This document shows, piece by piece, positions 1 to 48,096 of a stretch of DNA of 48,096 nt. The position numbers and the translations under genes were made by a program. The stretch covers positions 1-48,096 of the forward strand of contig CALAHN010000074.1 of the NCBI GenBank assembly GCA_937891825.1. Direction: 5' to 3'. The notes below the pieces were generated by a model. It was given only the letters and a program-made list of their open reading frames with translations, was not told where the DNA came from and made no database searches. The stretch comes from an uncultured Alphaproteobacteria bacterium. GTDB taxonomy: Bacteria; Pseudomonadota; Alphaproteobacteria; Bin95. Numbering within the stretch: the first letter of the stretch is position 1; every line of letters begins with the position of its first letter.

Positions 1-6
1 GCAAGA

Positions 7-81
7 TGGTGGGCGCGACAGGGATTGAACCTGTGACCCCTGCCGTGTGAAGGCAGTGCTCTCCCGCTGAGCTACGCGCCC
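7..81 (-). tRNA. tRNA-Val (anticodon CAC)
   Basis: The minus strand folds into a full cloverleaf. The acceptor stem pairs GGGCGCG with CGCGCCC. The D-arm contains AGCTCAGCGGGAGAGC. The anticodon stem CTGCC/GGCAG encloses the loop TTCACAC, which gives anticodon CAC for GTG valine codons. The T-arm is ACAGG-TTCAATC-CCTGT. The discriminator base is A and the CCA end is encoded at 7-9. A TTGACA box lies about 48 bases upstream. Confidence 0.96.
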
Positions 82-104
82 TGAACCCTAGTTTAGGCGA
101 GATT

Positions 105-134
105 GACCTACGGCATTCGGCGCCGGACTGTCAA
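105..134 (-). promoter_or_regulatory. Possible sigma-70 promoter of tRNA-Val
   Basis: Reading the minus strand, a perfect -35 TTGACA (134-129) is followed after 18 bases by TAGGTC (110-105), a poor -10. Initiation near base 98 would leave a short leader before the tRNA 5' end at 81. The -35 is convincing and the -10 is weak, so this is a suggestion from position and the TTGACA match. Confidence 0.35.
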
Positions 135-238
135 TGCTTTCCCTGAGCCGCGGCGACGCCGCCTGAGTTCCTTGAAATGAACGCATTCGGCTTGCATATC
201 ATGCGCTGCTGGACCCCAGCGCCGAAAGGACAGGCCCC

Positions 239-1105
239 ATGTCGTCGCTCATAATACTCTTGACCGCGCTGATCGCCGCCAGCGTGGGCCCGCTTGCCGC
301 CAGGGCGGCCGAACCCGCCGCCGCCGCGCCCGGCGTCGAAGCCGCGACCTTCGCCTATGTCGGCTATATGGGCGGCATCAAGGTCGGCTGGGCGAACGCC
401 GATATCGCCGTCGCCCCGGACCGCTATGGCGCGGCCCTGAAGATGGAGACCGGCGGCATGGTCGGCTGGTTCATTGAATGGCGTCACGGCTCCAACGCCA
501 ATGGCGCCGTCCAGCCGGGCGGCATAGCGCCGCTGGCGCCCGCATTCTACCGCAACGACGCCTATTGGAAGGAACGGGACCGTTTTGTCGAGGTCGCGTT
601 TCCCGCCGGCGTCGCCGGGATCGCCGCCGCCGACCCGCACCCCGTGACGGACGAAGGCCGGCCGGCCGTGCCTGCGTTCATGTTGCAGGACGTGCTCGAT
701 CCCTTGAGCGCGATTGTCGCCATCGGGCGGACGATCGAGACGACCGGGCGCTGCGACGCGAGTTTCGGCGTCTTCGACGGCCGCAGGCTCTATCAGTTGA
801 AGGTGACCGACGACGGCGACACGATGCTCTCGTCGTCGAGCCGCGCGCCGTTTGGCGGCGAGGCGCGCCGCTGCCGCTTCGTGTTCGAACGGAAGGCCGG
901 GTTCAAGAACATCCAAAGCGACGATCCGACCGCCGGCCGGGCCTATTTCAGGCGGACGGCGCCGGGCGCGCCGATCATGCCGGTCCAGGTGGTCGCGGAC
1001 ACATCCTACGGCGCCGCCCTATTGAACCTGCAGAGCGCGACGCTGCTCGACGCGGCTGCGACACAGCGGGCGCTTGCGCCCACAGAAGGAGCCTTGCGGC
1101 AGTGA
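239..1105 (+). CDS. Exported DUF3108-type protein
   Basis: The 288-residue protein starts with a Sec signal peptide (hydrophobic residues about 4-18, probable cleavage after ARA near residue 23). The mature part resembles the DUF3108 family of periplasmic or envelope proteins of unknown function: it has the early pattern Y-x-G-Y-x-G-G-x-K-V-G, an R-x-L-Y-x-L-K-V strand, and a C-terminal PVQVVADTSYGAALLNL segment. AAAGGA lies about 9 bases before the ATG. The stop overlaps the GTG start of the threonine aldolase (GTGA), so the two are probably translationally coupled, although I see no functional link. The family call comes from pattern recognition only. Confidence 0.75.
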   Translation: MSSLIILLTALIAASVGPLAARAAEPAAAAPGVEAATFAYVGYMGGIKVGWANADIAVAPDRYGAALKMETGGMVGWFIEWRHGSNANGAVQPGGIAPLAPAFYRNDAYWKERDRFVEVAFPAGVAGIAAADPHPVTDEGRPAVPAFMLQDVLDPLSAIVAIGRTIETTGRCDASFGVFDGRRLYQLKVTDDGDTMLSSSSRAPFGGEARRCRFVFERKAGFKNIQSDDPTAGRAYFRRTAPGAPIMPVQVVADTSYGAALLNLQSATLLDAAATQRALAPTEGALRQ

Positions 1106-2127
1106 TCAATCTCTACAGCGACACCCAGACCAAGCCGAGCCAGGCGATGCGCCAGGCCATGGCAAACGCCGAGGTCGGCGACGAACAGAAGGGCGAGGAC
1201 CCGACGGTCAATGCCCTGAACGAGCGGGTCGCGGACTTGCTGGGCAAGGAAGCGTCGGTTTTCCTGCCGTCCGGGACAATGTGCAACGAGATCGCGCTCC
1301 TGGTGCATTGTCGGCCGGGGGACGAAATCCTTTGCGACCGCACATCCCACATCCTGCACTATGAGGCGGGCGGACCGGCCGCGCTTGCCGGGGCGGTGAT
1401 GACGCCGCTCGACGGGGAGCGCGGCATCTTTACGCCGGCGCAGATCGCCGCCGCCGTCCGCGACCATCGCTATGGCCCCCGCACGCGCGTCGTCGAGATC
1501 GAGAATACCGCGAACATGGCCGGTGGCGTCGCCTGGCCGCTGGCGGCGGTCGAAGCGGCGGCCAATGCCGCGAAAGCCGCCAACTTGATCGTCCATATGG
1601 ATGGCGCGCGGCTCTTGAACGCGGTCGCGGCGACCGGGGTTTCCGCTGCCGCCTACGCCGCGCCGGCGGATAGCGCCTGGATCGACTTCTCGAAAGGCCT
1701 TGGCGCGCCGGTCGGCGCGTCGCTCGCGGGTTCGGCCGATTTCATTGCGGAGGTCTGGCGCTGGAAGCAGCGGCTTGGCGGCGCCATGCGCCAGTCGGGC
1801 ATCATCGCGGCTGCGGCGCTCTACGCCCTCGACCACAATATCGACGCGCTCGCGGAAGATAACCACAACGCCCGCGCCTTCGCCGAAACCATCGCGGCGT
1901 CGCCCGCCTTCGATATCGATCCCAGATCCGTCGATACGAATATCGTGATCTTCCGCCTGACGGACGGCGGCGATGCGGCCGCGTTCGTCGCCCGCGCCGA
2001 GGCCGAGGCGGACGTTCGGATCGGCGCGATCGGCCCAAGCTTGCTCCGCGCCGTGACGCACATGGACGCCGACGCCAATCAGACCCGCACGGCGGCGCAG
2101 CGGCTGGTCCAACTCGCCGGCCAGTAG
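1102..2127 (+). CDS. ltaE: Low-specificity threonine aldolase (PLP, fold type I)
   Basis: The 341-residue protein begins at a GTG that overlaps the stop of the preceding gene. The start is set by the family N-terminus (V)INLYSDTQTKPS. Aldolase hallmarks are the GEDPTVNALNERVADLLGKE segment, the FLPSGTMCN loop, a HMDGARLLNA cofactor-binding strand, and the PLP lysine in DFSKGLGAPVGAS near residue 200. The family cleaves L-threonine and L-allo-threonine to glycine and acetaldehyde in the cytosol. Length matches the usual 330-350 residues. Nothing in it looks damaged. Confidence 0.93.
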   Translation: MINLYSDTQTKPSQAMRQAMANAEVGDEQKGEDPTVNALNERVADLLGKEASVFLPSGTMCNEIALLVHCRPGDEILCDRTSHILHYEAGGPAALAGAVMTPLDGERGIFTPAQIAAAVRDHRYGPRTRVVEIENTANMAGGVAWPLAAVEAAANAAKAANLIVHMDGARLLNAVAATGVSAAAYAAPADSAWIDFSKGLGAPVGASLAGSADFIAEVWRWKQRLGGAMRQSGIIAAAALYALDHNIDALAEDNHNARAFAETIAASPAFDIDPRSVDTNIVIFRLTDGGDAAAFVARAEAEADVRIGAIGPSLLRAVTHMDADANQTRTAAQRLVQLAGQ

Positions 2128-2135
2128 AGGCGACG

Positions 2136-2203
2136 CGGCAGTTCTTGCCCGCAGCCCGGCAATTCCTGCCGGTAATATTTGCCGGGTCGGGGCTTATTGC
2201 CGG
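2136..2203 (+). promoter_or_regulatory. Candidate enhancer with FlbD/ftr-like palindromes for flagellin
   Basis: Two related palindromes stand exactly 21 bp apart, two helical turns: CGGCA-GTTCT-TGCCCG (2136-2151) and CCGGCA-ATTCC-TGCCGG (2156-2172). Two further half-sites TTGCCGG follow at 2179-2185 and 2197-2203. They lie about 80-145 bases upstream of the sigma-54 -24 element, which is where bacterial enhancer-binding proteins bind. In Caulobacter the activator FlbD binds GC-rich CGGCA/TGCCG-type ftr sites at sigma-54 flagellar promoters. Assigning these to FlbD is inference; the repeats are directly visible. Confidence 0.6.
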
Positions 2204-2278
2204 CCTGGGGCAGATCTGGCCGGGCGCCCCGCATCCAAAAACCCGCGGAAACCTGCGGAAAGCAGCCCAGGCCGGCAA

Positions 2279-2295
2279 CTGGCGCCGGGCTTGCT
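2279..2295 (+). promoter_or_regulatory. Sigma-54 (-24/-12) promoter of the flagellin gene
   Basis: CTGGCGCCGGGCTTGCT fits the RpoN consensus YTGGCAC-N5-TTGCW, with GG at 2281-2282 and GC at 2293-2294 separated by exactly ten bases. Initiation would be near 2306, giving a leader of about 97 bases before the flagellin ATG at 2403. Sigma-54 control of late flagellar genes is established in Caulobacter. The upstream palindromes fit the need for an activator. Confidence 0.78.
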
Positions 2296-2402
2296 AGGCA
2301 GTATACGCCCGAGATCGACCGGGCGGGGCCCTACGGTCAGGAAGACCACTCGGCCCCTTGTGGCAGGAAGCCCGCACATCCTCCAGGACGGAGTTCCTAC
2401 CA

Positions 2403-3878
2403 ATGGCTCTTAATCTCATCTCGAACTATTCGGCCAATGTCGCGCAGCGCAACCTGACGAAGACGGACATGGCTATGTCCAGCTCGCTCGCCAAGCTGTC
2501 TGCCGGCACACGCGTGGTGTCGTCCAAGGACGATGCCGCATCTATGGCGATCGGCTCGCGCATTGCGTCCGAAGTTTCGGCGCTCAAGCAAGCCAACGTC
2601 AACGCCGGCCAGGCGTCCTCGATGCTCCAGATCGCCGACGGCGCGATGGGCACCACGGGCGACATCCTGACCCGCATGAAGACCCTCGCGGTTCAAGGCG
2701 CTTCCGACAACTTGAGCTCCACGGAACGCTCGATGCTCGATACCGAGTATCAGTCCCTGACAATCGAAATCGACCGTGTCGCCAACGATACGGAATTCAA
2801 CGGCGTCAAACTCGTCGCCGGCTCGACCGCGGTCTCCTCCGCGACGAACTCCGTCTCTGTGGCGGCGGACAACAAGGTCCAGGCCGCGGACGGCGTGGCG
2901 AGCATTGAATTCGACGCGGATGTCGGCGAAGCCGCGTTCACGGTCGAATACAATTCCTCGACCAACGTTATCACCATGACCGACCTGACGAACGGGACGA
3001 GCGAAGGCATCGATATCGGTTCGACCGCCATCGCCCAGAACGCGACCCAGGAAGTGCGCTTCGACACCATCGGCGCGTCGATCACCTTGAACGATGCGTT
3101 CAGCAAGTCGACCGCCATCTCGGCGGACGGCGGCTCCTACTCCGCCACCGTCGCCGGCGGCACAATCCTTGCCACGTCGGTAGAGATCACCGGCGCCACG
3201 GGCAGCGGCGCGCAGGGCGTCACGACCAATCTCTTGAACATCGACGGCACGACCGCGAACGCGGCCGTTCTCTCGATCGGCGCCTATTCCGGCGCCGCGA
3301 CGGTCGATCTCTCCTCGACCGGCGTCAAGACCGCCCAGCTGACCGACGGCACCAACACCTTCAACATCTCCTTCCAGGTCAGCACCGCGTTTTCGAACAC
3401 GGACGCGGGCGATCTGGCGGTCGATGGGCTGGGCACGATGGTGTTTGCGGACTCGGCGACGTCAAGCTCGTCCAGCTTCTCCTTCAAGGTGGGCACGGGC
3501 ACGACGTCTTCGGAAGATGATCTGACCTTCTCCCTCGATTCGATCACCCAGACCGCCCTTGGCGTCAACGGCACCAGCCTGACCGGCACCGATGGCACCA
3601 ACGCAAACACGGCGCTGACGGCGATCAACTCCGCGATCGATACCCTGAACACCTCGCGCGCCGGCATTGGCGCGGCCCAGAACCGATTGGGCTTCGCCTC
3701 CGCCAACCTGGCGACGACGATCGAGAATCAGGAATCTTCGCGGTCGACGTTGATGGACCTCGATGTTGCGGCAGAAATGTCCAACTTCACCTCGAAGCAG
3801 GTGCTGATGCAGGCCGGCGTTTCCATGTTGGCCCAGGCCAACCAGGGACCGCAGAACCTGATGCGTCTGTTCGGCTAA
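2403..3878 (+). CDS. fliC: Flagellin
   Basis: The 491-residue filament subunit has both conserved flagellin ends. The N-terminal D0/D1 region (about 1-140) begins MALNLISNYSANVAQRNL and contains the SLAKLSAGTRVVSSKDDAAS and Q-A-S-S-M-L-Q-I-A-D-G-A patterns. The C-terminal D1/D0 region (about 405-491) carries the RAGIGAAQNRLGFA motif and ends in QANQGPQNLMRLFG. The middle (about 145-400) is a long Ser/Thr/Ala/Gly-rich surface domain, so the protein is larger than short alphaproteobacterial flagellins. The ATG was chosen over an upstream in-frame ATG at 2358 because family members begin MALN or similar. A sigma-54 promoter lies upstream and a strong terminator follows. Confidence 0.97.
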   Translation: MALNLISNYSANVAQRNLTKTDMAMSSSLAKLSAGTRVVSSKDDAASMAIGSRIASEVSALKQANVNAGQASSMLQIADGAMGTTGDILTRMKTLAVQGASDNLSSTERSMLDTEYQSLTIEIDRVANDTEFNGVKLVAGSTAVSSATNSVSVAADNKVQAADGVASIEFDADVGEAAFTVEYNSSTNVITMTDLTNGTSEGIDIGSTAIAQNATQEVRFDTIGASITLNDAFSKSTAISADGGSYSATVAGGTILATSVEITGATGSGAQGVTTNLLNIDGTTANAAVLSIGAYSGAATVDLSSTGVKTAQLTDGTNTFNISFQVSTAFSNTDAGDLAVDGLGTMVFADSATSSSSSFSFKVGTGTTSSEDDLTFSLDSITQTALGVNGTSLTGTDGTNANTALTAINSAIDTLNTSRAGIGAAQNRLGFASANLATTIENQESSRSTLMDLDVAAEMSNFTSKQVLMQAGVSMLAQANQGPQNLMRLFG

Positions 3879-3898
3879 AGCTAAACGCGGCGCGGCCG

Positions 3899-3925
3899 GG
3901 AGGGGGTCTTCGGACCCCCTCCTTT
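3899..3925 (+). terminator. Rho-independent terminator after flagellin
   Basis: GGAGGGGGTC (3899-3908) and GACCCCCTCC (3913-3922) form a perfect 10-bp stem around a TTCG tetraloop, followed by TTT. It begins 21 bases after the flagellin stop, so fliD likely depends on partial read-through or its own promoter. Confidence 0.85.
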
Positions 3926-4006
3926 CCGTCCGGCTTACCATTAATCGGCTATTAAACCGCCGCCGGTACGGTGCCTTTTTACGCAGGCCAATCAGAGAGT
4001 CCGACC

Positions 4007-6091
4007 ATGGTCGACCTCAACGTCAGCAATCTACAAGTCGGGAAGGACGGTCGCGTCAGTTTCTCCGGGCTTGGTTCGGGCATCGACTTCGAAGCCGCGG
4101 TCGACGGCATTATTGCAGCCAAGCGCATCCCCATCGATCGGCTCGAAGCCAAGATCGATACCAACAAGTCGAAGATCGCGGCGCTCGGCGTCACCCGCAC
4201 CCTGCTGACATCCGTCCAGCAATCGCTGACAAGCCTCCACGGCGCGGTCAGCTTCGACAGCTCCGGCAATCTTTTCGCCTCCAAGCAGGCCTTCGCCAGC
4301 GCCGCGCGCAGCGACGGCGCCTCGCCCTCCTCCCCGGCCAATATTATCGGCGTCAGCGTCACTGCCTCCGCCTCCGCCGGGAGCCATACCATTGAACTTC
4401 TGCAAACGGCGGAAGCGCACCGTGTCGGCAGTTCGGAATTCACCTCCATCAGCACCGACCTCGGAACCGCCCGCGGCCTTGCCGCAAATTCGATCAGCGG
4501 AACCATAGAGATCGCTGGCAAATCGATTACCGTCCAGTCCGGCGACTCACTGAACGACCTGGCGGACCGCATCAACAACGCGAATACCGGCGACGCACCG
4601 ACCGGCGTCACCGCCAGCATCGTCTCGACGTCCGCCACAGAAAACTTCCTGGTGCTGACCGTCGACAGCACCGGCAAGACCCTCGGCTCCGACGTCGCCC
4701 TGGCCGACCCGGACAACATCCTGGAAGCCCTGGGCGTGCTGGACGACGGCGGCGGCTTCGCGAACGAGTTGCAGCAAGCAGCGAAAGCGCGGTTCCACGC
4801 GGATGGCCTCCTGGATAGCCGCAGCCATTCGAGCGACCCGCAAGCGAACGCTGCGACCCCGCTCGGCCTCGCCGGCACGCTGACCTTCAAGGATACATCC
4901 GGCGGCACGATCGGCACGCTGGCCTATGGGGCGGGCGACACGCTCGCCGATATCGCCGACGCCATCGCCAATGACATCACCCTCGCCGCGGCTGGCGTCT
5001 CGGCCGGGATCACGACGAGCGGCGGCGAATCCACGCTTGCCATCACGGGCTCGTCGGCCTTTAACCTGACCGATAGCGGCGCCCTGAAGACCAGCCTTGG
5101 CATCGCCAAGGACCCGTTGGTGATCGAGCGCGACAGCAACACGATCTCCGATCTGTTCGATGGCGTCACCTTGACCCTGTTCCAGGCGGAAGTCGGGACG
5201 ACGATCAGCATCGACGTCGAACGCGACTTGAGCGCGGTCAAGACCGGCATCGTGAATTTTGTGAATGCCTATAACGGGCTGCGCCAGGAACTGAACCGTC
5301 AGCTCAACACCGACCCCGAGACCGGCGAGATCCCCGAGGACGCGGTGCTGTTCGGCAATTCCGCCTTGAAGCAGATCGACCGCCGCCTGGAAGAAATCGT
5401 CGGCTCCGGCGCCGACGGCATTTCGGGCGCGTTCGCCGTTCTGGCGCAGATCGGCGTCGACTTCGTCGCGAATGGCGAGCAGGAAGACGCGACGCTCCGC
5501 GATACGCTGGAGATCGACGAAGCGGCGCTCGACGAAGCGCTGCTGAACAACCCCGACGACGTGAAGAAGCTGTTTGAATTCAGCTTCTCCTCCTCCGACC
5601 CGCGCGTCGTGCTGTTGGGCTTCAATGGGTCTACCACCCACAAGTCCGGCGGCTATACGATGGACATCGACTACGATGAGGGCGGGGGGGCGCTGAACTC
5701 GGTCGCCATGAGCGAAGGCGGCGGCACGGTGAACGGCCAGGGCATCACCGTCACGTCCGGCGGCGCCAAAGGCCTGAAGCTGTTCTATTCCGGGGACACG
5801 GACCTGACCGGCGTCCAACTGAACTTCACCGTCGGCGTCGGTGCAAAGCTGTTCTTCGATCTCGGCGACATGCTCGATCAGACCAACGGCCTGATCGCGA
5901 CCGAAGTGAACAATCTGACGACGCAGAACACGACCGCCGAAGACCGCACGACCGCCATGATCGAGCGTCTCGACCGGCAGCGCGAAAGCCAGCTCGCGCG
6001 CTTCATCAAGATGGAAACGGCGCTGGCGACCATGAAGCAATTGCTGGAACAGATCACCCAGATCACCGACGCCATGTTCCAGGACCGCTAA
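4007..6091 (+). CDS. fliD: Flagellar filament cap FliD (HAP2)
   Basis: The 694-residue protein caps the filament and promotes flagellin insertion at its tip. The N-terminal FliD domain (about 20-115) contains FSGLGSGIDFEAAVDGIIAAKR. A central region has flagellin_IN-like repeats, for example IEIAGKSITVQSGDSLNDLADRIN written in pieces around residues 165-190. The C-terminal domain carries VNFVNAYNGLRQELNRQ and ends in a heptad-rich helix (about 645-690) typical of cap proteins. The ATG at 4007 is preferred over a GTG at 3971 because the family N-terminus starts close to the GLGSG motif. It sits between flagellin and fliS, a usual order. Confidence 0.93.
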   Translation: MVDLNVSNLQVGKDGRVSFSGLGSGIDFEAAVDGIIAAKRIPIDRLEAKIDTNKSKIAALGVTRTLLTSVQQSLTSLHGAVSFDSSGNLFASKQAFASAARSDGASPSSPANIIGVSVTASASAGSHTIELLQTAEAHRVGSSEFTSISTDLGTARGLAANSISGTIEIAGKSITVQSGDSLNDLADRINNANTGDAPTGVTASIVSTSATENFLVLTVDSTGKTLGSDVALADPDNILEALGVLDDGGGFANELQQAAKARFHADGLLDSRSHSSDPQANAATPLGLAGTLTFKDTSGGTIGTLAYGAGDTLADIADAIANDITLAAAGVSAGITTSGGESTLAITGSSAFNLTDSGALKTSLGIAKDPLVIERDSNTISDLFDGVTLTLFQAEVGTTISIDVERDLSAVKTGIVNFVNAYNGLRQELNRQLNTDPETGEIPEDAVLFGNSALKQIDRRLEEIVGSGADGISGAFAVLAQIGVDFVANGEQEDATLRDTLEIDEAALDEALLNNPDDVKKLFEFSFSSSDPRVVLLGFNGSTTHKSGGYTMDIDYDEGGGALNSVAMSEGGGTVNGQGITVTSGGAKGLKLFYSGDTDLTGVQLNFTVGVGAKLFFDLGDMLDQTNGLIATEVNNLTTQNTTAEDRTTAMIERLDRQRESQLARFIKMETALATMKQLLEQITQITDAMFQDR

Positions 6092-6139
6092 CGCAATGAC
6101 GACAGCCGTACCGCCGCAAAGCAAACACAAGGCAGCAGG

Positions 6140-6631
6140 ATGAACCGCTCAGCAGCAGATGCCTACAAGACCCAGGCGATCATGACCGCGCCGCCGGCCA
6201 GACTGGTCGCGATGTGCTACGAACGCGCCATCGGGTCGTTGAAGGATGCGATCCGGGCGATCGAGGCGAACGACATCCAGTCGCGTTGCGACAATGCGAC
6301 CCGCGCCGCCAACATCATCGCCCATCTCTGGTCGACGCTCGACCTGGATAAGGGCGGCGAGATCGCCGCCAATCTGGCGAACATCTACGGCTTCGCCATG
6401 CGCCGCATGAACGACATCAACATGAAGAACGACCCGAAGGCGGCCCAGGACATCGTCAACCTCCTGACGCCGCTCTGGCGGTCCTGGGACACATTGGCGA
6501 ACCGCGGCGAGCCGATGCCGGTTGCCGCGCCCGCGCTGGCGCCGGCGCCGCGCCGCAGCATGGCGCAGCCGTCATCGACGCGGCCCCTGCAGGCGGATCG
6601 GCCCGGCGGCGGCATCGCCATCAGCATTTAG
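6140..6631 (+). CDS. fliS: Flagellin export chaperone FliS
   Basis: The 163-residue protein matches FliS. It has an N-terminal AYKTQAIMTAPPARLVAMCYERAI segment equivalent to the family Y-x-x-x-x-V-x-T-x-x-P-x-x-L-x-x-x-L-Y-x-x-x pattern, followed by helices with LDLDKGGEIAANLANIYGF. FliS binds the flagellin C-terminus in the cytosol and prevents premature polymerisation. Residues after about 125 form a Pro/Ala-rich tail not needed for the helical fold. It lies 48 bases downstream of fliD and completes the filament set. Confidence 0.92.
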   Translation: MNRSAADAYKTQAIMTAPPARLVAMCYERAIGSLKDAIRAIEANDIQSRCDNATRAANIIAHLWSTLDLDKGGEIAANLANIYGFAMRRMNDINMKNDPKAAQDIVNLLTPLWRSWDTLANRGEPMPVAAPALAPAPRRSMAQPSSTRPLQADRPGGGIAISI

Positions 6632-6695
6632 CCAGGCGCCCGCCGCCCGACGGGAGAGTCGACAAACCGGGCCGAGGGCGCCTATATCCCGCGCC

Positions 6696-7556
6696 ATGAC
6701 CCATGACGCCCGCAATCCCCTGATGACGCCGTTCGTGAAGATGCACGGCCTAGGCAACGACTTCGTCGTGATCGACGCCCGTGACCGGGCGTTCCGTCCC
6801 GATCAGGCGCTCGCCGCCGCCATCGCCGACCGCAAGACCGGCGTCGGCTTCGACCAGATGCTGGTGATGCGCCGGCCGAAGGATCCCCGGGCGGACGTGT
6901 TCATGACGATCTACAATGCCGACGGCGGCGAGGCCGAAGCGTGCGGCAACGGCACGCGCTGCGTCGCCCGCCGCATCATGGGCGAACTTGGCCAGGATCG
7001 GGCGATCGTCGAAACCGTGGCGGGCCTCCTGGATGCGCGCGCCGGGCCCGACGGCCTCGTCGCGGTCGATATGGGCCTGGTCGAAACTGCCTGGGACAAG
7101 ATTCCGCTGGCCGAGGCGTGCGACACCCTGCATGTGCCCCTGGCGCTCGGGGTTCTGGCCGATCCCGTCGCGGGCAATGTCGGCAATCCCCATGTCACCT
7201 TTTTCGTCGATGACCTCGACGCCGTCGACCTCGCGACCCTGGGACCCCAGCTTGAGCACCACCCGATCTTTCCGGCGCGCGCCAATATCGGCGTCGCAGA
7301 GGTGATCGACCGCGGCCATGCCCGGCTCCGGGTCTGGGAGCGCGGCGTCGGCGAGACCCAGGCCTGCGGCACGGGCGCCTGCGCCGCCGCCGTGGCGCTG
7401 GCGCGCCGGGACCTCGCCGACCGGGATGTGCGGATCGACCTCATCGGCGGCCCGCTCTGGCTGACATGGCGCGCCGACGGCCACATCGTCATGACCGGCC
7501 CGGCATCCAGCGCCTTTGTCGGCGCCTTCGACGCCGCTGAACTGATGCGGCGATGA
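6696..7556 (+). CDS. dapF: Diaminopimelate epimerase
   Basis: DapF interconverts LL- and meso-diaminopimelate for lysine and peptidoglycan synthesis, without a cofactor and using two cysteines. Both are present, in EACGNGTRCVA and in TQACGTGACAAAVA. The N-terminal KMHGLGNDFVVIDARD is diagnostic. The ATG at 6696 gives 286 residues. An alternative ATG at 6723 (MTPFVKMHG) is equally close to the family norm, and neither has a clear Shine-Dalgarno sequence. The stop overlaps mtaB by 4 bases. dapF-mtaB-ftsY is a familiar alphaproteobacterial order. Confidence 0.95.
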   Translation: MTHDARNPLMTPFVKMHGLGNDFVVIDARDRAFRPDQALAAAIADRKTGVGFDQMLVMRRPKDPRADVFMTIYNADGGEAEACGNGTRCVARRIMGELGQDRAIVETVAGLLDARAGPDGLVAVDMGLVETAWDKIPLAEACDTLHVPLALGVLADPVAGNVGNPHVTFFVDDLDAVDLATLGPQLEHHPIFPARANIGVAEVIDRGHARLRVWERGVGETQACGTGACAAAVALARRDLADRDVRIDLIGGPLWLTWRADGHIVMTGPASSAFVGAFDAAELMRR

Positions 7557-8836
7557 GCGCGCCGACCCTTCCTGCCCCGGCGGCCGAGGTCGTGACCTTC
7601 GGCTGCCGCCTGAACGCCTATGAGGCCGAAGCCATCCGCGAGCATATGACGGCGGGCGGTTTGGAGGACGTCATTGTCTTCAACACCTGCGCCGTGACCG
7701 CCGAGGCGGAGCGCCAGGCCCGTCAGGCGATCCGCCGGGCGAAGCGCGAGCGGCCGGACACGCGCATCGTCGTCACGGGATGCGCCGCCCAGATCGCGCC
7801 CGAAGCGTGGGCCGCCATGCCGGAAGTCGCCCACGTTATCGGCAATCTCGAAAAGCTGGAGCCGGCGCGCTGGACCGAGGCGGGCCTGGATGAGGGCCGC
7901 ATCGTCGTCGGCGACGTCATGCGCGCCCGGGAGACGGCCGAGCATCTGATATCCGGCTTTGGCGGCAAGGCGCGCGCCTTTGTCGAAATCCAGCAGGGCT
8001 GCGACCATCGCTGCACCTTCTGCATCATCCCCTTCGGCCGCGGCGTCAGCAGGAGCGCGCCGGTCGGCGTGATCGCCCGGCAAGCGCAGGCGCTGGTCGT
8101 AGCCGGCGTCGCCGAGATCGCGTTTACCGGCGTCGACATCACCTCCTACGGCGCGGACCTGCCGGGCAAGCCGACGCTTGGGCAACTGGCCCGCCGGGTG
8201 CTGGCGGCCGCGCCAGGCCTGAAGCGTCTTCGGCTGTCGTCGATCGATCCGGCGGAAGTCGACGACGACCTTCTGCGGCTGATCGCGGAGGAGCCGCGCC
8301 TCGCCGGGCACCTCCACCTGTCGCTGCAGGCCGGATCGGACCTGATCCTGAAGCGCATGAAGCGCCGCCATCTGACGGCCGACGCCCGCCGTGTCGTGGC
8401 GCGGGTTCGGGCGCTCCGGCCGGACATGACCTTCGGGGCGGACCTGATCGCCGGCTTCCCGACCGAGACCGAAGCGCTCTTCCAGGAAACCCTCGCCCAT
8501 GTCGAGGACCTGAACCTGACCTGGCTCCACGTCTTCCCCTATTCTCCCCGCCCCGGCACGCCCGCCGCCCGGATGCCCCAGGTCGACGGCGCCGCCGTGA
8601 AGGACCGCGCCCGCCGCCTCCGCGCGCTCGGCGCGGTTCAGGCCGACGCCTATCTGGCCGGCCAGATCGGCCGCGTCCTCACGCCGGTCATGGAGACAGC
8701 CCGGCGCGGCCGCACCGATGGCTTTGCCGAGATCGACGTCGACCGGAACAGCACAGTCGCCGCGATGCCGGCCGTCCGCGTGACCGGCGCTGGCGACGGC
8801 CGGTTGACCGGCGTCGTGCTGGACGCCGCGGCATGA
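7553..8836 (+). CDS. mtaB: tRNA t6A37 methylthiotransferase
   Basis: This 427-residue radical-SAM enzyme makes ms2t6A at position 37 of ANN-decoding tRNAs. The N-terminal methylthiotransferase domain has three cluster cysteines (C18 in FGCRLN, C46 in NTCAV, C77 in TGCAAQ). The radical-SAM motif is C150-x3-C154-x2-C157, and HVFPYSPRPGTPAARM marks the end of the barrel. The C-terminal TRAM-like region runs from about 365. FGCRLN and the overall length favour MtaB over MiaB or RimO. ATGA overlaps couple it to dapF and ftsY. Confidence 0.93.
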   Translation: MSAPTLPAPAAEVVTFGCRLNAYEAEAIREHMTAGGLEDVIVFNTCAVTAEAERQARQAIRRAKRERPDTRIVVTGCAAQIAPEAWAAMPEVAHVIGNLEKLEPARWTEAGLDEGRIVVGDVMRARETAEHLISGFGGKARAFVEIQQGCDHRCTFCIIPFGRGVSRSAPVGVIARQAQALVVAGVAEIAFTGVDITSYGADLPGKPTLGQLARRVLAAAPGLKRLRLSSIDPAEVDDDLLRLIAEEPRLAGHLHLSLQAGSDLILKRMKRRHLTADARRVVARVRALRPDMTFGADLIAGFPTETEALFQETLAHVEDLNLTWLHVFPYSPRPGTPAARMPQVDGAAVKDRARRLRALGAVQADAYLAGQIGRVLTPVMETARRGRTDGFAEIDVDRNSTVAAMPAVRVTGAGDGRLTGVVLDAAA

Positions 8837-9744
8837 GCTGGTTCGCGAAGCTCAAGCAAGGCTTGGCCCGCACCTCCGACCGGCTGACGAGCGGGGTCGC
8901 CAGCGTCTTCACCGGCCGGCGCCTGGACGCCGCGGCGCTCGAAGAGCTGGAAGACCTCTTGATCATGGCCGACCTCGGCCCGGCGGCGGCGGCGGAGGTT
9001 GCCCAGAACCTGCGGCGCACGAAATTCGGCAAGGACGTGACCGAACTCGAGATCCGCGAGGCGCTCGCCGCCGATATCGCGAAGATGCTGGCGCCCGTCG
9101 CCGTGCCCCTCGATATCGCGGCCGCGCGCCGGCCGTTCGTCGTTCTGGTGATCGGCGTCAACGGCACGGGCAAGACAACGACCATCGGCAAGCTGGCGAA
9201 CGCCTACAAGCGGGCGGGCAAGTCCGTGATGATCGCGGCCGGCGATACCTTCCGCGCCGCCGCCGTGGAGCAGCTTCAGATCTGGGGCCAGCGGGCGGGC
9301 GTCCCCGTCATTGCGAAGGCTACGGGCGCCGACGCCGCCGGACTGGCGTTCGAAGCATTGGAGCAGGCGCAACAGGCGAATGCCGACATCCTGCTCATCG
9401 ACACGGCCGGGCGGCTCCACAACAAGTCCAACCTGATGGACGAATTGAAGAAGATCATTCGCGTCATCAAGAAGCTCGACCCATCGGCGCCCCATGAAAC
9501 CCTGCTGATCCTGGACGCGACGACCGGGCAGAACGCCCATGCCCAGGTCAAGACCTTCAGCGAGATGGCGGATGTGACCGGGCTGGCGCTCACCAAGCTG
9601 GACGGCACGGCGAAAGGCGGCGTCATCGTGGCGCTGGCGAAGGCCTACGATCTGCCAGTGCGTCTGGTGGGCGTCGGCGAAGGCCAGGACGACCTGCAGC
9701 CCTTCGAGCCGGAAGCCTTCGCCCGGAGCTTGCTCGGGCTATAG
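8833..9744 (+). CDS. ftsY: Signal recognition particle receptor FtsY
   Basis: The 303-residue SRP GTPase receives ribosome-nascent chain complexes at the membrane. The N domain (about 1-85) has LEELEDLLIMADLG. The G domain has the P-loop GVNGTGKTTTIGKLA, the insertion-box region GDTFRAAAVEQL, DTAGRLHNK, and TKLDGTAKGG. The acidic A domain of enterobacterial FtsY is missing, as is usual in alphaproteobacteria, and the N-terminus MSWFAKLKQGL is a likely amphipathic membrane anchor. It overlaps mtaB by 4 bases. Confidence 0.96.
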   Translation: MSWFAKLKQGLARTSDRLTSGVASVFTGRRLDAAALEELEDLLIMADLGPAAAAEVAQNLRRTKFGKDVTELEIREALAADIAKMLAPVAVPLDIAAARRPFVVLVIGVNGTGKTTTIGKLANAYKRAGKSVMIAAGDTFRAAAVEQLQIWGQRAGVPVIAKATGADAAGLAFEALEQAQQANADILLIDTAGRLHNKSNLMDELKKIIRVIKKLDPSAPHETLLILDATTGQNAHAQVKTFSEMADVTGLALTKLDGTAKGGVIVALAKAYDLPVRLVGVGEGQDDLQPFEPEAFARSLLGL

Positions 9745-9829
9745 ATTCTCCCGGCTGACGGCATACAATCCTCTACCATGGCCGTTTGGACGCGGCGGAT
9801 CGGTCCGCCTGCTTGGGGGAGAGCGCGCA

Positions 9830-10033
9830 ATGTCGAAACCTGGGGATTGGGTCGCCGCCGTCGCGGACGCGCGCGGCCTGAAAATGACCGAAGCGCGCGC
9901 CGCGGAAGTCGGCGAGGAAGCGCAGCGGATCGGCGCCGGCGTCGCGACCGTGGCGGCCGCGCATTTCGGCTTCTATGACGAACCCATTCAGTTTCTGGCG
10001 GCCCTCGACCAGCTCGCGGAGGATGACGCCTGA
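9830..10033 (+). CDS. AtzG-like small amidase subunit (DUF4089/GatC-like)
   Basis: The 67-residue all-helical protein resembles AtzG, a GatC-like partner that wraps around the amidase AtzE in the cyanuric acid pathway. Supporting features are its size, the helix-turn-helix layout with FYDEPIQFLAALDQLAE near the C-terminus, and its place directly before an amidase gene with a 1-base TGATG overlap. It probably stabilises that amidase. The substrate need not be 1-carboxybiuret, because AtzG-type proteins occur beside diverse amidases. A TACAAT hexamer at 9764-9769 could be its -10, but no good -35 is visible. Confidence 0.8.
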   Translation: MSKPGDWVAAVADARGLKMTEARAAEVGEEAQRIGAGVATVAAAHFGFYDEPIQFLAALDQLAEDDA

Positions 10034-11445
10034 TGCGCCCGAACCGCCTGCAGTCCTTGACCGAGTTGATGGCCGACCTGGAAGCCGGCCGCATCTCGTC
10101 CGTTGAAGCGACTGAAGCTTGCCTGCGAACGACCGAAGCCTGGCAGCCCAGGATCAACGCGTTCATCCGGATCGACGGAGACAAGGCGCTCGCAGCCGCC
10201 AAGGCGGCCGACGCCGCCCGCAAGGCCGGCGATCGCCGGCCGCTGCTCGGCGCGCCGCTGGCGCACAAGGACATGTTCCTGAGGAAGGGCGAACGCTCCT
10301 CCGGCGGGTCCGCCATCCTGGGCGACCAGATCGGCGACGATGACGCAACCGTCGTCGCCCGCCTCGCCGCCGCCGGCGCGCTGGAGACCGGACGCCTCAA
10401 CATGTCGGAATTCGCCGCCGGGCCGACCGGCCACAACGCCCATTTCGGCCACGCCCGCAATCCCTGGAACCCCGAGCACATCACCGGCGGCTCCTCCTCG
10501 GGCTCCGGCGCCGCGACGGCGGCGGGGTGCGTCTATGCCGCGCTTGGATCGGACACCGGCGGCTCGATCCGGCTGCCGGCGATCATGTGCGGCCTCTACG
10601 GCCTGAAGCCGACCTATGGCCGCGTCAGCCGCTTTGGGGCCATGCCCCGCGCGTGGTCCTTGGATACGGTCGGCCCCCTCGCCCGCTCAGCGGCGGACGC
10701 GGCGCTGATCCTGGCGACGATCGCCGGCCATGACCCGAAAGACCCGACGACCTCCAGACGCCCGGTCGCGGACTGGCGCCGGCTGATCGACCGGCCGGTC
10801 AAGGGCCTGCGGCTCGGGCGCGCCAAGGGCCTGCCCTTCGGCCCGGTCGATCCCGAAACCGCCCAAAGCCACGAGCGGGCGCTCAAGGCGTTCGCCGCGA
10901 TGGGCGCGGAGATCGTCGAGGTCAAACTCCCGGATTGCCAGCCACTCTACAGCGCCGCCGACGCCATCTCCAAAAGCGAAGCCGCCACCCTGCATGCCCG
11001 CTGGATGCGCGCCCGGCCCGTCGATTATTCCGTCCATGTCTACAGCCGGACCGAAGCTGGGTTCGCGATCCCCGCGACGGTCTATCTGGAAGCCCAGGCG
11101 GCGCGGGCGAACGTGCTGCGGGCGTTCTGCGACCGGGCACTCGCGGGCGCCGACGCCGTGCTGCTGCCGTCGATCATGACGCCGGTCCCCAGCATTGCCG
11201 AAACCGATGAAGGCGAGCCTGGCGCGATCCAGGGCATGGTCGCGGGGATTACCCGCGCGACCCGTCCGTTCAACTATCTGGGTCTGCCGGGACTCGCCAT
11301 GCCGCTTGGACTGTCGAGCCTCGGCCTGCCGCTATCCTGCCAGTTGATCGCCCGCCCGTTCGCGGAGCGGACGCTGCTTTCCCTCGGCCATGCTTACGGC
11401 CAGGCGACGGGCGAGGATGGCGCAGCGCCGCCGCAGCCTGTATAA
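10033..11445 (+). CDS. Amidase-signature hydrolase (AtzE-like, paired with AtzG-like subunit)
   Basis: This 470-residue amidase-signature enzyme has the complete Ser-cisSer-Lys triad: K79 (LAHKDMF), S154 (TGGSSSGSG) and S178 (GSDTGGSIRLPA). It hydrolyses an amide or carboxyamide in the cytosol. Length and the preceding AtzG-like gene place it in the AtzE/GatA-like branch. No cyanuric-acid genes (atzD, atzF) are nearby and there is no gatB, so it is neither a clear triazine gene nor glutamyl-tRNA amidotransferase. Substrate unknown. Confidence 0.87.
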   Translation: MRPNRLQSLTELMADLEAGRISSVEATEACLRTTEAWQPRINAFIRIDGDKALAAAKAADAARKAGDRRPLLGAPLAHKDMFLRKGERSSGGSAILGDQIGDDDATVVARLAAAGALETGRLNMSEFAAGPTGHNAHFGHARNPWNPEHITGGSSSGSGAATAAGCVYAALGSDTGGSIRLPAIMCGLYGLKPTYGRVSRFGAMPRAWSLDTVGPLARSAADAALILATIAGHDPKDPTTSRRPVADWRRLIDRPVKGLRLGRAKGLPFGPVDPETAQSHERALKAFAAMGAEIVEVKLPDCQPLYSAADAISKSEAATLHARWMRARPVDYSVHVYSRTEAGFAIPATVYLEAQAARANVLRAFCDRALAGADAVLLPSIMTPVPSIAETDEGEPGAIQGMVAGITRATRPFNYLGLPGLAMPLGLSSLGLPLSCQLIARPFAERTLLSLGHAYGQATGEDGAAPPQPV

Positions 11446-11466
11446 GCTCCAGCCTGAGCCTGAGGC

Positions 11467-13080
11467 CTACGCCGCCTTGCGAATGGCGGCGGCCTTGACG
11501 GTATCCGTTACCGAGCCTTCGAACTTCTTAAAGTTCTCCTCGAAACGGCCAGCGAGATTGCGAGCAGTTTCGTCGTAGGATTTGGCGTCGCTCCATGCGC
11601 CGCGCGGGTTCAGGGCTTCCGTCGGAACGTTCGGGCACGCCTCTGGCACCAGCAGGCCGAAGTTCGGATCGGCTCTGAGCGGCGCCGAATCGAGGTCGCC
11701 GTCCAGCGCCGCTTTCAGCATGGCGCGGGTGTGGCCGATCGACATGCGATGGCCGACGCCATATGCGCCGCCGGTCCAGCCAGTGTTGACCAGCCAGCAA
11801 TTGGCGCCGGTCGCTGCGATGCGCTCGCCCAGGAGTTTGGCGTATTCGGTCGGACGGCGGGTCATGAAAGGCGCGCCGAAGCAGGTGGAGAACGTCGCCT
11901 GCGGCTCTGCGCCAAGGCCCTTCTCGGTCCCGGCGACTCGCGCGGTATAACCTGACAGGAAGTGATACATCGCCTGCTCGGCCGACAGCTTCGCGATCGG
12001 CGGCATCACGCCGAACGCATCCGCCGTCAACATGACGACATTGGTCGGGTGGGGGCCTTTGCCCGTCTCGCTGGCGTTCGGAATGAAGTCCAGCGGATAG
12101 CAGGAGCGGGTATTCTCGGTCAGGCTGCGGTCGTCAAGCTGCAACGCGCGCGTGACCGGGTCCATCACCACGTTCTCAAGCACCGTGCCGAAGCGGTGGG
12201 ATGCGGCGTAGATTTCCGGCTCGGCTTTTGCGGACAGGTCGATCACCTTCGCGTAGCAGCCGCCTTCGAAGTTAAACAGGCCGTCATCGCTCCAGCCATG
12301 CTCGTCGTCGCCGATCAGGGTGCGGCTGGGGTCGGCCGACAGCGTCGTCTTGCCCGTGCCGGACAGGCCGAAAAAGATGGCCGAATCGCCAAGCGGCCCG
12401 ATGTTCGCCGAACAATGCATCGGCATCACGCCGCGCGCCGGCAAGAGGTGGTTCATCAGGGAAAAGACGGACTTCTTGATTTCGCCCGCATAAGATGTCC
12501 CGGCGATGATGATGACCTTGCGGGTCAGATTGGCCGCGATCACCGTTTCGCTGCGGCAGCCGTCGACCGCCGGATCGGCGCGGAAGCCGGGCGCCTGGAT
12601 CACGGTGTAATCCGGCTCGAAGCCGGAAAGCTCATCCCGGGGCGGGCGAATGAACATGTTCCGGGCGAAGAGGTTATGCCACGCCTGCTCCGTCACGACG
12701 CGGACGGACAGGCGGTACTCCTTGTCGGCGCCTGCATAGAGATCCTGCACGTAGACATGCCGGTTCTGAAGATAGGCCTGGACGCGGCGGAACAGCCGGT
12801 CGAACGCAGCTTCATCCATCGGCTGGTTGACGGGACCCCAGTCCACGTCGCTTTCGCTCATGCTGTCGCGGACGATGAACTTGTCCTTCGGCGAGCGGCC
12901 CGTGTGCTGGCCGGTCTCGCAGAGTAGCGCGCCGCCTGCGGCGACGACGCCTTCCCGCGCCTGCACCGCGCGCTCATAGAGCGCTTCGGCGCCAAAATTC
13001 CACGATGCGGAGGCCGTGTGGCCCAAGCCAATGGTGTCCAAACGTTTGTCCACGCCCACTTCAAGGATCCCCGATGTCAT
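11467..13080 (-). CDS. pckA: Phosphoenolpyruvate carboxykinase (ATP)
   Basis: The 537-residue enzyme converts oxaloacetate and ATP to PEP and CO2, the first step of gluconeogenesis. It has the R-S-P-K-D-K-F substrate segment, the kinase P-loop GLSGTGKTT at residues 238-246, and the metal-binding LIGDDEHGW segment. [12 protein letters not shown] and the [10 protein letters not shown] region are also typical. Length matches the ATP-type family. It converges with the AtzG/amidase pair with only 21 bases between. A possible promoter and upstream repeats are listed separately. The chvG/chvI genes found next to pckA in Rhizobiales are not here. Confidence 0.97.
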
Positions 13081-13124
13081 TGATGCGATTATTTGGGTTG
13101 CTTACAGCCAGCCAACCGGACCGC

Positions 13125-13154
13125 ACCATAGGCGCCCCGGCCGGACCGTTGCAA
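13125..13154 (-). promoter_or_regulatory. Possible sigma-70 promoter of pckA
   Basis: On the minus strand TTGCAA (13154-13149) and TATGGT (13130-13125) are separated by 18 bases and lie 45 bases upstream of the pckA ATG. The hexamers match the consensus at four positions each, which is typical of a regulated promoter. Assignment rests on motif and position only. Confidence 0.4.
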
Positions 13155-13186
13155 TCGCTCCATGCAGCTTAGTGCGGATTTGCTCC

Positions 13187-13218
13187 ACAATTGCGGCCGT
13201 ATGTCACGCAATTGTCAC
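13187..13218. promoter_or_regulatory. Overlapping inverted and direct repeats upstream of pckA (operator candidate)
   Basis: ACAATTGCG (13187-13195) and CGCAATTGT (13207-13215) are a perfect 9-bp inverted repeat with centres 20 bp apart. TGTCAC occurs twice as a direct repeat with an 11-bp period (13202-13207, 13213-13218). TGTCA-N6-TGTCA is the spacing of a PhoB box. The block lies about 70-100 bases above the predicted pckA start and overlaps the stop of the next gene upstream. The bound regulator is not identifiable from sequence. Confidence 0.45.
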
Positions 13219-13688
13219 AGCGGGAAGGCCAGCTTCGCCGGGTCCAGAACCACCGCGCGCCCGAACCCGGCCACCAGATGCGCGGCTGACGGCTTCAAGC
13301 GGTACAGGCGCATGTCCCCAAAGTCGATATAGAGCGCCGCTTCCGGCCGGCGCGCCAGATAGGCGACACGGTCGCGGTCCGCATCGGAAAGCGTGGCGCG
13401 GCCGGAGACCGCGAGGCGCGCAGTCTTAAGCGGCTGGTCGGGGTCGATGCTCGCTGCGAACAGCAAGCTCGCGCCGCCATTGGCGCGGAGCGCCCGCCCG
13501 TGGGCGGCGAGATCGGACGCGAGGATGAGGAATGCGCCGTCAGCCGCCGCCGCCGGCGCGGTCAGGGCCGTATAGGGCAGCCCATCCGCGCCAATAACGC
13601 CGAGCACGGCCGCTGGCGACGACTGGATCAGGCTACGGGCGAGCGCCGCATCGGCCGCGTTGGCGTCGGGCCTGACGGGCTCGCCCAT
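13215..13688 (-). CDS. HugZ-like pyridoxamine 5'-phosphate oxidase-family protein
   Basis: The 157-residue protein has the split-barrel flavin-binding fold of the PNPOx/HugZ group. Supporting segments are AVLGVIGADGLPYTALT (first strands), an FLILASDLAAHGRALRANGGASLLFA cofactor region, the RLAVSGRATL strand, and the ending M-R-L-Y-R-L-K-P-S-x-A-H-L-V-x-G-F-G-R-A. Members bind FMN or haem, and the family alone does not settle activity. It begins 6 bases after the TPP-domain gene and is probably cotranscribed with it. HugZ itself degrades haem and is longer, so that function is not claimed. Confidence 0.78.
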   Translation of the reverse strand: MGEPVRPDANAADAALARSLIQSSPAAVLGVIGADGLPYTALTAPAAAADGAFLILASDLAAHGRALRANGGASLLFAASIDPDQPLKTARLAVSGRATLSDADRDRVAYLARRPEAALYIDFGDMRLYRLKPSAAHLVAGFGRAVVLDPAKLAFPL

Positions 13689-13694
13689 GACCGA

Positions 13695-14210
13695 TCAGAA
13701 CGACTTGGCGCCAAGCAGCTTCTGGGTGAGCAGCACGGCGACGCATTGGTGGGACTTATAGGCCATTGTCATCGCCGCCTTGATCGTCGGCATGACCTCG
13801 GCTTCCGTGTCGATCTTCAGAACGACAAAATCGCAGGCCTTCATCACGCCTTCGATCGATGCGCCCATGGGCATCTGCCAGGGATTGCCTTCGCCAAAAT
13901 CGCCGCGCATCGACAGGATGGTGACAAACGGGAACCGGCCGAGACGCAGCAGCGAGAACATGTTCACGCAATTGCCGGCGCCGCTGGATTGCATCAGCAG
14001 CACATGCTTCTGCCCGCCGAGCCAGGCGCCGGCGGCCATGGCGACGCCTTCTTCCTCGGTCGTCAGCGCGATGGAATGCATATCCGGATCGGCGAGCGAT
14101 TTGTCGATCAGAACCCTGTGGCCGGCGTCCGGCACATAGGAAATCTGCTTGACGCCCTCGCTTTTCAGATAGTCGTAAACGCCATGGGCCCAAGGCTGAT
14201 CAGCCGCCAT
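13695..14210 (-). CDS. Orphan TPP-binding domain protein, sulfopyruvate/phosphonopyruvate decarboxylase alpha-like
   Basis: The 171-residue protein is a single thiamine-diphosphate-enzyme PYR domain. It has SYVPDAGHRVLID, the catalytic-glutamate region TTEEEGVAMAAGAWLGG (E52-E54), LLMQSSGAGNCVNMFSLL, and the MRGDFGEGNPWQMPMG loop. This is the layout of ComD, the alpha subunit of sulfopyruvate decarboxylase, or the N-terminal half of phosphonopyruvate decarboxylase. The PP-domain partner (ComE, with the GDG-N motif) is not encoded in this window, so it either pairs with a distant subunit or acts differently. It lies 109 bases after the TRAP transporter on the same strand. Confidence 0.75.
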   Translation of the reverse strand: MAADQPWAHGVYDYLKSEGVKQISYVPDAGHRVLIDKSLADPDMHSIALTTEEEGVAMAAGAWLGGQKHVLLMQSSGAGNCVNMFSLLRLGRFPFVTILSMRGDFGEGNPWQMPMGASIEGVMKACDFVVLKIDTEAEVMPTIKAAMTMAYKSHQCVAVLLTQKLLGAKSF

Positions 14211-14319
14211 CTAACTCATTCTCCTGATCTCGAAACGGGGTATGCGGGCGATGATAGCGCGGCCGCCCGCCGCCTGCCAGACGGGCGCAAGCATGCGCCC
14301 GCCCGCAAGCGCCGATCCG

Positions 14320-15837
14320 TCAATTGAAGTGCGATTGGATCATCAAATTCGGCAGCCAAAGCGCCAGGATCGGGAAGAACAGCATCAGGATCAGGACGAT
14401 GCCGTCGGTTATCAAGAACGGAATCGCCCCTTTCATGACCTGGACGACAGGCACCCCTGTCGTTCCGCTGACCGCGAAGAGATTCAGCCCGACCGGCGGA
14501 ATGACGCCGCCCATCTCGATCGCGATGGCGGCCAGAATGCCCAGGTGAATGGGATCGACGCCAAGCGTCAGCGACACCGGGAAGAAGATCGGCACCGTCA
14601 GCACGAGGATCGCGACGCCCGTCAGCCACATCGACAGGAACAGCATGACGACCAGGAGAACCGCCAGGAACTCCATTTGCGTGAAGCCCTGTTCGGATGT
14701 CCAGGCGGCGATATCCTGGGGCCAGCCCTTGTTGGCCAGCAGGAACTGAAAGACGCCGACGCAGCCCAGGAGGAAGTAGACGATCGCCGTCAGATTGATC
14801 GTGCGCTGGGTCGTCGGCAACAGTTCCTTCAGGAAGCTGTTGTTGCGTTCGACGACCGCCATGCCAAGCTCGAAGACGGCGAGCGCGAGCGCGCCATAGA
14901 GGATGTAGGGCAGGAGAATATAAGCGGCCACGACGAAGAGAACGCTCCCGGACTTCTCCTCGCCGGAGAAGCGATCCCAGAACGGCGTATCGACCCAGCC
15001 AAACGCGGACATCATCACCAACAGCACTGCGCCGCCGCCGAAGACCAGGATGGCGCGGGTTCTTCCGGGGCGCTCGACGCCGGAAACGATGCCATAGAGG
15101 ATCGCGTACCCTGCCGCCGCGGCGCCGGCTTCGGTCGGCGTAAAGACGCCGCCATAGAGGCCGCCGAGAACGCAGATCGGCATCGCCAATGCTGGCCAAG
15201 CCTGCAATGTCGATGTGCCGATGGCGCGGAAGGAAAACGTGCCCGACGGCAATTTGAAGAACAGCGAAATGCCGACGATGATGATGGCGTCCGAGATCGC
15301 GAGCATGATGCCCGGCGTAAACCCGGCGAAGAACAGCGCGACGATCGATTCTTCCGTAATGATGCCATACAGAATCAGGGTGATGCTCGGCGGAATCAGA
15401 ATGGCGATGCCGCCGCCGCAGGCGATGATGCCGGCCGACATCCAGACCGGATAGCCCCGCCGGATCATTTCCGGATAGGCGATGATGCCCATCGCCGCCG
15501 CCATGGCGGTCGACGAGCCGGAAATCGCCCCGAACAACACGGCCGCCAGCAGCGTCGCATATGCAAACCCGCCCGGCACCCAGCCGATCAGCGCGTCGGC
15601 GAAGCCGAACAGCCGCGTGATCAGGCCGGTCTTCTCCATCAGGAAGCCTGCATAGATGAAGAATGGGATCGCCATCAGCGTATAGCTGTTCAGAAACTGG
15701 AAGAACGCGCGGAACAGCGCGTTCGGCGACAGCATGGGATCGGTGACGACCACCAGAATGGTCGCGCCCGCGAGCGCGATGCCGATCGGCGCCGCCGCCA
15801 GCATCAATCCGATCATTGATCCGCCAAGTGCCCACAT
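14320..15837 (-). CDS. dctM: TRAP transporter large permease (DctM family)
   Basis: The 505-residue integral membrane protein has about a dozen or more hydrophobic helices. DctM signatures include the early AIPFFIYAGFLMEKTGL, the GAISGSSTAMAAAMGIIAYPEM loop, and IEMGGVIPPVGLNLFAVSG near the C-terminus. It is longer than the usual 425-430 residues because of an insertion with extra helices (about 265-370). It forms the sodium-coupled translocation unit with DctQ. It starts 44 bases after dctQ. Confidence 0.93.
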   Translation of the reverse strand: MWALGGSMIGLMLAAAPIGIALAGATILVVVTDPMLSPNALFRAFFQFLNSYTLMAIPFFIYAGFLMEKTGLITRLFGFADALIGWVPGGFAYATLLAAVLFGAISGSSTAMAAAMGIIAYPEMIRRGYPVWMSAGIIACGGGIAILIPPSITLILYGIITEESIVALFFAGFTPGIMLAISDAIIIVGISLFFKLPSGTFSFRAIGTSTLQAWPALAMPICVLGGLYGGVFTPTEAGAAAAGYAILYGIVSGVERPGRTRAILVFGGGAVLLVMMSAFGWVDTPFWDRFSGEEKSGSVLFVVAAYILLPYILYGALALAVFELGMAVVERNNSFLKELLPTTQRTINLTAIVYFLLGCVGVFQFLLANKGWPQDIAAWTSEQGFTQMEFLAVLLVVMLFLSMWLTGVAILVLTVPIFFPVSLTLGVDPIHLGILAAIAIEMGGVIPPVGLNLFAVSGTTGVPVVQVMKGAIPFLITDGIVLILMLFFPILALWLPNLMIQSHFN

Positions 15838-15881
15838 AGCCCTAAGTCCTTAATAGCGTCGCCGCGGCCTGCCGCAGCGGA

Positions 15882-16439
15882 TCAAATGTCGGTGTGGATT
15901 TCGGCCGGCGCCCACGTGAAGACCTTCTTGCCCATGAGCGCGCGGACGTCCTGATACAGGTGGAACACCGTGACGAGCGCCATCAGCACGAACGCGCCCA
16001 GCAGGCAGGCCTGGAACGGCCACAACAGCAGGAACATGCTTTGCGACGTCCGTCCCGTCAGCATGGTCCGCTCGACCGTCGGGATCCCCCAATAGGCGAA
16101 ATAGGTGAAGAAGAAGAGCGAGAACGCGGAAACGCACATGCGCAGGAAGATGACCGGCTTCTCGTAGCCGCGGCCATAGAGCAGGTCGGTGAAGGCGCTC
16201 ATCACGAGATGGGCGCGCTTGGCCTGGGTGACGGCGAAGTAGACGAACACGGACCCGATGATCATGTAGATCACGAAATCCTGCCCCCACTCGTAGACGA
16301 CGCCGAACTTGTAGCGGCGGACCACCTCGAAGATGGCGAACAGCGTGCCGAACAACAGGCCGATCGAAGCCAGGTTTCCGAAGATATCGTCCAGAATGTA
16401 CCGGATAATCCGGTAAATGCGATCCAGTGCAGCGTCCAT
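15882..16439 (-). CDS. dctQ: TRAP transporter small permease (DctQ family)
   Basis: The 185-residue protein has four predicted membrane helices (around residues 20-40, 55-78, 97-120 and 137-162). It carries the DctQ-type E-V-V-R-R-Y loop after helix 1 and the W-G-Q-D-F-x-I-Y motif before helix 2, followed by the A-x-R-A-H-L-V-M pattern. It serves as the scaffold for the DctM transport domain. It lies between dctP and dctM. Confidence 0.92.
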   Translation of the reverse strand: MDAALDRIYRIIRYILDDIFGNLASIGLLFGTLFAIFEVVRRYKFGVVYEWGQDFVIYMIIGSVFVYFAVTQAKRAHLVMSAFTDLLYGRGYEKPVIFLRMCVSAFSLFFFTYFAYWGIPTVERTMLTGRTSQSMFLLLWPFQACLLGAFVLMALVTVFHLYQDVRALMGKKVFTWAPAEIHTDI

Positions 16440-16592
16440 GGAAATGCGTCCTAACGGATGCCTGCGCGCCCAATCTGCGAGACTGAAGCGTCGTGCGGGC
16501 GACTACGGTCCGACACAGCCGGGCAGCGCCATGCAGCAGCGATGGCGGCGGCAAGCCGGCGATGCAAGGGGAGCCAGCAGAAGCATCAGAGG

Positions 16593-16618
16593 CGGGGCGC
16601 CGCGAACCGGGCGCCCCG
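16593..16618 (-). terminator. Hairpin in the dctP-dctQ intergenic region
   Basis: CGGGGCGCC (16593-16601) and GGCGCCCCG (16610-16618) form a perfect 9-bp GC-rich stem with an 8-base loop, 22 bases after the dctP stop. There is no T-run, so it is more likely a partial terminator or an mRNA-stabilising structure. Such hairpins can give the periplasmic binding protein higher expression than the permeases. The 200-base gap between dctP and dctQ holds nothing else I can identify. Confidence 0.5.
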
Positions 16619-16640
16619 TCTCCAATTGTCGACTGTCAGC

Positions 16641-17768
16641 TTACTTCTTGGTGTACTTCGAGAAGTACTCCGCGAGCGCCGCGCAATCGGTCTTCTCAAG
16701 CTCGCTCGAGCCGACCGGATGAGCTTCAACGGCGGCGTCGGCTTCGGCGGCGAACTTGTCGACCCACATGGCGGCGTCGGCCGGCGAATTGGCCTTGATC
16801 CACTTGCCAGTGGCGCCCGCTGACGCGACCTTCACCGCGTTCGCTTCTTCCTTGGACATGACATAGATGCCCGGCTTCGACGGATCCGTCGTGCCATACT
16901 TGTCGACCAAGCGCTTGTCGTTGCACCAGTTGATCTTCTTCTGGAATGGCATCACGTCATTGACCATCAGGTCGGTCACCAGCTTGCGCTGATCTTCTTC
17001 CAGGCTGTTGAGCCACTGGTTCGACGCGCCGACCCAGTAATAGTCGCCGACGATGCCATTCAAGCCGGCGATCGTGAAGAACGGCGCCTGCTCCTTGGTC
17101 GAGTTGAAGCCGCCGAGCGAGGTCAGCAAGCCGTCGATAACGCCGGTCTGCAGGGCCGGCGGAACATCGCCGAAGGCCATGGTCGTCGGGTTGGCGCCGA
17201 GCGATGCCAGCAGCGCGTTTTCAGCCGGGCCCATCGACCGGATCTTCTTGCCCGCAAAGTCTTCCGGCTTCAGCAGGCGCGAGCCTGAGCCAGCGCCCAT
17301 GTACATCGAGAGATGGCCAGCGGCGAAAACATGCACGTCATGCACATCGTTCAGGCGCTTCACCAGGAACTTGTAGGTTTCGGTGGTTTCGAGAGCATTG
17401 ATCGCGCCCGGCGTGGTCAGCAATTGCGGGCCGACGATCGCGTTCATGTAGGGGTCGACCGCGGCGGTCTTGCCGAACTGGCCCCAGGTCATCTCGAGGT
17501 TGCCCTCGGTCATGGCCTCGACGGCTTCCGGAATGCGATAGAGCGCGCCCGCGAAGTACAGGCGGACGTCGCTGCCGGGAACGGCGGCTTCAAGCTTTTC
17601 CTTGAAATAGGTCATGGCGATGCCGGCCGGATGGGGCGGGCCCGTCAGGTCGGCGGCGATGCGGATGATCATCGGCTTCACTTCGGCCTGAGCCCCAAAG
17701 CTGAAAGCCGAAAGCGCCGCGGCCGCGACGGCCCCGAGCAGCGCTTTCTTCCCGAATGAGAAGGTCAT
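16641..17768 (-). CDS. dctP: TRAP transporter periplasmic solute-binding protein (DctP family)
   Basis: The 375-residue protein has a Sec signal (about 1-29, ending SFGAQA) and a DctP fold. It contains HPAGIAMTYFKEKLE, the GKKIRSMGPAENALLASLGANPTTM segment that includes the substrate-contacting arginine region, and PPALQTGVIDGLLTS. It captures an organic acid in the periplasm. The start at 17768 is supported by GGGAGA about 8 bases upstream and by the signal peptide; a longer in-frame start would spoil the signal. Substrate is not deducible from the sequence. It heads the TRAP operon. Confidence 0.93.
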   Translation of the reverse strand: MTFSFGKKALLGAVAAAALSAFSFGAQAEVKPMIIRIAADLTGPPHPAGIAMTYFKEKLEAAVPGSDVRLYFAGALYRIPEAVEAMTEGNLEMTWGQFGKTAAVDPYMNAIVGPQLLTTPGAINALETTETYKFLVKRLNDVHDVHVFAAGHLSMYMGAGSGSRLLKPEDFAGKKIRSMGPAENALLASLGANPTTMAFGDVPPALQTGVIDGLLTSLGGFNSTKEQAPFFTIAGLNGIVGDYYWVGASNQWLNSLEEDQRKLVTDLMVNDVMPFQKKINWCNDKRLVDKYGTTDPSKPGIYVMSKEEANAVKVASAGATGKWIKANSPADAAMWVDKFAAEADAAVEAHPVGSSELEKTDCAALAEYFSKYTKK

Positions 17769-17888
17769 GGTTGGTATCTCCCTGGTTTCTTCGTCTTGGC
17801 GCATAATCCGGCGCGCGATGCCGGGACGCACTAAGACAAAGGTTAATCATGAAATAGGCGGTTGCGCGAGTCTTTTTCCCTGCTGCGA

Positions 17889-17903
17889 CGCAACATAATT
17901 GCG
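17889..17903. promoter_or_regulatory. Inverted repeat upstream of dctP (operator candidate)
   Basis: CGCAA-CATAA-TTGCG is a perfect 5-bp inverted repeat with a 5-base spacer. It lies about 120 bases upstream of the dctP start, in the 172-base gap after the dehydrogenase gene. Size and symmetry suit a GntR- or LysR-type site, but no regulator gene is adjacent and short repeats like this occur by chance. Confidence 0.3.
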
Positions 17904-17940
17904 GCCTTGCGGGAGATCGGCGCGCGTTCGCCAGCGCCGT

Positions 17941-18879
17941 TCACGTAATGACGCGAACCGGGTTCCCCGCCATCCACGCACGGATGCATTCGACCGTCTG
18001 CCCATAGAAGATCCGGTAGGTATCCTCGGTGACATAGCCGAGATGCGGCGTCAGCACGGCATTGTCGAGCGTCCGGATCGGATGGTCCGCCGGCAGCGGC
18101 TCCGTGCCATACACGTCGAGGCCGGCGCCGCCGATCGTCTGTTCCTGCAGCGCCTTCAGCAGCGCCGTTTCGTCGACGATCGGGCCGCGTGAGGTGTTGA
18201 TCAGATAGGCGGTCGGCTTCATCAGCGCGAGGTCGGCCGCGCCGACCAGCCCGCGCGTCCGCTCGCCCAGCACCAGGTGGATCGAGATGAAATCCGAATC
18301 GCGGAACAGGGTCGCCTTGTCGACGAGCGTCGCGCCGTGCTCCGCGGCCCGTTCGGCAGTCAGATTCTGGCTCCAGGCGATCAGGTTCATGTTGAAGGCC
18401 CGGGCATAGCCGGCGACCTGCTGGCCGAGCTTGCCGAGACCCAACAGCCCCAGCGTCGCGCCGTTCAAGCTTCTGCCGACAGTCGTCTGCCAGAGCCCCT
18501 GGCGCATGCCGCGGCCTTCCTGGGGGATCGACCGGGCGAGGCTGAGGATCAAGCCCATCGCCAGTTCCGGCGTCGGCGTCGCGGAGCCGGAAGTTCCTGT
18601 GACGGCGATGCCCCGATCCTGGCAGGCGGCCATATCGATCGCGGCGTTCCGCATGCCGGTGGTCGCGATCAATTTCAGGTTCGGCAGCGCTTCGATCACC
18701 TCGCGGCTCAACAGCGTGCGTTCCCGCATCGGGCAGATTATGTCGAACGGCAGCAGCCGCTCGATAACCCGCGCCGGGTCCGCCGTATGATCCCGAAAGA
18801 CGGTGACGTCGAGGCCGCTCCAATCCGCGAGCGACATCGCCACGCCGTGATAGTCGTCCATAATCGCAATCCTGGTCAT
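17941..18879 (-). CDS. D-2-hydroxyacid dehydrogenase family protein
   Basis: The 312-residue NAD(P)-dependent oxidoreductase interconverts a 2-hydroxyacid and a 2-oxoacid. It has the Rossmann motif G147-x-G149-x2-G152 (LLGLGKLG) and the catalytic triad R231 (TSRGPIVDE), E260 (DVYGTEPLP) and H279 (LTPHLGYV). The residue ending beta-2 is Ser (IAWSQ) where NAD-specific members usually have Asp, so cofactor preference may be relaxed or shifted to NADP. It is on the same strand as the TRAP operon, 172 bases upstream of dctP, and may process the imported acid. Confidence 0.88.
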   Translation of the reverse strand: MTRIAIMDDYHGVAMSLADWSGLDVTVFRDHTADPARVIERLLPFDIICPMRERTLLSREVIEALPNLKLIATTGMRNAAIDMAACQDRGIAVTGTSGSATPTPELAMGLILSLARSIPQEGRGMRQGLWQTTVGRSLNGATLGLLGLGKLGQQVAGYARAFNMNLIAWSQNLTAERAAEHGATLVDKATLFRDSDFISIHLVLGERTRGLVGAADLALMKPTAYLINTSRGPIVDETALLKALQEQTIGGAGLDVYGTEPLPADHPIRTLDNAVLTPHLGYVTEDTYRIFYGQTVECIRAWMAGNPVRVIT

Positions 18880-19001
18880 GCCCTATGCCTCACAATGGTC
18901 TAGATCTGGCTTTACGATGCGCCGTCGGCCTTGCCCCTGTCCAGTCGGCGGGCGATAACCCGACAGTCCGGGGCGAGGCGAGCGATAGGAGAGCCTTTGA
19001 T

Positions 19002-20501
19002 ATGCGGCGAGCGATAAATATCCGGCAGATGTGCCGGTTCGGCGGGGTGGCGGCGATAGCTTTGGCGCTGGCCGCCTGCGACGCCTCCCATTCAGCCAAT
19101 CGGGCGACGCGGCCGACGACGGTGACGCCGCCGCCGCGCATTGCAGGCGTGCAGGCCCCGTCGACGCCGGTCGCGCCCCTGCGCGTCGGGCCGATCCGGA
19201 TCGCCTTGCTGGCCCCCCTCTCCGGCGAATTCCAGGATGCCGGGCGCGATCTCTCCAATGGCGCCGCGATGGGCCTTCTGGAGGCCCCAAGCGGATCGGC
19301 AGAGATCCTCGCCTTCGATACGGCCGGCGACATTGCAAAGACAACGGCGGCCCTCAAAGCGGCGATCGCCGCCGAGGCGGATATTGTGATCGGCCCATTG
19401 TTCGGCAAGAATGCGGCAGGCGTGGCGCCGAAACTCCAGGCCGCCAATTTGACCGCCTTGTCGTTCTCCAACGATGGGTCGGTCGCAAGCTCCCATGTGC
19501 TGATCATGGGACATGCGGTGCAGGTCGAGACCGCGCGCATCGTCCAGCATGCGGCGGCGAACGGGGCCGCGACGATAGCGGTCTTCGGCAAGGCGGACGC
19601 GACCGGCGAAGCCGCGCTGAGCCAGGCCAACCGCGAGGACGCCGCCGAACCGGGGCTCTTCATCCGCCCGGCTCTCTATGACGCCGGCACCAGCTACACG
19701 GACATCGCCCGCAATGTGCAGGACGTGCTGAATGCGCGCGGCCGGCAGGCAGAGCGGACGGAAACCGCCGGGCGCCTGAAAGCCCAATTGTCGGCGTCGC
19801 CCAATCCGGGCGGCGAGTTGCAACGGCTCGCCGTGACGCGGCCGCCGCAGGAGCGGCCGCTCTTCCAGTCGCTGGCGGAACAATTTCAGGGCCTGATCGC
19901 CGCCGGCGCCGTTCGCGAAAGCGCCATCAACGCCGTCGTCGCCCGCTATGCGGCCGAAGGCCCGCTTGGCGGCGGCGCCGTCAACGCCGTGCTGCTGACG
20001 ATCCGGGGCGGCGAGCTTTCGACCGTGGCGCCCATGTTCCAGTTGTATGACGCCGAAGCGTCTGGCGTTCGCCTGCTTGGCCTCTCGGGCTGGCTCGATA
20101 TGGATCCCGCCCGCGCCAGGGAACTGCACAACGGCCGCTTTGCCGCCCCGCCCGCTTCCGAGGCCTTCGACAATCGCTATGAAGCATCGTTCGGAAAATT
20201 TCCGTCGGAACTCGCGGCCGTCGCCTATGACACGGTGAAACTGGCGCTCGCCGCCAGCGCCGCACCGACGGCCCGCCCCATTCCGCCGGCCGCGATCAAA
20301 GCGCAGGGCGAAGTGATCGGCGCTGCCGGTCCGGTCCGGATGTCAGCCGCCGGTCTGGCGCTGCGCCCGCTCGAAGTCCTTGAAATGCGGCCCACCGGCG
20401 TATTCCCGATCGATCCAGCTCGAATTGTCGAGCCCGCCCATCCGTCGAATGCGGTCGGGACGCCAGCGCTGATTACCGCGCCGCGACCGGCTGGGTCCTA
20501 G
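19002..20501 (+). CDS. LppC-like lipoprotein (penicillin-binding protein activator family)
   Basis: The 499-residue lipoprotein has a signal with lipobox L23-A-A-C26. It is followed by a type-1 periplasmic-binding-protein fold beginning IRIALLAPLSGEFQDAGRDLSNGAAMGL and including ADIVIGPLFGKNAAGVAP. Such alphaproteobacterial proteins fall in the LppC/YraM family that includes the peptidoglycan-synthesis activator LpoA, although the group is diverse. AGGAGA lies 9 bases before the ATG at 19002, which fixes the start. The rsmI, yraN and gshB genes that often follow are absent; a hairpin element begins on the stop codon. Confidence 0.85.
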   Translation: MRRAINIRQMCRFGGVAAIALALAACDASHSANRATRPTTVTPPPRIAGVQAPSTPVAPLRVGPIRIALLAPLSGEFQDAGRDLSNGAAMGLLEAPSGSAEILAFDTAGDIAKTTAALKAAIAAEADIVIGPLFGKNAAGVAPKLQAANLTALSFSNDGSVASSHVLIMGHAVQVETARIVQHAAANGAATIAVFGKADATGEAALSQANREDAAEPGLFIRPALYDAGTSYTDIARNVQDVLNARGRQAERTETAGRLKAQLSASPNPGGELQRLAVTRPPQERPLFQSLAEQFQGLIAAGAVRESAINAVVARYAAEGPLGGGAVNAVLLTIRGGELSTVAPMFQLYDAEASGVRLLGLSGWLDMDPARARELHNGRFAAPPASEAFDNRYEASFGKFPSELAAVAYDTVKLALAASAAPTARPIPPAAIKAQGEVIGAAGPVRMSAAGLALRPLEVLEMRPTGVFPIDPARIVEPAHPSNAVGTPALITAPRPAGS

Positions 20502-20562
20502 AGCATGGCGCGTCCAGGCGGACGCGCCATGCTCTATCTAATTGATATCGATCAAATTATCC
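20500..20562. repeat. Hairpin-plus-tail intergenic repeat, copy 1
   Basis: AGAGCATGGCGCGTCC (20500-20515) pairs perfectly with GGACGCGCCATGCTCT (20520-20535) around an AGGC loop, a 16-bp stem that starts inside the TAG stop of the lipoprotein gene. Seven bases later comes TGATATCGATCAAATTATCC (20543-20562), in which TTGATATCGATCAA (20542-20555) is an exact FNR/FixK-type TTGAT-N4-ATCAA. The second copy is at 24934-25000. It lies between convergent genes, so the hairpin may also terminate transcription, though there is no T-run. Confidence 0.75.
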
Positions 20563-20596
20563 AATATTAGGCGATTGTTCCTAAGGTTGGTTTGAT

Positions 20597-20977
20597 TTAG
20601 ATCGTCGCCAACGGGATGTCGCCGCGCTTGGTTTCGACAATTGCGGAACCGCCGAATTCCGGCATCCGGATCATCAGGGCCATGCCTTCGCCGGCAGGGG
20701 TGAGGCGTTTCCGGCCGTAACGCGGCAAGGGCACGCCGGACGTCCGGCAATGCAGGATCAACGCCGCCGCCATCTCGATATAGGTCAGGTCAAGCTCGCG
20801 AAAGCCATCGCCATCGCCTGTGAAGCGCAGGCGTACATTATCCATGTTTGCAGTCCCCGGCACGACGCTGATCAGACGGCCCGGCGGCGGCTTCGTTTCC
20901 TGGCGGCTGCAATAGGCATAGGCCGCCGACACCAGCTCTTCCTGGTCGAAAATTATCGTTCGGGTTTCGATCGGCAT
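20597..20977 (-). CDS. Conserved hypothetical protein
   Basis: I do not recognise a family for this 126-residue protein. It has no signal peptide or membrane segment. Visible features are an N-terminal I-I-F-D-Q-E-E-L-V-S-A-A-Y-A-Y motif, a central FRELDLTYIEMAAALILHC helix, and a C-terminal strand-rich part. The composition suggests a small soluble alpha/beta protein. It is 63 bases downstream of the hydrolase gene. A nested inverted repeat (20983-20989 with 21013-21019) sits just before its start and may be an attenuator. Codon use is like its neighbours. Confidence 0.7.
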   Translation of the reverse strand: MPIETRTIIFDQEELVSAAYAYCSRQETKPPPGRLISVVPGTANMDNVRLRFTGDGDGFRELDLTYIEMAAALILHCRTSGVPLPRYGRKRLTPAGEGMALMIRMPEFGGSAIVETKRGDIPLATI

Positions 20978-21040
20978 AGCCTGCAGCTTTCATCGCGCCG
21001 GGTTCAATCCCGAAGCTGCGCCAGGCATGGTAAAGGCCGC

Positions 21041-22312
21041 CTAAACGGCAAGCGCCGCCGTCAGAAGTTTGGTTGTCTCGATGAAGTCCGGAATGGTCAT
21101 GGCCTCGTCGGGATTGTGGCTGCCATTGGCATTGCGGATGAACAGCATCGCGGTCGGCGCGCCGGCATCGGCGAACGCCGCCGAATCGTGGCTGGCGCCG
21201 CTGGGAATATCCATCGCCCGCACGCCAAGCGCCGCCGACGCCGCCCGGTATCGGTCGATCAGGGCGCCGTCCATGACGCCGGGCGCGGCCCGCGTGATGG
21301 CGCCCAGGTCGAAGGTCACGCCATGGCGCGCGGCGATATCCGCCGCCAGCGCCGGGACCCGCGCCTCCAATCGCGTCAGCACCGCCGGATCGACGCTCCG
21401 CATGTCCAGGGTGAAGGCGACCTTCCCCGAAATCACGGTCATGGCGTGGCGTTCGGCGTCGGTCTGGAACTTGCCGATGGTGCAGGCGAAATCCTCGCCC
21501 TTCGCCTCGGCTTCGTCCCAGAGCCGGTCCATCGCCTGCACGAATGCGGTCGCGGCGACCACGGCATCATGGCGCACCCGCCGGGGCGCCCCGCCGCAAT
21601 GGGCATATTCGCCCAGACAGACCGCGTTCGGAAACCGCCTGTTGCCGCGAATCCCGGTCACGATTCCGGCCGGAAATCCTTCCTCGACCAGCACCGGTCC
21701 CTGCTCGATATGCGGCTCCAGGAATGCGGCGATATCGGCGACGGCCAGATAGGGCGCGCCGTCCCTGACCCGGTCGGGATCGCCGCCGCAGGCCGCCATA
21801 TGCTCGGCCAGGGAGACGCCGTCGTCCATGCGCTTCGCCGTCTCCAGTGAGCCGTCCGGCAGAACCCCAAGCGCCGCCCGGCTGCCGATATAGGAGACGC
21901 CGAACCAGCAACTTTCCTCGGCGCGCACGCCCATCACCGTGATATCGCGCTCCGGCCGATGACCGATGGATTGCAACGCCCGGATCGCCGTCAGTCCCGC
22001 AACGACGCCGGCCGCGCCGTCGAAGTTCCCGCCCTGGGGCACGGAGTCCAGATGGGAGCCGACCATGTATTTGGGCTTCGAGCGGTCCTGGCCCGGCCAG
22101 GTCATGTAGGTGTTCGCCGCCGCGTCCTGGGCGATCTCGAGGCCAAGGCCGCGCGCGGTCTCCGCCATCAACGCGTGGGCCGCCTGCTCGCCCTTGCCGT
22201 AGCTGGCGCGAGTGACGCCGCGCACATCGACGCTCGCAGCGCGCAGGCGGTCGAAGACATCGGCGGTGAAATCGCTCTGCGCCGCGACAGCGCTCGCCAG
22301 GTCCGGCGTCAT
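21041..22312 (-). CDS. M20-type Zn-dependent hydrolase (N-carbamoyl-L-amino-acid hydrolase/allantoate amidohydrolase family)
   Basis: The 423-residue enzyme belongs to the AllC/HyuC/beta-ureidopropionase branch of M20 metallopeptidases. Predicted metal and catalytic residues are H87 and D89 (GSHLDSVPQGG), D98 (NFDGAAGV), E132-E133 (RAEES), H201 (PHIEQGPVL) and H399 (GSHNPDEA). It removes a carbamoyl or ureido group from an N-carbamoyl amino acid or ureidoglycolate-like substrate. It is last in a unit with two amidases (16-base gap). The exact substrate is not determinable from sequence. Confidence 0.88.
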   Translation of the reverse strand: MTPDLASAVAAQSDFTADVFDRLRAASVDVRGVTRASYGKGEQAAHALMAETARGLGLEIAQDAAANTYMTWPGQDRSKPKYMVGSHLDSVPQGGNFDGAAGVVAGLTAIRALQSIGHRPERDITVMGVRAEESCWFGVSYIGSRAALGVLPDGSLETAKRMDDGVSLAEHMAACGGDPDRVRDGAPYLAVADIAAFLEPHIEQGPVLVEEGFPAGIVTGIRGNRRFPNAVCLGEYAHCGGAPRRVRHDAVVAATAFVQAMDRLWDEAEAKGEDFACTIGKFQTDAERHAMTVISGKVAFTLDMRSVDPAVLTRLEARVPALAADIAARHGVTFDLGAITRAAPGVMDGALIDRYRAASAALGVRAMDIPSGASHDSAAFADAGAPTAMLFIRNANGSHNPDEAMTIPDFIETTKLLTAALAV

Positions 22313-22328
22313 GTCGTTTCCCCCGGGT

Positions 22329-23588
22329 TCAATGAAGCAAAGCGTGCAGCCAGCCGGCCGCCGCGATCGCGCGGGCGTCGTCGCCGAGCATCCCGATGAT
22401 CTGAACGCCTACCGGCAAGCCCTTCGGTCCTGTCAAGCCCGGAACCGTGACGCAGGGCGCGCCGGCGAACGTCCAGATGCGATTGAAATCGGGCGAGCCC
22501 GTAAACGCCAGCCCCTCCGGCGCCTCGCCCGGGGCCGCGGGGGTCAAGAGGACATCGACCGACCGGAAAGCTTCCGCGAGGGTCGCGCGGCATTCGGCGC
22601 GGACGTCGAGCGCCTGCCGATAGTCCGCATCGGACGCAGCGGCGCCGCGCTCAAGCACGGCCTGGAACGCCGGCGACAACGCGTCCCAATGTCGGGTCCG
22701 CTCATGGGCCAGCATGCGGCGCGCTTCGTAGGTCATGACGATGTCATGGGCGTCGAGCGCTTTGCCGAACGGCGTCGGCAGCTCCACGTCGACGACCGTG
22801 GCGCCCGCCTGCCGCGCCCGGTCCGCGGCTTCGTCGAGCGCCGCGGCGCTGGCATGCTCGACCGTCGGCCAGGCGGCCGTATGGCAGATGCCGAAGCGCG
22901 GCGGGCTGGCAGCAGGGGCTGCCGGATCGATCGTCGCGCCGGCCATCGCCTGCACGAGCGCGTGCGCGGCGGCCGGCGTCGTCGCCATGGCGCCGATCAC
23001 GTCCAGGCTTTCCGCCAGCATTTTCAGGCCGGCGCGCGGCACGGTTCCCCAGGTGGGTTTGAAGCCGACGGCGCCGCAGAACGCGGCCGGACGGATGACC
23101 GAACCCGAGGTCTGGGTCCCGATCGCGAGCGGCGCCTGCCCGTCGCCGACGGCGGCGGCCGAGCCGGAGGACGATCCGCCCGGCGTGTGCGCCAAATTGT
23201 GGGGGTTGCGCGTCTTGCCGGGGGTCCGCATCGCAAACTCGGTCGTCACGGTCTTGCCGATCACGACAAGACCCGCCTCGCGGAGCAAGGCGACGCAGGC
23301 GGCGTCCGCCAGGGGCCGCGCGCCCGCATAGATCGGGGAGCCATAGGCCGTCGGCAGGTCGGCTGTGTCGAGGACATCCTTGACGCCGACCGGGACGCCA
23401 TGAAGCGGGCTGCGGGGCTGTTCCCGGTCCCGCGCCGCCGCATTGGCGAACGCCTGGTCGCGGTCGATCGCCTGCCACGCGCCGACATCCTTGTCGCGGG
23501 CGTCGATCCGCAGGAACGCCGCCTCCAACGCCGCGACGGCGGTCAGTCGGCCAGCGGCGATCGCCTTGCCGATTTCGAGGGCATCCAT
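22329..23588 (-). CDS. Amidase-signature hydrolase (second of tandem pair)
   Basis: This 419-residue cytosolic amidase has triad residues K70 (VPVGVKDVLDT), S139 (TPGGSSSGS) and S163 (GTQTSGSVIRP). It is clearly paralogous to the gene immediately upstream: both share HGVP-x-GVKD, KTVTTEFA, TGKTRN-like and SVIRPA blocks. Its ATG follows the neighbour's TAG directly (TAGATG), so the two are translationally coupled. The QTSGS motif replaces the more common DTGGS, as in many plant-type and Rhizobiales amidases. Substrate unknown. Confidence 0.9.
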   Translation of the reverse strand: MDALEIGKAIAAGRLTAVAALEAAFLRIDARDKDVGAWQAIDRDQAFANAAARDREQPRSPLHGVPVGVKDVLDTADLPTAYGSPIYAGARPLADAACVALLREAGLVVIGKTVTTEFAMRTPGKTRNPHNLAHTPGGSSSGSAAAVGDGQAPLAIGTQTSGSVIRPAAFCGAVGFKPTWGTVPRAGLKMLAESLDVIGAMATTPAAAHALVQAMAGATIDPAAPAASPPRFGICHTAAWPTVEHASAAALDEAADRARQAGATVVDVELPTPFGKALDAHDIVMTYEARRMLAHERTRHWDALSPAFQAVLERGAAASDADYRQALDVRAECRATLAEAFRSVDVLLTPAAPGEAPEGLAFTGSPDFNRIWTFAGAPCVTVPGLTGPKGLPVGVQIIGMLGDDARAIAAAGWLHALLH

Positions 23589-24881
23589 CTAGGCGTCCTT
23601 CTTCAATGCATCCTGCAGCCAGGCGGCATGGGCGAGCGTTCCGGCCGCTCGGCCGGACGGCCCGATGACCTGCATCCCGATCGGCAGCCCATCCGGCCCG
23701 AACACGCCCGGCACGTTGACGACAGGGGCGCCGACCATGGTCCAGATCTGGTTCGCGACGGGGGAGCCGGTATCGGTCGGGTTCGGCGGCGCTTCGCCCG
23801 GCGCCGATGGGGTCACCAACACGCCGATCTCCGCGAACATCGGCCACATCACCGCGCGGCAGGAGGCCTGGATATTGCGGGCCCAGTCATAGCGTTCCCG
23901 CGTCATCTCCGCCCCGGCCGCGACATAATCCTTCAGCGCGCGGCTGACATCGTCGGACCGGAAGCGCAGTTCGTAGGCAAGCGACCGCGACGCTTCATAG
24001 CTCTGGATCGCCGCCTGGGCGTCAAGCGCCTCCCGGAAGGCCGGCGGGAGTTCGACTTCCAGCACGCTGGCGCCGGCGGCGCGGGCGCGATCGATCGCGT
24101 CGCGGCCTGCCTTGTGGGCGGCCTGGGAGAGATGCGGCCAGGCGGGCGTGCGCGCGAAGGCGAGCCTTGGGCGCGTCAACGTCGCCAATGCCGGCCCCTC
24201 GATGGCTTCCAGGATCGCAGCGAAGGCCGCCGCGTCGGCGACATCGCGGGCAAAGACGCCAATGGTGTCCAGGGATTCCGAAACGCTTTTGACGCCGGCG
24301 CGCGGAATCCGCCCGAATGTCGGCTTGAACCCGACGACGCCGCAATAGGAGGCCGGCCGAATGACCGAGCCGCCGGTCTGGGTGCCAATCGCCAGGGGAA
24401 CCTGAAAGTCGGCGACCGCCGCGGCAGAGCCGGAGGACGACCCGCCCGGCGAATGGCTTGGGCGCAACGGGTTGCGGGTCTTGCCGGCCGTCCGGAGCGC
24501 GAATTCCGTCGTGACCGTCTTGCCAAGCGGCACCAGGCCCGCATGCCGCGCCAGCGCGACGGCGGCGGCGTCGCCGATCTCCGGCTGGGCGTCGGCATAG
24601 ATCTTCGAGCCCATGCGCGTCGGCGCGCCGGCCATGTCGATGATGTCCTTCACCCCGAACGGCACGCCATGCAGGATGCTCCGGGGCTTTTCGGCGTCCC
24701 GGGCGCGCGCCTCGGCCAGGGCGGCCTCCGGATCGAGGTAGGTCCAGGCGCCGACCTGCTCGTCGCGCAGCGCGATCCTGTCCAGGCAAGCGCGGGTCAG
24801 CGCTTCGGACGTCAGGTCGCCACGCGCAATTGCGGCAGCGGCTTCCAGGGCGGTCAACCCATTCGGCGTATCATTCGACAT
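23589..24881 (-). CDS. Amidase-signature hydrolase (first of tandem pair)
   Basis: The 430-residue enzyme has K78 (VPFGVKDIIDM), S148 (SPGGSSSGS) and S172 (GTQTGGSVIRP) in the expected spacing of 24 between the serines. It heads the amidase-amidase-hydrolase unit. Together the three could break down an amide-bearing ureide stepwise, first the amide and then the N-carbamoyl group, which is inference from co-location. Copy 2 of the hairpin repeat lies 53-119 bases upstream of its ATG and could form part of its leader. Confidence 0.9.
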   Translation of the reverse strand: MSNDTPNGLTALEAAAAIARGDLTSEALTRACLDRIALRDEQVGAWTYLDPEAALAEARARDAEKPRSILHGVPFGVKDIIDMAGAPTRMGSKIYADAQPEIGDAAAVALARHAGLVPLGKTVTTEFALRTAGKTRNPLRPSHSPGGSSSGSAAAVADFQVPLAIGTQTGGSVIRPASYCGVVGFKPTFGRIPRAGVKSVSESLDTIGVFARDVADAAAFAAILEAIEGPALATLTRPRLAFARTPAWPHLSQAAHKAGRDAIDRARAAGASVLEVELPPAFREALDAQAAIQSYEASRSLAYELRFRSDDVSRALKDYVAAGAEMTRERYDWARNIQASCRAVMWPMFAEIGVLVTPSAPGEAPPNPTDTGSPVANQIWTMVGAPVVNVPGVFGPDGLPIGMQVIGPSGRAAGTLAHAAWLQDALKKDA

Positions 24882-24933
24882 ACAAAGGGGAGCTCACATG
24901 GCAACGGACGGCGCAAGCGATCACCATAGGGCT

Positions 24934-25000
24934 AGAGGATGGCGCGCTCAAGCGAGCGCGCAGCCCATCCTCTATCTTCATGATATCGATCAAATAATCC
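24934..25000. repeat. Hairpin-plus-tail intergenic repeat, copy 2
   Basis: AGAGGATGGCGCGCTC (24934-24949) pairs with GAGCGCG (24954-24960) plus CCATCCTCT (24965-24973); the intervening CAGC is a bulge. After seven bases comes TGATATCGATCAAATAATCC (24981-25000), identical to copy 1 at 19 of 20 bases. The stem differs from copy 1 at three base pairs and each change is compensated on the other strand. It sits just beyond the 3' end of the GNAT gene and upstream of the amidase pair. Confidence 0.72.
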
Positions 25001-25004
25001 GATC

Positions 25005-25619
25005 TCAGACATCGCCGATAACCGGAATGTGGAAAGCCGCGTCCTTCGACAGCACCCCAAGCAGACGCGGATCGGGAAAGATGCCGACCGTCCGCCGATA
25101 GGCCCGGAAGCCGTGGCGAAGGTAAAATGGCAGCGCGTGCGGATGGTCGTGAGTGCAGGTGTGCAGCCAGACCCGGCTGGGGCTGTCCCGCCAGGCGCGC
25201 GCCAGAGCCGCCCGCATCAGGCAATGGCCGGCCTTGCCGCCGATCTCGCTCGCCGCGACGCCGAAGAATGCAATCTGGACCTCATGGGCGACGCGGAAGT
25301 CCAATTCCAGCAGGCCGACATCCGCCGCTTCCCGCCGCAATACGTAAACCTCGTTCCCCGGATCGCGCAGAATCGCCGCGATTTCGCCTCTTGGCGTCAC
25401 AAGCCGGCTTTGCCAAAGCCAGGCGGCGCCGATCGTGCGGTAGAGTCCGAGATACCAATCGAGATCGGGCTTGAGGCGGCGCTCCACCCGCCAGGGGCCA
25501 GCGCATGGCGCCAGGTCGGACGGCGTCAGATCGGGCGGCGGAGCGCGCATTTCCAGGTGGGTCACGACCTCCGCCAGCATGCCGTCGGGCACGGCGATTT
25601 CCTGGTAGTCGGCCGACAT
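25005..25619 (-). CDS. GNAT-family N-acetyltransferase
   Basis: The 204-residue protein has the GNAT fold: a central strand V-Y-V-L-R-R-E, VGLLELDFRVAHEVQIAFFGVAASEIGGKAGHCLMRAALARAW containing the acetyl-CoA pyrophosphate loop region (G-G-K-A-G), and the late HTCTHDHPHALPFYLRHGFRAYRR, which is the hallmark A-x-x-F-Y-x-x-x-G-F motif. The acceptor is unknown. It is last in the six-gene operon that starts at 29509, 7 bases after the dioxygenase remnant. Confidence 0.88.
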   Translation of the reverse strand: MSADYQEIAVPDGMLAEVVTHLEMRAPPPDLTPSDLAPCAGPWRVERRLKPDLDWYLGLYRTIGAAWLWQSRLVTPRGEIAAILRDPGNEVYVLRREAADVGLLELDFRVAHEVQIAFFGVAASEIGGKAGHCLMRAALARAWRDSPSRVWLHTCTHDHPHALPFYLRHGFRAYRRTVGIFPDPRLLGVLSKDAAFHIPVIGDV

Positions 25620-25626
25620 TGCGGCG

Positions 25627-26028
25627 CTAGCCGATCAACGCCAGCCGGCGCGTCCAGATAAGCACATCGCCCGCCTGCCAGCGGTGGCGATAGGCGAACT
25701 CCGGCCGCACATCGCCCAGTCGGGACTGGAGATCGCGGTCGGCGAAGCCGATGCCATCCCCCAGCCTGAGATTGGCCGGCGCGGCAAGCACGCCGCCCAG
25801 TTCCGCGCCGCAGAGATCGGCCGCCAGCCGCCGCGTCCCATCGACGGACGCTGGCTGGCGCCGAAGACAGATGAGCCGGCGATGCTTGAGCGCGCGCCGC
25901 AGGCGCCTCGCTTCGCGCTCGCCCGGCCTGACCGCTCCGTCGAAGCCATAGACCGCCATCCCGACAATGCGGCTGAGCGGTTGCAGGCCCGCGCCGGTGA
26001 CTGTGCGATTCTGACCGTTCCACGTCAT
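25627..26028 (-). pseudogene. Internally deleted TauD/TfdA dioxygenase remnant, still open
   Basis: The 133-codon frame aligns by eye with the two ends of a TauD/TfdA Fe(II)/2-oxoglutarate dioxygenase. The N-terminal part GLQPLSRIVGMAVYGFD...LRRALKHRRLICLRRQP matches the family start. The C-terminal EFAYRHRWQAGDVLIWTRRLALIG matches the usual YRHRW-x-x-GD-x-x-x-WDNR-x-T-L-H, with the final iron-binding His lost. The middle half, including the H-x-D iron site, is missing (full length is about 280). The ATG at 26028, 5 bases after RidA and preceded by AAGGG, is preferred over 26055. It has no internal stop, so it may have been kept for another role. Confidence 0.6.
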
Positions 26029-26032
26029 CGCG

Positions 26033-26476
26033 TCAGCCCTTGGCGTCCGGGACATAAGCGATGGCGTCGATCTCGAGGCCGCAATCGAACGGCGTGCCGC
26101 CGGCCTGGATGCGGGTGCGCGTCGGCAGATCGTCGACGCCGTCGAAATAGCTCCGATAGATCTTGTCGAACACGGCCTGTTCCTTCTGGTCGCGCAGCCA
26201 GACCACGACCTTCAGCATGTGCTCCAGCCCGGAGCCTGCTTCCTCCAGGAGCCACTTCAGGTGGTTCATGACGATGACGGTTTCGTCCTCGATGGACTTC
26301 CGCTGATACTTCTGCAAGGGTGCCCCGGTTTCCCGCGCCAGGCGGAGGCCTTCGCAGAAATCTTCCTGGAACGGCGGCAGGCCCGACACGTAAACCATGT
26401 CGCCGCGCCGGACGCACAAGCTGAAGGGACCGCCGGTCTCTGGCACCTTCGGCGACCGGATAACAACCTTGTTCAT
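26033..26476 (-). CDS. RidA/YjgF-family protein
   Basis: The 147-residue protein belongs to the RidA family, which hydrolyses reactive enamine/imine intermediates released by PLP enzymes or acts as a specialised deaminase. Family features are G-D-M-V-Y-V-S-G-L-P near residue 30, the central helix with M-N-H-L-K-W-L-L-E-E-A-G, and RTRIQAGGTPFDCGLEIDAIAYVP with the substrate-binding Arg. Its ATGA overlaps the enoyl-CoA hydratase stop. The variant motifs suggest a pathway-specific subfamily rather than housekeeping RidA. Confidence 0.88.
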   Translation of the reverse strand: MNKVVIRSPKVPETGGPFSLCVRRGDMVYVSGLPPFQEDFCEGLRLARETGAPLQKYQRKSIEDETVIVMNHLKWLLEEAGSGLEHMLKVVVWLRDQKEQAVFDKIYRSYFDGVDDLPTRTRIQAGGTPFDCGLEIDAIAYVPDAKG

Positions 26477-27276
26477 GCTGACTTCCCCTTGTGGCGGCGT
26501 TTTTCCAATAATTCGGCGACGACGGCGCCCGCGAGGCGCTTCGGCTCGTCGCCATCGAATGCGCCCGCAAGCGCTTCGATGCCGGCGCGGGCGGCGTCGA
26601 CCGGACTCATGGCCTCCCAACTGCGCATCAGCGATTTCTGCGTGCGGACGGCCCTGGGACCGGCCTTGACGATGGGCGCGACGAAGCGTTCGACGGCGGT
26701 TTCAAGCGCGCCCTTGGCCGCGACCGCCTCGACGAAGCCCCAACGCTCGGCGGTTTCGGCGTTGATGTTCTCGCCGGTCAGCATCATCTGCCGGGTCTTG
26801 CCCCAGCCGATCAGACCCGGAAACAAGCTCGCCTCGACGACCGACGGCAGACCGACGGCGACTTCCGGCATCCCGAAAATCGACGTGTCGCTCGCGACCC
26901 GAAGGTCCGCCGCGGCGGCCAGCTCCATGCCGGCGCCGATGCAGAAACCGTCGACCTTGGCGATCACCGGGGCCGGACAGGACCGCAGGGCGTCGCAGCA
27001 GCGGTGGACGGTCGTGATGAACGCGCGCGCCGTCGCCGAGGTCAGTTCCGCCAGTTCAAAGATATTCGCGCCGCCGACGAACGCCCGGCCGCCCGCGCCT
27101 TCGACGATGACGCAGCGGCAATCGTCGGTCAGCGACACGGTCTCCATGACCGCGAGAAACGCCGCCATCAGGTCGCGGCCCATGGCGTTCAGGCGCCGCG
27201 GATCGTTGATCACGACCCGCGCGACCCGCCCGCCTTCGGCGCGCTCCGTCCAGTTCAAGGTGACCAGGTCGGCCAT
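26473..27276 (-). CDS. Enoyl-CoA hydratase/isomerase family protein
   Basis: The 267-residue crotonase-fold protein has VARVVINDPRRLNAMG at the N-terminus, the first oxyanion-hole region GRAFVGGANIFEL, CPAPVIAKVDGFCIGAGMELAAAADLRVAS with the second oxyanion-hole glycine, and MPEVAVGLPSVVEASLFPGLIG. The Glu residues of classical hydratases are not clearly conserved at the second site (V-G-L-P-S-V-V), so hydratase activity is uncertain. AGAGGA precedes the ATG by about 10 bases. It is the third gene of the operon. Confidence 0.88.
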   Translation of the reverse strand: MADLVTLNWTERAEGGRVARVVINDPRRLNAMGRDLMAAFLAVMETVSLTDDCRCVIVEGAGGRAFVGGANIFELAELTSATARAFITTVHRCCDALRSCPAPVIAKVDGFCIGAGMELAAAADLRVASDTSIFGMPEVAVGLPSVVEASLFPGLIGWGKTRQMMLTGENINAETAERWGFVEAVAAKGALETAVERFVAPIVKAGPRAVRTQKSLMRSWEAMSPVDAARAGIEALAGAFDGDEPKRLAGAVVAELLEKRRHKGKSA

Positions 27277-27290
27277 AATCGGAAAATCCT

Positions 27291-28073
27291 CTAAAACAGC
27301 GAATAGGCGCCGTCGATCACGAAGGTGTCGCCGGAGTGGTAGCGGCTGGCGTCGCTGACGAGGTAGACAGCGATGCCGCCGAAGTCCTCTTTCTCGCCCC
27401 AACGGCCGGCCGGCACCCGCGGCAGGACCGCTTCCTGGAAGCGGTCCCAGGCGAGGGTGTTGTGGGTCATCGGCGATTCGATCCAGCCCGGCAGAATCGC
27501 GTTCGAACGGATGCCGTGGCGGCCGTACTCGACCGCAAGCGCCCGCGAGACCGAGATCACCGCGCCCTTGGTCGCGCCATAATGCTCGCCTCGCGCCTGC
27601 CCCATGATCGCCGCGAGCGAAGAGGTGACCGCGAGCGAGCCGCCCTGACCGCGCGCCACCATGTGCTTGGCGGCCGCGCGAAGCGTGAAGAAGACGCCAT
27701 CCAGATTGACGTCCAACACCCGGCGCCATTCCTCGAACGACATGGCGGCGAAACCGTCTTTCGTGGCGCGCCGGTTCGAGGAGACGCCGGCATTGGCGAA
27801 GCAGGCGTCGACATGGCCGAGGAAACTGACGGTTTCGGCAAACTTCTGCGCGGTATCGGCCTCGCTCGCGACATTGACCTGCATGCCCTTGGCCTTGACG
27901 CCCCGGCCTTTCAGGTTGGCCTCGGCGTCGGCGAGCTTCTCCGCGTTCGTGCCCCAGATGACGACATCCGCGCCGGCGTCCGCTACCGCTTCGGCCATGC
28001 CGAGGCCGATGCCGCTGTTGCCGCCGGTGATCAGAACTTTTTTCGACGAGAGATCGAAGGGCGCATAGGCCAT
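27291..28073 (-). CDS. Short-chain dehydrogenase/reductase (SDR)
   Basis: The 260-residue classical SDR has the cofactor motif T16-G-G-N-S-G-I-G23, NAG at 94-96, and the catalytic Ser near 152 with Y165-x3-K169. It oxidises or reduces a hydroxyl/keto group using NAD(P). The C-terminal SDASRYHSGDTFVIDGAYSLF is the usual oligomer-forming tail. It follows the amidase by 26 bases and precedes the enoyl-CoA hydratase by 14, suggesting sequential steps on one substrate. Confidence 0.92.
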   Translation of the reverse strand: MAYAPFDLSSKKVLITGGNSGIGLGMAEAVADAGADVVIWGTNAEKLADAEANLKGRGVKAKGMQVNVASEADTAQKFAETVSFLGHVDACFANAGVSSNRRATKDGFAAMSFEEWRRVLDVNLDGVFFTLRAAAKHMVARGQGGSLAVTSSLAAIMGQARGEHYGATKGAVISVSRALAVEYGRHGIRSNAILPGWIESPMTHNTLAWDRFQEAVLPRVPAGRWGEKEDFGGIAVYLVSDASRYHSGDTFVIDGAYSLF

Positions 28074-28099
28074 GAAGCGGTTCCTTTCCGCGCGTGAGG

Positions 28100-29509
28100 T
28101 CAGGCGGCCTTCGGCGGCGCGCCGAGGCGGTCATAGGGGCGGCCAAGGACGCGCTGGCAGGCCAGCAGTAGCCCGACAGCGTAGATATCCGCGCCGTCGC
28201 GGGTCATGACCTGCAAGCCGACCGGCAGGCCCTGGGCGTCCTTGCCCGCCGGGATCGTGAAGCCGCTGAGCTTCAGGAAATTGCCAACGACCGTGTTGCG
28301 GAGCGCCAGCATGTTCCGGTTGACATAGCGGTCGCCGGCCGCGACTTCCTGCACGGTCGGCGGCGCGATCGGTACGGTCGGGCCGACCAGCGCGGCGACG
28401 CCCGCCGCGTCCATGGCCGCCGCCGCGGACGCCTGCATCGCCGCCAGGGCGTCCAGCCGGCGGAGATACTCGACCGCCGTCGCCTTCTCGATCGCGGCGA
28501 AACGCTGCAACACGTTCGGGTCCAGCGTTTCGCGCCATTCGGGGAACCGGTTGGCGATATTGGCCGCGAACTCGATGCCCGCGACCCCGCCGACCTTGAA
28601 GAGATCGAGCGCCTGCTCGACTTCCGGCAAGGTCACGTCCTTCAGGATGGCGCCGGCCGCTTCCAGTTCCTTCAGGGCCTGGTCGACAGCTTCCGCGATG
28701 CCGGGTTCGGCGCCGTCATAGGCCTGGCGGAGCACGCCAAGGGTCACCCCGGCGACGGCGCCCGGCCAGGCGCGCCGGATGAAGCCTGGGTCCGCCTTGG
28801 CGATGGGATCGATCGCCTTGAAGGCTTCGGCGACGATCTCGGCGTCAAGCGCCAGATATCCGGCCGTATCCAGGGTCGGCGACAGCGGGACGATGCCGTC
28901 GAGCGACCAGCGGCCGTGGGAGGTTTTCAGGCCGATGGCGCCCGTGAAGCTCGCCGGGACGCGGACGGAGCCCGCCGTATCCGACCCAAGGGCGAGAACG
29001 GCGGTTCCGGTCCACAAACTGACGCCCGCGCCGGAACTGGACCCGCCGGAAACCCGGTCCGCAGCCTTGTCCCAGGGATTGATCGGCGTCGGATAATGGG
29101 GGTTCGTGCCGATGCCGCCGAACGCGAACTCCACCGTGTGCGTCTTGCCCATGATGACGACGCCCGCGTCCCGGAGGCCGCGCACGACAGGGCCTTCCGC
29201 CGGGAAATGCCCATCCAGCGCCCTGGTCGTGCCAGCGAAGGTATCGTAGCCCTCGACCACGTAGAGGTCCTTGGCGCTGATCGGCAGGCCCGTCAGGACG
29301 GGCGCGCCGGCGTCGATCGACCGGCGCGCGTCGGCGGCGGCGGCCTCGGCCCGGACGCGGGTCGGGTTGACCGTCCTGTAGGCGTTCGACCCAGCCGAAG
29401 CCTGAATGGCGTCCAGCGCCTGCTCCGCCAGCGCCTGGGCGCCCCCCGGAGCGGACAGCCGCGACTGGAGCTCGGGCCACGTCGCGGCATAAAGCGGCTG
29501 GTTCGGCAT
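28100..29509 (-). CDS. Amidase-signature hydrolase heading a six-gene operon
   Basis: This 469-residue amidase has K80 (GLPISAKDLY), S157 (SGGSSSGAG) and S181 (GSDTAGSVRVPA). It resembles the AtzF/allophanate-hydrolase-like and aryl-acylamidase branch (GYDTFAGTTRALDG, GIGTNPHYPTPINPWD) more than the other three amidases here. No allophanate-hydrolase C-terminal domain follows, so it is not a full AtzF. It is first of six close-packed minus-strand genes running to 25005. The 164-base gap to the divergent DUF502 gene should contain its promoter. Confidence 0.9.
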   Translation of the reverse strand: MPNQPLYAATWPELQSRLSAPGGAQALAEQALDAIQASAGSNAYRTVNPTRVRAEAAAADARRSIDAGAPVLTGLPISAKDLYVVEGYDTFAGTTRALDGHFPAEGPVVRGLRDAGVVIMGKTHTVEFAFGGIGTNPHYPTPINPWDKAADRVSGGSSSGAGVSLWTGTAVLALGSDTAGSVRVPASFTGAIGLKTSHGRWSLDGIVPLSPTLDTAGYLALDAEIVAEAFKAIDPIAKADPGFIRRAWPGAVAGVTLGVLRQAYDGAEPGIAEAVDQALKELEAAGAILKDVTLPEVEQALDLFKVGGVAGIEFAANIANRFPEWRETLDPNVLQRFAAIEKATAVEYLRRLDALAAMQASAAAAMDAAGVAALVGPTVPIAPPTVQEVAAGDRYVNRNMLALRNTVVGNFLKLSGFTIPAGKDAQGLPVGLQVMTRDGADIYAVGLLLACQRVLGRPYDRLGAPPKAA

Positions 29510-29613
29510 GGGGCTTCGGTCTCTCGATGCTTAACGAAATCTTAAGGCGCAGCATAACTGCGCAAACCGCTTCAGCGAAAGGGCTTAACCGCAACGCATC
29601 GTCGGTCATGATC

Positions 29614-29642
29614 TGGTCAACATTCCGGCCTAGCCCTATTGT
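29614..29642 (+). promoter_or_regulatory. Possible sigma-70 promoter of the DUF502 gene
   Basis: TGGTCA (29614-29619) and TATTGT (29637-29642) are 17 bases apart and end 31 bases upstream of the ATG at 29674. Both hexamers are imperfect. No competing pair in this 164-base divergent gap looks better on the plus strand, and I found no convincing promoter for the divergent amidase. Confidence 0.35.
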
Positions 29643-29673
29643 ACTCATACCGAAGCAAGGGAATGTTCGACTC

Positions 29674-30411
29674 ATGGCGATCGCCCCGCCGCCGACCCGG
29701 CCGAAGCCGAGGCGCGGTATTGCCCGACGATTGATGATCTGGCGCGCGCTGTTCAATGCCCGCCTGCGGAATTACCTGCTGACCGGCATTCTGGTGACGG
29801 CGCCGATCACCATAACGGTCTGGATTTCCTGGCAGATTCTGAAGTTCTTCGAGGCGACGGCGCGGCACCTGATTCCGCCGTCGCTTTACCCGGATATCGC
29901 CATCCCCGGCCTTGGCCTGATTGTGGTGTTCTTGGGCCTGATCGTCATCGGCGCGCTCACGGCGGGCCTGGTCGGGCGACTGTTCGTCAAGACCAGCGAA
30001 CGCATCCTGGGCCGCATGCCGGTCGTGCGCAGCGTCTACAGCGCCATCAAGCAGATATTGGAGACCGTGCTGGCCCAACGGGCGACCGCCTTTCGGCAGG
30101 TCGTGCTGGTGGAGTATCCGCGCAAGAACATCTGGGCCGTCGGGTTCGTCAGCGGCCCCACCAAAGGCGAAATTCAGCGCGAGCTGGCGCGCGACCTGGT
30201 GAATGTGTTCTTGCCGACGACGCCGAACCCCACATCCGGCTTCCTGCTCTTCGTGCCGAAGGACGATGTGCGGCCGCTCGCGATGACGATCGAGGAAGGC
30301 ATCAAGCTCGTCGTATCCGGCGGCATCGTCACGCCAGGGCGCGACACAGGCGCGCCCGCCGTTGCGCCGATAGCGCCAGTCGTTCCGCCCGACGTCAGAA
30401 CGCCCGATTGA
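29674..30411 (+). CDS. DUF502-family membrane protein
   Basis: The 245-residue protein has two membrane helices (about 30-50 and 76-98) followed by a cytoplasmic or periplasmic beta-rich domain. DUF502 marks are LLTGILVTAPITITVW, the G-R-L-F-V-K-T-S-E-R-I-L-G-R-M-P-V-V-R-S-V-Y-S-A-I-K-Q pattern, FRQVVLVEYPRKNIWAVGFV, FLPTTPNPTSGFLLFVP, and SGGIVTP. Function is unknown in bacteria; plant relatives are called LIKE-COV. The tail after residue 230 is Pro/Ala-rich. AAGGGA precedes the start. The HAD gene follows after 27 bases. Confidence 0.9.
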   Translation: MAIAPPPTRPKPRRGIARRLMIWRALFNARLRNYLLTGILVTAPITITVWISWQILKFFEATARHLIPPSLYPDIAIPGLGLIVVFLGLIVIGALTAGLVGRLFVKTSERILGRMPVVRSVYSAIKQILETVLAQRATAFRQVVLVEYPRKNIWAVGFVSGPTKGEIQRELARDLVNVFLPTTPNPTSGFLLFVPKDDVRPLAMTIEEGIKLVVSGGIVTPGRDTGAPAVAPIAPVVPPDVRTPD

Positions 30412-30438
30412 CGCCGCCGCTTGCAGGAGAGGCCCGCC

Positions 30439-31116
30439 ATGGTCCAAGCCGCATACATCTTCGATTGCGACGGCGTCCTGATCGATTCAGAGGCGATCTA
30501 TATCGATGTGGAGCGGGCGCTGCTGGCCGACATCGGCCTGACCTATCCGCTGGCCGACTACCAGGCGCGCTTCGTCGGCATGTCCGACCGGGACTTTCAG
30601 GCCGCGCTCGCAGCCGACTATGGCGCGCTTGGCCGGGGCGCATTCCCGGAAACGCTGTTTGCGCGCCGCGCCGAGGAATGCTGGCGCCGCTTCGAAACCG
30701 AACTGGCGCCGGTCCAGCGCATCACGGACCTGCTGGCGGCGCTCGACGCGCCGAAGGCGGTCGCCTCATCCAGCACGCCCGACGCCCTCGCCCGCAAGCT
30801 TGCGATGACGGGGCTTGCAGGCCATTTCACGCCCCATATCTATTCCAGCGCCATGGTCGCCCACGGCAAGCCCGCGCCCGATCTTTTCCTGTTCGCCGCG
30901 GAGCGCCTGAGCGTCGAACCGAGGGATTGCATCGTGATCGAGGATAGCGCCAACGGCGTCAAAGCCGGCGTCGCCGCGGGGATGAGGGTCTGGGGCTTCA
31001 CCGGCGGCGGCCACGCCGACCCCGGCCTCCACGGCCGGCTCTTCGCCGCCGGCGCCGACCGCGTTTTCGCGAGCCATGACGCGATCCTGGGCCGCATTGG
31101 CGCTCCAGGATCTTAA
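30439..31116 (+). CDS. HAD-superfamily hydrolase (beta-phosphoglucomutase/phosphatase-like)
   Basis: The 225-residue haloacid-dehalogenase phosphatase has motif [13 protein letters not shown] (nucleophile D10, acid D12), motif II in VASSSTPD, the lysine in [10 protein letters not shown], and motif IV in [17 protein letters not shown]. The helical cap after motif I is of the subclass I type used on small phosphosugars and phosphoglycolate-like substrates. The ATG at 30439 with AGGAGA 7-8 bases upstream is preferred over a TTG at 30421. Substrate unknown. Confidence 0.9.
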
Positions 31117-31127
31117 GCAAGCCGCGC

Positions 31128-32378
31128 TCAGTAGCGATCAATCCTGAAGGGCGACAGGTCGATCGACGGCGCGCGGCCCGCGACGAGGCTGGCGATGTGC
31201 TCGCCTGTGATCGCGCCGCCCGTCAGTCCCAGATGCCCATGCCCGAAGGCGTAAAACACCCGGCGATGCTTTCCGGAGCCTGCGATTACCGGCAGCGAAT
31301 CCGGCGTCGCCGGCCGCTGGCCCATCCAGCGCTCGGCGCCGGCAAGGTCGACCTCGCGAAAGACCTCGCGGGCGTGGCGCAGCAGCTTGTCGGCCCGGCC
31401 CCAGGTCGGCGGCCCATCGAGGCCGGCAAACTCGACCGTGCCGGCGAGGCGAAGGCCCTTTTCCATGGTCGTCGTCATGAACTTGCGTTCGTTGAAGCTG
31501 ACCGGCCGGCGGGTCGTGAAGCCGGGCGAAGGCAGCATCATGTGGTAGCCGCGCTCGCTCTCCAGCGGAAACCCCTCGCCCAATTGCGCCGACAACCGGG
31601 CCGACCACGCGCCGGCCGCGATGACCAGCCGGTCGAGCGGCCGGTCGCCCCGGTCGGTCTTCAGCACGGTCGGCCCCTCCGGACCGATCTCGAAGCCAAG
31701 CGCGCGCGCCAGGACGATCTCCGCGCCCATATGGCGGGCGGTCGCGGCATAAGCTTCGGTCAAGGCCCCCGGATTGACGGTGTGGCCGCTGTTCGGCGCC
31801 CAGGTCGCCCGCTTGAAGATGGGCGCGAGGCCCGGCTCCAGTTGTGCGATCTCATCCGGCCCAAGCTCGTGGATCTCATGGCCCTTGGCCCGCTGCCGGT
31901 CGCGGCCCGCGGCATCGCCCAGAAACGCCGCCTCTGTCTCATAGACCGTGAGCGCGCCCTGGCGATGGATCAGGTGTTTCACGCCAGCCAGTTCGGCCAG
32001 GGCCTCGTGGGCGTCGATCACCGGCGCGTGCAGGGCGGCGAGCGCGTCCGATTGCGCGGCGATCTTCGCCGACGATCCGGCGGCGACGAATTTCATCAGC
32101 CACGGCATCGCCTTTGGCAGATAGCGCCATTTCAGGGCGAGCGGTCCCAGGGGATCCAGCAGCCAGCCCGGAAGCTGCTTCAGTACCCCCGGCCCGGCCA
32201 TCGGGTTGATCGACTGCGGGCTGATCGCGCCCGCATTGCCGTAGGATGTCTGCGAGCCCGGCGCCTCGGGGTCGACGATCGTGACCCGCCAGCCGTCCTG
32301 CAGCAGATGCAGCGCGGCGGACGCGCCGACGATTCCGGCCCCGATAATGGTGACGTGCCCGTCTCTCGCATCCGCCAT
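31128..32378 (-). CDS. FAD-dependent D-amino-acid dehydrogenase-like oxidoreductase
   Basis: The 416-residue DadA/DAO-family flavoprotein has an N-terminal dinucleotide motif IIGAGIVGASAALHLL and then the DadA-like Y-G-N-A-G-x-I-S-P-Q segment. The C-terminal G-Q-R-P-A-T-P-D-S-L-P-V-I-A-G-S and YAFGHGHLGLTGGAITGEHIA patterns are also present. It would oxidise D-amino acids, or other secondary amines, to 2-oxoacids and pass electrons to the respiratory chain. It follows a hairpin that closes the obgE-rlmH operon and ends 11 bases from the convergent HAD gene. Confidence 0.88.
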   Translation of the reverse strand: MADARDGHVTIIGAGIVGASAALHLLQDGWRVTIVDPEAPGSQTSYGNAGAISPQSINPMAGPGVLKQLPGWLLDPLGPLALKWRYLPKAMPWLMKFVAAGSSAKIAAQSDALAALHAPVIDAHEALAELAGVKHLIHRQGALTVYETEAAFLGDAAGRDRQRAKGHEIHELGPDEIAQLEPGLAPIFKRATWAPNSGHTVNPGALTEAYAATARHMGAEIVLARALGFEIGPEGPTVLKTDRGDRPLDRLVIAAGAWSARLSAQLGEGFPLESERGYHMMLPSPGFTTRRPVSFNERKFMTTTMEKGLRLAGTVEFAGLDGPPTWGRADKLLRHAREVFREVDLAGAERWMGQRPATPDSLPVIAGSGKHRRVFYAFGHGHLGLTGGAITGEHIASLVAGRAPSIDLSPFRIDRY

Positions 32379-32389
32379 GACGCTTCAGC

Positions 32390-32409
32390 CCCCCGATTTC
32401 GATCGGGGG
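32390..32409 (-). terminator. Terminator-like hairpin after rlmH
   Basis: CCCCCGAT (32390-32397) and ATCGGGGG (32402-32409) form a perfect 8-bp stem around a 4-base loop (CGAA on the transcribed minus strand). It lies 13 bases after the rlmH stop and 11 bases before the dehydrogenase start. There is no T-run. Position suggests the end of the housekeeping operon, although the stem also crowds the ribosome-binding region of the next gene. Confidence 0.5.
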
Positions 32410-32422
32410 AGACTAGCCTTGC

Positions 32423-32860
32423 TCAGCCGTGGTGATAAGGCCGTCCGCCCAAGATTTCCTGCACGCGATAAAGCTGCTCCGCCAACATGGCGCGCGCCAG
32501 GAGGTGCGGCCAGGTCAAGCTGCCGAACGCCAGCAGCAGATCGGCAGACCCGCGCGCTTCGTCTGTCAGCCCGTAGGCGCCGCCAATAATGCAGGCGATG
32601 TCGCGTCCGTCGTCGCGCCACGCGCCCAACCGGGCCGCCAGGGCTTCGCTGGTCAGGTCCCGACCGCGCTCGTCGAGCACGACCCGGACGGCCTGGGCTG
32701 GGATGGCCGCTTCGATCCGGCGCCATTCATCGGCCGCGTCCCGGCTTTTGCGGCCGTCCAGTTCGATGAGAACAGGCTTCGGCCGCATCCGCTCCAGGTA
32801 GCGATCGACCAGGCGGGCTTCCGGCTCGCCGCGCGCCCGGCCGACCGCGACAATCGTCAG
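32423..32860 (-). CDS. rlmH: 23S rRNA pseudouridine-1915 N3-methyltransferase RlmH, no canonical start codon
   Basis: RlmH is a SPOUT methyltransferase that modifies helix 69 of assembled 70S ribosomes. The SPOUT knot is seen in DIACIIGGAYGLTDEARGSADLLLAFGSLTWPHLLARAMLAEQLYRVQEILGGRPYHHG, read here in sections. The family N-terminus RLTIVAVGRARGEPEA is present in frame, but between the rsfS TAG (32869-32867) and the first ATG at 32788 there is no ATG, GTG or TTG. I place the start at CTG 32860, 14 bases after GGAGG. Starting at 32788 would delete the first beta strand. It shares its frame with rsfS. Removing one C at the junction would create TAGTG and a perfect GTG start. Confidence 0.82.
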   Translation of the reverse strand: MTIVAVGRARGEPEARLVDRYLERMRPKPVLIELDGRKSRDAADEWRRIEAAIPAQAVRVVLDERGRDLTSEALAARLGAWRDDGRDIACIIGGAYGLTDEARGSADLLLAFGSLTWPHLLARAMLAEQLYRVQEILGGRPYHHG

Positions 32861-32866
32861 ACGCGA

Positions 32867-33334
32867 CTATTCGTCCTCCGCCGCATCATACTGGGCGACA
32901 GGCGGCATTTCCGGCGCCATCTCCATCGCCAAGAGATCGGGCGTGTCCATGCCCCACATCCGCTCCAGGCGATAGAACGCCCTGACTTCCGGGCGGAAGA
33001 CGTGGATGACGACATCGCCGCCGTCGACCAGCACCCAGTCGCCCTGGGTCAAGCCTTCCGCAGGCGGGGTCGCGGGCAGCAAGGGCTTCAGCATCTCGAT
33101 CAGATGTTCGGCGATGGCGCTGACCTGACGCGCCGACCGGCCGGATGCGATCACCATGAAATCGCACATGGCGGACTTGCCGCCCATGTCGATCACCGTG
33201 ACATCTTCGGCCTTGTCGTCGTCAAGCTGTTCCAGAACCAGTTCCAGCAGCTTGCGGTTCGGGGTCTGGCCGGGAACGTCGACCGCGACCGGCTCAGCCG
33301 GCGGGGCAGTCGACAGGGAAGCCTGTTCGCTCAG
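32867..33334 (-). CDS. rsfS: Ribosomal silencing factor RsfS, apparent CTG start
   Basis: RsfS binds ribosomal protein L14 and blocks subunit joining in starvation. The core LLELVLEQLDDDKAEDVTVIDMGGKSAMCDFMVIASGRSARQ and WVLVDGGDVVIHVFRPEVRAFYRLERMW are diagnostic. The open frame upstream of that core has no ATG, GTG or TTG; the nearest GTG (33196) lies inside the conserved core. CTG at 33334 overlaps the nadD stop as CTGA, exactly where ATGA would be expected, 12 bases after GGAGG. This gives 155 residues. ATA three bases earlier is an alternative. Confidence 0.87.
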   Translation of the reverse strand: MSEQASLSTAPPAEPVAVDVPGQTPNRKLLELVLEQLDDDKAEDVTVIDMGGKSAMCDFMVIASGRSARQVSAIAEHLIEMLKPLLPATPPAEGLTQGDWVLVDGGDVVIHVFRPEVRAFYRLERMWGMDTPDLLAMEMAPEMPPVAQYDAAEDE

Positions 33335-33960
33335 TATGCTTTGGGTCCTCCAAAAGGAGTCTGCCGGCCTCTGCGAATTTCAGTCGCGGACGCCGGATGC
33401 AGACGGGTGGTTACATAAGTCCATGCGGGCGCGGCGCGATTGGCGAGGGTCTTCGCCGCCCGGTCCGGAATCCGCGCATGGCGGAATCGCGAGGCTGCCT
33501 TACCATGCATAGCGTTCCAACAATAGGCCGGCCGCGCGATCACGGCAACCGGCACGGTATCGAAGATTTCGGCCCACCGTCGCCAGCGGGGAATCTGGGT
33601 CATGTTGTCGGCGCCCATCAGCCAGACGAACTCCACGTGGGGAAACCGGCGTCGCAGCCGTTTCAGGGTATCCGCCGTATAGCGACTGTTCAGCGACCGT
33701 TCTATGTCCGTCACGTGAATGCGCGGATGCCGGGCGGCGGCCCGGGCGCTCGCCATGCGCTCCGCGAGCGGCGCCATCCCCGCCGTCGGCTTCAGCGGAT
33801 TCTGGGGCGAAACCAGCCACCAGACCGCATCCAGCCCAAGCCGCTTCAGCGCGACCCGGCTGATATGCAGATGACCGGCGTGAGCAGGGTTGAACGAGCC
33901 GCCCAGCAGCCCGACCCGCCCCGCTTCACGGCCGGGTCTGACCGTCGCCGGTGAGGACAT
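33331..33960 (-). CDS. nadD: Nicotinate-nucleotide adenylyltransferase
   Basis: NadD adenylates nicotinate mononucleotide in NAD synthesis. The 209-residue protein has the nucleotidyltransferase motif [18 protein letters not shown]. It also has VSPQNPLKP, the [16 protein letters not shown] segment, and [18 protein letters not shown]. The usual C-terminal I-S-S-T-x-I-R is replaced by [10 protein letters not shown], a close variant. It overlaps proA by 35 bases and rsfS by 4. Confidence 0.94.
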
Positions 33961-35229
33961 ACTTGAAACTCGTCAATTGCGCCGCGCCGACCGGCCCGCG
34001 CGCGTGAAACTTGTCGGTCGAAATGCCGATCTCCGCCCCGAAGCCGAACTCGGCGCCATCGGCATATTGCGTCGATGCATTGACGACGACGATGGCGCTA
34101 TCGACTTCGTTGACGAACCGCTCGGCGATGTTCCTGTCCTCGGTCATGATCGCGTCCGTGTGGCCAGAGCCATGGCGCGCGATATGGGCGAGCGCGCCAT
34201 CGAGGCCTTCGACGACCCGGACCGAAATGATCGCGTCCAGATATTCCGTATCCCAATCGGCCGGCGCAGCCGACGTCACGCGCGCATCGGCCGCGAGGGA
34301 CGCCTGGTCGCCGCGCACGGCGCAGCCCGCCGCCAGCAGATCCCGGATCAACGGCTGGAGCGCCCGATCCGCGATGGCCCGGTCGACCAGCAATGTCTCC
34401 GCCGCGCCGCAGACGCCTGTCCGCCGCATCTTGGCGTTGACGACGACGGCCCGGGCTTTCGCCAGATCCGCCGCGCCGTCCACATATACATGGCAGAGGC
34501 CTTCCAGATGCCCGATCACCGGCATCTTCGCTTCTTCAAGGACCCGCGCCACCAGGCTTTTGCCGCCGCGCGGCACCATCACGTCGATGGCGCCGCGGCC
34601 GCGCAGCATCGCGCCGACAAACGCGCGGTCCTGGGTCGGGGCCGTTTGGATCGCATCTGCCGGCAATCCGGCCGCGGCGATGCCGATGCGGAGCGCATCG
34701 ACAATCGCCGCCGACGAATGGGCGCTTTCCGATCCGCCGCGCAGGATCACGCAATTGCCGGCCTTCAGCGCCAGCCCGCCCGCGTCCGCCGTCACGTTCG
34801 GCCGGGATTCGTAGACGACGCCGACGACGCCGAGCGGCACGGAGATGCGCTGGATCTTGAGGCCGTTCGGCCTGGTCCAGTCCGCCAGCACGCGGCCGAC
34901 GGGGTCTGGCAGGTCGGCGACGGCTTCGAGGCCGGTCGCGACGCCTTCCAGACGGCCCGCGTCGAGCATCAGCCGGTCCAGCATGGCGCCGGAGAGGCCC
35001 TTTGCCTGGGCAGCCACCATGTCGACGGCATTCGCCTGAAGGATCGTCGGCGCATCCGCCCTGATCCGTGCGGCGGCCGCACGGAGCGCCTCGGTCTTCG
35101 TAGCGGGCGAGGCCAGCGCCAGCACGGGCGCGGCCGCCCTGGCGCGCTGGCCGAGCGCCGCCAGCATGCGATCGGCCTCGGCCGGGTCAAGCGCATCGTC
35201 GGCGGCGGCGAGGCGGGCGCTATCCCTGC

Positions 35230-35233
<4 letters not shown>
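33926..35233 (-). CDS. proA: Gamma-glutamyl phosphate reductase
   Basis: ProA reduces gamma-glutamyl phosphate to glutamate semialdehyde with NADPH in proline synthesis. The 435-residue protein has [35 protein letters not shown] and [14 protein letters not shown]. The catalytic Cys lies in [17 protein letters not shown], and [23 protein letters not shown] is near the end. Its ATG at 35233 overlaps the proB stop (ATGA). proB-proA coupling lets the labile phosphate pass between the two enzymes. Confidence 0.96.
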
Positions 35234-37541
<2,308 letters not shown>

Positions 37542-37552
37542 GCATCCCCTGC

Positions 37553-37840
37553 CTATTCGGCTGCGGCCGCCATCCCATCATCGTTCGCCGGCGGCAGCAC
37601 AGACACATACATCCGGCCGCGCGCCTTCTTTTCGAACGTCACGTTGCCGTCGACCAGCGCGAACAGGGTGTGATCCTTGCCCATGCCGACATTCTCGCCC
37701 GGATGCACTTTCGTGCCGCGCTGGCGGATGATGACATTGCCTGGAACGACGAGCTCGCCGCCGAACTTCTTGACGCCGAGGCGCCGGCCAGCCGAGTCGC
37801 GGCCGTTTCTGGAACTGCCGCCTGCCTTCTTGTGAGCCAT
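37553..37840 (-). CDS. rpmA: 50S ribosomal protein L27
   Basis: The 95-residue protein begins [20 protein letters not shown], the conserved N-terminus that reaches the peptidyl-transferase centre, and continues with [22 protein letters not shown] and [18 protein letters not shown]. There is no Firmicutes-type cleavable N-terminal extension. It is cotranscribed with rplU, 19 bases upstream. Confidence 0.98.
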
Positions 37841-37859
37841 AGCTTGGGTGCCCCTATCT

Positions 37860-38171
37860 TTAAGCGGAAATGCCGGTGATGCGGACCACGCTCAGGTGCT
37901 GGCGATGGCCGTTCTTGCGGCGCGAATTCTGGCGACGGCGCTTCTTGAAGATGATTACCTTCTTGTCGCGCATCTGCTCCACGAGCTCCGCCGTGACCGT
38001 CGCGCCATCGACGAGCGGCGCGCCAACCCTGGCTTCGCCTTCGCCGCCGACCATCAAAACCTGGTCGAAGGTTACGGAGCTGCCAGCTTCGGCATCCAGC
38101 TTTTCAATGCGGATGACGTCATTCTCGGCAACGCGGTACTGCTTGCCGCCCGTGCGGATCACTGCGAACAT
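37860..38171 (-). CDS. rplU: 50S ribosomal protein L21
   Basis: The 103-residue protein starts [20 protein letters not shown]. It contains the diagnostic late segment [21 protein letters not shown], which binds 23S rRNA. The ATG at 38171 is preferred over one 5 codons upstream (MRDGP) because L21 proteins begin M-(Y/F)-A-V-I. A consensus promoter and a leader hairpin lie upstream. Confidence 0.98.
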
Positions 38172-38192
38172 CGGTCCATCTCTCATGATCGC

Positions 38193-38216
38193 TCCGGCGC
38201 GCTTGACTGCGCCGGA
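38193..38216 (-). promoter_or_regulatory. Leader hairpin of the rplU-rpmA transcript
   Basis: TCCGGCGC (38193-38200) and GCGCCGGA (38209-38216) form a perfect 8-bp stem with an 8-base loop. It lies within the predicted leader of about 100 bases and ends 21 bases before the rplU ATG. Ribosomal protein leaders often carry autoregulatory structures. I do not recognise this as a known L21 leader class. Confidence 0.4.
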
Positions 38217-38278
38217 TGCTCAACAAAAACCGCCGCTGCTCTCGAGACTCATCCCAAGCGCGCGGCGCGAAGCCGGGA

Positions 38279-38306
38279 CTTATAGCGAACTCGGCAGAAA
38301 GGTCAA
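38279..38306 (-). promoter_or_regulatory. Sigma-70 promoter of rplU-rpmA
   Basis: On the minus strand TTGACC (38306-38301) and TATAAG (38284-38279) are separated by 16 bases, a strong match for housekeeping sigma factor. Initiation would be near 38272, about 100 bases before the rplU ATG. The -35 lies only 14 bases from the ATG of the divergent gene at 38320. Confidence 0.72.
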
Positions 38307-38319
38307 CGGCAAAGCGCTC

Positions 38320-38952
38320 ATGCAACGTCCCTCCCCCTTGCAAAATCGCGTCACGCCGACCGGCGAAATCGAGGCCGTACCGGCGCGTGGCCTGTATACA
38401 GGCAATCGCGGCGTCTTGCACGGCGACGGCTACACGCTTGGGGCCGCGCGCTGGAAGCACCGGAACTGGATCATCTGCGCGCTCGCCTTCAAGGGCCGCC
38501 GCCGCGCGCTTATGACGCCCCGGCGCTGGACCGAACTGTTCTTTCTGGACGAAGCCGTCGCCCTCGCCGCCGGCCACCGACCTTGCGCCGAATGCCGGCG
38601 CGCCGCTTATAATTCTTGGATGGCCGCCGTGACCGAGGGTCTCGGCCGCCCGCGCCCCGCCGCGCCGGAAGCCGACCGGCTGCTGCATCAGGAGCGGGCC
38701 GTCCCCGGCGCCCGGCGCCTGAAGACCCATGTCGCCGCGATGGCGGGCCTGCCCGACGGCGCCTTCGTGCTGACGGCCGAGGGGCAGCCGGCTCTGACGC
38801 TTGGCGATTCGCTCCGACCCTGGACCCATTTCGGCTACGGCCCGCCGGTCGCCCGGCCCAAGGGCCAAGCGCGCCTGCTGACGCCGCCCATGAACGTCGC
38901 GGCGCTGCGCGCCGGCTACCGACCCACGCTGCATCCAAGCGCCGCCGCTTGA
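38320..38952 (+). CDS. Conserved protein of unknown function with CAEC motif
   Basis: The 210-residue protein belongs to a widespread uncharacterised family I recognise only by pattern: LQNRVTPTGEI near the N-terminus, G-x-x-T/M-G-N-R-G, W-I-I-C-A-L-x-F-K-G-R-R-R, Y/W-T-E-L-F-F-L-D-E-A-V-A-L-A-A-G-H-R-P-C-A-E-C-R-R. The Cys pair with nearby His could bind metal, but a two-Cys site is incomplete. There is no signal or membrane segment. The first codons overlap the divergent rplU promoter region, so the two may affect each other. Confidence 0.82.
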   Translation: MQRPSPLQNRVTPTGEIEAVPARGLYTGNRGVLHGDGYTLGAARWKHRNWIICALAFKGRRRALMTPRRWTELFFLDEAVALAAGHRPCAECRRAAYNSWMAAVTEGLGRPRPAAPEADRLLHQERAVPGARRLKTHVAAMAGLPDGAFVLTAEGQPALTLGDSLRPWTHFGYGPPVARPKGQARLLTPPMNVAALRAGYRPTLHPSAAA

Positions 38953-39035
38953 CAGCAAGCCGCGCCCTGCCGGACTTTGCAGCACATGATCGCCAGCACA
39001 TAGTCGAAAGCCGCCTCCAGAGGAGCATCGCCCCC

Positions 39036-39917
39036 ATGACCGTCGCCGTCAGCCCGCTCTACGATCCGAATTGCGTCGTCGCCGAAGTCGCCAGCCATGA
39101 GAAGCGCTTTCCGCCCGTCGCAGCCGGCGCGGCGTTCCCGGAGGAAACCCTGGAGATCGCGCCCGAGTTTCAGGCGGCGATGCTGAACTTCTCCGAGATC
39201 GACGAGAGCGTCTATCCGGGCGAAGTCGATCCCGGTCTTCTGGCCCGCCGGCCGATCAGCGTCATTGGCTCCTCGCTGTTCGACAATCATCCCGAGCGCG
39301 GCTACGTGCACACGATCCAGCATGTGCGCCGCTTGCTGCCGATCTCAATGGGCGAACGCATCCGGATGTCGGGCCAGTTCACCCGGATCGACGAGCATCC
39401 CCGCGGCTGGATCATGCATGCGCGCTTCGAATTCCGGCGGGCCGACGGCGCGCTCGCCCTGATCGTCTCGCCCTCAGCGCTGATGGCCGACCCCGAACGC
39501 AACACCGATGCCCCCAAGTCGAAAGCGGCTTCCAGCGACACCCCGGCAAGCCGCAAGGCTGCCCTCGAGGCCGCTGGCTGGACCCTACTGCACGCCAAAA
39601 CCTGCACGCCCGAGCGCGTCGTCGGGTATTGCGGCAAGACCCGCAACCTGATCCACACCGATCCCGAATACGCGAAGGGCTTCGGCTTCCGGGCGCCGAT
39701 CACGGCCGGCAATCAGATGATCGAATGGCATCTGGAGGCCGTGCGCCTGAAAGGCCTCGGGGAGCAGTTCGAAGGCTCGGTCACGCTCCAGCGGCCGGTT
39801 TTCTGGGACGACGCCCTTGAGATCATGACCCGCGACAACGACGGGGCGCTGGATGTCGCCGTGGTCAAGGACGACGGCCGCATCGCGAATACCGGCCGCT
39901 TTCAGGCGCTCGCCTGA
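39036..39917 (+). CDS. MaoC-like hotdog-fold protein
   Basis: The 293-residue protein looks like a double hotdog of the MaoC dehydratase type. The C-terminal half holds YCGKTRNLIHTDPEYAKGFGFRAPITAGNQMIEW, which corresponds to the R-hydratase motif with Asp/His (H-T-D-P-E-Y-A) for acyl-CoA hydration. The N-terminal half contains a hotdog-like VHTIQHVRRLLPISMGERIRMSGQF region. It probably acts on an acyl-CoA, substrate unknown. AGAGGAG precedes the ATG by 11 bases. The stop overlaps the next ATG (TGATG). Confidence 0.8.
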   Translation: MTVAVSPLYDPNCVVAEVASHEKRFPPVAAGAAFPEETLEIAPEFQAAMLNFSEIDESVYPGEVDPGLLARRPISVIGSSLFDNHPERGYVHTIQHVRRLLPISMGERIRMSGQFTRIDEHPRGWIMHARFEFRRADGALALIVSPSALMADPERNTDAPKSKAASSDTPASRKAALEAAGWTLLHAKTCTPERVVGYCGKTRNLIHTDPEYAKGFGFRAPITAGNQMIEWHLEAVRLKGLGEQFEGSVTLQRPVFWDDALEIMTRDNDGALDVAVVKDDGRIANTGRFQALA

Positions 39918-40183
39918 TGGCTGAAAGCAGCTTGAGCGAAGAGCAGCAAAAAAAGCTCGCCCTGGATCTCTTCCTGGGCGCCTGGGACAAGGCGTGCGAG
40001 GCCGGCGTCGAGGCCGATCTCCTGTGTGAGGTCATGATCTATCTTGCGGTCACCGATCTGGTGGCGGATCGGGGGGAGGACGTGACGGCCAGCCTGTTTG
40101 CGACCCTGCCCGACCGGATCGCGGACGGCGAGTTCACGCTCGACGACGATGACGACGACGAAGCTGGCGACGGCAAGGACTAG
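39917..40183 (+). CDS. Small acidic hypothetical protein
   Basis: The 88-residue protein is predicted to be helical, with an acidic tail containing seven consecutive or near-consecutive Asp residues (about 77-83). I do not recognise a family. It overlaps the MaoC-like gene by one base and ends 4 bases before pyrD, so it is cotranslated with both. The Asp run is encoded by GAC/GAT repeats that could slip, though it is in frame here. Confidence 0.72.
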   Translation: MAESSLSEEQQKKLALDLFLGAWDKACEAGVEADLLCEVMIYLAVTDLVADRGEDVTASLFATLPDRIADGEFTLDDDDDDEAGDGKD

Positions 40184-40187
40184 GCCA

Positions 40188-41258
40188 GTGTTCGCAAAGC
40201 TCGGTCTGAAGGCGCTGCATCTGCTTGATGCCGAGCGAGCCCATCGCCTGGCCCTGAAAGCCCTCGCGGCCGGCCTTGCGGGCCGCGATGACGGCCCCGA
40301 CCCGGCGTCGCTTGCCACGACCGTCTTCGGCAGGCGCTTCGCCAATCCCGTCGGCATCGCCGCTGGGTTCGACAAACATTGCGAGGCGCTGGCGGCAACG
40401 CTGCGGCTTGGGCCGGGCTTCACAGAAATCGGCGGCGTGACGCCGCTGCCGCAATTCGGCAACCCGAAGCCTCGCCTGTTCCGCCTGACCGAGGACCGCG
40501 CCGTCATCAACCGTTTCGGCTTCAACAGTCAGGGCCACGCTGTGGTGGCGGCGCGCCTCGGCAAGGCGCGGGCGACCGGGGTTACGGGCATCGTCGGCGT
40601 TAACCTTGCGATCAATAAGGATAGTCCCGACCCGGCGGACGATTACGCCAGGGGCATCGCCACGTTCGGCGCCGACGCCGATTTCGTCGCGATCAATGTG
40701 TCCTCGCCGAACACGGCTGGATTGCGGAACCTGCAGGCGCAAGCGGCGCTGGCAGGCTTGCTGGAGCGCGCGACGGCCGCCCGCGCCGCCTTCGACCCAG
40801 AGCAGGCGCCAATCCTGCTGGTCAAGGTCGCACCGGACCTCGATGCCGACGCCATCGCCGCGATCGCCGACGTGGCGCTGTCGTTCCGCGAGCGCGGCCT
40901 CGGCGGCCTCGTGATTTCGAACACGACGATCGCCCGCCCGCCGGGCCTCAAAAGCCCGAACGCCAATGAGGCTGGCGGCTTGTCAGGACGGCCGCTGTTT
41001 CAGCCGTCGACGGCGGTGCTGATGCAGTTCGCCCGGCGCATCGACGGCCGCCTGCCGCTGATTGGCGTCGGCGGCGTCGCATCCGGGGCCGACGCCTATG
41101 CCAAGATCAAGGCCGGCGCGTCGCTGGTCCAGCTTTATTCGGCGCTGGTCTATGACGGCCCGATGGCGATCGGCCGCATCAAGCGCGAGCTTGCGGCACT
41201 GCTGGAGCGGGATGGCGTCGCGTCCGTGGCGGACGCGGTCGGCCGGGACCTCAACTAG
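40188..41258 (+). CDS. pyrD: Dihydroorotate dehydrogenase (quinone), class 2
   Basis: The 356-residue membrane-associated flavoenzyme oxidises dihydroorotate to orotate in pyrimidine synthesis. Class 2 features are the N-terminal helical pair FAKLGLKALHLLDAERAHRLALKAL that forms the quinone tunnel, and FANPVGIAAGFDKHCEAL, TPLPQFGNPKPRLFRL, and the catalytic Ser in AINVSSPNTAGLRNLQ. L-V-I-S-N-T-T and IGVGGVASGADAYAKIKAGASLVQLYSALVYDGP follow. It starts at GTG. pyrE lies 3.4 kb away on the other strand. Confidence 0.96.
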   Translation: MFAKLGLKALHLLDAERAHRLALKALAAGLAGRDDGPDPASLATTVFGRRFANPVGIAAGFDKHCEALAATLRLGPGFTEIGGVTPLPQFGNPKPRLFRLTEDRAVINRFGFNSQGHAVVAARLGKARATGVTGIVGVNLAINKDSPDPADDYARGIATFGADADFVAINVSSPNTAGLRNLQAQAALAGLLERATAARAAFDPEQAPILLVKVAPDLDADAIAAIADVALSFRERGLGGLVISNTTIARPPGLKSPNANEAGGLSGRPLFQPSTAVLMQFARRIDGRLPLIGVGGVASGADAYAKIKAGASLVQLYSALVYDGPMAIGRIKRELAALLERDGVASVADAVGRDLN

Positions 41259-41392
41259 ATCCGGCCGCGCCTGGGCGCGCGCCAGGGAGCGCCTTGGACC
41301 GCTGGGTTCGGCGGCGCGGCGCGATTGCCCCGCCCCCGATCACCCCATAGGCTTTCAACTGAAGCCGAAAACAAAAAGGGACGAATGCCGCG

Positions 41393-42952
41393 ATGAGTTG
41401 GGAACCGGAACTTGAGGAACTGCGCCGTCGGGAAGCGCTGGCGAAGCAGATGGGCGGCGCCGATAAGGTCAAGCGCCAGCACGATGGCGGACGGCTGACC
41501 GTCCGGGAGCGCATCGACGGCGTCGCCGATCCGAAAAGCTTCCATGAAATCGGCGCCATCGCCGGCAAGGCCGCCTATGACGCGAACCATCAGCTGACCG
41601 ATTTCCTTCCGGCTAACTGCGTCATGGGCCGGGCGACGGTCGATGGCCGGCCGGTCGTGGTCTGCGGCGACGACTTTACCGTGCGCGGAGGCTCCGCCGA
41701 CGCCACGATCAAGGAAAAGCCGCATCTGGCGGAAAACATGGCCTATGAGCTGCGGCTGCCGCTGATCCGCATCATCGAAGGCTCGGGCGGCGGCGGGTCG
41801 GTCAAGACCATCGAAACGACGGGCCGCGCCAACCTGCCGGGCGGCCAGGGAACCTCCAGCCGCTTCGACCTGATGGCGCGCAATCTGGCGCATGTGCCGG
41901 TTGTCGGACTGGGGCTTGGTTCGGTCGCGGGCCTGGGGGCCGCCCGGCTGGCCGCGAGCCACTATTCGATCATGACCAAGGAGACCTCGGCCATGTTCGT
42001 GGCGGGGCCGCCGGTCGTCAAAGGCATCGGCCAGGACCTGACCAAGCAGGAATTGGGCGGCTGGAAGATCCAGACCCGCGCCGGCGGCGTCGACGATGCG
42101 GTCGACACCGAGGAGGAAGCTTTCGAGCGGGCGCGGCAGTTCCTCTCCTACCTGCCAAGCTCGATCGACCAGATGCCGCCCCGCGGCCCCGTCTCTGACG
42201 ATCCCGAGCGCCGCGACCCTGGCCTGATCGACGCGATCCCGCGCGACCCGCGCCGCGCCTATAAGATGCGGCCGATCGTCGAGAGCGTCGTCGATCTGGG
42301 CTCGTTCTTCGAGATGGGGAAGATGTTCGGCCGCTCCCTGATCACCGGCCTCGCCCGCATTGATGGGCGCCCGGTCGCGCTGATGGCGAGCGATCCCATG
42401 CACATGGGCGGCGCCTGGACGTCGGAAAGCTGCCAGAAGCTGGTGCGGTTCGTCGACATGGCCGAGACGTTCCATCTGCCGGTCGTCTATCTGGCCGACT
42501 GCCCTGGCTTCAACATCGGCCTGGAAGCCGAGAAAGCCGCCACGATCCGCCACGGCGTCCGCGCCATGGCGGCGGTCAACCAGACGACGACGCCCTGGTG
42601 CGCTATCGTCGTCCGGAACGCGTTCGGCGTCGCGGGCGGCGCGCACCTGCATGTCGGCCGCTACTGCACGCGCTATGCCTGGCCAAGCGGCCGCTGGGGC
42701 TCCTTGCCGCTCGAGGGCGGGATCGAGGCGGCCTATCGGGCGGATATCGCCGCCGCCGACGATCCGGCCGCCGAATTGCAGAGCATCGAGGATCGCCTGA
42801 ACGCGCTCCGCTCGCCGTTCCGGACGGCGGAGGCGTTCTGGGTCGAGGAGATTATCGATCCGCGCGACACCCGGCCGCTCCTCGCGGATTTCGTCCGCCT
42901 CGCCGCCCACGCCGGCAAGCCCGGCCCGCGGAGCTTCGGCATCCGCCCCTGA
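41393..42952 (+). CDS. Acyl-CoA carboxylase beta (carboxyltransferase) subunit
   Basis: The 519-residue protein has the two crotonase-like halves of a carboxyltransferase. The acyl-CoA-binding half includes RLTVRERIDGVADPKSFHEIG and IIEGSGGGGSVKT. The carboxybiotin half includes GKMFGRSLITGLARIDGRPVALMASDP and VYLADCPGFNIGLEAE, with R-N-A-F-G-V-A-G-G. It would transfer CO2 from biotin to propionyl-, acetyl- or methylcrotonyl-like CoA. The biotin carboxylase/BCCP alpha subunit is not in the window, so the substrate and complex remain open. AAAAAGGGA precedes the start. A strong terminator follows. Confidence 0.88.
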   Translation: MSWEPELEELRRREALAKQMGGADKVKRQHDGGRLTVRERIDGVADPKSFHEIGAIAGKAAYDANHQLTDFLPANCVMGRATVDGRPVVVCGDDFTVRGGSADATIKEKPHLAENMAYELRLPLIRIIEGSGGGGSVKTIETTGRANLPGGQGTSSRFDLMARNLAHVPVVGLGLGSVAGLGAARLAASHYSIMTKETSAMFVAGPPVVKGIGQDLTKQELGGWKIQTRAGGVDDAVDTEEEAFERARQFLSYLPSSIDQMPPRGPVSDDPERRDPGLIDAIPRDPRRAYKMRPIVESVVDLGSFFEMGKMFGRSLITGLARIDGRPVALMASDPMHMGGAWTSESCQKLVRFVDMAETFHLPVVYLADCPGFNIGLEAEKAATIRHGVRAMAAVNQTTTPWCAIVVRNAFGVAGGAHLHVGRYCTRYAWPSGRWGSLPLEGGIEAAYRADIAAADDPAAELQSIEDRLNALRSPFRTAEAFWVEEIIDPRDTRPLLADFVRLAAHAGKPGPRSFGIRP

Positions 42953-42963
42953 GCCCATCCGGC

Positions 42964-42993
42964 GCAAGGCCCGTCCCGACGGACGGGCCTTGC
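42964..42993 (+). terminator. Strong hairpin terminator after the carboxylase gene
   Basis: GCAAGGCCCGTCC (42964-42976) and GGACGGGCCTTGC (42981-42993) form a perfect 13-bp stem around CGAC. It begins 12 bases after the stop codon and is followed by TCTCCCTC. The lack of a clean T-run is common in GC-rich genomes. Confidence 0.75.
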
Positions 42994-43058
42994 TCTCCCT
43001 CGGTCGATAACGCCTCGCCGCCAGGAATAATAAATTTCAGGCGACGGCTGTGGCGCAC

Positions 43059-43088
43059 TTGCAAACATACCAACCGGTTGGTATGTTT
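43059..43088 (+). promoter_or_regulatory. TetR promoter with overlapping 26-bp operator palindrome
   Basis: AAACATACCAACC (43063-43075) and GGTTGGTATGTTT (43076-43088) form a perfect, gapless 26-bp palindrome. TTGCAA (43059-43064) and TATGTT (43082-43087), spaced 17 bases, would be -35 and -10, so the operator fills the promoter. Predicted initiation falls at about 43094, the A of the tetR ATG, which implies a leaderless message. Tight negative autoregulation by the adjacent TetR protein is the simplest reading. Confidence 0.78.
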
Positions 43089-43093
43089 TGCGA

Positions 43094-43735
43094 ATGAAAG
43101 CAAGAACCCGCCCAACCCCCAAGCCTGACGCCCGCGCCAAACTGCTGGACGCGGCGTTCGCCCTGATCCGCCAGCAAGGCTATGCGGCGACGACGGTCGA
43201 TGATCTCTGCCGGGCGGCGGGCGTCACCAAGGGCGCGTTCTTCCATCACTTCGCGTCAAAGGATGCGCTCGCCGTCGCCGCCGCTGACTGCTGGACCGAA
43301 ACGACCAGCGCCTTCTTCGCCGCCGCCGCCTACCACGACCATGCCGATCCCCTGGACCGGGTGCTGGGCTATGTGGACTTCCGGTTGAGCATCCTTCAGG
43401 GCGAGCTTAGCGATTTCACCTGCCTCGTCGGCACGATGGTGCAGGAAGCTTACGCGACCAAGCCGGACATCGGCGCGGCCTGCGGGGCGAGCATCGGCGG
43501 CCACATCGACGTGCTCACGCAGGACATCCAGGCAGCCCGGGCCAAGCATGCCGCGGCAGGCGACTGGACTGCGCGCAGCCTCGCCCGCCACATGCAAGCC
43601 GTCATCCAGGGCGCCTTCATCCTGGCCAAGGCCGGCGGCGGCGCGGAAGCGGCCGCTGAGTGCCTGCATCACCTTCGCCGTTATATCGCGTTGCTGTTCA
43701 AGCAGCGCCTGCCCAAGGAGAGCCAAACCCAATGA
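43094..43735 (+). CDS. TetR/AcrR-family transcriptional regulator
   Basis: The 213-residue repressor has an N-terminal TetR helix-turn-helix: ARAKLLDAAFALIRQQGYAATTVDDLCRAAGVTKGAFFHHFASKDALAVA (about 14-63, read in parts). The C-terminal ligand-binding domain has no recognisable ligand signature. A perfect palindrome ends 5 bases before its ATG and no Shine-Dalgarno sequence is visible. Its stop overlaps the SRPBCC gene (ATGA), so it probably represses that operon including itself. A TTG six bases upstream was rejected as start. Confidence 0.93.
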   Translation: MKARTRPTPKPDARAKLLDAAFALIRQQGYAATTVDDLCRAAGVTKGAFFHHFASKDALAVAAADCWTETTSAFFAAAAYHDHADPLDRVLGYVDFRLSILQGELSDFTCLVGTMVQEAYATKPDIGAACGASIGGHIDVLTQDIQAARAKHAAAGDWTARSLARHMQAVIQGAFILAKAGGGAEAAAECLHHLRRYIALLFKQRLPKESQTQ

Positions 43736-44214
43736 CGCCCGAAACCGACCCGCGCGACCTGTCGCTCGAGCTTGTTCTGAACGCGCCCCGGCGCGCCATC
43801 TGGCGCTGCTGGACCGAGGCGCCGCTCCTGACGCAATGGTTCACCCCGGCGCCCTGGACGACGCCTGAAGCCGACCTTGACCCGCGGCCGGGCGGCCGCA
43901 TGAATACGCTGTTTCGCGGGCCGGACGGCGCTGAAATGCGCAACCGCGGCGTCTTCCTGGAACTCACGCCCCATGAGCGGCTGGTCTTCACCGACGCCTT
44001 CAGCGAAGGCTGGCTGCCGGCGGCCGAACCGTTCATGACCGGGATCATCGTTCTAAAGGACGCCGGGCCCGGGAAAACCGCATACAGCGCGCTCGCGCGC
44101 CATTGGACGGACGCCAGCCGCGACGCCCATGTCGCCATGGGTTTCGAGGCCGGGTGGACGCAAGCAGCCCGGCAACTGGAGGCGCTCGCCCAATCCTTGC
44201 CGACGGACGACTAG
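43732..44214 (+). CDS. SRPBCC/AHSA1-like domain protein
   Basis: The 160-residue protein has the START-like helix-grip fold of the Aha1 C-terminal/AHSA1 group: LELVLNAPRRAIWRCWTEAPLLTQWFTP at the N-terminus, PRPGGRMNTLFRGPDGAE, G-V-F-L-E-L-T-P-H-E-R-L-V-F-T-D-A-F, and a C-terminal H-V-A-M-G-F-E-A-G-W helix. Such proteins bind hydrophobic ligands. It is cotranscribed with the TetR gene, with 69 bases before the next gene, and may bind the inducer or detoxify it. Confidence 0.9.
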   Translation: MTPETDPRDLSLELVLNAPRRAIWRCWTEAPLLTQWFTPAPWTTPEADLDPRPGGRMNTLFRGPDGAEMRNRGVFLELTPHERLVFTDAFSEGWLPAAEPFMTGIIVLKDAGPGKTAYSALARHWTDASRDAHVAMGFEAGWTQAARQLEALAQSLPTDD

Positions 44215-44283
44215 GTCGGCCATGGCCAAGTGCGGCCACCACCCCTTCGAAAACACCCATAGCGCCCATTGAAGGAACATCCC

Positions 44284-44637
44284 ATGAGTTATGTAGACGG
44301 GTTTGTCGCCGCCGTTCCAAACGCCAATCGCGAGGCTTTCCGGAAACATGCGGAACTGGCGGCTGGCGTATTCAAGGAGCATGGCGCGCTCCATGTCGTC
44401 GACTGCTGGGGCGATGACGTGCCCGAGGGCGAGGTCACGTCCTTCCCGATGGCCGTCAAGCGGAGGGACGACGAAACCGTGATCTTCGGCTGGATTGTCT
44501 GGCCCTCAAAGGACGTGCGCAACCGCGGCATGCAGGCCGCGATGGAGGACGCGCGCCTCATGTCGGATGACAATCCCATGCCGTTCGACGGCCAACGCAT
44601 GATCTACGGCGGCTTCGAAATCATCTCCGAGGCCTGA
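44284..44637 (+). CDS. DUF1428 family protein
   Basis: The 117-residue protein matches DUF1428: MSYVDGFVAAVPNANREAFRKHAELAAGVFKEHGALHVVDCWGDDVPEGEVTSFPMAVKR in sections, then I-F-G-W-I-V-W-P-S-K and MPFDGQRMIYGGFE at the end. The fold is a dimeric alpha/beta barrel (ferredoxin-like). Function is unknown. AAGGA lies 7 bases before the ATG at 44284. TetR, SRPBCC and DUF1428 together form a small regulated cassette. It converges with pyrE across 12 bases. Confidence 0.92.
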   Translation: MSYVDGFVAAVPNANREAFRKHAELAAGVFKEHGALHVVDCWGDDVPEGEVTSFPMAVKRRDDETVIFGWIVWPSKDVRNRGMQAAMEDARLMSDDNPMPFDGQRMIYGGFEIISEA

Positions 44638-44649
44638 GCGGGTTTGAAC

Positions 44650-45297
44650 CTAGACTCCGCCAATACCGCCATTGCGGCGCGACCAGCCGGCCGCGTCCGC
44701 GGCGAACGCCTCGATGACGCCGAGCGGCCCTGGCTCCAGCAGCGCGTGCGCCCGCGCCGCCGCCAGAATGTCGGCGAGCGTCATCAGGGAGCCGATGTCG
44801 CCGCCGGCGCCGAAGACCCGATAGTCCAACAGCACGAACACGCCGACGACATCGGCCTCGGCGGCTTCAAGCGCCCGGCGAAAGTTCGCCTTGGTGCGGC
44901 CGTCGGTCGTCAGGTCGTCGATGAGGAGCGTGCGGGCGCCGGGGTCAAACGCCCCTTCAAGCTGCGCCAGCCGACCGAAGCCCCGGCTTTGCTTCTTCGC
45001 GACGACCAGCGGCAGGCGCAAGCGGTCCGCGACGATCGCCGCGAACGGCACGCCGGCAAGTTCGCAGCCGGCGATCTGGTCGAATGCGCCCTCCCCATAA
45101 AGCGCTTCGATCCGCGCCAGCGCCAGGGCGATCAACCGGTCCCGCGCTTCCGGAAACGCGATCAGCCGCTTGATGTCAATGAAGATCGGGCTCGCCCAGC
45201 CCGACGAGAAAAAGAATGGGTCGCCGCTCGTGCGCGTATAGACGGCGCCGGCTTCGAGCACGATGCGCGCGGCCTCCGCCGCAGGCGCGGGGGTCAT
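44650..45297 (-). CDS. pyrE: Orotate phosphoribosyltransferase
   Basis: The 215-residue enzyme joins orotate to PRPP to give OMP. It has FFFSSGWASPIFIDIKRLIAFPEAR, the AGCELAGVPFAAIVADRLRLPLVVAKKQ segment with catalytic Lys, and the PRPP loop TLLIDDLTTDGRTK. It resembles the alphaproteobacterial subgroup rather than enterobacterial PyrE. Its ATG overlaps the stop of the upstream M20 hydrolase (ATGA), an unusual partner that may link pyrimidine salvage or ureide breakdown with nucleotide synthesis. Confidence 0.95.
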   Translation of the reverse strand: MTPAPAAEAARIVLEAGAVYTRTSGDPFFFSSGWASPIFIDIKRLIAFPEARDRLIALALARIEALYGEGAFDQIAGCELAGVPFAAIVADRLRLPLVVAKKQSRGFGRLAQLEGAFDPGARTLLIDDLTTDGRTKANFRRALEAAEADVVGVFVLLDYRVFGAGGDIGSLMTLADILAAARAHALLEPGPLGVIEAFAADAAGWSRRNGGIGGV

Positions 45298-46613
45298 GGA
45301 CGGTCCCCTTCCGGCTGGACCGCAATATCAAGCAATGTCTGCCCCAGCACTTCGGCGCCCAGAAAGAAATCCGCCATGTCCATCGCCTCATTGGGGTTGT
45401 GGCTGCCATGTTCGTTGCGCACGAAGATCATCGTCGCGGGGACGCCGGCATTGGCGAAGACGGCGGTATCGTGCCCCGCCCCGGACGGCATGATCTCCGC
45501 CGGGATCGCCTTTGCCGCCGCGACGGCTGCCGCCCGCTCAACCAGATCCTCCGACATCTTGGCCGGTTTGGTCGGCAGGGCCGGTCCCAGGTCGAAGGCG
45601 ACGCCGCGCTTCGCCCCGATCTGATCGCATTCCGAGCGGATGAGCGCGCCGAAGGACTGCAGGGTTTTCGCATCCTGGCTTCGATATTCCAACGCGAACG
45701 ACACCTCGCCCGGCACGCGCGAGACCGCATGCTCCCGCGGGTTGGTCTCGACGATGCCGGACGTGACGACCAGGTCCTCGCCCCATTCCAGCAGCACCCG
45801 CCAGTGCTCGTCGATCCGCATCAGAAGCTCGGCCATGGCGAGCACCGCGTCATGGCGGAGCCAGCGCGGCACGGCGCCGGAATGCGCCGCCTCGCCCCGG
45901 CAGACCACGCGGCGATGGCGGACATTGCCGCGAATGCCAGTGACGATGCCGACGGGCTTTGCCTTGGCGACCAGCACCGGCCCTTGCTCGATATGCAGCT
46001 CGATCCAGGCTTGGAAATGCTCGGGCCGCAAAAGCGGCGCGCCCGCCGTCAGCGCAGCCATGTCGGCGCCGCATGCCGCCATCGCCGCGCCCAGCGTCAC
46101 GTCGGAGCCGCGCCGGGCGCTCGCAAAATCGCTGGCCTCCAACTGGCCGAACAGGGCGCGGGAGCCAAAGTAGCAGGGACCGCCATACCAGGCGCTTTCC
46201 TCGCCGCGCAGCACGTAAAGCTCCAGGGTTCGCTGCCGCCCGCCCAGGCGCTTCGCCGCGATCAGCGTCATGAGCCCGGCGATCACGCCGGCCGCGCCGT
46301 CGTAGTTGCCGCCTTCGGGCACGCTGTCCACATGGGAGCCGGTCGCGGCGACGGGCAGTTCGGGGGCGGCGCCCGGCAGGCGGACAATCAGATTGCGCGC
46401 TGCGTCCCAGCAGGTCTCCAGGCCATGCTGCTTGGCCGCGGTCTCGATCAGCGCCATCGCCTGGGTCTCGCCGGGGCCGTAGGTCTCGCGGCTGATCCCG
46501 ACGCCGTCGAAGGACATGGCCTTGAGGCCGGCGAACAACTGCTCCGCCAACGCCCGCTCGCCAGCGCCGAACAGCAAGGGCGCGGACCCGATCTCACCGA
46601 TGAAAGACTGCAC
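45294..46613 (-). CDS. M20-type Zn-dependent hydrolase (N-carbamoyl-amino-acid hydrolase/ureidopropionase family)
   Basis: The 439-residue enzyme has the metal set H94 and D96 (GSHVDSVPEGG), D105, E138-E139 (RGEES), H207 (ELHIEQGP) and H405 (GSHNPNEA). It is a divergent paralogue of the hydrolase at 21041-22312. The GTG start at 46613 is supported by AGGAAG 8 bases upstream, but that site lies in one arm of a perfect 12-bp hairpin. It is translationally coupled to pyrE. N-carbamoyl-beta-alanine or another N-carbamoyl acid is a plausible substrate, not proven. Confidence 0.88.
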   Translation of the reverse strand: MQSFIGEIGSAPLLFGAGERALAEQLFAGLKAMSFDGVGISRETYGPGETQAMALIETAAKQHGLETCWDAARNLIVRLPGAAPELPVAATGSHVDSVPEGGNYDGAAGVIAGLMTLIAAKRLGGRQRTLELYVLRGEESAWYGGPCYFGSRALFGQLEASDFASARRGSDVTLGAAMAACGADMAALTAGAPLLRPEHFQAWIELHIEQGPVLVAKAKPVGIVTGIRGNVRHRRVVCRGEAAHSGAVPRWLRHDAVLAMAELLMRIDEHWRVLLEWGEDLVVTSGIVETNPREHAVSRVPGEVSFALEYRSQDAKTLQSFGALIRSECDQIGAKRGVAFDLGPALPTKPAKMSEDLVERAAAVAAAKAIPAEIMPSGAGHDTAVFANAGVPATMIFVRNEHGSHNPNEAMDMADFFLGAEVLGQTLLDIAVQPEGDRP

Positions 46614-46615
46614 AG

Positions 46616-46647
46616 CCGCCGCTTCCTATCTGACGAGGAAGCGGCGG
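46616..46647 (-). promoter_or_regulatory. Hairpin that encloses the hydrolase Shine-Dalgarno sequence
   Basis: On the minus strand CCGCCGCTTCCT (46647-46636) pairs perfectly with AGGAAGCGGCGG (46627-46616) across an 8-base loop. The second arm contains the AGGAAG ribosome-binding site, spaced 8 bases from the GTG start at 46613. If it folds, translation of the hydrolase and of coupled pyrE would be low until the stem opens. It could also act as a partial terminator after the MFS gene 53 bases upstream. Confidence 0.6.
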
Positions 46648-46700
46648 ATCGTACTGAGCCAGCCCGCCCGGCGCAAGCCAGACGGCGATCGGCCGCCGCC

Positions 46701-47981
46701 TTACTCCGCGGCGGCGGCCGCGCCTCCGGGCGTGCCGGCAGGCGCCGCGACGGGCGTCGGGGTCGGCAGGCGGGTCGGCAAGGCCAGGACGACGACCATG
46801 ATCAGGAACGCCGTGAACGCCAGGAGATAGAACAGCGTGTCGAAGCCCCAGTTCGCATAGATGAACGCGATCAGCGGCAGCGAGGCCGCGAGCACCGTGA
46901 AGCTCACCACATAGCGAACGCCGTAGATGCGCGCCCGGAACGGCCCGCTCGCCATCTTGCCGATCATGAAGTCGTTGATCGGGATCTGCCCGAACGCGCC
47001 CAGCATGAACCCGAATGCGGCCGCGAGCGCCAGCGCATCGAACAACCCCGGCATCAAGCTGAAAAACACCAACTGGATCGCAGCGACAGTCAGAAACACG
47101 CGCTTCGGCCCGACCCGGTCCAGCATGGAGCCGACGATCAGTTGCGCCATGGACGCCACGGCGAAGACGACGAACGCCAGCATGCCGATCACAGTCGCCT
47201 CGCCGCCGCTGCCGCCGCCGTCCGCCCAGGTCGCCAAGTCCGTGGCGAGGCCTTGCAGGCGTTCATCGAAGATCTTCGGCAAGGCGAAGGTCGTCGACTG
47301 GAAGACGATCGACGAAATCGCAGTCGTCAGGAAGACGATGATCGAGACGCGCTTCAGGGCCGCCACATAGTCGGGCGCGAGCGGCGCCGCTTTGACCGGG
47401 GGCGCCTTGGCGGCTTCGGCTTCGCCGCGGATCGAGTCGCGCCGCAGCAGGAAATACAGGCCGCCCATGCCGATCGAGAAGACGCCCGGCAGGACGAACG
47501 CAAGCCGCCAGCCGCCATTGTCGATCAGGTAGCCCGTGATCAGAGCCGCGCTCGCGACGCCCAGATTGCCGAAGACGCCGTTCGTCGCCAGCCGCATCCC
47601 GGTGTTCTTCCAGCGCGCCGTGACGATGGCGAGACCGACCGGATGGTAGATCGCCGCAAACATGCCGATCACGAACAAGCCGCAGCCGATCTCGAACGGC
47701 GTCGATGCGAAGCTGGTCAGGATCGACGCCGCGCCGATGCCGACGAAAAACACGCACATCATGCCGTCCCTGGACCATTTGTCGGCAAGCCAGCCGGCCG
47801 GCAGGGAAAACAGGCCGAACGCGAAAAAGCCGGGCGTCGCATAGGCCAGAAGGTCCGCATAGCCGACGCCCCATTCCCGATGCAGCGCCAGGGCCGCCAC
47901 CGTCGCGAATACCAGGACGAACAGATGATCCAGGAAATGGCCGATATTCAGATAAGCGAAATGCAGCTGGTCGCGTGACAT
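46701..47981 (-). CDS. Major facilitator superfamily transporter
   Basis: The 426-residue protein has about 12 membrane helices with a central cytoplasmic loop (about 190-215). The MFS loop motif appears as G-W-L-A-D-K-W-S-R-D-G after helix 2 and G-S-M-L-D-R-V-G-P-K-R in the second half. YHPVGLAIVTARWKNTGMRLATNGVFGNLG resembles the fosmidomycin-resistance/CynX-like branch. The C-terminal tail is Pro/Ala-rich. GAAGGGA precedes the ATG. It is upstream of the hydrolase and pyrE on the same strand, so it may import their substrate, which is inference. The 115 bases upstream contain no motif I can name. Confidence 0.88.
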   Translation of the reverse strand: MSRDQLHFAYLNIGHFLDHLFVLVFATVAALALHREWGVGYADLLAYATPGFFAFGLFSLPAGWLADKWSRDGMMCVFFVGIGAASILTSFASTPFEIGCGLFVIGMFAAIYHPVGLAIVTARWKNTGMRLATNGVFGNLGVASAALITGYLIDNGGWRLAFVLPGVFSIGMGGLYFLLRRDSIRGEAEAAKAPPVKAAPLAPDYVAALKRVSIIVFLTTAISSIVFQSTTFALPKIFDERLQGLATDLATWADGGGSGGEATVIGMLAFVVFAVASMAQLIVGSMLDRVGPKRVFLTVAAIQLVFFSLMPGLFDALALAAAFGFMLGAFGQIPINDFMIGKMASGPFRARIYGVRYVVSFTVLAASLPLIAFIYANWGFDTLFYLLAFTAFLIMVVVLALPTRLPTPTPVAAPAGTPGGAAAAAE

Positions 47982-48096
47982 GGCTCGAGTCCCTTCTTGA
48001 GCTGGCAGCGTCTGCGGCAGAGCCTAGATTGCGAGAAATGCGATGTAATACCAGCCTGCGGTGAGGCAGACTCATTTTCGGGATTCCCAAAGCGTT

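Follow-up and report, generated by a model that had tools for sequence, protein, structure and literature searches.

A two-armed intergenic repeat of an uncultured alphaproteobacterium: probable insertion at YTAR sites and coincidence with stop codons

The repeat found at two places in the analysed window (the whole 48,096-nucleotide stretch of contig CALAHN010000074.1, assembly GCA_937891825.1, from an uncultured Alphaproteobacteria bacterium) is probably a non-autonomous, MITE-like mobile element with two arms, of the CIR, RIME and Bru-RS kind, which would enter Y-TA-R sites by means of a transposase acting in trans. It is best read as a new lineage-specific subfamily of the CIR/RIME/Bru-RS type. 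The original prediction, made from the window, described a two-copy element. The element is real, but that description captured only part of it. Covariance-model searches place more than 100 copies in the genome, with 137 matches at E < 0.01 and, in a second run, 97 at E < 1e-4.

Architecture of the repeat

The full unit is approximately 105 bp long (range 101–109 bp) and runs from a TA-ended hairpin A through a 14-base linker to hairpin B. Copy 1 (20499..20599, plus strand; covariance model 102.8 bits, E = 8.5e-19 for the genome) is a complete element of 101 bp. Its hairpin A (20499..20536, plus strand) has a perfect 17-bp stem and a 4-base loop, carries TAG as its first three bases and is free of the 4-base bulge. 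This hairpin is followed by the linker TCTAATTGATATCG (20537..20550, plus strand) and by hairpin B (20551..20596, plus strand), which stands on the foot ATCAAA/TTTGAT and has the bulge TTAT in its 5' arm and an imperfect upper stem. Copy 2 (24933..25006, plus strand; 62.9 bits, E = 5e-10) has a broken hairpin B. Here, hairpin A (24933..24974, plus strand) bears a 4-base bulge on the 3' arm, the linker reads TCTTCATGATATCG (24975..24988, plus strand), and hairpin B is reduced to a left-arm remnant (24989..25006, plus strand), its right arm being lost.

The two hairpins, their coordinates and a 20-base tail with one difference had been predicted correctly, and the three compensated base pairs between the copies and the bulge of copy 2 were likewise confirmed. 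The "invariant tail" has the sequence given for it, but it is no separate module; it consists of the linker and the left foot of hairpin B, and its ATCAAA closes in copy 1 with TTTGAT, followed by TTA ending at 20599. A 15-mer of this tail occurs 42 times with at most one mismatch in the 4.3 Mb genome, compared with 0 times for the reversed control, so its recurrence is not due to chance. We also considered TTGATATCGATCAA in copy 1 as an FNR/CRP-like regulator site and rejected it, since these bases belong to the linker and the hairpin B foot and vary with the subfamily.

When folded as DNA, both copies lie well above their shuffled versions in stability (z = -9.3 and -4.5 for copies 1 and 2, respectively), and the hairpin folds are strong on both strands. 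Fold and covariation are also what a free-standing small RNA gene would offer. However, an Rfam scan of the window returned one tRNA only and no match to the element, the copies are dispersed at unrelated genes, and no promoter was seen near copy 1, which makes such a gene extremely improbable.

Spread, decay and relatives

Across the alignment, changes compensated on both sides occur in 28 of 35 pairs, and cells with both-sided changes number 257, compared with 66 +/- 11.5 after shuffling and 30–53 when slid. Two of the three compensated pairs that distinguish the window copies (columns 15/24 and 16/23) divide subfamilies common to many copies, and the C-G to G-C pair is the only compensated pair private to copy 2 in a 23-sequence alignment. 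Copy-specific stem changes comprise 86 that break pairs and 32 that give G-U, against 19 that are paired on both sides. Because such changes are mostly uncompensated, covariation alone does not demonstrate selection on each copy. The predicted alternative of selection or spread behind the kept fold is thus borne out for spread, by copy number, and not proven for selection copy by copy. The dispersed copies fall into several subfamilies and ages, and decayed copies are common. Moreover, contigs break inside the element, as near-identical copies are expected to make them do.

The search of the genome and its relatives with the covariance model also recovered congener versions, with 13 copies in G001 and 4 in G003; this version is divergent and has other stems in the same architecture. 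No copies were detected by the model in 2 other congeners, 9 genomes of the same family and 26 of the same class. The prediction thereby withstood its own refuting condition, namely a genome free of additional copies and relatives showing no conservation. The resemblance to palindromic repeats of Rhizobiales that had been pointed out is upheld by homologous elements in Rhizobium, Sinorhizobium and Nitratireductor plasmids. BLAST matches to the Rhizobium elements were weak (E = 6e-3), and inspection revealed common hairpin A ends, a common linker and a common GATTC offset. Used as a class-wide probe, the rhizobial linker gave one match in 190 genomes, and folding showed no element there. The linker is TCTTATTGATAGCG in the consensus of the own family, TCACATTGATTGC in the congeners and TCACTTTGAATC in Rhizobium. 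Homologues in congeners and rhizobia thus carry different stems; between lineages the stems are wholly replaced, with retention of the element's length, its bulges, its linker and the placement of GATTC. Collectively, this replacement within a constant layout indicates that shape, not sequence, is what is kept.

The rhizobial matches, which are probably the published RIME1, resemble the repeat in the TAGAGCG...GCTCTA hairpin A with its 3'-arm bulge, in the correspondence of their linker to that of the congeners, in the GATTC of hairpin B at offset 77–78 and in the gene 3' ends nearby. In contrast, their hairpin B stems are unrelated, and the right end is less often YTAR in the Rhizobiaceae copies inspected. 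The CcrM-associated intergenic repeats (CIR) are known from Caulobacter, Brucella and other Alphaproteobacteria (PMC2229807). As matched on the published description, CIR and the repeat share a length of ~110 bp, two long arms with a linker and an intergenic position (PMC2229807), as well as one arm with GANTC at its loop, TA ends and the lack of a terminal inverted repeat. CcrM is present in the genome in both cases; here, it is represented by a gene for a 356-aa CcrM-like protein with a RAMA domain (E = 3.7e-15). Counted from the left end, GATTC falls at 77–78 bases whether the element comes from the own genome, a congener or Rhizobium. GANTC occupies the loop of hairpin B in ~33 of 77 copies from the own genome and 12 of 17 from congeners, against a window background of 1.1 per kb. 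One own subfamily differs from CIR in having GTTTC instead of GATTC in this loop. Similarly, Bru-RS1 and Bru-RS2 of Brucella are described as palindromic intergenic repeats of 103 bp that are associated with YTAR sites (PMC3163539, PMC2266754).

Element ends and candidate mobilisers

TA stands at both ends in 46 of 102 own copies, many of the others being decayed or cut, and in 17 of 17 congener copies. The right end reads GATC-TA in own copies and GCCC-TA in congeners and does not mirror the left end, which means that the element lacks a true terminal inverted repeat. The flanks are asymmetric (C upstream in 22 of 46, G downstream in 36 of 46), and the flanking base is not fixed. Together, the TA ends and YTAR flanks suggest that the TA target may be duplicated; the upstream-base test of this duplication was not significant (p = 0.43). 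A synteny search in congeners yielded no clean empty site, the DNA being ~70–80% identical and the junctions unreadable. The element would be placed at Y-TA-R, mostly CTAG, with TA left on either side.

The left tip, TA-GAGC in both the own and the congener lineage, is identical to the termini of alphaproteobacterial IS630 elements; these reside in CTAG. Among 30 sampled IS630 loci of Alphaproteobacteria, 9, each from a different genome, have CTAG-AGC at both ends; no TA-flanked terminal tetramer is more frequent in this sample than GAGC, and the runner-up reaches 5 of 30. In addition, an IS630 remnant of G001 ends in TTAGAGCAGATTCCC. Based on this tip, an IS630-type (Tc1/mariner-like) transposase is the best candidate for an enzyme that would mobilise the repeat in trans. 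A search for IS630 transposases gave a 3' fragment in G001 and none in the own genome, a draft assembly from which repeats may be missing. The IS630-derived MITE RUP is comparable in its ~107 bp, its ~100 intergenic copies, its TA targets and its IS630-end tip (PMC2229807). However, the terminal inverted repeats at the two ends of RUP resemble each other, whereas the repeat matches at the left tip only and its ends differ.

Two other mobilisers can be weighed against these ends. An IS5/IS427-type (IS711-like) transposase would likewise use YTAR and duplicate TA, and IS5-type elements with TA flanks are present in G001; in Brucella, IS711 uses YTAR (PMC2266754) and prefers it together with the Bru-RS repeats (PMC2266754, PMC3163539). 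The ends of the G001 elements, TTA-GGCTCC, fit the repeat less well than the IS630 tip, and we consider this source quite unlikely. Movement as a REPIN-like element by a RAYT (Y1 HUH) transposase that recognises bulged hairpins beside a tetranucleotide is very improbable, although REPIN/BIME also have two facing hairpins beside a fixed tetranucleotide, high copy number and an extragenic position (PMC3733652). Here too, CTAG precedes each hairpin on that hairpin's strand, the 3' arm of each contains a 3–4 base bulge, the order is inverted as in a REPIN, and the stems vary freely while the shape is retained. However, the tetranucleotide there is GTAG/CGTC, not CTAG, and the present arms, of 38–46 bases, are unrelated in sequence, so they are not one REP twice inverted; nor is the flanking base fixed. 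Moreover, Y1_Tnp (PF01797) was found in 0 of 5 genomes of the genus, the own genome being 99.97% complete, in a search that was positive for the controls E. coli and Caulobacter.

Coincidence with stop codons and gene ends

At copy 1, the first three bases (20499..20501, plus strand) are the start of the element and also the TAG stop codon of the gene at 18885-20501, which encodes a periplasmic binding protein (Peripla_BP_6), and at the element end, TAA on the minus strand (20597..20599) is the stop codon of the gene at 20597-20977. Two convergent genes therefore both stop within the termini of the element. At copy 2, the minus-strand acetyltransferase gene (25005-25619) has its TGA stop at the edge of the hairpin B remnant. 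The predicted minus-strand gene 3' ends beside both copies are consequently present, and the plus-strand stop at copy 1 had been overlooked. Genome-wide, 58 of 102 own copies have at a terminus a TAG or TAA that serves as the stop codon of an adjacent gene. None of the 102 lies inside a gene called by a simple gene caller; the congener copy L062 sits within a weak gene call.

CTAG is rare in the genome, and more than a quarter of the sampled CTAGs are stop codons: among 85 outside the elements, 24 are at a stop, 31 are intergenic and 30 are in genes. Surviving insertions would thus largely be those on stops. Since the element starts with G after TA, insertion restores the stop and leaves the protein as it was. 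In one orthologous gene, the element is at the stop in both the own genome and G001 behind the same C-terminus, so insertion met a pre-existing stop there. A dedicated mechanism for targeting stop codons is unneeded, as most of the pattern can be put down to the rarity of CTAG in genes and the loss of disruptive copies. In our best reading, the element persists on stop codons because its CTAG/YTAR target is rare elsewhere.

Gene ends with an element exactly at the stop are convergent in 34 of 60 cases. The proportion is lower in the background (62 of 242, p = 1e-5) and among gene ends with YTAR stops (14 of 57, p = 6e-4). Once inserted, the element would equip the 3' ends of messages with a double hairpin, and its over-representation between convergent genes suggests interference with transcription running through it; copies inside operons would be lost through such interference. 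Strong folds on both strands, gene 3' ends with this convergent excess, and a T-rich linker and bulge after each stem in a GC-rich genome would equally suit a bidirectional terminator or 3'-end stabiliser kept by the host, with the stop-codon position selected for that function. We regard this as unlikely. A consensus scan around copy 1 found no simple intrinsic-terminator site (GC hairpin with a T run), the stop position is near that expected from CTAG targeting with loss in genes (58/102 versus 24/55), and both the mainly pair-breaking copy-specific changes and the frequent decay argue against it.

For the MITE-like repeat and its published relatives together, it is possible, though short of probable, that CIR, RIME, Bru-RS and the present subfamily are all mobilised in trans by IS630 via CTAG, with stop codons as a harmless niche in which the first base regenerates TAG and with the double hairpin insulating convergent genes. 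We found no account of the stop-codon coincidence or the IS630 tip in the CIR literature searched, and a review of such repeats states that their mobility mechanism needs more information (PMC2229807). These repeats are abundant in Alphaproteobacteria, and their kind was already known, but their way of spreading was not. It can now be tested through the insertion site (YTAR/CTAG), through the identity of the tip with local IS630 ends and through the coincidence with stops in more than half of the copies.

Architecture, copy number and distribution of the repeat

The two hairpins and the common 20-base tail of the original prediction were found at both positions in the window, and a 15-mer of the tail, allowing at most one mismatch, matches 42 sites across the genome of 4.3 Mb (reversed control, 0). 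The tail sequence is real but does not end the element: at the 30 of these sites that were read, the conserved unit continues into a second hairpin, with the consensus TAGAGCATGGCGCGTCCAAGTGGACGCGCGGTCCATGCTCTA TCTTATTGATAGCG ATCAAA TTAT CCAACCTTAGGCG ATTC CGCCTAAGGTTGG TTTGAT CTA. The element therefore comprises two hairpins, A and B. Bulges of 4 bases face the linker from either side, an optional one on the 3' arm of hairpin A and one on the 5' arm of hairpin B. Copy 1 (20499-20599) is complete; of copy 2 (24933-25006), hairpin A and the linker remain, and hairpin B is reduced to a piece of its left arm. A copy at locus L141 (3001-3056) has hairpin A and both ends, with hairpin B cleanly absent (CTCTACTCTTTTTGATCTAG), and is an internal-deletion form. 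The window also holds two adjacent minus-strand paralogous amidase genes (Pfam Amidase; 22329-23588 and 23589-24881), which share 74% identity over 202 bases and adjoin an M20 peptidase gene.

A covariance model trained on 23 copies confirmed that the element recurs across the own genome, with 137 matches at E<0.01; some of the weaker ones are partial copies or the same hairpins reported again on the opposite strand, and the safe count is therefore over 100. Fresh and decayed copies are both present, and the hairpin B subfamilies CCAACCTTAGGCG, CCAGTCTTAGGCG, CCCGCTTTTGGCG and CCATTCTTAGGCG occur side by side. At least five contigs terminate within the element; at L135-L139 the contig ends fall at the linker, so the copy number and mobile-element content of the MAG are underestimated. 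Two congeners carry a divergent version (CTAGAGCGCCGTGCGTCGCTTGCGACGCAGCCCGGCGCTCTATCACATTGATTGCGGGCAATTTATCCCGACCAATCTGATTCAGATTGGTCGGGAATTGCCCTAG; 13 and 4 matches), whose stems differ from the own version while length, bulges and linker are the same. The model found none in the other genomes scanned (two further congeners, nine of the same family and 26 of the same class).

Covariation and maintenance of the fold

Among 86 distinct matches, 93% of cells are paired and both-sided changes occur in 28 of 35 pairs. Both-sided cells number 257, compared with 66 ± 11.5 after shuffling and 30-53 with partners slid, a covariation figure that leans upward because this alignment was fitted to the structure. 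Alignment A1, which was not so fitted, gives 31 such cells against 9.7 ± 2.7. The copy-specific stem changes of young copies are mostly without compensation (86 pair-breaking, 32 G-U, 19 both-sided and paired). We read the fold as maintained in the spreading lineage and not in every copy once inserted. Both-sided changes could also come from hairpin-templated correction.

Position at stop codons and gene ends

Genes were called simply, by scoring codon usage after training on the window; by these calls, none of 102 distinct own copies lies within a gene. In 58 of them the neighbouring stop is exactly the terminal TAG or TAA of the element, four of these at both ends. Among gene 3' ends facing the element, 62 lie at the exact-stop value and at most three at any other distance. 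At copy 1, the plus-strand gene (18885-20501; C-terminus ...PRPAGS) stops with the TAG at 20499, and the minus-strand gene (20597-20977; ...PLATI) stops with the last three bases of the element. In one case, an own gene and its ortholog in the congener G001 share the same C-terminus, with the element at the stop in G001 too; there, the element thus met an existing stop and did not truncate the gene, and the two insertions may be independent. The elements on the stop codon of this orthologous gene (own, L091:975-1079; G001, L110:1501-1604) have unrelated stems, reflecting either two independent insertions at one CTAG or an old insertion with its stems replaced.

As a control, 85 CTAG sites outside elements in 380 kb of own DNA were divided into 24 at stops, 31 intergenic and 30 in genes. 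If in-gene insertions are lost, 24/55 (44%) would be expected at stops, compared with the observed 58/102 (57%); location on stop codons is therefore mainly a by-product of the CTAG/YTAR target. CTAG is strongly avoided across the window (15 in 48 kb, against about 147 expected from base composition alone, as calculated from the GC content). Convergent genes are found at 34/60 exact-stop ends, against a background of 62/242 (p = 1e-5) and 14/57 ends with YTAR stops (p = 6e-4), an excess stronger than CTAG/YTAR targeting accounts for. It would arise if operon-blocking copies are lost, and also under selection for insulation.

Candidate mobiliser and related repeats

Five genomes of the genus yielded no Y1 transposase (RAYT or IS200/IS605), and the own genome, a draft MAG from which transposons may be missing, no IS630-type DDE_3. 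G001 carries an IS630-type 3' fragment with the end GGAATCTGCTCTAA, i.e., the tip TTAGAGCAGATTCCC, and IS5-type elements with TA flanks and the tip GGCTCC. Across Alphaproteobacteria, 9 of 30 IS630 loci, all in CTAG, have two ends that read CTAG|AGC and lie about 1.05 kb apart; GAGC, at 9 loci, is the commonest TA-flanked terminal tetramer, the runner-up having 5. The nine loci in CTAG (L205, L207, L208, L209, L212, L214, L217, L225 and L226) come from nine different genomes; GAGC is common to both ends, and the remainder of the ends differs. The left tip of our element is TA|GAGC in both lineages, identical to the IS630 tip, and the right tip is GATC or GCCC, unlike it. Judged by this tip comparison, IS630 would be a better candidate mobiliser than the IS5-type elements. 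Insertion probably duplicates TA; empty-site comparison involved DNA of 70-80% identity with unreadable junctions. In Brucella, IS711 has a YTAR target and prefers Bru-RS repeats (PMC2266754, PMC3163539).

CcrM-associated intergenic repeats (CIR) are described as intergenic, about 110 bp long, with two arms joined by a linker, a terminal loop bearing GANTC, and TA ends without a terminal inverted repeat; their mobility is given as unresolved (PMC2229807, a review of small mobile sequences). Every point of this description fits our element. About 33 of 77 own copies and 12 of 17 congener copies have GANTC at the loop of hairpin B. The own genome has a CcrM gene (L242:742-1812, plus strand; G000:C56), whose product should methylate this GANTC; an old copy of the element that follows it within about 90 bases (about 1896-1980) retains GATTC. 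BLAST with the consensus matches a hairpin in Rhizobium plasmids. This hairpin belongs to a two-hairpin element whose ends read TAGAGCG...GCTCTA, whose linker is TCACTTTGAATC and in which GATTC lies at offset 77-78, as in our element. The family names CIR, by the review's description, and RIME (the latter for repeats of Rhizobiaceae) presumably apply. We take our element and the two-hairpin elements of Rhizobium to be one family.
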